Assembly (NCBI RefSeq): GCF_000003605.2
Contig: NW_003119426.1
Coordinates: 802,100-866,099 of the forward strand
Direction of reading: 5' to 3'
DNA: 64,000 bases
Source of the DNA: Saccoglossus kowalevskii
Lineage: Eukaryota > Hemichordata > Enteropneusta > Harrimaniidae
A program made the position numbers and the translations under genes. This document shows, one piece after another, positions 1 through 64,000 of this stretch (position 1 is its first letter; each line of letters begins with the position of its first letter). The notes under the pieces are model-generated. The model was not told the origin of the DNA. It saw nothing but the letters and a program-made list of their open reading frames with translations, and ran no database searches.

Positions 1-703
1 TCTGCTTGAGAAAACCATAAATTGGGTTAATCTGTGCCACAGATTTTTGAATTACCAATGTATTACTATCATTGTTGGGACATCACTCAACACGTACGGA
101 TTCTTAGAGGGCGGATAGTCTCAATTCGTCTCCACGGAAGCGTTAAGCGTTCCAATTACAGTACGAGGTACCCAGACCCCCCGGGTCGGCTCAAGAAAAA
201 CTTGTTTGTAATTCGTGGTATATTGTTCATCAATATGTATTCCATCAAGAGACAAAACTGGTGGTGTGCAGAAAAATGACACGAGGCAGGGTTGCGGGTT
301 TCAGTGTCAGGTGGTATTTTTTTGTACGAGTACGTCATTCTTTAGGCTCGTTTGCACCCAGTCCTGCAATAATAACTAATATCGTTTTCCAAATACCTAC
401 TTATCACACCACTGCATAGCGAGTAAATATTTCACCTCGAATTGCTGAATACGTTGCATTTATGTGGCGCGTTTAATGAATGCGCGGGTCCGTGGACTTC
501 ATAAAAAAATAACTTCGGACGAGCCTACACGTTAATGACGTACTGGGACAAAATCGAAATTGGTGTAAACAACGCCATTTAACCCACCCTGCCTAAACAA
601 GTATATAACTCTATTGAGTTTGTCTGTAGAATGGCCATACACACAGGTGGCTGCGTTACATTTCAGTTTAATTGTAATATTATTATTATATTGTTTTTTT
701 TAG
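1..703. other. No gene recognised; probable gene A intron
   Basis: Gene A must continue upstream because its first seen exon begins inside a codon. I looked for the counterpart of the gene B exon 17893-17966 here and found none. Confidence 0.5.
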
Positions 704-7506
<6,803 letters not shown>

Positions 7507-8074
7507 GGTTACAAATCACAACAAAACGGGAAAGCTCAAAAATGTCATGAAAACATTCAACCTAGACTTCTTGGTCGGTCATTGACCATATATGGAGGTC
7601 AAAACAAGATGGAGGGAGATGAATTGACCGAACGATACAGCATCAGTGTGTATGATTTTGGTGGATTGGGCGAATGCTTACCAAAATCCGTAGTGGTGCT
7701 TCGGCTGTGTTGTTGTCTATTTACATTGACATTTCGAATGAGGAAGGTGGCTACCCAGTCAGACCAATCAAAGAGCAGCTTATTTATCAGACCAATCAAA
7801 GAGCAGCTTCTTTGTTGACAGGTTTTGTATGCTCGGGCTCAACTGAACGATTGCGATTGCTGACTGTAACGTCAGCTGGAGGAACGCAGCCGATGGCTCT
7901 TTGATCAACAAGTCGTGCAGGCCGTGTACAGCTGACTGCTGCTGGTAGGCATGTTAGGGATGGCCAAGACTCGTGTTTGCTAGGATAGTGACGATGCATG
8001 CTACAAACTGAAAATATGGTGTAATGAATCCAAACACTAACTGTTGTATAATAAGGGATGAACTTGTGTTGGGA

Positions 8075-8355
8075 GATGTGGCTATCATAATGACGATGTT
8101 GAGTTGTCGTAATGTTGTGGACATCTGAGCTGTCGTTGGAATGTTATTATAGACAGATGTTAAATAACGTGTCCTTATAGTTTTATGGCGATGTTGAGAT
8201 ACTTTCAGGACTAGGTTTCGTCGCAAAGGTGGGGTGTTGTCGCGATGTTGAGCCATCGTCGCATTGTTGATGTGGTGTGGCGTTGTTATGACCACGTTAA
8301 TAGCTATCATCGTGTTGTCATGGTGCTGTGGCGATGTTAAGTTGTCGTCGCAATA
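8075..8355 (+). repeat. Degenerate GATGTTGAG/GTTGTCGT repeat
   Basis: Imperfect units of GCGATGTTGAG(T/C)(T/C)GTCGTCG recur at irregular spacing. Intergenic between genes A and B. Confidence 0.5.
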
Positions 8356-9107
8356 TTGTGGTCACATATTACAGATATATATACATATATATAGGATATA
8401 TAGTGCTGAGCAGATGCGTGAACATCCGTTACAGTTGTAAATAAAAAATCTTTTCGCATTACTTTTGAGAAAATATATAGAGGAAAACAACAGCTGCTAT
8501 ATGTGTTATATCGATACTTTGCTGAAGGTGCCGATTAATATTCAAGACAAAAAGAAAACAATTTCCGCTTTATTCCGTCCGCTACTGTCGCCACCAACGG
8601 CAGAAAAATGCCTATATGGCGTCTATAGGGGGCGCTGTCTTATGTAAATTGTTATTTATCGCAATTGCGTGTACCATATTGTAAAAAAACAGATGTTGAA
8701 ATCAGAATAAATATAACATGTTTTAATTATTATTTTGCATGTTTATTTATGGCTGGCACACTTAAAATGCTCGATCTCATGATTGGGGGGGGGGTCCGAT
8801 TCGTCACGTCCTGAATATCTGTGTTCTGAATATCATCCACTCGAATCGTGCTCCGTTTTTCAAAGTAACTATATGAAATAATTATCCCCAATTATTAATT
8901 GTAAAGGAAAGCTTTACACCCGAAGCACAGTCTGTGCTTATGAAAACAAAGGAAACTTTGATTTTTGCTTAAATTTGTGTTGGATTTTGGTATTTTACAG
9001 AGCAAAATATGCATATTTAAAAGTTAAAAAACAAAAAAACTATTTATTTATTTTTTCATCATGTATTTTAATTTATATATCAGCATTTTCACAAATTTAA
9101 CTTTTTT

Positions 9108-9157
9108 NNNNNNNNNNNNNNNNNNNNNNNNNNNNNNNNNNNNNNNNNNNNNNNNNN
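9108..9157. other. Assembly gap (50 N)
   Basis: Exactly 50 unknown bases, flanked by AT-rich sequence. A round number usually means an arbitrary gap of unknown true length. Confidence 0.97.
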
Positions 9158-9906
9158 CAACTTTAACCTCAAAATATTTAGCCTATAACATTTTTTGCAT
9201 CAACAAATTTATAGGCAATATAGGTAATAGTTATTATTAAGAACACATTTGTACGATTAACTTCTTTATCGTTTGTTCTGAAATAAATTTTTAAAAAATA
9301 TATGCATGAGCGCGTGTGTGAATTCTGGAAAACATGATATCAAAAACAGGGTGACCCCCCCTACTGATCCACCGACCCCCCCCCCCCCTAGGCCGAAGTA
9401 ACTGACCAATCCCTAATACAATTTTACATTTCTTCAACAAATAACATATCATTCTCGATTTGTTATCAATGTTTTACGGAACACTACTAATTTTACTTGA
9501 TCCCTCCCCCATCCATATGAACGATGTAAGAATATAGAAATAGAATGTATTGTATAGAATACAGTATGATTCAATATCGCTTTCTAAACAACAGGCTGCA
9601 TGTGATAAATTGCCATAAGAAAGATTGTGTTTGCTACAAACGTTTTTTTATATTTCAAGTTAGCTCACCCAGACGATTTTTACGAGACAAGTTTTTAAAA
9701 TAATGATTCTTGAAATGTTGTAGACTAAATTATTTACATGTGTGAATCGTCGGTGATAGGTCAAGCCTACCAATGACGAGTCTCAATGAAATTACTTCCC
9801 GGAATACAAACAATTCAAAATAGAGGCAATCCGTACTTAACTAATATTACAAATAATTTACTCTAAGAACTATGAGCAGTGCGATCACACTCTCCCTCAT
9901 ACTCAT

Positions 9907-10027
9907 TTAAAGCGGGAGGGTCGTCACCTGCGCACGCGCAAAGGCTCATGGGTAGACGCTTGTTTGTGAACAATGACACAGCTATGGCCATCTGACACAT
10001 GCGCAGGTTACGACTCTCCCGCTTTAA
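9907..10027 (-). mobile_element. TTAA-flanked MITE, family 1, copy 3 (internally deleted)
   Basis: Both termini and TTAA borders are present, but the copy is 121 bp: the segment with GGGAATTGAGTCC and the following GATAACAACAC block is missing. Intergenic between genes A and B. Confidence 0.85.
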
Positions 10028-10981
10028 CACCGTTTTCATTCCACCCAAACCTTTTGCATAACCACATATATTATTTTCCAGGATATGAGAATGAGTTGTG
10101 TGTGTGATGAATTCATCAGCCATGCAACCAATAATCGCAACTGGCGCCTAACTACATGTGTTATCACGGTGACCCCAGAAGCGCAAGTTGCTCTCAACGG
10201 CGTCATCATTGTTTGTTGAAACATACGAGAGAAAGGTGCTCATCGTCCTGCTGCACGGTGTTGTTTAGTTGGGACACTCCTTCCTCCCTTGCCGGAACAT
10301 TCACATTGAAACTTCAAGGTTGAGGTGCCAGTAAAAACACAAATTTATGTGTACATTTTCGGAGCAATCTGTTACCCCGACAAAATTACACATCCTTTGG
10401 GAAAAAACAAAGCACTACACAAGTGATTTGAAAACATAATAAACATATTTTTTTTTTATTTTTCAATATCATATTACACATGCATACTCAACCAAACAAT
10501 TAATTAATCAATAATCTTGAACGTCATTAAAATAATGATAAACTCGTTGTTGTCAAATAGCGTACTTAAAATTGACCTCCATGTAGTACTGGTAATTTGT
10601 CAATATTATAAATTTAATATTTTTTCACAAATTAAATTCATTTTGTTCAGTATGTGATTATCACATACGTAGAAACATATCAGAAAAAATGAAAGTCCCA
10701 TAACAAGTTTGCGCCCTCATGCGTTCATGAGCGCATACTTATAAGATGAATACTCGTATATATTTAACACAGCGTCTGTAATTATTAAAGTTAACTGACG
10801 TCACGGTGCATCATTTGAATAATGCACACACTATGTCCACGCATGTCACTTTCCAGCAAAAACAAACATAAAATCTCAATCGTCACCCGATACAATTTAT
10901 CGTCCAATTTCATAATCCGTAAACACTATCGTATTGTTCCAAATCGACAGCATCTATCCTTGTCCACCTATATCACGCCTG

Positions 10982-13900
10982 TCACGATTTTCCCCAAACT
11001 ATTGTATGTACTGCTTCTTTCTTGAAATGATTCCAGTTAGTGAAGTCCTGTAGATGGTCTTGTAGCGTCTCCGTGGTCGGGTAAGGGCGGTGAGATTGAC
11101 GTACCGCGCGCCTCACTTTGTCGTCTGCGTGTTTCGTGAAGAACGATTTGTGAAGCATTATACATTCTGCTCCCCGGCTTATCTGATGAAAAAAAAGTTT
11201 ACATTTACAGTAACAAGAAAGCCATTTCTCGTCACCTGGGTGCTAGATATGAATAATGTTAATCACAATTGAACAATATATTGAATGATTTAGCTAAATA
11301 TGCAAATTATCTAATGAATATGCAATTATTTCAAACTTATTATGCAGGCTTTTGAGTTAAATGTCGGGTAGTAGGCGCATATAAAGTGCCTTTGAACACA
11401 CAATTTAGTTGGAATACAAACAAAACATGCTGAAAATAGTTAGTAGTATGTGAATTAGTCAATTCGTATTTACAGATTAAATATATACCATAACAATAAA
11501 TTGTAGAACGCCGCCCTCAATTTTTAATTTTATATTAAAGGGCGGTGATCGTCTCGCCACGCATGCGCGAGATTTGGGCCACATAAGAACAGATATGGCG
11601 ATTTTGACTGTTGCGCAGACCAATAAGAGTACAAATTGGAAAGTGTCGAAATAGTTAATAACGGCAATTAGTGCACGTCAGGCCCGGATCAAAATTTTTG
11701 CGCATTGGATTGTGGAAAAGCCAATGTTTATGTCGAACATGCGCGCGACCACCGCCCTTTAACGAAAGATACTTACTAAGTGGACACTGGTTTGCTGAAC
11801 GGCTATAAGGTCCTCGTCAAAAATCAATGTATTTAAACCCTGTGAAACAAATCAAAATATTAGTCATAATATAATTGAAACTGTCACAACTGTAATTTCA
11901 CTATGCTTATACTAGGGTTGGAGGCAGTTCCAGAGCCACATTTGAGGCAAACACCGGAGTGGTGAAACGGAAGTAATCTATACTTACGAACACGTGTTTT
12001 GGATATAGTAACTCCAGTTGCACAAATACAGATTTATCCTTTTTGTCCTTGGGCCGAGGAGTGAGATAGTTTTCTTTGTTTCTGCTGTAAGGGGATGGAT
12101 TATTCGCCTCCTGAAACAATCAAATTAGTATCACGGTTGAAATGAGAAATGGGAGACTAACATGACATTTAGGCTTGAACTCGACAGAGGGCGGGCGCAT
12201 ATCAAAGCTTGATGTGTACATTTTAGAACTTACATCTATTTTAACACGACTTTTTTTCGCTGATGTGAAATTACGATATTTGCTTTTGGAAACTGACTTC
12301 TTAATCAGCACTGCGCCTTTACGGATATCGAATTCTGACACGGGAGACGTCGGTGATGGCGTCGACGAGCTAGATGATGAAGATGAAGGCGACGTTAGTC
12401 TATTTACTTCCTGGATGCTGTCGGCAGTTCGAGTTCGTGTCAAGAATAGATTAGGTAGTGGTCGTAGCTCGTCTCTGGCCTGTAAAAAATCAGACAATTG
12501 CACATAACAATGAAATATACATGAAATCATTATTGAACGAAAGTTTAAAGCGCTATCACATATGGGTCCCATGCAACCTATACAACGCATGTAAAACGCT
12601 TTTTACACGAAATTCTGGCACGCGTGGCACGACTGTATGGTGGCAAATATTTCAGGAAAAAAATCGCGTGGGTTTCACAAGCGACGGACAAGTATTGCAA
12701 CCATGACAACACATATTCTTACCTCTTCTAATTCAGACAGCATACTGTCTTTTTGGTTTCTTGGCGACATAGACAGAGCTCGCTGTCTCTCGCTGTGTCT
12801 TGCTCTGCTGACGCCACCTATAAGAGAACAACACAGATTCAGTTTTAGCCTGAAATGCCATCCAGGTCAAGTTAAATTGAATATTTAACTGTTATCAAAA
12901 ACGTTGTTCATATTACTATCTACAAGCAAAAATAACGTGTCGTGTTTCTTACCACCAGAGTCGTCAATCCGCGGAAGTTTAACACCCCTATGTGCGTGAT
13001 ATTCACCGGGTTTCACAGCTTTCAGTTGCTTTAAAACTTGACATGTTCCCTGTTTATTAAAAATATTGAACCAAATTTGTAACAAGTGCATAATCATCGT
13101 GGCAAAAAGTACCAGATTTGTGAATTAGGGTCACAAATAATTGTCACATGGCTAGTTTCTGGACTATAACTATAATACACGTATTGCACAGCTATTTTGT
13201 TCATTAAAACCAAAATGAAAAAGTGTGTTGTCATGACAACAACCCGCTTCTAACAGAACAAGAAAGTTCTGACATACATCAGTTCGCGCCCAAGTTATTT
13301 GCATGCTATAGGTCGCTTACCGATTTCACTACATATAGCCATTCCGAAGAATTACTATCTTTTACTATAATCTGCCCGCGTCTGAAAGATAAAAAAAAAA
13401 TGGTTGAAAACTGACGACGATTAAAGCGGGGGAATCGTCACCTGCGCATGCGTCACATGGCATTGTCATTGTTTACAAACAAGCTTCCACCCATGAGCCT
13501 TTGCGTTTTTAGAGTGTGTTGTTTTCGTCGCTTGGAACTCAATTCCCGCGCGTGCGCAGGTGACGACCCTTCCGCTTTAAATATAAGACAATAATACAGT
13601 ACGTTGCATATAATGTTGTTACAAACGATTTCGCAGATTTAATAAAACAATAATAATGTAACCGTTTAGACTAATTACTAAATGTGCCCGGGTATGCACA
13701 AAAAAGGACATATGATTGTAGAGAAAATCTAAACCTCGAATACTCACTTGTAAAAATGAAATAAACATCGTTCGGGATGTTCCATTAGCTTCTCAAACGG
13801 AAAATCTTTAAGGCATTCTACTTGTCTGCAAGGAAAAATCGATCAGGAATTATTTGGGTGTGTACCAATAAGTTAGTCGGTATTACATGGACGCTACAAG

Positions 13901-16900
13901 ATCATAGCGCGACAATAAAGCTCACTATGAACGAGGCTAGCTATTTTTAGAAGACGAATAGGTTGTCAGGCCTCGTTGTCAAATTACGTTCTCCCTCATT
14001 GGCTCCTCGGTGTTAGCATAGACCTTATGAATTTTCATGGTTGAAGGGACATTTTGTAAGTTGTTACAAGCAGATTTGTCCGAAATGCATTGGTCAGATT
14101 AAGAGTGGTGTTGTAGCAGTCAGAATTTCGTCTACTGATGCGTATCCCAGAAACCGGTTTACCCAGGCTCAACGGTTACAACGGTTATTCAATGACCTTG
14201 CCACACCTTACTGACGCAATAACCCATAGTATTTGCCTAATTCCCCAGTGACACCAACTTGTGTTAGCGGTATACTGGGTTGTCATAGAAACCTCTCAGG
14301 CTCACCTTAGGAATGTTATGTGTTCTGGTTCTTCACCTGGCCTTTGACCTCTCATGAATATATCAAAAAAGTCTTCCCTGCCGATGGCGAGTAACTGCAC
14401 GTGTCCCTGGCTTGACACTGTCGCCGTGCGAACGCTGTGGTGCAGCAATGCTAACTCGCCAAAGCTGCTGCCCTTTCGTAGCACTGTCGCCGTTCGCAAT
14501 TTCGCCTCTCCGGTAACCGGATTGGTCTCCATAATCGTCACAACGGCTGTAGGCGAAATATAGTTATACAAAATGTAAATTACAGTGCGAAGTACCACGT
14601 GACCCATTCTTTTTATAATTTATATTTATGAATTTGGAAATAAAAATATTCATATACATGGAATACAATCTCTGATTTCCTCTACACTCGAATTAAAGCC
14701 TGAGGCAATTGAAACACCGCGGCCGCCGCCACTGGCGCCAAGGGCCTGCCAAGAATTACACCAATATTAGCGTAACCAGCATCAAAAGAGCGTATGTTTG
14801 ATGATTTATCATGGGACACGTTTATTTTGTTGCTTTATGTACAATATCGCAACAATGTGTTCGGGCAAAAACCCCAAGGGCAGTGTGCTTTTCTTTTGTT
14901 CGCAATTGTGCACTGAATCGAATCTATGATACCGTAGGGGATTCAAATAGGTAAAAGTCGAGTCAGTGGGTCGCGATACCGCTTTAACTCACACATTCCT
15001 GCATTCCTATCTTTACAAAGAGGACACGCACTCCACCTTAAAATATATGCTTAATATTCAATTTGCACTCGTATCGAACACCTTCTACAATTTAGGTCAA
15101 ACGAAGTTAAAGACAGAAATACTTAGCGATGAACGATTAAAAACAAAATTGTTAAGTGCTCGCCCGCATAGACATACTACATGTATATCTATCCATCAGC
15201 CGAAACACAACAAGCATTTGGCAGTACGTTTATTAAACACAGAACGAACATGACATGAGTATATCATAGTTGCGATGTGAAGAGGCATTCAAATATTTAG
15301 TATGCCCAAATAACAGACATTTTCGTAAAAGTAGTGAATATGAATATGAAAACAATTTTAGCCATTTCAAATGAATGAGTCAATTGTTCTATGTTTCAAA
15401 TAAAAATCTTTCAAATCTCCACAAGTCGTTAGCCCTTCCGAGAAACTAGTGGTGGTTTGTCAAAAAATCTCTCTCTCGCTTTCTCTCTCTGTGTCTGTCT
15501 GTCTCTCTCTCTCTATTTTTGTCCGTTGAAATTGACATTAAGGACTCTCTCTGCGAAAATATTGAAAAAAAGTGTTTTGATCGCTCTTTAAGCCCCTAGG
15601 TTATTAGGCGGTCGTCGGGACGCGCGGTATTCGATATAGGCCCATGCGATGTGTTTAACCTATGTGAAATACATTGCGCTGGACGACGACTACCGCCTTT
15701 TATTAATAATAATTTTAAGATATAATTAATGAAAATGACGTCATACTTACCACTTCCTGATATGATGAAATAAAAAGCTTCTGCATAATGACCTTGTCGG
15801 ATAATTACTTTTCGCGGGGGTATACTGAAAAATAGCAAAATGAATAGTTACTGTAATGTTAGTTTTCTGTATAATGTATCTCTGAGTCTCTCCGAACCTG
15901 AATATAAATATGTTACGGATTGAATACAGACCCGAATGTACACGTTAACGCGATACTGGCCAGAAACGTGGTATTTTTTATGGCGGTAATGCAAACATGC
16001 TAGTCTGTTGGTATTTGGTAAGAGGGGATCTTATTTTGTCAGCGTGCGTTCGATTGATACATCCACAAGCACAGCCAGGCATCATGGGTGTTGTATACGA
16101 AACGCGGCATCTTTCGGGAAAGTGGTCTATTTATAGCACAATACTATAAATAGTAGTAACACCTAGTGTTTCCTTGCATTCACCATGGAATATATTTACT
16201 TCCATTCTCTCACTGGGTAACCCGGTAACCCCGAATTACTCCGATCCTTTACTTACTTTTCAAACCATGCGACTCTGGTTAACTTTTCTTGCATATGGAG
16301 AGGATATTCGGCAAATGACTTCATCGTCTGCAGACCATAGAGAGCCTGTCAACGTAAACATTACGTCACATACATGGTTAAACTAGATATGTTTTATACG
16401 TGAGAGGCAGCCATAAGTTTCGATGATAACAGACGGTCCAGTAAAACATTACTACGAAAATCATGCCCCAATGTTTTAACAGTATGCATCATCAAAAAAG
16501 AAAATATTAAGACACAAAAAATACGTATTTTCTAAGAGTGTTTGATACTCTATGGCAATTGATTTCACCATAAAGTAAAATAACGATGTACTTGCAACGA
16601 ACAACTAGGGATTTATTGGACAATAACTATCCCACACTAGCGTGGGGTGTTTTTCATTTTTTATAAAACGAACATAAACAATATTTAATATTAGGATAAA
16701 TCATAAATTATTTGTTTGTTTGTTTGCATGGAATTGAAACACACTCAGCGCGACGACCACTGCCCTTTAAAAGCTGGTTTTATTGAACAGTGTTCAGACT
16801 CATATCACCAGGTCCAAATATACATTTTAAAGAGGGAGGATCGTCCCCTGTACAAGCGACGATAACAACACACACTAAAAACGCAAAGGCTCGTGGGCAG

Positions 16901-17966
16901 ACGCTTGTTTGTAAACAATGACACGCTAAGGCCATCTGACGCATGCGCAGGTGACGAATCCCCCGCTTTAAACTCTCTTGTTGATTCAACTTACGGTCAG
17001 TAGTTGTTCCGGACTTCTCTGCTCACTTGGTAAACTTAAAATATTTTTGACTTCGCTGCTTATATTTATCTGTAACAAAAATATTTAGGTGGTGTTAATC
17101 GTTTTGAACTACAAATTCATGGAATATCCCCAGAGTGATACATTTTCTTGTCCCTCTAGCGGGTTTTAAATGTAAGTTATCGGGCAGGTCTCCAAGTTCT
17201 AATCAACGTTACCTACCTCCCGCTTTGCTTTGAAGTCGTTTGGATTAAACGACAGTCCACTATTCTTCATTTCATCGGATTGGAACTGTTCCGCTATTTC
17301 TGTAAATGTCATCTGTGCTTTAGAATGAGCTTCTTTTTCAGCCCTGTGGGAGATCGTAAGTAAAAAGAGGTTTCTTGATTACCGTGCAATGTAAATAATA
17401 TAACTATTTTCCAATCGTTGTTCTATTTCGCAATAATGTATGTCAGCCTTCTGACATTCCTAATTATTGCGTCGCCAAGATGGGTCAGGCAGCGTTCCCA
17501 GGAAGACACCAAGTGTTTGTTTTTTCCAGGCAACCAGTGCAGTCGCCCATCGCTACAGTTGCCTCGTGTACCCGTAATTGTCGTCGCGTTGCCTTCCAGG
17601 GTTTCCTCAAGAATCGCCTCGCGTAAATGGTGTAAGAACGAGGCAATTGTGAAAAGGCTTAGTTTGAAGCATATTTTGAATACGCGTGTAGTTTATATAT
17701 TACAATACACGGATGAGTTTTCCGAATATACAATTACAAAAAAAGTTATTTTTCACTGAAAATCATTCTCGATTTTAATAGCCCGTGAATACACGCAAAA
17801 TATCAAAATAGCCTTGAAGTATACATAGTAACACCTTCACAGTATTACAGCGAGGAGGCTTTAAATGAAACTGAATTACCGTACGAACTTACCTAGATTG
17901 TATCATGTTGAAAACCCGTATTAGAGTGAGAATAAGGCGGATAGCATGCTGGAACCGTTCACGGGC
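10982..17966 (-). CDS. CNBD2: CNBD2-like cyclic nucleotide-binding protein, paralogue B: shared exons
   Basis: Fourteen minus-strand exons, in transcript order: 17893-17966, 17217-17343, 16995-17069, 16257-16345, 15751-15824, 14306-14546, 13748-13825, 13321-13381, 12953-13049, 12723-12817, 12234-12479, 11988-12110, 11777-11839, 10982-11182 (stop TGA). All borders are GT-AG and phases match. They encode 547 residues after either first exon. The opening helix (ARERFQHAIRLILTLIRV) is followed by the cNMP-binding domain with RKVIIRQGHYAEAFYFIISG and the cassette SFGELALLHHSVRTATV; Glu and Arg are kept (FGEL at residues 576-579, Arg587 in the long form). Next come a linker with a run of eight serines, and a second beta-roll half (VFVQLELLYPKHVFGLNTLI...GAECIML). 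Tail motif HRPYPTTETLQDHLQDFTNW aligns with gene A RPYPTEGSLQQRLQDQTNW. Predicted cyclic nucleotide receptor; ligand choice (cAMP or cGMP) cannot be read from the sequence. Confidence 0.92.
11535..11762. mobile_element. TTAA-flanked MITE, family 2, full copy
   Basis: Ends AGGGCGGTGATCGTC (left) and GCGACCACCGCCCT (right), bordered by TTAA, 228 bp in total. Contains GCATGCGCGA near the left end and the mirrored CATGCGCG near the right. In the last intron of gene B, 14 bp from the exon 11777-11839. No ORF. Confidence 0.8.
13421..13580 (+). mobile_element. TTAA-flanked MITE, family 1, copy 4
   Basis: 160 bp, both TTAA borders and inverted ends present, core in the same orientation as copy 1. 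In the gene B intron 13382-13747, 39 bp from the exon at 13321-13381. Confidence 0.88.
15465..15515 (+). repeat. CT-rich simple repeat
   Basis: CTCTCTCTCGCTTTCTCTCTCTGTGTCTGTCTGTCTCTCTCT in a gene B intron. Confidence 0.8.
15600..15707. mobile_element. Family 2 MITE, short copy
   Basis: Inverted ends TTAGGCGGTCGTCG and CGACGACTACCGCCTTTTA enclose about 75 bp. In the gene B intron 14547-15750. The TTAA borders are mutated on the left. Confidence 0.6.
16827..16971 (-). mobile_element. TTAA-flanked MITE, family 1, copy 5
   Basis: 145 bp, left end slightly diverged (AGAGGGAGGATCG), right end intact, TTAA on both sides. In a gene B intron, 23 bp from the exon starting at 16995, on its 3' splice-donor side. 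Confidence 0.85.
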
Positions 17967-19814
17967 CTGTAAAAGATAAACACCACAATAAGCGAGGACC
18001 ATGGTAAGCAGGTTGATGGCTTCAGTAGCATAGTATTATCAGATTCCGTCACCTACCTTATTCATAAGACTAGACTGCGTGATAAGGTGACTTAGCACTA
18101 TTTTTTGTCGTGCACGTTGACCCATGCGGCATATTACAAATCTCTTCATGGTTGGACATGGATTCACTACAACCAGGAGCCAAACTACGTTGTTTGGTCG
18201 ATGCGTAAATCTCCACTAACACCAATTTGCTCATTTAGTTTTAATTAACTGCTTAATTTGCATATCATGAAATGGGACACGGCAAGTGTTGCTTTGTATG
18301 TTTACCAAAGGAAAAAAAACGAAAACAAAAACCTCGATTGAACGTAATCAATGTATACAATTCACGTTCACTTATATAAAACACCCCCCCCCCCCAATAT
18401 TTCCTTGTATTTTACGATGGGATAGTTATATTTGGTTATAATCGTTATATTTCGATGATCGGCGTGCCTATTCCGTCATTCTTGGTCAAGATTCAACGTT
18501 TGGACATGGTTGGAATCATTTACCTCCTTACTGATTGAAAAGAGGGCATCTCAAACGAAATATTCAAGTTCATGCGAGTTTGAAAATTTTCGTGATTTAA
18601 TTAGAGGCATTGTTTGCATAGCATTTAGATAATGAATTATTTATACTAACTAGCCAAAGTGTCACTAGAATGCTGACGATCATTTCCACTGACCAATAAC
18701 AACGTACGTCTTGTCCATACCGGAGAACAAATATCGAAATACGATGGACTACTTTCACTATATACACCAATCTATACACAGTGTATGGCAACATATTAGT
18801 GTATTGGAATTGGTTTGTTTTTGTGGCGAATTTTTAAATTTTCTCTATACTACTGGCATGCCTGGGCAAATATGATTGAAGATTCTCAAAGAATACACAA
18901 AGAATACACAACGTTTGTGCGTATAATTTATGCCGAATTCGCGACGAGCATTTGTATACGAATACGGATTCATCAGACTAATGTTGTCGCTACAGCCTTA
19001 TAGCAGTCAAGAAATACACAAGCGAGAGTGCAGTCGAAGATTACGAACTTTTAACGCCGCTACTGACCGACGGCGGCGTTGTCGTAAAACGGTGAATTAA
19101 CAAACCATGCAGTGTGGAACACTTATGGACACAATTTAGGCGGCACCGACAGGCTTGTCAAGTTAGCGTCATTACCATTGGATTCGATTGTTGTACACAA
19201 TACGCAACCCTCGTTATAAGAAAGAGATCGTGTTTGACATCTAAATGCCGACAACCTTGCAACAACGTAAACACTTTTTCGTGAAAATACAACTTCATAT
19301 TGTAAACAAGATAATCCAAAGATACAGCACTGCCTCGCTGTTTCTCATGCAAATTCAACGGGATCTCGATGGTTTAATGTCATGAACATGTGCAATATCA
19401 ATATACGTTTATGCTTATAATGCCTTGATACTCTCGGGCAAAAACAACTACTTTCCACTGATTTTGAAAAACAAAAATGTACTCCCTTTTTTGAATAAAT
19501 TGCGAATTTCCGGAAAAGACAATACAACCTTAGTTTAGAGAAACGCCATGCTGCTTTGAACGAATGTGCGCATTTGATGTGCTTGGTTCAGGTGGAACTT
19601 CCTAAACAACAAGGTCTTCCTCTTTTCTTGTCCTCCTGCTTGACCTATGAGTGGCTGTCAGTCTTTTTTTGGTTTCCGCGGACATGTGTATCCCCTGTAC
19701 AGCCAAGTGCCACCTGGGCCTTGATATGCCCCAGATTGCATCATTTGTTGTCAGTTAAACCATAGACCCCCCAGTACTGTAAGGGATATGGTTAAACACC
19801 ATTCATGTTCACAT

Positions 19815-20000
19815 TAAAGCGCCACATCCGTCATGCAGCGTCACACAGCGTCATAGACGTCACGCAGCACTACAGTCGGTGCGTAGCGCAACAGATATCA
19901 CGCAGTGCCACAGACGACATGCAACGCCACGGTCGTCATGAAACGACACGGTTATCACGCAGTGCCACATTCATCAAGCAGCCCCACAGTTGTCACACAC
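19815..20000 (+). repeat. Degenerate 18-20 bp tandem repeat (CGTCACGCAGTGCCACAG type)
   Basis: Repeated imperfect units with GTCA(C/T)GCAG and GCCACA. The overlapping open frames (134 and 68 residues) show no protein-like pattern beyond the repeat. Confidence 0.6.
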
Positions 20001-22757
20001 AGCTACAATCGTTCATTTATAACGCAACACGCTTTCGAATTCCGGGTGAACAAAACATATTGCGTACATGCAAAGACAATAGTATGTCTTTGGTACATGG
20101 GACTCATTTGAAATACGCAGTGCGACAACCGTTGCGATTCAATTATGTAAACTACGGAAATTCACTTATTGCACACAAAGATCCCACCGGCCCTGGCCAG
20201 AAGGGTTGATATTTGCAGATCGCAAAAGCAGTCCCTCTGGCAACCAACATACCCCCCCCCCCCTCGGTGTTGCAATCCAAACGCAACAATGAACCATGCC
20301 CGTGCTAAATTTAGGTTTTGAAGATTGTTTTCGTCTCTCTACGCGTAGCTGTGTTATTCAATGGTCTCTTTGCAAATGACATCAACGCTGATCGGACGAG
20401 AGGCGCAATAAGCATGCCGACAACGGAGAGTATCTTTGTCTGCATCAAGTGGTAGATGTCATCGATTTCAATACTGTAGGGGCAATCTCTGACACGGTGT
20501 CGAACTAGTCTATAAAAAGACTAACAACAACTATACCCATTAGATTGTCAGAAGTAGAACTCGTCGCCATTTCGCCGTTGAGTTGACAACAGAACATGTG
20601 TTTGCATATAAGCTTCGACATTAAACAAACAACATTCCAGATCGAGATGTATCTAGTAGCTTTCAGAACAAAAACAAAACACAGCAGCTGTTTCTTGATA
20701 AAGTGTGGGAGTTCGTTTCTTTAAAAAACAGTGAAATAATCTTTGACGTTTCTCGTTAGCCATTCATGTATGCCATCGGATTACGACGTTGCCTGGTTAC
20801 GATCAGACGCGCCCGTAGCTGAGGCATTAGGGCGCATTGCATACACCGACAAGATCAGCTACAGCAACCACCACACAACGGAAGCTGGGGCGAGTTATGT
20901 GAAAACAAGGAATGACACTAAAAGGAAACGTTCAAAACCACAGTATACAAACCGTCGTATGATTGTTACATATCAATAAATTTCAGGGAAATCAATTCTC
21001 CAAAATAATTTGCATATTCTTTTACAAAACAATTGCACGTGTAGCGAGTCACTAGAGCGCACGTGCGCGCCAGGCGTGTATAACCTATAACCGAAAATTA
21101 TTTTATTTGTTTGATTTGGAATATCACCACCGCATAGAAAATACATTGCATTGTGATTGCCATGTTTAGTAGCGTTATCAACGAACATTGTTCAGGATCA
21201 TTGTAGTGCCCGGTGTCTCGGAATGTATCGCCCTCCTAGCAACACATCAATTTAAGACAATAAGGCCATAAAACGTTGATAGCTATTCTCAAACGATTCA
21301 AAGTTTGGAGCTATATTTATTTCTTACAAAATAACTGCTCCGAATAACTATCTCGTGGGCAATAACAAACATATGGAATATCAAAAACGACAACCAAACA
21401 ATTGCGGCCGCAAAATAGTGTGTTATTAGCATAAGCATAGGAAATGACGGTAAGATCACAGATATGCGTTTATGATATCGAAGTACAAATCGTAGCAATT
21501 CTCTTTGCCAGGGTACTCCGCGATACATCACTGAATGACTTAGCAAAAAAATGTGTTTTAGCTTAATTGGGAATGTGCATTGAATCTCCTGGCACGAACG
21601 GTCTTTAGAAAAAATACACAAAACAAGCGTCATTCTACCTACTTTCATTCACCTACACACAGTGGCGTGAATGCAACCATTTATTGTAAATGACCATCAC
21701 TAAAGCATTATTGGGCGACTGTCTTTATTCCATACCCAACATTTTTGGATGTCATGTTTGTATAATCTCAGTAAACATATCTCGACCCTGAGCTTCCTTG
21801 GTTCTTTTTTGAAGTGTGAATAACAAATCGGACAAACTTGGCACGAGGTGAATACAATGACGGGGTTTCTAGTGCAGAGACCGCCGTGAGTCTGTGTATT
21901 TATGCTCGATACGTGGTGAGAATCAATGGCGAGACTGCATGTTAGTATACTCACACTATTGTAAATCCTACGGAATAATTTATATCACTGTACAGTTTGT
22001 TCGACATTAATTAAACGCCAGCTTTAAAACTGGATGAGACGTTCTAAGACAGACCTTTTCACGCTCGATTTCAGTAACGATGCCATCCCACTATGTACTA
22101 GTACGTCGATTAGTCTGCTTAGATTGTCAATTTGGGACGATCAGAGCGAAAGAAAAGTAAATCGAGTACGAGGGATTACTTTTTAACGTATTTACTGTAC
22201 CAACTCCCTGGGGGACAAGTACTTGACGTTTCGTGAATGAGATTTTCGGTATTTGTTGTCGACAGTTGTATTGTAGAGTTTGGTGGGTGGTGATGGCTGC
22301 GGGCAGTGCATTTAATCTGCTGAGTATTACATGCAGTATTCTGTAGTTCCATTCAGACAACTATCTGTAAAACACCTCTAGTGACCGTAATAATTAAATC
22401 GCTGGCAACACACTCGCCGCGGCAAGCTTCAACCCCGGGCCCTCGCCGTAGCCTGTGCACACACTCATTCCCGTTCGACAATTTTTCCCTTAAAAATGCG
22501 AGGGTTAAGAAAGTGTGCATGATTATTTCAAATATCGTGGCGTGTTAGTGACGACTCCGTCGACAATGGCCAATTCGTTTTCGTTTGAACGGAGTATGTT
22601 GCCCGATGGATGGTAACATAGAAGATTTTTTTGTTTAATGTGACCTGACTGGGGTGTAAATTACAACTTTTTAAAGATGTGTGACCCAATAAATCAAAAT
22701 ATGTGTTTGGAATTACAATTAAACCGGAAAAAATATACCAACTACAGTAAAACCTAC

Positions 22758-23177
22758 TTTTTTTGCTGCTTCTATTCTCATTTGCTTGAATATGTCATTT
22801 CCTCCTCCTTCAGAGGGACGTTGCGGTTTGTTCGCCGTTATCGTAACCACCGATTGCTTTGGGCTGCCAGTGTCCTGAAAAACCACCGCCGATCCTTTCT
22901 GTTTGGCGACGTCGCTCATGATTTTAACCCGGGGAGTACCTATGCCCGGCAAGTTTGGCGTCAGTGTCGCTCGTCTAAGTGTCGATCTGTCGACCCGTGT
23001 TCGAGCGCTCAACTGGTGCGAGGCGGGCAGGATGTGGTATGCCGATCCCTTGCTCTGACGTCGGCGCTGGCTGCGTGGTGGTTCGTCCTCACAGTGGTCG
23101 TTCCGATAGTCTTTTGGGGTGGCTGATGCAGGCTGGTTAGTTTGTTTACCGCCACGTCGTTTCTTGTCACCACTCAT
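22758..23177 (-). CDS. CNBD2: Gene B short alternative first coding exon (140 residues)
   Basis: An open frame from ATG at 23177 (MSGDKKRRGG) to a GTAGGT donor at 22757, ending ...FKQMRIEAAKK in phase 0, which joins in frame to the shared exon ending at 17966. The predicted short isoform is 687 residues. The segment is basic, rich in Ser/Thr/Arg, with no recognised domain; GC content is higher than in the flanks, as in the other coding exons. It is unlikely to be an internal exon of the long form. The nearest upstream AG (GTAG before CAATAATG) would put the ATG frame out of phase with the phase-0 end of the long first exon. That points to a second promoter. An unrelated gene, or a fusion of the two exons by another splice site, remains possible. 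Confidence 0.65.
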
Positions 23178-26100
23178 TATTGCTACGTGATCGCTATCTC
23201 AAAGAACCATAATCGGTGACCCTTGAGGGGCGGAATAATTGAAGACATGAAGCCGTGACTATTTTCAAGACCCCGGAGGCAAAGAAATTGATGACAAAGA
23301 AGTGTTCGATTATAACACTTGTAAGAAAGTGAAATGTTGCCGACATTTATGGTGTACTTGGACCACAGATCTTGATACTCAAAAAATAGGCATAAATCGA
23401 ATGGATCACGTAAACTTAAAACGTGAAATGATGAAAGCAAAGGAAATGGCAGAGAAAGAAACGGAACATGAAAATGAACACAGATGAGGAATAGAAAGAT
23501 CACCATGGTAACCAGTTTCAGGCGAGGGGATGCGGCTGAATGAGAAGTTAATAGATATAGTGGCAATCATGAAGCTAGACATAGAGTTGGAATCGAACCT
23601 CAACAATAATTATGACGAACAGAAAGATTTACATACATCGACACGAGTTACCCCGGATTTTCAAAGACGCGCAACTCAGGGACAGTATACGCTAATGTAG
23701 CGGAAGCGTATTTCTACCGCTCTAATCAAGTCACAAACAGTGCTTAATGCGTTTCATTGCTGTATTTTTGTATTTTATTTTACAAAATCAATGCCGTAAG
23801 TGATGTTGTTCAAATAAAGGCAGTTCAATACCACGATGTGTATGTTGCAAACAATGAGCGGTCCAATAGGGGCTGGTTGGGCGCATTCATTGCGAGCGCC
23901 CAGGCGTTAAAACGCGACTCAAAGTACACGCTGTTTAAACATATTTACCGGAACTAAGAGTTAAAAAAAACATCCAGAACAAACTGACATTTTGACGACG
24001 ACAGGACCAAAAATGAGATGCTTTCAAACACTCACAATTTGAAGTGTGTGTACATATATTATTTAGAGGCCTAATAACGGTATAGATAAAGATATCGGCG
24101 CCTGGGATGTCTTTTGCTATAACAACACAAGATAGTGATATAACGGACGACATCACTTAAACATTCACTGTTTTGCTTTCGAATTCATATAAACTGGCGA
24201 ATGCTTACAAATTTCCAACAAACGGATTTAATATTTGTCAATTTCACGGAGTCACTTTGCAAATCGGTCAGCGAACGAAACACGTGTTGCACATTGATCA
24301 CAGTTCAAAACAGGTACGATTTTTTTTTTCAAATCATAGTAGAGCTATTTAGAGACTGTAACTGTTATTTATTGTACTGTTACAAATCAGTATGTTTACA
24401 GATAATGGAGATGACGGTGATCAACATGCGTATGTGTAAACAGACACCCTCCTCTTATCTGTAACAGCTTAGTTACCGGGCAACACCTCTTTAACATTTG
24501 GAAACACCGATTTGTTTGTCGTTTTTGGATTATTGAAATGTCAAAGATGTATCCTGTGTTGATGAAATTGTCTGGTCGAAGTGTGAACTCTGACGATAAA
24601 AGTGGGCTTCGCGAAGTTATCGTGATGTGAACATAAATATATGCAATAAAGCGCTTTAGGTGGATGTAACGTATTGATTTACGCACGATAGATTATGATT
24701 TGCCATAAAATAAAACGTTGTTTCGCGGCGCATTAGATGGAATTGAAATAACGGGCTGCTCATGCGCGTTGAATTACCGTGAAAACCTCACAAGGTTAAA
24801 TAAGTATACAATACATTAATTCGAACCACATTACTTTCCTCGAAAAAACAGTGTAATGTTTTTGTCAATTAAGTTGAAACATTATACTATATTAAGATCC
24901 AGTGTAGTTTTACTTGTATCTGAATTGACCGCGGTTAAGCAAAACTCTCATACATGTCTTAGAATTTTGAAAAATTAATAAAAGTTGAAGGCGATTTCTA
25001 ATCTCGTGTTCAGCGCTAATTGAACACCAGAGACCAGCGCGAGGCAGATCACACACTATCTGAACACTTTGATCCTGGAGGAAACGAGTTGTGCGTCTTA
25101 TTTTACTGGGTTACCTACAATTCACCTCAAACGATTCCACGCCTCGAAAGATGTGCAATCAACATACACGTAAAACTGAAGCACGCCCTCGGCCCGGGGC
25201 TACTCTTTGTCATTTCGTTAATGCATAACCAGTGGCAGCAATTGAACCTGTCACATCACGATTCAATCATAGTGGGTTAAATGATAAAACAAACCTGGGG
25301 TCGGTGTACGTTAGTATATTGCAAACTTTGATCATAGTTTGACCACCTTCATCTCGCTCGTATATATAGACATATTCGGTAGATGAAAAAAAAAACAATA
25401 TCCACCGATAAATGCCACACTAATTCTAGAATATAGTACACCAATCTAAAACAAGCCGTGTTTCATGTGCGTGCCTTGATTGTAGCAGACGTTTAGGCCA
25501 CTGTTAGCAATCGATCATTATAAACTACAAACGATCATAAAACAAAGTCTTTATTTTGTATTTAGGACTTTCGACTTGGCGATAAATACTGATTGCAACT
25601 GTCACAGATACGTGTATGGATAATGTTTACCAGTATGTTTCGTCGTTTCCATAGTTACGTCAAAACAGCGCCGTACGTCTCTTGATTTATAATCAGTAAC
25701 GAAGTGAAGTCTAAGATCAGACGACTGTTTAAGTGCGCCCTGTTTACTCAAGCTCGTTTGGCTGACAACAACGTTTCCACGGCCCCAAGCTCATTTACCG
25801 CTATTAATTATGTTGAAGAACTTGATATTTCCCATACCTCAGACAACTATACGAGGCAAAATATGTTATGTGGGTGAAAGATTACGTAACGAGTTCTCCG
25901 TCGCCTTTAATGGGTGTGCCATATTAGGAGTACCGTAAATATCACAATCACTTGCCAAGATGTTTAAAGTTAAAATAGTTCAGAGTTTTACTGCACATAT
26001 CTGAAGGATGTTTGTAAATTAAAGTCATGATGGGTATTCCGTTCCGAGGTCGCTGCTATCGCTGTTAAGCTCGTAGACGCTATAAATGTATCGGGTCGCT

Positions 26101-29100
26101 AAGCACTGCAAGTGTCGGGTTCACGGGAGCGTATAAATACCGCCACCACGCGACAGGACCGATGCGGTGATAAAAATCATAAACAGTTTCCATCTGTGAA
26201 CACGTAATGTTTTGCAACCAACCACTTGAACACGTATAGTTGAAGAACACGTGAGCTGGCAGCTGAGAAACATATCACCTAGCAAATACATGTACATTCG
26301 AAACATCCAGTGACGGATAAAACAAGCTAAATTACAAATGTCCACAAAGGGGAAACTGACAATCCCGTGGATTGCACAAAGGAATCATGGGACACTATCT
26401 ACGCATGCCCGATTTACCTCCCTGTCTATGCAAATTTGTTCTTTAAAAGTAACATTCTTTACGGACGAGTAACAAATATATCGAATTGCTAACACACATC
26501 AAAGCCCGCCACAGATCACTCTTCACGATGCGACGCGACTCTCAGGCTCACAATCGAGGCAAAATCTTGTGAATGTCACGACTAACGCCGAGGAGTGCAG
26601 CGCCATCGGACGGACGATGGTATGACGTCCGGTTTCAAATCCCGCTCTCGAAGCGCGACGCGACTAGCATATCATACTCGTAACATGTCCCATGCGCCTT
26701 TGCGGTGCAGGCAACCAGCACAAAAACCGGGAAAACCTATAGAACACGACGAGTCGCGAAGACCACCGTTTTACTTAGGTTTTACCATGTCTAGATTTTA
26801 AGCTATTGTGTTATTATTTACCTAACGAGTAATACATCATCTAATCAGCTGTGGACAGACGTTCACACGTCATGTGCGAACTTTAACCTTTGACTCGTAT
26901 ATATAGATAAACACAATTCAATATTTATGGACTTTTTTTTTTGATTCCGTCAGAGTTTATCTGTAATTATACATTCTACCTGTGTTTATGAAGTACGACA
27001 ACAAGTTGACGAAACATCTGTTAACCTCATTTAGATTGCCCAAAGAAGTTGGTATTTTCAACCGCATGACCTTTGAGCCTTTTATTATCTCTCCTAATCG
27101 ATTTAACTGTCAAATTCACGCCCTTTTTTGGACAAACTTCAACAAATAATAAAAAATTATAGCCGTTCGACATGACCTCCCTCTACACTACTCGAGAATT
27201 GTTATCTATATCATGGGGGTACTAGTTTATATCCACGTAAAATATGAGTGGTTTTATTGAGGTAGCGTAATTGTGGCTGTGTCTCAAATAAATTATTTTC
27301 AGTCAGACTGAGTGGGACATTATTGAACAAAATGAAAACAACCCACGGCAGTGAGAACAGACAGGAAGGGATTTTTAATCTTTCAAATTAAGCAGTGAGA
27401 CTAATTTAACCAATTAGTTCCTTTTGTTATTTCGTCACGTAAAACAGAATTCAAATGCAATTATCTCCAGTATTGTAAATATTTTTTGATATCGATTTAG
27501 CTCTGATGTATAATTGTTCTGCTAACCGGGTAGACGAATAGCTGTTTCTTTATATTATTATACATGTAACAATACCGGTAATATAGTTTCTGTACATTGT
27601 GTATAACTTGACAAATATATCGAAATATTAAGATGTACGTACGTACACACAAATGTACGTTGCGTTTGCACTGCAACATCAAAGAATCAAAACGCAGATC
27701 ACCTATGCGTTTGTTTTATTTCCATCATTCAAGATTCGGGAAGAATACAACAGGTACTTTTCCATAATGACAGGGAATACTAAAACATATTTTGCCGCTT
27801 AGTAGGGCATATCTCCGATTGGTCCAACACCGTTATTCGGGAGTGCCAACCGGTCACTATGCACCTGCCCAAAACGTAAACAATTTTGGATCACAGTGTT
27901 TCTGTCACGAACGTACATACCTTTTCTCGGATTATTTTTTCGTAACTGAATGCGACTTTCAAATTGCGATAAAACTCCGATACGGCTACTTGCCCTTTAG
28001 GTATAAACTATTTTCATGTCATTACTTTCGCATTTGTGGGATATTTTGTTTAAAATTTTAGACCAAATTTTCTATGAGCTATAACATTCGGTCTCGATCA
28101 AAACTTTGTAAAAATAAAGAAAATTTCGTAGGTTTAGACGGCAACAGCTTATGTGCGCGCTTAAATGGTAACCTTACGCGAAGGGAAACAGATCCGATTT
28201 ATGCAAATTATGCAAATTCAACTAATGTCATGTCATCAATTTAAATTACGGAACAACTTCCGTTAAAATATGAACAGCAATGATTCTTCATAACGGCCTC
28301 CGCACTACCGATAGTGTTATTTCCGTTAATTGGACCATATACACACATACATATATATATATCGGTTGTCATGGCAACACCAACTCCGAATTTTAATAAA
28401 CAATTTCTCAGCAATAATTTAATATCCGCTTTCGAATCGAAAGTAATGGTAGGTAGTACTCCCTGGGTTTTGAATAAACGTTTCCCCGATTGACAAAGCA
28501 GTACTTGCATATTCAAATAGGATAATCGGGAATGATATAAAATGTAACATTCTTATATAATATTTGAGTTGTTTTTAAAACTCTGAATTCCATGTAATTG
28601 ATTGATGTTGTACTAGATTAATGTTTGCTCCCTGCTATTGACAAGTTGATTCAATTTAAATTAACTTAAGTTAGAGTTGTGTGTTTGTCAGCATATGTAC
28701 GGAGTCGAGTTACTTGTGTAGGTAGTGGTAGTTTGTGATATCTACTAAACTCATCCAGTGATTGGAGGAGGTGTATCACGTGGTTGAAAAGGTGCCGATT
28801 TCGAGAATGCGCGTTTTACAACTTTTTTTTTTTATATTTGCAACAGGCCTTATCATATTATCTGCAGAAAACGTCGCTGCCGATTCATCATTACGTAAAT
28901 GCTGTCGAGCAAAGTACGCAGTGGCGTTCCATGGGACGATTGCCGAATGTATTGTTCATTTTTTATAGCGTATCCAACCGGTCACCGCCCTTACACCGAA
29001 AAGGGAAAAACTTTATGACCTGACGTGGATCGATCGTGGATTTTCACAGCTTGCTCCACACTTCCCTCAGAATACAAATTGTTTTCTACCAGATCGGAGT

Positions 29101-32100
29101 ATTGAACAGAACGTGTTGCGAAACAGCGAACTGCCTTGCATTTGATCATGTCATTTGATGGAAACTATATACATCAACCCTTTTATGAAGTGTGTGCGTT
29201 CTTATGGCCGATATGCGTGGAATACTATAATGTCTAATTATTCTGATTAAACTATAATATAACGAAAGCTCGTTAGTTTTAATCAATCGACCAGTTCACT
29301 GATATTGATACTTGGTAAAGTACTTTTAGTAAAGTGGTATTTAATATATTTGTTATGTGAAGGAATTTCTTGCCAGAACACTAATCGAGTTATTCAACAA
29401 TGCGTTTGTGCGGTGTATTCATTCTAGCGCAACTGGGCGGTACAAGTACCAATCCTAGAAGGTAAAGCTTAGTGTTAGGCGACCCCGCGACAGGTGAACT
29501 TGTTTTGAAACACTCGAAGTGCATGCCGGTGTCTCTGTTACAAAAAACGCCGATAAGTGGACCATTACTTTATCGCAACTTAATCCCCTTTAAATATAGT
29601 CAGATTTCCCAATCCCCTCGGGTTTATCATAAAACCTAGTTACGGCAACTAGCGGAGCGTGACACATCGAAAAAACAACGCGGTGGATTGTGTCGTTTTA
29701 TTGACTGACTTAACCACGGTAGTTACTTATAACATGCCTTATCATGGCGTCCTAAAGAGACAAACAAAACAATCACCTCCTTGCAACTATAGGCAGTCGA
29801 TGATGACGTACCCATGATTACAACTTTAAATACATAATGGCAGTTCATATCCACTGCAATTTATACTACACATGCCCGAATTTGTTACATATGTCAACAG
29901 ACACGATTTGCAGACCATCGGCGGGAAATAATCTCTGCAATATTGCGTTTGTCAACTTTGTACGTGTATATGTGTGTGATATAGTTAGTGGTTATGGAAA
30001 CGACCTGCTATATTACTCTACGCTGTACGCAGTGTGTTAATATTCGATTTAGCGGCGCTGGGTTTTATAATATTGTAATGCCAGGGGTACCCGTGTCGAT
30101 ATATGAACCATGTGAAAATACAGAGACTTGATAACATAAAAGGGGTGAAAACAAATACCTCAATCTACCCTCCTGGTTGTGATAGGGTGCTAATTAAAGC
30201 AACAATGGCCGATCACTTGAGATATGGTCGAACCAGCGTGGACCATCGGTCGTCGAGTTAGTGTTTCTGAGTTCTGTTACTAAATCCGTGTCGTCGCTGT
30301 ATCCGCGTGTAGTTTGTAAGACAGCCGGAGCTACCATTCCTTGTCCATTAAGGTTTGTGACTGTGTTTTTTTTTACGGCTCTCCCGTGTAGTTCATGGTG
30401 TAGTCTTGTCTCTTAGCTTGATTTATGTCGCTGTTTCATGTTGTAAAATCGATAACGTCGCTGGTTTCGCACACAAACGCGACACAAAACTATCAGCAGT
30501 CGCGTATTTGGAATATTTTAGACGAGGTATGGTATCCGCGGCGGCCGTGACTTGTGTAGTCACACGAGTAATCTGAGCTACGGCTGGTAGCACCCGAAAC
30601 GTGAACCGTAGAGCACCGGCAACAGGTGAGTATAGTGTAGAGGCGGTGTTTGTGAGCATTGAAACACTATACAAACGATAGAGTTGCAATAAATAAACAC
30701 ATACGTAACACTTACAATACAGGATAGGGGATTATAAAGTTAGTATTCTTGGGTGCATTATCGCCAGCACCTCGAAGTCAACTCTACCATACCGCCATAC
30801 CGTCCAACCACTGGCAGTTTTTTTTTATTCAACGGCCGCATACCCATACCCCATTTCCTCAGGGCGAAAAGCATTCAACAACCATGAATACGTTTCAATT
30901 GGCGAGAAGTTGGCAAATTCTAATAGACGTCTTACTAGTAATCTTTTGTTGATATCACAAGGTTTTGGTCGCCATGAGACACGGTGCACTATTTATAACA
31001 TGATATATTTTCCCTTCAGTATTCCCGTCAGACGCTTAAAGCGCCAACACTGCAGTTTTACCGATTAATGGGGACAATTCACAACAACACTTTTTCGGGA
31101 GTTATTTTTATCACTTTTAATAATGAATGCAAAATTTATCATCACATTTGACCAACAAGAAAACCATCTGTAGGCACATACTTGTACAGCTTCCCATTTA
31201 AAGTAACTAAACCCGCGATTTTAAGACACCGACCAATGGCCGACTATCGTGATACAATAATAGTAAGAGGGCGATCGTCCCAAGCTTCGACAACTGTTTT
31301 GACATGCGTGGGGGCGCGCATCTAGTACATCAATCATACGATACTTCTAAGAGACATGAAATGCGTGCATGCATGTATAAACTATACTAAAACATTTCGT
31401 TCTGTCGTTCAACCATATTACTTATATACACATTCCGACACTGTGTTGTGTTGGTACACGAACGGTTTGCTGACATGTTGACGAATGGAAGGGATACAAC
31501 AAGTGCTGGTACGCATGCGCGTATATACATAGTCGTCCAGAGCGCCCCGCGACCGGAAGGAGCGATTTATAAGAAGGTGCATTGAGTGGCATGATTTAAC
31601 ATGTTAATTAGTGAGTACAAGTCAACAATAAACAATAATTAATTGTCTAGTGTTACATTAGTGTGAAACAATGCCTAGATATCACGGAATAAGTTGCATC
31701 CATTGCGATAGTGAATTCTGTGTTAGATTCAAGAAAGTTAAGCCATAAATCGTATGAAAATGATTTATCGATTTATTATGTGGAATCATGGAGTCAATGT
31801 TGTAACATGACATATCATTCTGTATTTTTTAAAAAAAAATGAGTAAATGTTAATTTTTAGGCCAGTTTCATACACACTATTAAAAATAGAATATTTTATC
31901 ACTTTTTTAAAAAAACAAATTTTTGAAGAAAATCAGTAAAAGAAAAGAAAATTGAGATATGTTATATGTTAATTGTTCATGTTAGGGAGGTTTGGGCAGG
32001 ATTTGATGATTATATGTCATTTTCAACATTTTGTTAAAAAACAAGAGTAAAAAATATAATGGTGAAACTATTTTTGATATCTCAAAATTTGAATCGGATA

Positions 32101-32667
32101 TAAAAAAAAAGTCACATTTTATTATTTACATAAAATATTGTAAAATAATTTTTTAAAAAAATGACATATAATTAAGTGAGTTTCCAGGGTGAAAATAGTT
32201 TACCATTATATTCCCAATTAAATTTGAATTAAACTCGAACTTCCTTAGCTATGCGCAATGACCATGAAACAGTGGAACTGTACATCACCCACGGGTTGTT
32301 ATTCCCAGTGACGGTTATTTTAATCGGATTATTTTCTGACATTATTTCCCAGCACTGTGTTGAAAGCAACCCCCTCTACTTAGCGTTGGGTTACAAATTG
32401 ACGTCATTGCAATATGCTTGTTTGAAAAAAAACAAACAATAGTTCGTAAACAAGTCTTCTATTTTCTTTTCAAAATCACGACCGAAACTCCGCGAAAACG
32501 TTCATAAACTTGTGCACTTGATCATGAACACCTGTAGACGCTGTGGGACAGGGAACACACACGAACGCTATCGCTCCAATGAACATATGCACACATCGAA
32601 ACACACAATTAATACAAACAGTGAATAATGTCACATCAGTGGACCAATACACAAAAAACAACTAAAA
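23178..32667. other. Long gene B intron (or upstream region of the short form): no feature recognised
   Basis: About 9.5 kb with only short ORFs of no recognised family, mostly AT-rich. The 31800-32200 part is extremely AT-rich. No tRNA or exon with convincing borders was found; 33621-34873 and 18000-22757 are similar. Confidence 0.5.
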
Positions 32668-33620
32668 CATCCTATAGGATAGATAACACCACTACATGAC
32701 ATAGAATATACATATGTGATGTAGAATACCCATATCAACTATAAACATCCTATAGGATAGAGAACACCACTACATGACATAGAATATACATATGTGATGT
32801 AGAATACCCATATCAACTATAAACATCCTATAGGATAGAGGACACCACTACATGACATAGAATATACATATGTGATATAGAATACCCATGTCAACTAAAA
32901 CATCCTATAGGATAGATAACACCACTACATGACATAGAATATACATATGTGATGTAGAATACCCATATCAACTATAACCATCCTGTAGGATAGAGAACAG
33001 CACTACACGACATAGAATATACATATGTGATGTAGAATACCCATATCAACTAAAACATCCTATAGGATAGAGAACAGCACTACATGACATAGAATATACA
33101 TATGTGATGTAGAATACCCATATCAACTAAAACATCCTATAGGATAGAGAACACCACTACATGACATAGAATATACATATGTGATGTAGAATACCCATAT
33201 CAACTATAAATATCCTATAGGATAGAGAACACCACTACATGACATAGAATATACATATGTGATGTAGAATACCCATATCAACTAAAACATCCTATAGGAT
33301 AGAGAACACCACTACATGACATAGAATATACATATGTGATGTAGAATACCCATATCAACTAAAACACCCTATAGGATAGAGAACACCACTACATGACATA
33401 GAATATACATATGTGATGTAGAATACCCATATAAACTATAATCATCCTATAGGATAGAGAGCACCACTACATGACATAGAATATACATATGTGATGTAGA
33501 ATATCCATATCAACTATAATCATCCTGTAGGATAGAGAACAGCACTACATGACATAGAATATACATATGTAATGTAGAATACCCATATCAACTAAAACAC
33601 CCTATAGGATAGAGAACACC
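32668..33620 (+). repeat. 78-bp satellite, about 12 tandem copies
   Basis: Period 78 bp (for example starts at 32668 and 32746). Each unit holds two short palindromes, TCCTATAGGA and ACATATGT, and begins CATCCTATAGGATAGA. Copies differ by a few substitutions. Located in the long intron of gene B. Confidence 0.96.
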
Positions 33621-34873
33621 AATATTCTGTTCTTGTGAGATCTTCATTTCAAATACCGAAACGAAGCCAATTCTTACAATTTAAATATAATTCAATTTAT
33701 ATTACCAGAACATAGGATGACGTGTAACTTGGAAAAAAAGTTTATATATGCTGCATACAAAAAAATCACTTAAAATGTATGTTTTTTTACTTTGATATCA
33801 TCTGCCAACGGATACTCAAATTTTTTTAAAATAATCTGCGGTCGGGTTTTGGGAGGAAATAATTATGGCTATTAATACTGTTAATAATGTTCATATAAAC
33901 AGGAACCAACTCTAACAGATAGAGATCAAAATACGAAAATAAAAGCGTATGTCATTTATTTAAGTTATATAATTTATTTACCATTGTAGGCTCCGAGAAT
34001 TCGACGTTTTTAAAAGTATATTACTTGCGGGGCATTGGGATCTTGCGAAAATTACAGACGGTACAATGTATAACTCTGTATTCCAGTTAGAAATAATTGT
34101 TTTCCATTTTCCTTCAATGATTTTTGTTAGACTGTCACATAACACAGCGTAATTCAAATCTGCGGACTTTATATTAAATTAGGGCTAAATGCACATTTTG
34201 ATTGTAAATATCACCGTGACGTTATAATAAAATTATGACGAATACATCGCCAATAAAATCTGTCAGTAGATGACGCATGGTTTCTGTAACCTGCGATTGT
34301 TTGTGTCTGATCTTTTGCCCTAGAAATCAAACAACATCAGCCAATGTAAACACAAGAATAACTCAGTTAAGCCAGAATGCCCCAACTTCAACCCCCATAT
34401 TATCAGGTGTCACCGTGTACGCGGTTTTTGTTACACGTGTTAGGCTTACGTCGACGTCGATTGAGATAATGGTGTGTCACGGTTGCGTGACGTCTTAGTT
34501 TGATTATTGTTGTTGCTAGGTCACTCGTGTTCAACAACAACTACAGGCAAATTGCAGCCACAGCCGCAAAGTACTAGTAAAATGCAGGGCGTCCTCTAGT
34601 AGAACTTGAAGACCAGCGGCACGCCATGTTTTGTTGTGGTCTGCGTTCAATAAATCTGATAAAGATCAATAAAGATCTGATTAAAAAAAACAAGATTTGT
34701 TTTTGATCTTGAGATGTTTCATTCGGGTCGACCATAATGGAGGGGCGGTGGCTGAAAGATTTGTTGTAAAAAATGTGCATGCAATGTGTTACAGGGTCAA
34801 TTGTTGGCAACATTCTAGAAATTTAACATGAAAATGCGCTGACAATACAACGTGGAAACACATACTTCTACCA

Positions 34874-36993
34874 CTAATTCACTGGGTGTGGACCCATTAA
34901 TTCACTGGGTGTGGGTCCATTAATTCACTGGGCGCGGGTCTATGGATTCACTGGGTATGAGTCCATAAATTCACTGGGTGTGGATCCATGAATTCACTGG
35001 GTGTGGGTCCATGAATTCACTGGGTGTGGGTCCATGAATTTAGTGGCTGTGGGTCTATGAATTCACTGGGTGTAATTTCATGAATTCACTGGGTGTGTGT
35101 CCATAAATTCACTGGGTGTGGGTCCATGAATTCACTGGGTGTGGGTCCATAAATTCACTGGGTGTGGATCCATGAATTCACTGGGGATAGGTCCATTAAT
35201 TCACTGGGTGTGAGTCTATGAATTCACTGGGTGTGGGTTCATGAATTCACTAGGTGTGGGTCCATAAATTCACTGGGTGTGGGTCGATTAATTCACTGGG
35301 TGTGGGTCCATGAATTCACCGGGTGTGGGTCGATTAATTCACTGGGTGTGGGTCCATGAATTCACTGGGTGTGAGTCTATGAATTCACTGGGTGTGAGTC
35401 TATGAATTCACTGGGTGTGCATCCATGAATTCACTGGGTGTGAGTCCATTAATTCACTGGGTGTGGGTCCATGAATTCACTGGGTGTGGATTCATGAATT
35501 TACTGGGGATAGGTCCATGAATTCACTGGGTGTGAGTCTATGAATTCACTGGGTGTGAGTCTATGAATTCACTGAGTGTGGGTTCATGAATTCACTGTGT
35601 GTGGGTCCATAAATTCACTGGGTGTGGGTCGATTAATTCACTGAGTGTGGGTCCATGAATTCACTGGGTGTGAGTCTAAGAATTCACTGGGTGTGAGTCT
35701 ATGAATTCACTGGGTGTGGGTCCATGAATTCACTAGGTGTGTCCCGTGAATTTATTGGGTGTAGGTTCATGAATTCACTGGGGATAGGTCCATGAATTCA
35801 CTGGGTGTGGATCCATGAATTCACTGGGGATAGGTCCATGAATTCACTGGGTGTGAGTCTATGAATTAACTGGGTGTGGGTCCATGAATTCACTGGGTGT
35901 GGGTCCATGAATTCACTGGGTGTGGATCCATGAATTTATTGGGTGTAGGTTCATGAATTCACTGGGGATAGGTCCATGAATTCACTGGGTGTGAGTCTAT
36001 GAATTCACTTGGTGTGGGTCGATTAATTCACTGGGTGTGGGTCCATGAATTCACTAGGTGTGAGTCCGTGAATTTATTGGGTGTAGGTTCATGAATTCAC
36101 TGGGGATAGGTCCATGAATTCACTGGGTGTGGATCCATGAATTCACTGGCGATAGGTCCATGAATTCACTGGGTGTGAATCTATGAATTCACTGGGTGTG
36201 GGTCCATGAATTCACTGGGTGTGGGTCCATGAATTCACTGGGTGTGGATCCATGAATTCACTGGGTGTGGGTCCATGAATTCACTGGGTGTGAGTCTATG
36301 AATTCACTGGGTGTGAGTCTATGAATTCACTGGGTGTGGGTCCATGAATTCACTGGGTGTGAGTCCATTAATTCACTGGGTGTGGGTCCATGAATTCTGG
36401 GTGTGAATCCATGTATTCACTGGGTGTGGGTCCGTGAATTTATTGGGTGTAGGTTCATGAATTCACTGGGGATAGGTCCATGAATTCACTGGGTGTGTGT
36501 CTATGAATTCACTTGGTGTGGGTCGATTAATTCACTGGGTGTGGGTCCATGAATTCGCTGGGTGTGGGTCCATGAATTCACTGGGTGTGGGTTCATGAAT
36601 TCACTGGGTGTGAGTCTATGAATTCACTGGTGTGGGTCAATTAATTCACTGGGTGTGAGTCCATGAATTCACTGAGTGTGAGTCCATGAATTCACTGGGT
36701 GTGAGTCCATTAATTCACTGGGTGTGGGTCCATGAATTCACTGGGTGTGAATCCATGTATTCACTGGGTGTGGGTCCGTGAATTTATTGGGTGTAGGTTC
36801 ATGAATTCACTGGGGATTGGTCCATGAATTCACTGGGTGTGAGTCTATGAATTCACTTGGTGTGGGTCGATTAATTCACTGGGTGTGGGTCCATGAATTC
36901 GCTGGGTGTGGGTCCATGAATTCACTGGGTGTGGGTTCATGAATTCACTGGGTGTGAGTCTATGAATTCACTGGGTGTTGGTTCATTTATTCA
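34874..36993 (+). repeat. 23-bp minisatellite, about 92 tandem copies
   Basis: Unit TGAATTCACTGGGTGTGGGTCCA with many single-base variants; most units contain GAATTC. A higher-order pattern is visible: the block around 36418-36628 recurs at 36762-36972, 344 bp later (15 units), with the same ordered set of variants. Located in the gene B long intron, ending about 245 bp from the long first exon. Confidence 0.97.
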
Positions 36994-37238
36994 CGGTATC
37001 CAGGAATTAACAACAGCAAGGGGTACTATATACATAATGCAACATCTGCACATACACTCTTTATTGAAGGTTTGTCTGGCAACAATGTTGGGAAGGCAAC
37101 CAACATTTTCAAATTTTATGTTTGAAGATTGTGACCACTGAAGCCATCAAAATAATAACATTATCACACAATAAATTAAAAATCGCGAGAGTACACTCCC
37201 ATCAGATCACTTCAACAAAATATTAAAAGAGTGCTTAC

Positions 37239-38441
37239 CAGAGCCCGGGATATTTCTTTCTCTATATCATACATGACGATTTTCCCTCGTCTACTTGGCG
37301 GCATAGCCCTCATACTGATAACACTGGACCGCCTTGTAGCGGAAGGAGACGTGTCAACCACTATCTCCGCTGCTGTATATGGTCGTATTTGACACAGAGA
37401 AGCCCTTCGACCGCCGGTGCTACCGCTCCGTACATCGTCTGTGATCACGATAGACATTCGTCGCCCGAAGTTAACAGTGGACGATCGTCGCCTCGCGGGT
37501 GCGCCTTCCCTCGGTGTCTTTGAGGCACAGTTCTCGTAGGTGTCACGGCTAATTGATGTATTTTTTTTCTCTGATTCGGAGCTGGATACCAAGGCACGCC
37601 GACGTTGCTTGGCAACCGTTTTCAAAGCTCCTCTATCAGACGATGATTTGGAGAGATAATTGTCCAGCATTTTGTTCCTTTTGATGAAATACGTCGCTGA
37701 CATCTTCTCCCATGAATGTCTGAGTGGGCAGCTGTGCTTACCTGATTCCGGGGACATGTTAGAAGTGATAACGGCCGAGGCGATATCAGAATCGCTTTTA
37801 CATCGGCGCAAAACTTTGCTTTTAATAGACTTTCGTAAACTTCCTAAATCGTCCGTCGAAGCTTTCAAGTTTGGTGCATTGGTCGGCAACTCTGGCTTAC
37901 TGCCCGGTCGCTGCACCGCTGCAGTCGAAGATTCTTTCGACGATGCAATATTAGCATCGGCCTTGTAAGAGCTCCCGTTTTCGCACACCTGTGTTTTCAT
38001 GGTGTCGTTTCTCCGAGCTTCTTTTCTGCGGGTTGCTATCCGTTTTCTCTCATCGGGTGTTAAGGGCGCTGATGCTGGAAATGGAAACTCAATACTGTAG
38101 TCGAGTCCCAGTCTCCGAAATTTATTCATTCTCTCTTCTTCTTCCTGCCTCGACTCTTCCCCGCCCGACAACTCGTCGTCATCACGATATCGCGAGATTA
38201 GAAACTGTACTTTCTTCTGATTCTCTGTGAGGTTTGTCTTCTCCGACGTCGGCTTTTCTCGCGCACATTCTTCAACAATGTCTTTCTCCTTCGCTACTCC
38301 CTGCGCGTGTAACTTTGAAATCAATCGAATCGCGTCGAGGCTACCAACATAGTTCTCGGGCCGAGCATACTCTTTCAATACATGCTCATGCGCTTTTATT
38401 TCTGGCTCAGGAATATAACTCTTCCTCCTTGCGCCAGCCAT
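37239..38441 (-). CDS. CNBD2: Gene B long first coding exon: 401-residue Ser/Arg-rich N-terminal extension
   Basis: Reads from ATG at 38441 (MAGARRKSY) to a GTAAGC donor at 37238, phase 0. This matches the phase-0 acceptor of the shared exon ending at 17966. With it the protein is 948 residues. The extension has an acidic and basic, probably helical first 110 residues, and then a low-complexity Ser/Arg/Lys part. Five RRxS protein kinase A consensus sites are visible: 5-8 (RRKS), 317-321 (RRRSS), 327-330 (RRMS), 345-348 (RRAS) and 370-373 (RRSS). No known domain recognised. The downstream intron to 17966 would be about 19 kb and contains two large satellites. The exon could instead belong to a separate gene; phase agreement, direction and the fitting helix across the junction (EKEISRAL then ARERF) favour gene B. 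Confidence 0.75.
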
Positions 38442-38687
38442 TATGAATACAGTGCGAGAATATATAATAATGACAGCGTGCACAGAAATTGTTTTTTTTT
38501 ATCTTAGCGTCGGCGTCATTGGTTGTGATGAACTGCAATAATGAAAGATAATGAGATAATAATGACTGCGCTGACAGTTATTAGACTAGACGAGCACTGA
38601 TTTCGTCAATGTCGCAATTAAATGCCGTCCGACGGCAAACCCTTCAACAATGCGTGTCATAATAATGATAAATAAAATAAACCAATT
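38442..38687. promoter_or_regulatory. Candidate bidirectional promoter of gene B long form
   Basis: A 246-bp gap between the long-form ATG of gene B (minus) and the small divergent ORF (plus). It contains CGTCATTGG at 38514-38522, which reads as a CRE half-site (TGACG) overlapping a CCAAT box on the minus strand, about 75 bp upstream of the gene B ATG. Promoter role is inference from position and this motif pair. Confidence 0.3.
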
Positions 38688-38870
38688 ATGGAACGAGAAA
38701 TGGTGGTCTACAGACAGGAACAGGAAATAAAACAACGCCGAACTATAATTTCAGTGACTGTTTGTATAGCATTATTTATTGGTTTGCTATTCAAGCACCT
38801 CAAAGGGAGTTTCTATGGTACAAAATATGTGCTTACATACTTCAAATATCGTGGGTCGCTTTCCCACTAA
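38688..38870 (+). CDS. Possible small single-pass membrane protein (60 residues)
   Basis: ORF starting MEREMVVYRQEQ in a good initiation context (A at -3, G at +4). A charged N-terminus of 18 residues is followed by one hydrophobic segment, about residues 19-35 (TIISVTVCIALFIGLLF), and then a basic tail ending in GSLSH. It lies 247 bp from, and divergent to, the long-form start of gene B, so both could share one promoter region. I do not recognise a family. A chance ORF of this length is common in 64 kb; the signals that set this one apart are the initiation context, the clean membrane segment with positive flank, and the promoter-side position. Confidence 0.28.
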   Translation: MEREMVVYRQEQEIKQRRTIISVTVCIALFIGLLFKHLKGSFYGTKYVLTYFKYRGSLSH

Positions 38871-41800
38871 GCTTCACTACGGCGAAGAGGTGGGCATGAT
38901 GTCTGACGTAAAATGTGGTCTAAAATGATGTTATGCTTTTTTAACTGACCAATTACGCGTTTTCGGATAAATTGCTTTGCATTTGTAGTCGCGGTATGTA
39001 ATTTTACATTTTAATAGGGTGCTTTAGTATGACATGAATTTAAAATGAGTGGCATACAAAACCTTCGTCTAAAACACTATTTTGACCTCACAATTATTGA
39101 CAAAATAAATATTGACACTGAGCATTTTAGTTCTAACGCGACCACAAATGTATTCTCTTTTATAAATATTTACTAATTTCAACGGCAATTGAATCCAATC
39201 AGCGACGCATAGTAGACGTCATTTAAAAAGACATTCCATCGGCCAATAGAAACCTCTCGTTTAAGTTTGATTTTTTATTATTTTTATGTATTTTTTCATA
39301 AAAATCGAGGGAATGGTTTTGTGGTCGCGGGAGTACTTTCTGCAGTAATAGACATAATAATATAACATGAATATCAACGCAAACACACGTAGACTAGTAA
39401 CAGAAATGTTCGAACGACGGCAATCCAGCATAACTACATTCACAGCTGAAACGCCTACACGACACACACGACAATATACCCGAGATCTAACTATGAGAAC
39501 ACGAGGCGTGGGGTGAAAGCACCTTGAAACCTCGGTTCGATCTGTTACGTTTAGACAGAAACCCGATGTGAACCGATCATAGGTATATCACTATTAAACT
39601 TAGAAAATAAACTTTTTTTTCAAAACGACTAATATTGTTGCTTAGCTCTTACCTTTCTGTTTGCTATAAAAGATTAATCAACGCAAATAATAATGCGAAA
39701 ACCACACGGAGTGTGATTAAAGGTTAAACCAATTGTCTCCAAATTTATTGTTGAAAGAGTTTGAACTATGACACGGTGGTCGTTATGTATAATGTATACT
39801 ATAGAAGTCACGTGATCGTTGCGTGGTATGCTAACAATTCAATAAAGATGCGGTATTAGTTTATCAGTGCCATACTGATAACGTTTGTCAATTTCGATGC
39901 ATTATTTTGTGTGTTACAGTTATGCATTTTTTGACACTTTTTAAAACCCAGATTTTTTTAATAATTCAGAACAACAAAAGGTACTTCATTATTAACAATA
40001 TATGATTTTCAGTTTTCAGCGTACTAGTATGTCACCAGGCTAGATTGTGAGATATTGCATAATATCTCTGCCATAGGAACCTGTGGTAAAAGTGTTACAA
40101 TAGTGTAAAAATGACGACTTTCCACTAAAATACAACCATCCTTTTCTCGAAAAAAAGGCTGGTGACCCCCAACTTTTTTTAGTTCAATATCCTTATATTG
40201 CCTTGGAGTACAATTTAGTGCAAAGTGAATAAATTCTGGGTTTTTTTAATTTATTCGAATTGAATAAACAATTTATTTTACGCGCGGTGTGTACGTCTAT
40301 GGCAACCCACGTCGAACACAACACGGAGCGATGACACACCGCCCTTTAAAACTTTTACTGTCTGTACTTACTATATATTAAAACATTGGACGCGTATTGA
40401 CGCGAGTAAACGGAGTTCGCTGCGAAGGCGGCCGTCGCTTAGCGCGTTCGAATTCCGTGTAAACACTGTATTTTACATGTATTCTAAACTAGGATGATGT
40501 CGTATGGGACCCACGTTGAACATGGTGCGGCCCGATGACTATGGCGTTTTAATATGCATAATGGGTTGATATTTGCTGTGGGTTGACAACTTGAACTCCA
40601 AATCGCCAAAAGTGTTCGCGTCAATCGCACGAGTATCGCGTGGCCATTCTAGATGCAGACGACAACAAAATCGGACCACATTTTGTATCTAAAAACAAAA
40701 TAGTCGACCCCATGTAGTAAACACGTCATACACAACAAGAACATAAAGTTGCCACCGGGAAGTAGAGTTTCGTGTACAAACTTTGTTTGTGCCGACTATT
40801 TGGTATTGATTTACGTCAAAACGTACCAGTATACGACCGCTGTTTACTGCTATAACGCAGCGGTCCTGTTTAAGCCTTCGACTGTAAATACGTCAATAGT
40901 AATGTGAACCCACTTAGAGGATTGGAATCGATCACGTAACTCGAGATAAGACGAATTCGTAATAACAAAAAACAACACATTTTAAACAGGACTGACAAAA
41001 AAAAATAAAAAAATTATAATAAGTTAGTTGTTAAACAAATTTAAACAATAAGTTATGGATTGTTACAGTAGTCTGTTGACTTAAGTGGCTACTATTTGGT
41101 GGCTTAGGATAGAGCTTCCGGTAGGTTTATTTCATCGAGCCTATAATTACACCATACATACCCTAGCATGAATTCCTTTAGTTTTAGTAATGATTCACAT
41201 TTATTTGTGATTGTACATTCTGTTTAATATTTTTTTTCAAAAGAGAATACAATTTGGAGTGTGGTGCTACTCCGAAACCGTATACATTGTTATTTCTACG
41301 CGGGATATGGTTGGTCCATTATTATCGAACAAAGCCGTCCGTGATAAGAAACTCCAAAGTACGTATAGCTAGCCCCAATACGATCTCAATCTCACTAACA
41401 CACTGTAATGACAATCAGTGGGACCGTGACGACTCTGTTTGAACTCAGTGGGCGTGAGACGGAGGGTCGACACCGAGAACGAGACATCGAGTATTCCATT
41501 CGAAGCTTTTCGGATATCTCAGTTTTACTCGGTGTAACTATGGCGTGAACTAATTTATATGTCTGTAGATAGCAGATGAACCACGTTAAAGTTCACAGCT
41601 TGATACAATCCAATATTTAGCCTGTTAGCAGCTTTATAGGGATTACTTGGGGTGGTGTACGGGGAGATAAGTATTAGCGCATTTGCTGAACTTGAAATTC
41701 GCGTGACAATTTAAAAATATAATACTATTAACGCGAGTGATACTTTTTATCGATAGACTGCGTATCAAACAATGTTCTTAAGCGCTAGTATTGAAAGTAA

Positions 41801-42869
41801 AGAGGTGATATTTTGCTAAATATATTAAAGTGTTACTCGCTAACCATATTTGTTGTGATCGAGTTCTCAACGCTGCCGAATATTTAGTCAATAATATATA
41901 TATATACCCAAATATCTACTGCTGTTCACCACTGACATACGAATACTAATCCGAAATACTGTACCACGGCTAGACTTTTACTTAATAGTATACCCTGTTC
42001 TGCAATGCCAAATGGCACCTGTAATTATCAGACAATTCAAGCTTGACTGGCACTATTAAGTTATGAGTTTGGACAACCACCCACTAAGCACCAATCGTGT
42101 TACACTGCATATACCCCCTGAACTCAACAAGCATGGCACAACGATTATATCGATTCAGTAAGTCGACTTCAACTTTTTAAAATTACGTATATTTAAAATC
42201 TACCTACCACCTGTTGAACGTCGTCTTCCTTCTATATATATCCGCGGATCACGGAAAATTATTTTTGCTCAGTAACAGTAACACCATACATAGTACGAGG
42301 GGTAACATTTCCAATTTGACCCCTATAACTTACAGCTGATCCTAGTTCAAACGAACACAATATCTTACAGCGAGTTTTTTTTCCCTTTACAGCTCTCTAA
42401 CCTGTTCATCAGATATGGTTGCCTGACAACGTGGACACCGTGCCAAACCTCATCGCCACAATCAACCGTAAACAAGTTGGCTGCTTTTAAACGGTAGATT
42501 TGTGGAAGAAAATTAAAGAATGTCGGAATAGACTGTAAAAATGTAATTGCCGTGTCTCAAGTGATGTAGAAATCCAAACATAGAAACGATATAAAAGCTA
42601 TTATTGTTATGCCATTCTCGAGCCCTCCTTATTGTATGGAGACAGTAAGTTGAGCCCAGACTTCGGCGATAATCCTGTAAGAATGTCGATACGGCTTAAA
42701 CAGTTAAACCCTCAGCTTACCGCTGTGCACTCTATTGGCGCTCGAAGATACGTAGGAGTCTGTTTGAGGCACAAATGTCGCCGCGCCGCCTCGCGTTCGA
42801 CATGGGACCCATGCGAGGTTTACAACACGAGTACAATACATTATTTACACGAATTATAAAAAGAATGCG

Positions 42870-42970
42870 CGCCGCGCGTGACTGCCGTGGCGCTGCGTGA
42901 CGTCTGAGGCGCTGCGTGACGTCTCTGGAGCTACGTGCGCTGCGTGGCGCTGCGTGACGTCTGGGCGCTG
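42870..42970 (+). repeat. Degenerate short tandem repeat, GCGCTGCGTGACGTCT type
   Basis: Several imperfect units of GCGCTGCGTGACGTCT in about 100 bp. A related degenerate array on the other strand sense (CGTCACGCAGTGCCACAG units) lies at about 19815-20000. Both probably belong to one minisatellite family. Confidence 0.6.
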
Positions 42971-43256
42971 GATTAAGCTTACATGTACACAATATATACA
43001 AGCTGCATGTCGTATCATTCACCCTAATCATACGCCTTCCCTGTAAGTACTATCTAGTCACCTCGTGGAATATAATAGATTAGAAAGATAAAACATTCGG
43101 TCTGTATGCAATCAGATATACTATCTTACTATTGCCCTTACTATAGTGGTGTTAGGCTAAACAGCACGAGTATTTATTTCTATCAACATTTTATTTGATT
43201 TCCACCATTCATACGCATATTTGCGACATTATTGACGTCACCATGCATGATAGCAG

Positions 43257-43393
43257 TTAAAGCGGAGGGGTCGTCACCTGCGCACGCGCGGGAATTGAGT
43301 CCATAGCGACGATAAAACACGGGCTAAAAACGCAAAGGCTCATGGGCAGACGTGTGTTTGTTTGATGCGCTGACGATGACTCTCCCGCTTTAA
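43257..43393 (-). mobile_element. TTAA-flanked MITE, family 1, copy 6
   Basis: 137 bp, TTAA on both sides, left end AGCGGAGGGGTCGTCACC; part of the middle (the GTTTACAAAC segment) is deleted. Intergenic. Confidence 0.85.
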
Positions 43394-44990
43394 CAATGCT
43401 ATGGTATAATTTCGTCGCATGAATATATCAATTTAGCAGAGTCGATACTGTGACAACGTGCCTGACATTAACAAGCATTTTAATTTGCCCACCATTGCTT
43501 AAGTTGTTTCCAAATTAAAAACTGGCTCGACGATTATCCAAAACTTACTTCCTGTTTTTTTTGTTTTTGTTGTTGTTTTTTTTAAATATAATCCACTGAA
43601 TCATACAAGCACTTTGCTGTAAAGAACGTGATCAAAGTCATACTTCCGGGCTCTGACAATACAAAAGTAATTTGGACTTATACGTAATAACAATGTAATT
43701 GAAATCGCGCGATAACGAACCGGTGTTTTATTTAGCCCAGTGTCGCGTAGCCATTACGTGATGAAATTACTCCACATGTTTACGTTCTTATTTGGTAGTT
43801 AGTGATCATGAGCTCACAGTTTGTTATCAAAACACTAGTTATCGATCTGTCCAGAAGCATAATTACGCTATGCCCCGTTTCGTAGCTACTTCGAAATTTG
43901 AGGTTGTAGGATATGTGGTTATCGTCTACTACATAGTCCACCATTGCCAAGGGAGTCATTTAATGTCTGGTTGGATGCAACACTGTTAATTTTGATTTGG
44001 ATAATTTTGATTTTGTATTAATTTACTTTTTATAAGTATTATTAGTTATTATATTATACGACAAGCATTGTTTTACACCGTTTCCCGTCTAAATTTGCGA
44101 CACACGATTCGTGGCAAGGAGATAGATATTTTCTTTTCTAGACTATTGCTGTCGCTGTTGATAACATTTCCAAAGAGTTTTACAAGGTGTCTTTGGTCAT
44201 ATAAATTTCACAAGTAGAAATTCGGCTTCACTTTGTATGGCACTCAAAGTACATACTAGGTAACAGTAATTGTAACTCAGTATGCGAAGAATCCTTTTAC
44301 CGAGGTACTAATTCTCACTAAAAAAAGAACAACAAAACAACTAAAAGTCGTAAATTACACAAAAAGGTCCTCTAATAGGTTGCATTTATATTAAGTGATA
44401 ATGTATTCAAAATGGCGTCGAATTTCCAGCTACATGACCATATATGGACTGAATTCATATGCATAACTATACGTTAAATTAATCGAACAGGTAAGGGTAA
44501 GTGTATCGATATTTACGGTCAGATCAGGAAACATAACATACTTTCTATAGGTCGCGCCTTCCTGCGACGAATTGCTTTCTAACATAGTGGTAAAAGGAAA
44601 GCGGTTCAAAGCGTCAATATCGTTTTGATTTGTAGTCGTTAAAGATTTATAGAAGATTATATTTTTAGATGACGTACCGCTACACAACCAAACACAGTGG
44701 ACGAATTACTGTAAATGACAATTCTTTAACCTTGGCGCCACCAAGAGAAGCTCTATCGGTAGAGGGCGCAACTTATGAGACTGGTGTATTGATGATTATG
44801 AACGAGATATATGGGGCAGAAATGTGTTAACACCATATTGGATTATGGGATAAAACTATAGAGTTTTTTTGGGTGGCTCATATCTTCTCCATGCAACTCC
44901 GCGCTAACATCAACTGTATACTCTTCCTGTTTTCAAGAAACGCGTTTTTTTTTTAATTTTATGGTTATATTTTTGAACTTTCAATCAATT

Positions 44991-45130
44991 ACACTGGGAA
45001 GATTATTTTATAGATTTTATTTAGATTTTCTACTGTTTTTGGCTACATGCTGTCTAACTTTAGGAACCCATTCATTCATTCATTCATTCTAATTTATGTT
45101 TTATTATTTCATATATCACAGTGGAAAAAA
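44991..45130 (+). repeat. Dispersed repeat with (CATT)n core, copy 1
   Basis: Shares ACTGGGAAGATT, TACTGTTTTTGGCTACA, a (CATT)n run and CATATATCACAGTGGAAAAA with 49817-49957, in the same order and strand. Noncoding. Confidence 0.8.
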
Positions 45131-45474
45131 TAATTAATTGAAATAAATTAAAAGTCTAACAATAAAATCATACAATTAAAAAAAACGCGTTGCTTGAAAG
45201 CAGGAGAGGTTTACACTTGATGTTAGCATAGCCTGGAGCTGTATGGAAAAGATATTAGCCCCCCCCCCCACGCCATCTTAAGTTCAAATATCTATCCCAC
45301 AATCCCTTGAAAGATCAGCAATACATTACAATAGTTATATACCCTAACATCAAACAAGCGGTAAGACCGCGGGACGGATGAACAGGCAGAGCTGAGCATA
45401 GCCAAATATGGGGCGTAGAATTGGCATATTATTGTTTCTACCACATGGAACATAACACATAAAATATGTTTAAA

Positions 45475-45725
45475 TATGTACTGTTATAATATCATAATAT
45501 GTCTCTATACTAGTACATAACATATTTGCATTATGTGCTGTTATAATATCATAATATGTCTCTATACTAGTACATAACATATTTGCATTATGTGCTGTTA
45601 TAATATCATAACATGTCTCTATACTACTACATAACATATTTGCATTATGTGCTGTTATAATATCATAATATGTCTCTATACTAGTACATAACATATTTGC
45701 ATTATCTGCTGTACCAACACAACAC
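45475..45725 (+). repeat. 57-bp tandem repeat, four copies plus a partial one
   Basis: CTGTTATAATATCATAAT starts at 45481, 45538, 45595 (CTATACT-AC variant) and 45652, a constant 57-bp period. Because 57 is a multiple of three, the minus strand stays open through it as a 19-residue peptide repeat; I do not call this a gene. Confidence 0.95.
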
Positions 45726-48700
45726 ATTATTTGTTGTGTGATGTACTAATACATAAGACACGTTCATTGTGTGTTGAGATATAAATTACACGCGTTATCG
45801 ATAGCGGTTAGTACACACGGTCGGGCTGGTCGATATATGACAGCTAAAGTAATGTGGTTATTGCAATGGCTTCTTGGAAAACTGAGGGATACTTGGAGCG
45901 AATTCATAATGTACCTCAGTACATATACTGGTGTCACGTGTTTTATCCCTGTGCCCCTAAAACAAGTACATCAGCAATGGGTGCTTTGATGAGACCTATT
46001 CACACCCTGTCCCCGTTTTCTCCCAAAGTGAGAACGATAACCATTGTCATTCGTGTGTGTGTTAACTTTCACCATAACCCTCTCGCCTCCATTAACAACT
46101 CCTAGTTTTATCTCGCTTCATCTCTTTACAATATTTGAATGCTAACCTAAGCTGATAAACTTTTTATTATACCAGTATTTGGTAGAAACTCGTCAGTGCT
46201 GACCAAAAATCAGAAAAAGAATTTCAATCCTAGGGACAGGCAAACGCTTCACTGGCCGAATAAATTCTCTTCTGGGTGACTTTAAAACCTGTTACTAATC
46301 GCGATTTTGTTTCCGGTTGTATATCATAACTTAATACAAAAGTATTTACACTATTTTATGAGTTTTTGTCGGAGTGATTGACATAAAATAATTGCACATG
46401 CCAAGTTTCAATCGTGAACATGATGGATGCACGCATTAGTTTGCATTACATCACATGACACGCCACCGGAATAATCATAATGTCAGAGCCCTGGACATTT
46501 GGCACCGGGTAACATCATAGCATATCAATTTCGAATTCTCGACAAAATCGACAAATAATATATAATATTGATTTTGCGGTATCTTTCAGTCGACAAATGA
46601 CAAATCAACGAATCGACAAAACTATGACAACATTTCAAAACCACAGACGTACGATATAAACATCGACAATATGAGGCCTATACCATCCAATTCCATGTGA
46701 ATATGTGAGACGGTTGGTGGCTACCCCGGAAAACAACAATGAATAGGCCTTACACACTAAATTGGCATATTCATCAAGTGTATTTAGAGGTTATGACTAA
46801 CATAAAATAATACTCACCGACCTTGTCGTTCCAGTGAACGGTCATACGCACACGACGACTCGATCTCATGTGAAATTGACGTTATGTTGGCGTGTCTGCG
46901 GTTGCAAGTTAGCATGGGCGATTCGTCTGTATAATAGTCAGCTGACGACAATATGTCGAAACTCTGCACTCGTTCTCACAGTTATTTGCCAAGTGCTACT
47001 TGAAAGGCAGTTTTTTCAATTCTTGGCGGTTTTCGTAAATATTAATAAATTGCCGAGTGCTCATAAACGGATATACGAGCACGTTTATGTAAGATACATT
47101 GATGGTGTTCAAAGTAGACACGACAACTAATATATTGATATATGACTGCGTGGTAACACCAGTTGCCACCATAAAGACGTGTACAAGTAATAATGATTTT
47201 ACCTGTAGGGGCGTGCATGGAGATTCCTACTCAGGTAAGAGTGCACCGTGCTTTGGATCCAGAAAAAAAAAACACAGTAGCTGCAACCGTTTGTGATGAA
47301 TTGACAACTTGTTAACGTCTGTTGATGTCAGTTCGTTTCAAGATTATTGTCAGGGTCTTTGGAGGTCAGCGCAATCCACTGCCTGGCAACGCTAGGAAAT
47401 CGGCGTCATGGTCGACCATTCCGACGTTGATATGGACATACTCCAACAAGTAGACAAACATAGAACATATCTGCCTGATGGTGTGGTCGTAAAATCCCCT
47501 CTCCGGTAGATATATTTTTGTTGCTAAAACAAACGGTCCGATCGCTGTCCCGTTAGCCGCGAGTTAACTGTAAACGTTTTTATTGTTCCGTAAAGTTAAA
47601 AAGTCAACAGTTGCAAAATACGCTCGTATGCGGTGGAAATAACAAAAGGCTATGTCAATAATTTTTAGCTCCAATAGGGGGAGGGGAAGTAAAACTGGGG
47701 TAAATATTTCAACAATGCGGTCGATGTGTAATATTCACTTTTTACTTTTTAAACCAATGTATATGACCACTGCAATGCATGTACTCAATGATATTTTTAT
47801 ACAGCAACAAATCGCCCCAAGTATCGTGTCAGGGTGAATCTAACAGGTGTCACGTCGAACAGGTTCTCGTCAATTCAGGTTTGGTCTACTGCGCATGACT
47901 GTATAAATATTGACCTTTGATCTTTAAACAATGTCATGAATTTCTCCCAAGTCACACGGGGATGCATGACGTTCATATTTTTCGAACAATGCCGAGAAAA
48001 CCCCGTTTTGTTTAAATTGCCGATGATTTGACAGAATGTTATCGATTCGTTGTGTGAGAAGGTGGAAAGTTTAAATACGCACGCCGAGGCAAGTAAATAT
48101 ACTTGTAAAGAGAAATTTAATTTAATACTGCCACTCGAATATGTTTACATACATAAAGATGTTTTATCGTAAACTGTATACGAATAAAAATGTCAACACA
48201 ATTTATATTAAATTGCGCGACAATGGTGACTCTAACTACGGAGGAAATGATATCCACTCGACAAGTGATCAGCTACTACGGAATCCTTCTCTCCCACTGT
48301 TGCATCTCGTGACACACACCGACGTACGTAAGTACATTGACATTTAAGTTCCGGTCGAAACTTCAGTCAAATGCACTTTACTCAATGCGACCTGTGTGAC
48401 TAACACAATCTATTGAATTGTATGTCGTGTAGCAATATTTCTTAATCATATATTGTATTTCTATAGCGAATAATAAATAAATTAAAATGAAAATAATTTC
48501 GAGTAAACTTATGAAAAATATAAAATTTAATACACATTTCAAAAAATTAAATCAAAAACTAAAAACCGAATCAAGGATTGTATTATCGTATTTTTGATGC
48601 ACGTGGTATTCTGTTTGATTACAACCTGTTCCTTCGAAACGAATGCAACTTTTTGTCACGGTGATAGCAAGCAGTGGCCGGTGTGCTAGTTATATATTTG

Positions 48701-48954
48701 GGGGCGATTTCAGTGGTTATTGTAATACTGGAACCCGGAAGACGCCGATTGGTTCAAATATGTTTCAGCTTGATTTATTAGTAGGCTAGATAAACAACTC
48801 ATAGAATGATTCGATAAAAGAGATGAACTTATGATCTTACTCAACCCGAGAACGAATCAATCAAATGACAACATGAAGCCTGTGAAGTGAAGAATAACAT
48901 GCGAGTTATGTATGTTGTTGCGTGAACAAAAGCAGAGTACTGCATGACTATGAG

Positions 48955-49085
48955 GGCTCACATCACGTCAATGTCACAGAGACACACCAGTGTGACACGG
49001 TCTAAACCGTGAGGGCGCACATCACGTCAATGTCACACAAGTTTCAAAGGATTTAGATATCCACAGTGTGACACTGTATAAACGA
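48955..49085 (+). repeat. Two-copy tandem repeat of about 58 bp
   Basis: CACATCACGTCAATGTCACA occurs twice, 58 bp apart, each followed by a GTGTGACAC(T/G)GT block; the second copy has an insertion of about 20 bp. Confidence 0.7.
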
Positions 49086-49201
49086 TGTCTCCGTTATTTG
49101 AATATTTGTTCATCGGTAAATTAAAAAACTGTGGATTCTTCGTAAATTTAATGAGGACTCGTAAATATTCTCGAAAAAATGTAAGGAGGTCGTCGGTCCC
49201 C

Positions 49202-49326
49202 TCCTCCAATCAAGCTGAAACCCTTTGTGTCCGCAAAATTTGCCCCTCAATATGCAGATAATAGCGTTTCAGAGGGTATAGATTTCAGATCTCGCCCCCT
49301 CAAATTTTGTGCCGCCGCCTCTGTTT
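49202..49326 (+). repeat. Dispersed repeat R2, copy 1
   Basis: Shares AATCAAGCTGAAACCCTTTG, CCTCAATATGCAG, AATAGCGTTTCAGAG and the CTCGCCCCCTCA end with 54793-54972. This copy lacks a central segment of about 45 bp. Type unknown. Confidence 0.8.
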
Positions 49327-49816
49327 TAGATAAACATTTTGCATTTTCCTCATCAGAGCATGATTCTTTCGTAATGTTTTGTGTTGGGAATCGTTGTCGG
49401 TCGTGATAAGTTGAACACTTTCAAAAATCACCAAATCTACACAGGCTAACAATACCTGTAGATTAACCATATATATATAAGTTTGATACTGATCGACTGA
49501 ATGTTATTGTAGTTATCACGCTCACAAGAAAAGATTATTACGTCGCCGGACTCTACCATGACTTTCCCTCTACTTTATTACGGGCAAGTTGTTGTATTGG
49601 ACGTTGGTGGAAGTGCCTAGCTGTGGCTAGAATTGCTATTGAAATTAGCGTTTACTGATTGCAACTTATTATGAAATGGCCAAGTCATGCGATTTCAGAA
49701 ATGCACCAACGCATTCAAAATTATTCACACCCGAGTTGGGGGTTGGTAACTCGTACATTTTTCATACAACCCTGTGCTAATATCAACTGGTTATATTTGT
49801 TGGATTGTCTTTTAAT

Positions 49817-49957
49817 TTCACTGGGAAGATTTTTACTGTTTTGGGCTACAAGCTGTCCTAATGTAGTAACCATAGAGATAGGTGAGTGTATCTGATTTCA
49901 TTCATTCATTCATTCATTCTAATTTGTTTTGTATTTGTCCATATCACAGTGGAAAAA
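49817..49957 (+). repeat. Dispersed repeat with (CATT)n core, copy 2
   Basis: Partner of 44991-45130: TCACTGGGAAGATTTTTACT, GGGCTACAAGCTGTCCTAA, (CATT)n and ATATCACAGTGGAAAAAC. Copy lengths agree apart from small indels. Confidence 0.8.
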
Positions 49958-51280
49958 CATGCATCTATCTTGTCTACTAAAACGTTTTGGTTGAATTTAA
50001 ATACCAACGCTATCAATGCGTATAGTTTGCGTATGTGCGTAATTATTTCACCGTATAAATTTTTAGTTTGATACGACCCCGTTTATATTTTATTTGATCG
50101 TTACTCGTATTTGTATTTTGATGAATACAACAAATTTGAAACTGTTCTGATAGCAGTTTTAGTAAAAATAAAAAAAAGACGACCAAAAATGATCCAAATA
50201 AATTGAAATGTCGACACCAACAAATCTGAGAGATATATATTTATTTTGTACGGCCTTAAGTAGCTGATTTGAAGAAGTAGTCGAAAATGTCAGTTTCGAT
50301 CCAAAATGAACCAAAATATCCGTCAAAAGTATTCAGGGTCAAAGTCTGTTTGGACTCTACTGTTGTTGTTGCTGTCAGAATGTTGATTGATTGACTCGTT
50401 TGGCAGCCATCTTTGATTTAAATTGAACCGGACGTGGCAATTTTGAACTCTTACTGAGGGTGTAGGCATTTTATTTTTTTGTAGTAGTATTTATTAATAT
50501 TTGGCTACTAATTTCACGAATAAAAACGTTTGTGGTCAGGTAACTTTTACTGCCATTTTTATTCCCTGAAAAGTAGCAAAAATCCACTTGAAAATAGTTT
50601 CTTCGAAACCACTGAACACATTAATCTGAAATTTGTTTTGTTTGTTTGCATCTGTGTATAATGCTCATTAACTTTTGCGAAGATTTTTGTGATAGGTTAC
50701 ATTGTTTGACAAATTCGATTTCTTGCCTGAACAATTTCCGTTTTCGACCTTGTGAAATTCGTTCATTTTTTTTTTTGAAGTAATATATAGTAAAGTCTTT
50801 TGTCTTTAATCTTCACGTGTAACTGGTAATTAAGACAATTGTTATTGGTGTGCATATGGAATATAATTTTGTTTAATTCTGCATTTATTTATCAAAATCA
50901 GTTATTCAAAAGACGAAAGAATTTGACTTCACCAACTATTCCAGTGTTCAGATGATTTCAGCAACGAACCAAACACATTCCTATGGTGAAGAATTACAAT
51001 GTGAAATGCCTTTGTAATACCCACTAACACATCGTTAAAGTCGGGGTGGGAGGGTTATCAAAAGCACAGCAAACGGCAAATGGCAACTTGAAAACAAAAC
51101 TGATAAAAGAAAGTGCGCACGAACGGGCAATTACCAACTCTGAGGGCGCCCAGACTCATCTAATCAGACTCAACAAAATAAAGCCTCAGAGGCACCGTGA
51201 GTGGGAAATAGCAAAGAGTCAGTTTTATACAAAATAAACTGTGACCTTGGAGGAGAGAATAGCCAAACGCCTTGAGGCCC

Positions 51281-52274
51281 CTATGACTTTTCATTGGTAT
51301 GTGTTCTCATATGATTTTTGAGATGATTAGACTTAAAAAAACTCTTCTTACATTGCTCACAATTATAAGACTTTTCATTGGTATGTGTTCTCATATGTTC
51401 TTTGAGATGATTAGACTTAAAAAAACTCTTCTTACATTGCTCACAATTATAAGACTTTTCATTGGTATGTGTTCTCATATGTTTTTTGAAATGATTAGAC
51501 TGAGAAAAACTCTTCTCATATTGCTGACAATGATACACTTTTCATTGGTATGTGTTTTCACATGTTCTTTGAGATGATTAAACTGAGAAAAACTCTTCTC
51601 ATATTGCTCACAATTATAAGACTTTTCATTGGTATGTGTTTTCATATGTTCTTTGAGATGATTAGACTGGGCAAAACTCTTCTTACATTGCTCACAATTA
51701 TAAGTACTCAATTAGGAAAAACTCTTCTCACAATGTTCACAATGGTATAGTTTCTCTTTGGTATGTGCTAGCATATGCACTTTGAGATTACTTGATGTGG
51801 TATAACTCTTTTCACATTGCTGACAATCATAGGTCTTCTGATTGGTATGTGTTCGTATAGGACTTTTGAGAGTATATGAATGGGATAAACTCTTGACACA
51901 TTGCTCACAATGATAAGGCTTTCTCTTGGTAAGTATTCCATATGCTGTTTAAGATAACTCGACAGAATAAAACTCTTCTCACATTGCCCTAAATCATAAA
52001 GTTTCTTATTAGTTTGTGTGCTCATATGGTATGTCAGATTGCCTGACTGGGCAAATCTTTTCTTGTAAAGCTCACAGTGATAAGGCTTCTCATTGGTATG
52101 CAGTCGTTCTTTGAGATGACATGATTGGGCAAAGCTTTTCTCAGATTGCTCACAATATAAACAATAAACTCGGTTATTGAGCATCCTTTTCTTGGGGATG
52201 CTCGGTGACCGAGAGGAAGGCGTACCGTGGTGGAGTGTAGCCAGGCGATCATTTACGTAAATATTTACTTTCAT
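51281..52274 (-). pseudogene. Decayed C2H2 zinc-finger array (about 11 fingers)
   Basis: Minus-strand tandem 84-bp units encode fingers of the form CEQCxKSF..SNHLKEHMRTHTNEK. I count about eleven units between 52190 and 51290. The reading frame shifts near 51940 (after LKQHM) and near 51540 (after HTNEK), and a TAA stop cuts a finger at about 51715. Several fingers have lost a zinc ligand: the second Cys is Tyr in CEQYEKSF and CELYKKRF, and Ser in CEQSEKSF. The last finger ends in HTNEKS followed by a stop. No start exon or other domain is seen. With two frameshifts and a stop this cannot encode the full array, although the last three fingers (51281-51538) are still open. The NEK linkers replace the usual GEK, as in many invertebrate finger genes. 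Confidence 0.85.
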
Positions 52275-53991
52275 TCAACATAGTATTTATCTTGCCGTGC
52301 ATTCGGTGTTAATTCTTTACTGAAACTCAGGGACGGACTGGGACCAAAAAACGGTCCTGTACTTTCCCAATAATAGGCCCACCAACGAATGTAGGGGGGT
52401 CATCGGCAGTCAATCTGATTGTTGGCTATCAGAGGGTGGAATAATCAGTGCGGTCCGACGGCTGTAGACCGGACGGCCGTTCTGATCTTTTTCACAACGC
52501 ATAGATTATCAGTTCGCCCCTGGTGACAAATCCAACAGGATACATACATTGTGTTATATCATTTGAAAAGTGTGGTATATGTTAAATAATAGTACTATAT
52601 ATTTACCATTTACATTTGGCTTTGTCAACACCTTTTCCAGATTAGAAAATTAAATATATTAGAATGCGGGTACATGGTTGTCAAAACTAAAAATCATTTC
52701 TGTAATTACTATTTACATTACAACTAGATAAATATTATCTGCAAGATCAATCTTTCCTCAAAATGTCATAACAATTCGTCATGAAAATGTTTGGACTTGC
52801 CCTGCAAACTTTTCAGGCGAGGAATAACCTCTTTGGCAGGAGAAAAAATATTAAAGATATTCAAGGAAGCCTTTTCTGCATTATATAACCCGGTATCCAT
52901 GGCAATATATCAATGTATTTCTTTATTTCATTTGTATATTTCTTCATTTCACCCGTACATTTCATTCGGATATGACATCATTTTATTCGGACGTTCGATC
53001 ATGTAATTCCGAAAAGCCGTCGTTTTTTCAAACAATTCGTTATTTTATTTAGATTTACAAATATATTATTTATGAGTCTAGCGAACAGCGCCCTCACACA
53101 CTTATACAATAGAGGCATGATCTACGGCTAAAGTCTGGTTGGTAAATAAACACTTATGAGCGTGATTGATTGGTATTTAGGTTGTTTGTGTCAATTGAAT
53201 CGTTCGTTGACCGTGTTAGTCGTTTGTTGGGCGTTTAGGGCATTTATGGGTAGTTTCAATATATACGCAATACGAACCAAGAAATATGCATCACGCATTC
53301 GACATTATAGATGGTGTCCTTGCATCCAACCTTGCTTGCTAAAGGCAATGTTAATTTTAGATTGAAACCGCAGTGTCACACAGCGTACAAACAAAGAATG
53401 CCATTTACAAGCGCTCTATCAGTTGTAGACGTCATAGAGCACCGTGTTGGAATGACAGTAAGTTCATGCAAATTAGATATCCAAAATACGAATATGAAAT
53501 AAATCTTAACAGATCTTGAAGCAGCCCTATTTGCAAAACATGTGTTTCTTATGTTTTGTAATAGCACTTGTCATTTGTTCTTTGTATTCTGTTGTATTCC
53601 GGATATACGAAAGAATGGTGGCAAGGCAAAATACAAGCATTATATGTATTCAACCATTCAGCCATGTCAGGACTGATATCATTCAAATGTTGTATTGGCA
53701 TTGCCCATTGCATCGTGTTGTTTTGTGATTTGGTTCGAAATGGCTTACTTACGTATTGCGTAACACTTACAGATATTGTTTGGTATTTTGGTAAGAAGTC
53801 AAGACATAATGGGTTTTGTGTTCTTTTCAATCAGTTTTTTTGTATCGTTATTTCCTGGTAGCTTTTCAAAGTATCGGGAAAGCCCACAAATCAGCAGAAC
53901 ATCACACCTGGTAGGTTACTGATGAATGATTGTATTGTTTGTTTGCATGTTTGTTTGTTTTGTGACTTTTATTGACAGATGGGGGTTTAAT
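52275..53991. other. No gene recognised between zinc-finger relics
   Basis: Several short overlapping ORFs on both strands, none with recognised motifs or matching splice borders. Confidence 0.5.
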
Positions 53992-54296
53992 TTAAAGGGC
54001 GGTAGTCGTCGCGCCACGCATGCGCGAGATATATGGGTCTCATATAAACAAAGATGGCGACTTTGACAGTTGCGCAGATCAACGAGTACAAACTGAGACG
54101 TTTCCAAGCTTTAATTAGGTCATTTTAGGTATCGAAGGAGTCGCCGGTGGTATTCATTGCAAGTCGCGCCCAGGTCAAACCTCATACTTGTGATTTCCAC
54201 GGCATTTGAAGAGCACATTGGATTGTGGGCCCGAAAAATCAATGTTTATCAACACAAATGTCGCACATGCGCAGCGCGACGACCGCCACGCTTGAA
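53992..54296. mobile_element. TTAA-flanked MITE, family 2, diverged copy
   Basis: Left end AGGGCGGTAGTCGTCGCGCC after TTAA; inner sequence shares CATGCGCGAGAT and the ATATGGCGA-type block with the copy at 11535. The right end (GCGACGACCGCCACGCTTGAA) is mutated. Sits beside a zinc-finger relic. Confidence 0.7.
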
Positions 54297-54339
54297 TATC
54301 ACAAAAGCGGTCTGTAAATTTAGAAAATTCAAGAGAGGT

Positions 54340-54580
54340 TGACAAGGCAAAAACTCTTCTTACACTGCTGACAATGATGAATATTCTCACTGATATGTGT
54401 TTAGCATATGCTCTTTGAGAGTACTTGAATGGGTAAAACTCATTATACACAGATCACAATAAGACTTGTCATTGGTATGTGTTCGTATATTCTATTTGAC
54501 TGAGAAAATCCTTCTCACATTGCTCAGATGATAAGGTTTCTCATATTTGAGAGTATTTGATAGAGCAAAACTGTTCTAAC
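54340..54580 (-). pseudogene. Second, more decayed C2H2 zinc-finger fragment
   Basis: On the minus strand, pieces of the same finger consensus as 51281-52274 can be read in shifting frames: CQQCKKSF, HTNDKSYCDL and EKPYH..C-like remnants, with deletions between them. It lies just beyond a family-2 TTAA element (53992-54296). It may be the far part of the same original gene or an independent copy. No intact finger remains. Confidence 0.6.
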
Positions 54581-54792
54581 TCTAACGACCCCACCACCAC
54601 CCACACACACACAATAGGCACAGCACTGATCTCAATTAATGACCCTCCTCCACACACAAAAAATGGTGCAGCAATGATTCCAAGTAATAAAAAACAAAGG
54701 AGTTTAAAAGTCAAGCACTATTATACCAGTGGCAGCGGCACGGGGTGGGGGGGGGGCATCGCCCCCCGCGAAAAGAATGTTGGAGGCGTCTT

Positions 54793-54972
54793 TCCTCCAA
54801 AATCAAGCTGAAACCCTTTGCGTCAGCAAGATTTGACCCTCAATATGCAGGAAATAGCGTTTCAGAGAGTTTAGATTTCAAAATTAGTCTTAGTAGTAAG
54901 GTCGCGCCTTCGGTGCAAGGTTGGTGAGCAGATCTCGCCCCCTCATGGAAAATTGTGTGCCGCCCCCTCTGT
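54793..54972 (+). repeat. Dispersed repeat R2, copy 2 (longer)
   Basis: Longer version of 49202-49326, with an extra segment containing GTCTTAGTAGTAAGGTCGCG. Preceded by a G-run and CGCCCCCCGCG. No coding frame. Confidence 0.8.
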
Positions 54973-54999
54973 ATATATACATCTGTCTGTCATACATAG

Positions 55000-55310
55000 T
55001 GATTGCTCCCCAATAATGGACCATATTTTAGAGATGTAAAGTACATGGTGGGAAATTGAAACAGTTGGCATAATGGCGATAACGTGTCATTGGAGCCATT
55101 GGAGCGATGGTATATTTTCGTCATTTTCAAAATAAATTGTGATGGGCCATTAAAATGAGATTGCAGACATGTGTTGGCGTTGTTATTGATGCATGATCTG
55201 TGGCCATATACTACCTTGCTTAGCTTTTCTCCAGTCACGCCAATATAAACAACTTCACACAACATGCATTCGATGCCATATACAATATTGATTGATTGGC
55301 AAGTTAAAGG
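55000..55310 (-). mobile_element. Penelope-like retroelement relic: GIY-YIG endonuclease fragment
   Basis: Minus-strand translation reads CQSINIVYGIECMLCEVVYIG, VTGEKLSK, HRSCINNNAN and, further on, a weaker IYHRSNGSND segment. This is the usual C-terminal pattern of GIY-YIG endonucleases of Penelope-like elements: a Cys-containing entry, Val-Tyr-x-Ile-x-Cys, then Tyr-Ile-Gly, and a conserved His after a run of basic residues. The frame is interrupted upstream by a stop before the Cys, and no reverse transcriptase motif is seen nearby, so it is a dead 5'-truncated piece. Other element types with a GIY-YIG domain are less likely. Confidence 0.65.
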
Positions 55311-55740
55311 TTCGAATGCACGTGTGTGTTATTGTTTCCCTGACACGTTGCTCTGTACTACAGAGTCGCCGATAACAATTGCACACAGAATTTTCATTTC
55401 CTTGCAATACAAGGCGATACAGAGTCAGTAAAAATCCTTCTCTGGTGTTAAAATGTCAGTAAATGTGGAGTTTATGAAAAGAAACTTTTGATCTTCCATA
55501 GACGATATCATTTCATTTATTATTTGTAAAAAGGAAAGATGTTTTATGTTGTTAAGTATAACCTAGGACTTGAAATGAAATACCAGATTTGTCGAACCGG
55601 TTTTGATCCAATCTGGTCAATTTATTATAATTGTAATTCATAGAAAGTATAAAGCAGGTTTTACTATTCACCAACAGAAGCCTGGTCATATTAAATTATG
55701 TCACAACAAAAGAAGCGATGCAAGTTATTGATATTCTTTT

Positions 55741-58700
55741 TTATAATTCCACGTCATACGCAGCTTTATGCACTGGTGGTTCATTCCTACTTTTCAGAAG
55801 ACTATTTACTTTCTGTATATCTGCATCAATGATATGATGTAGTTCTTCATTGTAAGGATCAAAGTGGAAATTCTCCGAATGCTGTCGATGAAACCTGCCT
55901 TCTAAGTCATCATTGAGACATTTAAGTCTGTCTGGCGTCAACGTAATATTTTGGAATTCTAACATTCTTCTAAGATGATAAATTGTATTGGCTACCAGAT
56001 CTTCGTAATGGACAATTAAAACTCGCTTCCCCGATTCGAACCAATTTTCAACTATTCTTGGCCACCTGACATGTTGTCTTTTGACAAAATTTGTCCAATT
56101 TTTATCTGTAAAGAAAAAAATAACATTTATATCTGTAGTGTCCAGTACAATACGATTGTAAAACAACTATACAAGTCCAGAGGTGGCATTCCATCAAGGA
56201 AGTTTCAAACAATAAAAGCGTCACAAACTACATGAAGGATGAAAACTGAGGTGTCACTAAAACATTAACCCTACTTTACATCACTGAAGTCTCTGTTTGT
56301 TGTATGTCTGTCGGTCCGTCCTCCAGTAAATCAGTCAGTCAGTCACCATGGCATTCAATCAAGTAGAAATATGGACCAGATTGCCATAAAAAACAGTAAT
56401 TTCGGGAAATTGTATGATTACAGAATTTTCAAACTCCTGTATGGTTCATGAATAATTTTTTCATTGATAAAAATGTTCGGAATGAATTGCATGAAATTGT
56501 CAGGAAGGCTTTCCCATGACACAGATGTGAACCAGGTTGCCATGGAAACAACAATTTCGATGAAAATTTTTCATTTGTAACTTAAATTGATGGATTGTCA
56601 TGAAATTTCAGGAAACAAGTAGAGTTAGAGATTGGTTGAGATTTGAATATCATTGAAAACAAGAATGCTAAGTCGCTATGAGTCTCATATCGAACAGGAC
56701 GCGGCACGACGACTGCCGCCCTTTAACTTTTTTACTACTAGTACTACAGATTCCTTATAAGTGAAGCATTAGTCTGTTTGACGATGCACGAATGACAGTG
56801 AGGGAGTATAAACAGTTGTAGCCAATCAACAACGACATTGTGTCGAAATTTCAAATCAAATTTAAAGCGGGGGAGTCGTTACCTGCGCATGCGTCAGAGG
56901 ACCACGGTGTGTCATTGTTTACAAACAAGCGTCTACCCATGAACCTTTGCGTTTTTAGCGTGTGTTTTTATCATCGCTTGGAACTCAATTCCCGCGCGTG
57001 CGCAGGTGATGACCCTCCCGCTTTAAGCATCAGAAAACAATGAATTGTCACGGATAATAGTTGATAATAGCAATAACAAGCCGTTACTCACTGTCTTTAA
57101 ACACTTCTTCTAAGGGCGGATTCGCCATAAATCCCTTTGTGTGAAACAGATAAAAGGAAACAAAAGAATCATACGGATTTCTAATAAGTAATATTCCAGA
57201 CTCAAATATATCAGCATATCCGTGAGCTTTGTACACAACAGCACGTCCCAAACTGGGATCGTCAAATTCCGCAGTAAACCCTGTGTATTCAAAAACAAAA
57301 TGTTAGTTGATTTTCAGTTTTACATTTTGCATGCAAATACACGCACCAAATGGTAGATAGAAATACTAGAAGAATAGGACTCGGATAGTACATTTAATAA
57401 AGTTTGTGTTGGAAGAATATTAGAATTCAAATTAAAATGTTAGTTGTATTTAATTTGTCAATGACCTATTTTCTACAGATATATCCAACGCCATAAACGG
57501 TGTTTCGTGGAGGTTAAACGAGATATAAGCGAACAATTTAACACACTCTTTGTTTCAAAAGTATTACATAATTAATTGATTTGTACACAACTGATGATCT
57601 GATCAACTGTTGTTTTGTTGTTCTCCTATCAAAATCAACTCAAAGCAAATATATAATAGAAACTTGATCTTCCAATGAAAACGACAAAATGTAAGTTTGA
57701 CTATTAACTCAACATAGAATAGAGCATCCAATTATATTTGTATACGTTGAATTTGTAACAGTATGAATACGTATTATATATCAAAATGTAACACTTGCGT
57801 TACGTCTCTGTGATTACCAGACATAGTGGAACTTGTGTATATTAATTGCCTGCCTGATAAACAAAATAATTGTCAGCGAGATATTATACTAACGTTATGC
57901 CACACTTATGAGCGGAGCTTCTCTCCCGGACGCTTCAAATTGCAGACATGCTGTCTGTATTATTAACACGTGGTCCATCATGAAATATACACTGTGGCTA
58001 TACCATACGTGTAACGCTGATAGGAATATCACCTTCCCTGGTCGTGAGTATTTGTCAAATATGTTTTACTGTTATCACTTGCATTTGTTAAACATGTGTT
58101 AAATTAATCAACTTTATTAATTTAAACATTATTCCTGTACCCATGGTTACGAACATGAACTGTTTGATGAGTATGAGTTATTTAACAGCACTCGGTCCAC
58201 TGTCATTTTAAAAATCTCCATAGAGGTTTCAATCCATATGTTTTGGTACACATACAATTTGTGATGCCTAATCATTTTAACGCGCTCTTTTAATAACTCT
58301 CTCAGCTTCTAATCTGTTCAACGCATAGGTAATAGCGCATAGTGTACCGTACGTGCCTTGTGTAAATATATAGACTGTACTCTATCACGTAATTTGATGT
58401 CACCAAAGAAGCCCTATTCCCAGCCCATCATTATGGTTGTTTAACAAAGTTTATAACCTAAACTGGAAACTGAAAATGCCACAGCAATTTAATTTTAACT
58501 TGTTTAACCAGTTACGACCCAATAAAGGCGATCTCTCATTGTACACTACTACTAACGGCAAACCAACTTGTTGTTCATTGTGCACCACTTCTGCACTAAT
58601 TTCACAATATGCTATAAGAGAGAACATGGAAGTATGTTTCGATAAACAACTTTCAGCTAGCTACTATACAATGGAGATATTTTATTACGCACGCGCAGTA

Positions 58701-60240
58701 ATTACATTACAAATGTCTGTGAAATACGTAACAAATTGCATTACACGTCTATGTATAATGTATTACTGTAAAATACTATATTTTAGCTGGAATTATTTTC
58801 GCTGAAAAGATTTTTGTGTGTTTTTTATGGAATTTATTTTCACACATGTTTTACGAGTTGGAATAAAAATATAGGAAAAGATGTATATTCGCTGAATTTT
58901 ATTTTCACTAAATCATTTCTTCAGCGAAAATAGCGAAAAATAAAGTATTTTACAGTGAGGCCTTTATCACATTGTCGGATGTCGTCACTACCTCAGTTTT
59001 GTCACATTTCAGAGCCATAATACCGTATGTTTTTTTACTACCTACTATTATTAACCATCTTCACATATATTTCCACGAATATTCAGAGTATAAAACATAC
59101 CTCCGTTGTAGAGACCATTAGCATTATATAGCGATCCTGTATGAATCCCAGTTGCCGTCTCAATTAGATGGCGTGTCCACGTGTTTCCAGACCGAGGAAA
59201 GCTCGTTAACCCAACTAATGGTCTACTTCCATTCGGCCAATTACCATAGCCGACAGAACAGTTAGGGTAGTCATTATCTGTATTGAAAAAAAAAAACTAA
59301 GTTGAATATGTTGCAATTCAATAAAAAAAACTCAAACGAAACTAATATTTATTTGGTAGTGATATATCTACAACATGTAACATCAGCAGCAATCTGATTA
59401 AAACCCGATGTAGGTATAAGGCTTATTTTTTTTATGACCCTTTATATAATATTTATTTGTATTTTAGTTTGAATATGTCGATTTTTTGTTTTTTCTTACC
59501 GTTTTTCTAAGAACTGATTAACGGCAAGACAAATATTCAAATTAAAATACAAATAAATTATATAAAGGGTCATTAAAAAATAATAATAAATACAAAAAAT
59601 GGAGCATCATACCTACATCGGATTTTAATCAGATTGCAACAGCAGTAAGTAAATATAAACGTTACACCCACCTTTCAAAATTACTCTTGATTTTTAGCCC
59701 TATAAGTCGTTTTTTTTATAGTAGCTTTTCACACAAAAATCATTTAAACGTAGTAATTTGTGTACCCCCACATTTTAAATGTGTGAAAATGTGCTATTCG
59801 ACAGTGTTATTGTGAATAAATTTATATATGCTGTGACACAGCACAACCACTTAGGTTTAACGTTTATACGTCGAAAAGTAGGAACAAATTGGAGATAAAG
59901 TTGCATACATACCGGTGTCGTCTTTCGTGATATTGTGTCCAGTTATTGTGTGATTATTTTCCACACCAATGCTCGTCTTTTGTGCCTTGGATTTTTCGGG
60001 ATCAGTTTTAAGCTTTAACGTTCGAGCTATGTCGTCAGTTGTTTCAGTGTTGGCATTTACAGTGCTGGAGTGTATGCCCTTTACAAACCTAGTTACATTC
60101 GATTCTTTATCGGGCAATTGTGTTTTAATCTTTGTCGACACCGTAGACCAGTCGGATAGACTAGCATGCCGAATGTTGAAGTAAAGGGATACTAGGCATA
60201 TTGCCGGTAGACAAAACGGTGGTAGTTTTCTGATAACCAT
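55741..60240 (-). CDS. WSCD-family type II membrane sulfotransferase, without WSC domains
   Basis: Four exons: 59913-60240, 59101-59277, 57092-57280, 55741-56105 (1059 nt, 352 residues plus stop), all GT-AG and in phase. The start is MVIRKLPPF at 60240; an acceptor (TTTACAG) just upstream at 60257 suggests a noncoding 5' exon. Residues 7-22 form a short hydrophobic anchor, followed by a Ser/Thr-rich stem to about residue 110. The PAPS 5'-phosphosulfate loop is [10 protein letters not shown] (134-143). The 3'-phosphate motif is RNPYDSFVS, with Arg202 and Ser210 at the usual eight-residue spacing. The C-terminal part ([23 protein letters not shown]) is typical of the sulfotransferase fold. WSCD1 and WSCD2 of vertebrates carry WSC domains in the stem and sulfate sialic acid; none is present here, so the substrate is unknown. 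Predicted site of action is the Golgi lumen. Confidence 0.93.
56688..56730. mobile_element. Family 2 MITE, right-end fragment
   Basis: Only the terminal part (CGACGACTGCCGCCCTTTAA) with its subterminal TCGAACAGG block is recognisable, in the last intron of gene C. Similar single ends occur at about 16740-16772 (GCGCGACGACCACTGCCCTTTAA) and 40300-40350 (CACACCGCCCTTTAA). Confidence 0.55.
56862..57026 (+). mobile_element. TTAA-flanked MITE, family 1, copy 7
   Basis: 165 bp full-length copy with TTAA borders and both inverted ends. In the gene C intron between exons 55741-56105 and 57092-57280, 65 bp from the latter. Confidence 0.88.
59386..59640. repeat. Foldback element in a gene C intron, arms of about 90-110 bp
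   Basis: Left arm 59386-59476 (CAATCTGATTAAAACCCGAT..., ATGACCCTTTATATAAT...) is inverted at 59531-59640 (..., ATCGGATTTTAATCAGATTG). Identity is high except for an AT-rich part in the middle. Loop of about 55 bp. Located between gene C exons 1 and 2. Confidence 0.85.
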
Positions 60241-60417
60241 AATACTATCACTTTGTCTGTAAACGAAAGAAGTATAAGGTATAGAGAATGATTTAGTCCG
60301 AACTCGACTGGCACAGTGACTGGTGCAATATACATACATTGGGTTAACATCAGCTTACACAATTGTGCCACTTTTGGTCACGTTCCCCATTGTTCTACTT
60401 GGTCGTTTCCTCCTAGG

Positions 60418-60440
60418 CATGGAAGGTAGTACCTTCCATG
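60418..60440. other. Perfect hairpin, 10-bp arms, upstream of gene C
   Basis: CATGGAAGGT, a 3-nt loop AGT, then ACCTTCCATG. It lies 178 bp upstream of the gene C start codon. Function unknown. Confidence 0.8.
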
Positions 60441-60521
60441 TTCTAGGTAAATTTTGTAATCGTCACAGTTGTTTTTGTTTTACATATGCTTATTAGTATT
60501 AGCGCACGCACTTAGATTAGT

Positions 60522-60552
60522 CACGGTTACTAAAAAAAGATTAGTAACCGTG
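60522..60552. other. Perfect hairpin, 12-bp arms, upstream of gene C
   Basis: CACGGTTACTAA, a 7-nt purine loop (AAAAAGA), then TTAGTAACCGTG. About 280 bp upstream of the gene C start codon. Could be a tiny foldback insertion or a transcribed stem. Confidence 0.8.
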
Positions 60553-63500
60553 GATTAGTAATTTGCATAGTGACAGGCATTTCTGAACTGGAATCTGGTC
60601 TACGTGTCAACTACTGAAAACGTTGGTCAAGCTGTGTTTGAGCCATGACTTTGGTATTGGGCTTCACTATATATCCATAATCCCATACTCCACGAGGAAT
60701 TTGGATAGTTACAAAAAGAAAAAATGTCAATTGTTATGAGAACCTTTTCTGTTCATGCAAATAATAATGCAATTCCGAGACAGGATTAGGGCGAACAAGT
60801 ACGTTAATTTATTTCGCGTTTCTGTTGGACTGTGATATAAGTAATTATTCGTGCTATTATGTAACCGACACAATTATTAGCAACATTTATTCGGCTTTCC
60901 GTGTTATGATGTTTACAAAACGCTCACCATATGTATCGCTCTAGAAAAACAAAGATTACTTACGTGATTAACATATACCAACACGAACAATTGCATATGT
61001 TGCAAAACCTAACATATACAATGACAAATATATACACATCAAACGGCACAATGACTGATGAGAGAAATGCATTCAAGTATATTGATATTTAAGTTTAGTG
61101 ATGCACAGCAAATAACGACGGCTACCTATGCAACCTGGATCTGTGACATAACCCGACTGTTTGTACTTTTTTTACCCAAATCTGATCGCATATCATTCAT
61201 TAGAAAACAAAACCACATGTGACTATATGGTTTTGTAGATGAAGTTAAATTTACAAAATTACGTATCATTAATTTTATTATAATTAGTATGAAATATCAG
61301 TAGCTGATATTGTACGACGGACACCACACTGTTCGTGTTAAACGTCGTCACATATGCCTGTTCGAGTAGTACGCAGAGAAGAAAAAAACGAACTGTGGGA
61401 CGGTATCACATGCATTGCAGCGATACGAGATTTACAGACTAGTAATTATTTGAATATAATAATATGGAGTGGTAGTTTGTTGCAATAAAGATGTTAATAC
61501 AACGGTAATCCTTCTGCCGATTATCGACATTCTTTGGAGCACGCATTGCGATGAGGTAAATATGACGGAACGATTGAAGCGAAAGAACTAAAAATGATTA
61601 TGGTTTAATCCAAAAGTAAAATACATTAAACCGATAACAGCTGGAGGATAATCACTTTGAGGCGAGGCCAAAAGTATTAAAGCCTTATATGAAACGGAAA
61701 AAAATATAGGCTTCCACACACAAAAAAGTGGAAACTAGTGGAAACTATTTCAGGTACCATAGCGTCATATGGTTAAAATAACTGAACAAAAAACACTTGG
61801 TCGACACATTAGAACACAGATTATTTACCACATAGATGCAATATTAATGATATTAATATAAACTTATGAACACGCAATAATATGAATCCAAAGAAATACC
61901 TGTTCTGTGCAGTTGTCCGTGAATTCCAAACCTTCACTACACTACAATAGATTGGGTTATGTGGTGAATGGCTATGAGTCACATTATGAATGCAAAACTA
62001 TTGTGTCACACCTTTCGTCATCTGTGTTGCCTAGCAATAGCATCAGCATATAATGAACCCTGTATGTGATTCTCTAATAAAACGATTACGTTTGTAATTA
62101 GAGATCGCCGCAGACGTCGCGATAGCAACGTGATCAATGGCCTAACAGACTTATACAACGCGTACACACTAGGCAATGGGTACGCGAAATTTTACAAATG
62201 TTCGCGCCAGTGCATAAACTGTGTTAATTTACGCGGTGTCGTTCATTAATAATAATATTTTTGTTGCTAATAATGGATATTAATTTGCCTTAAATGAATA
62301 TATAATAATATATATATTCAATTGTGTCAGTACTCATTCATGTATATCAAATATACTGATTCTTGTATTTTTTAAACAACTCTTCTCAAATGGCAAGGAA
62401 TATATGACCACATCTTTTTTGTGCATTTGAACTATTATTTAAATGTAATTTGTACATGGAATTTCATGTTACGTGTGTTGAGCTACACATCTTTGGCTAT
62501 TTCACGAAGTTACTCGCGTCGATGGAGGAAATAAAAGAAGGATACGAGAGTACAAATCCAAAAACAACGGAATACCTGTTTTAATTTGCTCGCATACGCA
62601 AATGCAAAAAATAAACTTACAGAAGCCCATGGCGCAATAAGATTAGGTCTTACACTCTCTGTGGAGTTTATTGATAACAACATAGCTGTTCTGAAAGATG
62701 ATTATTTGTAAATAAATGACAACTAGTGTGCTTTATTACATCAAATTTGATCAAAATATGTAAAAAAATATTACTTAAATCATTAACACACCGCGTTTTT
62801 TTATGCTGGGCATTCGCTCAGCTGTCATAATATAGTGGGCAACGTCTGACAATATCGGACGACTAAATTGATATATTTCGAGGAAAAAAAACTGCATCAT
62901 TGTTACGTAATTGAACAACGTTCCACGCGCACTGGAAACTCGAAAATATCCTATTATCGCCCACAAAATACAGAACATGTGTCAGCTGACTGCACCGGCC
63001 AGATATGAGTATTTTTAATTCACAACAGCCTGCTCCACATTGCGCTCGTTCTTTGCCTGTCTACAAATAAAATGAAAATAGCGTGCATAAGTACATTCTA
63101 TATTCAATTAAACATCGTATCAGTTCATATTAAATGCACAATGTGTAGTGTAATTACATATCGGTTAATGCCATAATGAAGGTTAAATAGTTGAGCTTTA
63201 GACACCCAGAGCTATGTTCGCAGTCTAAACAGATTCTAACTGTTCAAAAGTGTTGAGTGTTGATTTTGAAAAGATCAAATTTAGCGGTGTTTATACGATC
63301 AAATCTAAAGCTTTGGACCAATTTGTTCAAAATAGTTTGGGTTCATTGTACCGTTTTAACAGCCTTGCATGGACGTAGTTCTGAAGATGTAGACAATGTT
63401 GCTTTGGTTCTTTGGCAACGCCGACATTGGGTTTCTGCCGAGACATTGTATTTTTTCTTTGGAAACGGGTGGGCTAAATGTTATGCATCTCCGAACGCGC

Positions 63501-64000
63501 ATCAGCAATGTGTGTCTCAGCTACATTCTAAGATATCTGTGCAGCAACTATGACCATCCTTGTTTTAAGTTCACCGACTACTTTTTAACCAAGCAAGTAA
63601 TATGCCTTGTGTCAACTTCTATGTACAACTTTAAGGTAGCGGGACTATTATTTGCATACTTGTTTTCATCTTCTAATTGTGACCAAATGACTACAAATAG
63701 ACCCAGGAAAGTATATATTTTTAGAATCGCCAGACTTCAAACTTTACAAAGGTGTGTTTGCCATGCATGTATCTGCATTCTATGACCCGTTACTTAATCA
63801 AAGGTGAAAAATTACTTTTTCTGTAAAAAAAATAATTACGCATTTATGCTGGCGATAAGAAGTATTTTTTTCACTTTTTCTAGTTGTTCAATAGTCTGGT
63901 AAATTGAATGTGTCTGGTCAGTTTTATGCAAGCAACGCGTTTTAAAAAACAGTGTGCTGAATTTCAATTACTGTTTTAGTCGCATTGCCCCCAACTCAAA

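Follow-up and report, generated by a model that had tools for sequence, protein, structure and literature searches.

The window, i.e., the whole analyzed stretch of 64,000 nucleotides from Saccoglossus kowalevskii (contig NW_003119426.1, here C1211:802100-866099), contains two convergent paralogous genes, gene A on the plus strand and gene B on the minus strand (Table 1). Contig coordinates with the prefix C1211 are used for features that lie off the window. Gene models were built by a simple home-made splice scorer, which is uncalibrated for this species, together with reading of the sequence. In these models gene B starts with one of two candidate first exons, the long E1L or the short E1S, and continues with fourteen core exons running from 17966 to 10985, yielding predicted products of 948 aa (long form) and 687 aa (short form). 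The cores of genes A and B share 203 identical residues among 504 aligned, with exon edges partly set by eye. Beside the gene A exon at 704-827 a minus-strand open frame of LFIY repeat units (700-1248) was classified as a simple-repeat artefact.

Table 1. Positions of the features of genes B and A; coordinates with the prefix C1211 refer to the contig, all others to the window.
Feature	Position	Strand	Description
E1L, gene B candidate first exon, long form	37239..38441	minus	401 codons, phase-0 donor CTCTG/GTAAGC
RRKS, E1L residues 5-8	38418..38429	minus	
RRRSS, E1L residues 317-321	37479..37493	minus	two RRxS registers, then TVNF
RRMS-I, E1L residues 327-330	37452..37463	minus	
RRAS-L, E1L residues 345-348	37398..37409	minus	
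RRSS-V, E1L residues 370-373	37323..37334	minus	
Possible in-frame 303-nt intron inside E1L	37439..37741	minus	inferred; donor 7.1, acceptor 2.6
E1S, gene B candidate first exon, short form	22758..23177	minus	140 codons, phase-0 donor 3.3
RRQS, E1S residues 39-42	23052..23063	minus	
RRAT-L, E1S residues 68-71	22965..22976	minus	
E2 of gene B	17893..17966	minus	hydrophobic helix-like segment; phase-0 acceptor 8.5, fits both first exons
Gene B core	10985..17966	minus	14 predicted exons, 547 aa, PF00027
Exon with phosphate-binding cassette FGELALLHHSVRTAT	14306..14546	minus	
Gene A, convergent paralogue of gene B	704..7504	plus	E2 and candidate first exons upstream, off window
Gene A E2	C1211:800400-800470	plus	phase as in gene B E2
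A788, gene A candidate first exon	C1211:787752-788342	plus	197 aa, ATG frame, phase-0 donor
A791, gene A candidate first exon	C1211:790848-791720	plus	291 aa, ATG frame, phase-0 donor
797 kb gene A candidate first exon	C1211:797079-797378	plus	100 aa, ATG frame, phase-0 donor

The core of gene B matches PF00027 at 4.5e-19. Its cyclic nucleotide-binding domain (CNBD) contains the motif FGE, an Arg 11 residues on and a Phe 39 residues past that Arg, as determined by counting. In mouse CRIS the ligand-contact residues F277-E279, R288 and F327 were reported in the available text of PMC3854790, and the FGE, the cassette Arg and the alpha-C Phe of gene B stand at the same spacing; a difference is N330 of mouse CRIS, which is Gln in gene B. 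Among the best 60 of 81 PDB matches of the core, a Toxoplasma protein ranks first (4e-21), followed by PKG and PKA regulatory subunits (PKA-R), and the alignments with the latter two extend into the start of the second CNB domain. The cassette residues RTAT of gene B are also present in PKG. A scan of the core with the cassette pattern returned only one cassette and no second one. At 13381-10985 the core goes on into a degenerate second CNB-like region, and a long Ser-rich stretch then separates this region from the conserved C-terminus. A search of the same genome for CNBDs gave nine matches, of which eight were taken as loci. One of the eight is gene B; compared with the gene B core, the other seven gave two weak tblastn matches (E 8e-5 and 0.06), and one of them (L007) contained no readable piece. 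Presumably, L001 is CNG-like and L002 and L006 are Epac-like. Exon 7 of gene B matches genes A and B only (E up to 0.001). The name CNBD2 is applied to gene B on the basis of the earlier note, the PF00027 match and the features of human CNBD2, and gene B is a probable invertebrate relative of CNBD2.

CNBD2, also named CRIS, is a little-studied cAMP receptor. In mouse, normal spermatogenesis and bending of the flagellum were described as requiring it (PMC3854790). CRIS, known from mouse and human, is a receptor of sperm precursor cells, and the same source gives it as absent from mature sperm. It also reports FRET measurements in which the mouse CRIS CNBD responded to 8-Br-cAMP and not to 8-Br-cGMP. 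In the annelid Urechis, Cnbd2 was named as a ciliogenesis hub gene in the available part of PMC10380512. A ciliary or sperm context is suggested for gene B by homology. RFX X-box-like palindromes, e.g., at 37604-37616 and 24472-24484, occur five times in 94 kb vs 1.4 expected; one lies inside E1L, and only one precedes a gene B start, at a distance of 1.3 kb. They carry no weight in the interpretation given below.

Both candidate first exons of gene B end in phase 0, which is the phase needed by E2, and E1L can accordingly be predicted to splice in phase to the CNBD2-like gene. Within -80 to +60 nt around the two start codons the best acceptors, both out of frame, score just 1.5 and 0.8, so that E1L and E1S both look like first exons. 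The donor assumed for E1L at codon 401 scores 5.0 and is its second best; the best (7.1) lies at codon 233, in phase 1 and before the cluster of sites described below. Among the five candidate first exons of both genes, E1L is the exception in this respect, the best-scoring donor being phase 0 in the other four. Two exon ends in the gene B core also have weak donors (0.3 and 2.1). If the possible 303-nt intron inside E1L were used, residues of about 234-334 including RRRSS and RRMS would be taken out. The 176 codons past codon 233 stay open, which happened in 87 of 20,000 composition-matched and in 0 of 20,000 intron-trained simulations, and this long open frame disfavors routine removal of the intron. 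The complete open frame at E1L comprises 428 codons, vs a maximum of 237 in 60 Markov-2 windows. The codon score of E1L exceeds those of all 480 non-coding windows, which is weak evidence as its own forward frames are barely separated (0.234, 0.171, 0.217). E1L alone gave 0 matches against 177,635 PDB sequences at E up to 10; in its own genome E1L was found in one place only at E up to 0.001, and E1S in one place only at E up to 10. An AKAP-type helix pattern is absent from the 948 aa of the long form. In that form, the predicted first intron spans 19 kb and contains a minisatellite with a 23-bp unit in about 92 copies (34876-36994); a further tandem array (32659-33621) has a 78-bp unit in about 12 copies.

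Five RRxS sites are present in E1L in the frame and at the residues that an earlier note on this DNA had given, and four of them fall, as it had described, within 57 residues (317-373); for RRKS the residues 5-8 are correct, while its first codon begins at 38429 and not at 38430. The codons vary from motif to motif, so the motifs are not a DNA repeat. RR.S occurs in six overlapping registers vs 0.63 expected, a count reached in 0 of 20,000 residue shuffles, and in the same shuffles other registers gave 0 vs 0.63 (S.RR), 2 vs 0.62 (RR..S) and 1 vs 0.62 (RR...S). RR pairs are themselves over-represented in E1L (13 vs 4.7); shuffling these pairs as units nevertheless left an excess of RR.S, with p 0.005 for the whole exon and p 0.0005 for residues 301-401. 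Over all spaced triplets at ten spacings, RR.S is the top one in E1L (p 0.0087 for its count and p 0.0050 for its excess), and in residues 301-401 the same test gave p 0.0007. Two stretches, RRLGL and RRRAL, are of the type RRx[A/G]-hydrophobic, with a nominal p of 0.007 that is not corrected for the RR-pair excess. By charge-hydropathy all four quarters of E1L lie on the disordered side, the last one narrowly (0.441 vs 0.449). The PKA consensus is RRXS/T-hydrophobic according to the available text of PMC7361990, and E1L contains RRx[ST]-hydrophobic sites, the accessibility of which is judged by charge-hydropathy alone.

The claim of the earlier note that such sites are missing from the short form proved wrong in substance, as E1S carries its own RRQS and RRAT-L. 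Gene A was examined in the same way, with candidate first exons that we picked from open frames; their links to gene A consist of position, strand and phase and of nothing else. Upstream of gene A, between 770.6 and 802.1 kb, there are five plus-strand stop-to-stop frames of at least 110 codons, of which three were used; the two left out (at 777633 and at 793895, the latter with RRST) lack an ATG frame as long as 90 codons. In the 797 kb exon the donor was taken at codon 100 (3.3), although the best one, also in phase 0, is at codon 12 (6.3). A788 carries RRRS-F and RRLS-LINF, A791 carries RRLS-LGNF, and RR.[ST] is absent from the 100 aa of the 797 kb exon. In its own genome A788 finds itself and one match at E 3.4 (E up to 10); A791 finds itself and a decayed inverted partial copy, a DNA match of 85 bp with 88% identity (L011:6998-7082, i.e., C1211:789097-789181) without the RRLS motif.

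In E1S and the three gene A first exons taken together, RR.[ST]-hydrophobic was counted four times vs 0.39 expected (p 0.0007), RR..[ST]-hydrophobic twice vs 0.38 (p 0.05), while RR[ST]-hydrophobic and RR...[ST]-hydrophobic gave p of about 0.3 and hydrophobic-[ST].RR was counted 0 times. The reversed [ST].RR is somewhat high in these four exons (4 vs 1.69, p 0.08) and in E1S alone (2, p 0.02). For the three gene A exons alone RR.[ST]-hydrophobic is enriched (3 vs 0.345, p 0.004) and plain RR.[ST] is not significantly so (3 vs 1.44, p 0.18); with E1S added, the latter amounts to 5 vs 1.71 (p 0.02). RR.[ST] is found 0 times in the cores of genes B and A (547 and 520 aa, about 0.5 expected in each) and once in 2706 aa of 23 other ATG frames of at least 90 codons from the window and its flanks, a control of unmatched composition. 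Common to E1L and both motif-bearing gene A exons is RRxS[hydrophobic or T]xNF, which occurs twice in gene A vs 0.001 expected, a pattern written after the three exons had been seen. When the five first exons were aligned with each other in all 10 pairs, A788-A791 was the sole pair to exceed the shuffles, and this nominally (p 0.016, uncorrected); the aligned part does not cover the RRLS motif of A791. For E1L-A788 (p 0.31) the best piece is the RRR...NF stretch.

The reading that we prefer, with a probability of roughly 0.55, is that gene B encodes a CNBD2/CRIS-type receptor with alternative disordered arms that are multi-site targets of PKA, PKG or another basophilic kinase. The proposal of the earlier note that the long form is a multi-site PKA-type substrate gains support, as RRx[ST]-hydrophobic recurs in E1S and in two of three gene A candidate exons and is absent from the cores; short-motif matches are unable to name the kinase. 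Gene B would have at least two alternative first exons selected by alternative promoters, each of which would provide a basic, Ser-rich and probably disordered N-terminal arm. The RRxS cluster of the long arm, with a mostly hydrophobic next residue, would be phosphorylated by one of these kinases. A single polypeptide might be acted on by cAMP in two ways: the nucleotide would bind to the CNBD and, through the kinase, would switch the charge and the partner binding of the arm.

That the RRxS motifs are neutral low-complexity noise is very unlikely in our view: E1L is disordered-looking and rich in Ser and Arg, and plain RR.[ST] is not significant in gene A alone, but the shuffle and look-elsewhere tests on E1L and the recurrence of the motif in other first exons speak against chance. 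Another explanation takes the RR-rich arm as a basic patch for binding of microtubules, membranes or nucleic acids or for nuclear targeting, in which the serines are incidental. It accounts for the excess of RR pairs in E1L, for first-exon arms that are basic and Ser-rich and for the somewhat high [ST].RR in the first exons other than E1L; it does not predict that Ser stands at the +3 register beyond the clustering of RR (p 0.005 and 0.0005) or that RR.[ST]-hydrophobic recurs outside E1L, and we regard it as unlikely. The cluster would lose its connection to the CNBD if E1L lay outside the CNBD2-like transcript, being the exon of another gene or exonic in residues 1-233 only. The length of the first intron with its large minisatellite and the strong phase-1 donor at codon 233 fit with this, yet the frame beyond that codon is open to an extent rarely or never reached in the simulations, the region upstream of gene A is similarly laid out, and no further candidate exon was detected between 23.2 and 37.2 kb at thresholds that would also miss some accepted core exons. 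Such a separation appears quite unlikely.

The earlier note had also considered the arm as a PKA docking or sponge sequence. In such a reading it would resemble the inhibitor sequence that PKA regulatory subunits carry and would be freed on cAMP binding to the CNBD. As in PKA RII, RRxS sites are found on the N-terminal side of the CNBD, which in gene B resembles PKA-R and PKG in sequence up to the start of a second CNB domain, and the inhibitor sites of RII are RRXS in the available part of PMC4497662. RRLGL and RRRAL, which are of the RRx[A/G]-hydrophobic type, count nominally for this idea. Against it, Pfam detected no D/D domain in E1L, E1S or the core, and several E1L sites, five in total and each with a phosphorylatable Ser, stand in place of one inhibitor site. 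From Ser 373 in the last of them to the cassette Phe 576 the distance is 203 residues, a longer spacing than in R subunits. In place of two intact tandem CNB domains gene B has a degenerate second CNB region, and no second cassette motif was found in the gene B core. The PKA-substrate pattern of mouse Cris knock-out sperm was reported to be unchanged in the available text of PMC3854790, which says little since CRIS is, according to the same text, no longer present in sperm. The docking or sponge idea is kept alive by the two stretches but is weakly supported, and we consider it most improbable.

The multi-site kinase-target reading was also compared with other known systems. GLI/Ci are multi-site PKA targets with several RRxS close together in a disordered region; a difference is that the gene B polypeptide also carries a cyclic nucleotide-binding domain. 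HCN and CNG channels combine cAMP binding and PKA phosphorylation in one polypeptide, but these are channels and their sites are not known to lie in alternative first exons. Relative to mouse CRIS, in which the cassette Arg is residue 288, the corresponding residue of gene B is 587 in the long and 326 in the short form, the long form having about 300 extra residues before it. The available text of PMC3854790 makes no mention of alternative first exons with RRxS clusters.

As a tentative and rather doubtful extension, both CNBD2-like genes may pick among several promoters that provide one and the same cAMP-binding core with different disordered heads, each with its own set of family-specific RRxS(L/T)xNF or RRx[ST]-hydrophobic switches. 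In cilia or sperm, promoter choice would then set the strength of PKA feedback on a sensor that detects cAMP directly. Alternative heads with PKA-type sites would constitute a concrete and testable tie of direct cAMP sensing by CNBD2 to PKA signaling in cilia and sperm.

Elsewhere in the window, a minus-strand exon candidate at 59101-59277 contains a stretch of 14 residues that resembles a sulfotransferase P-loop, and a zinc-finger-like open frame, which scores below the Pfam cut-offs, is located at 51768-52274.
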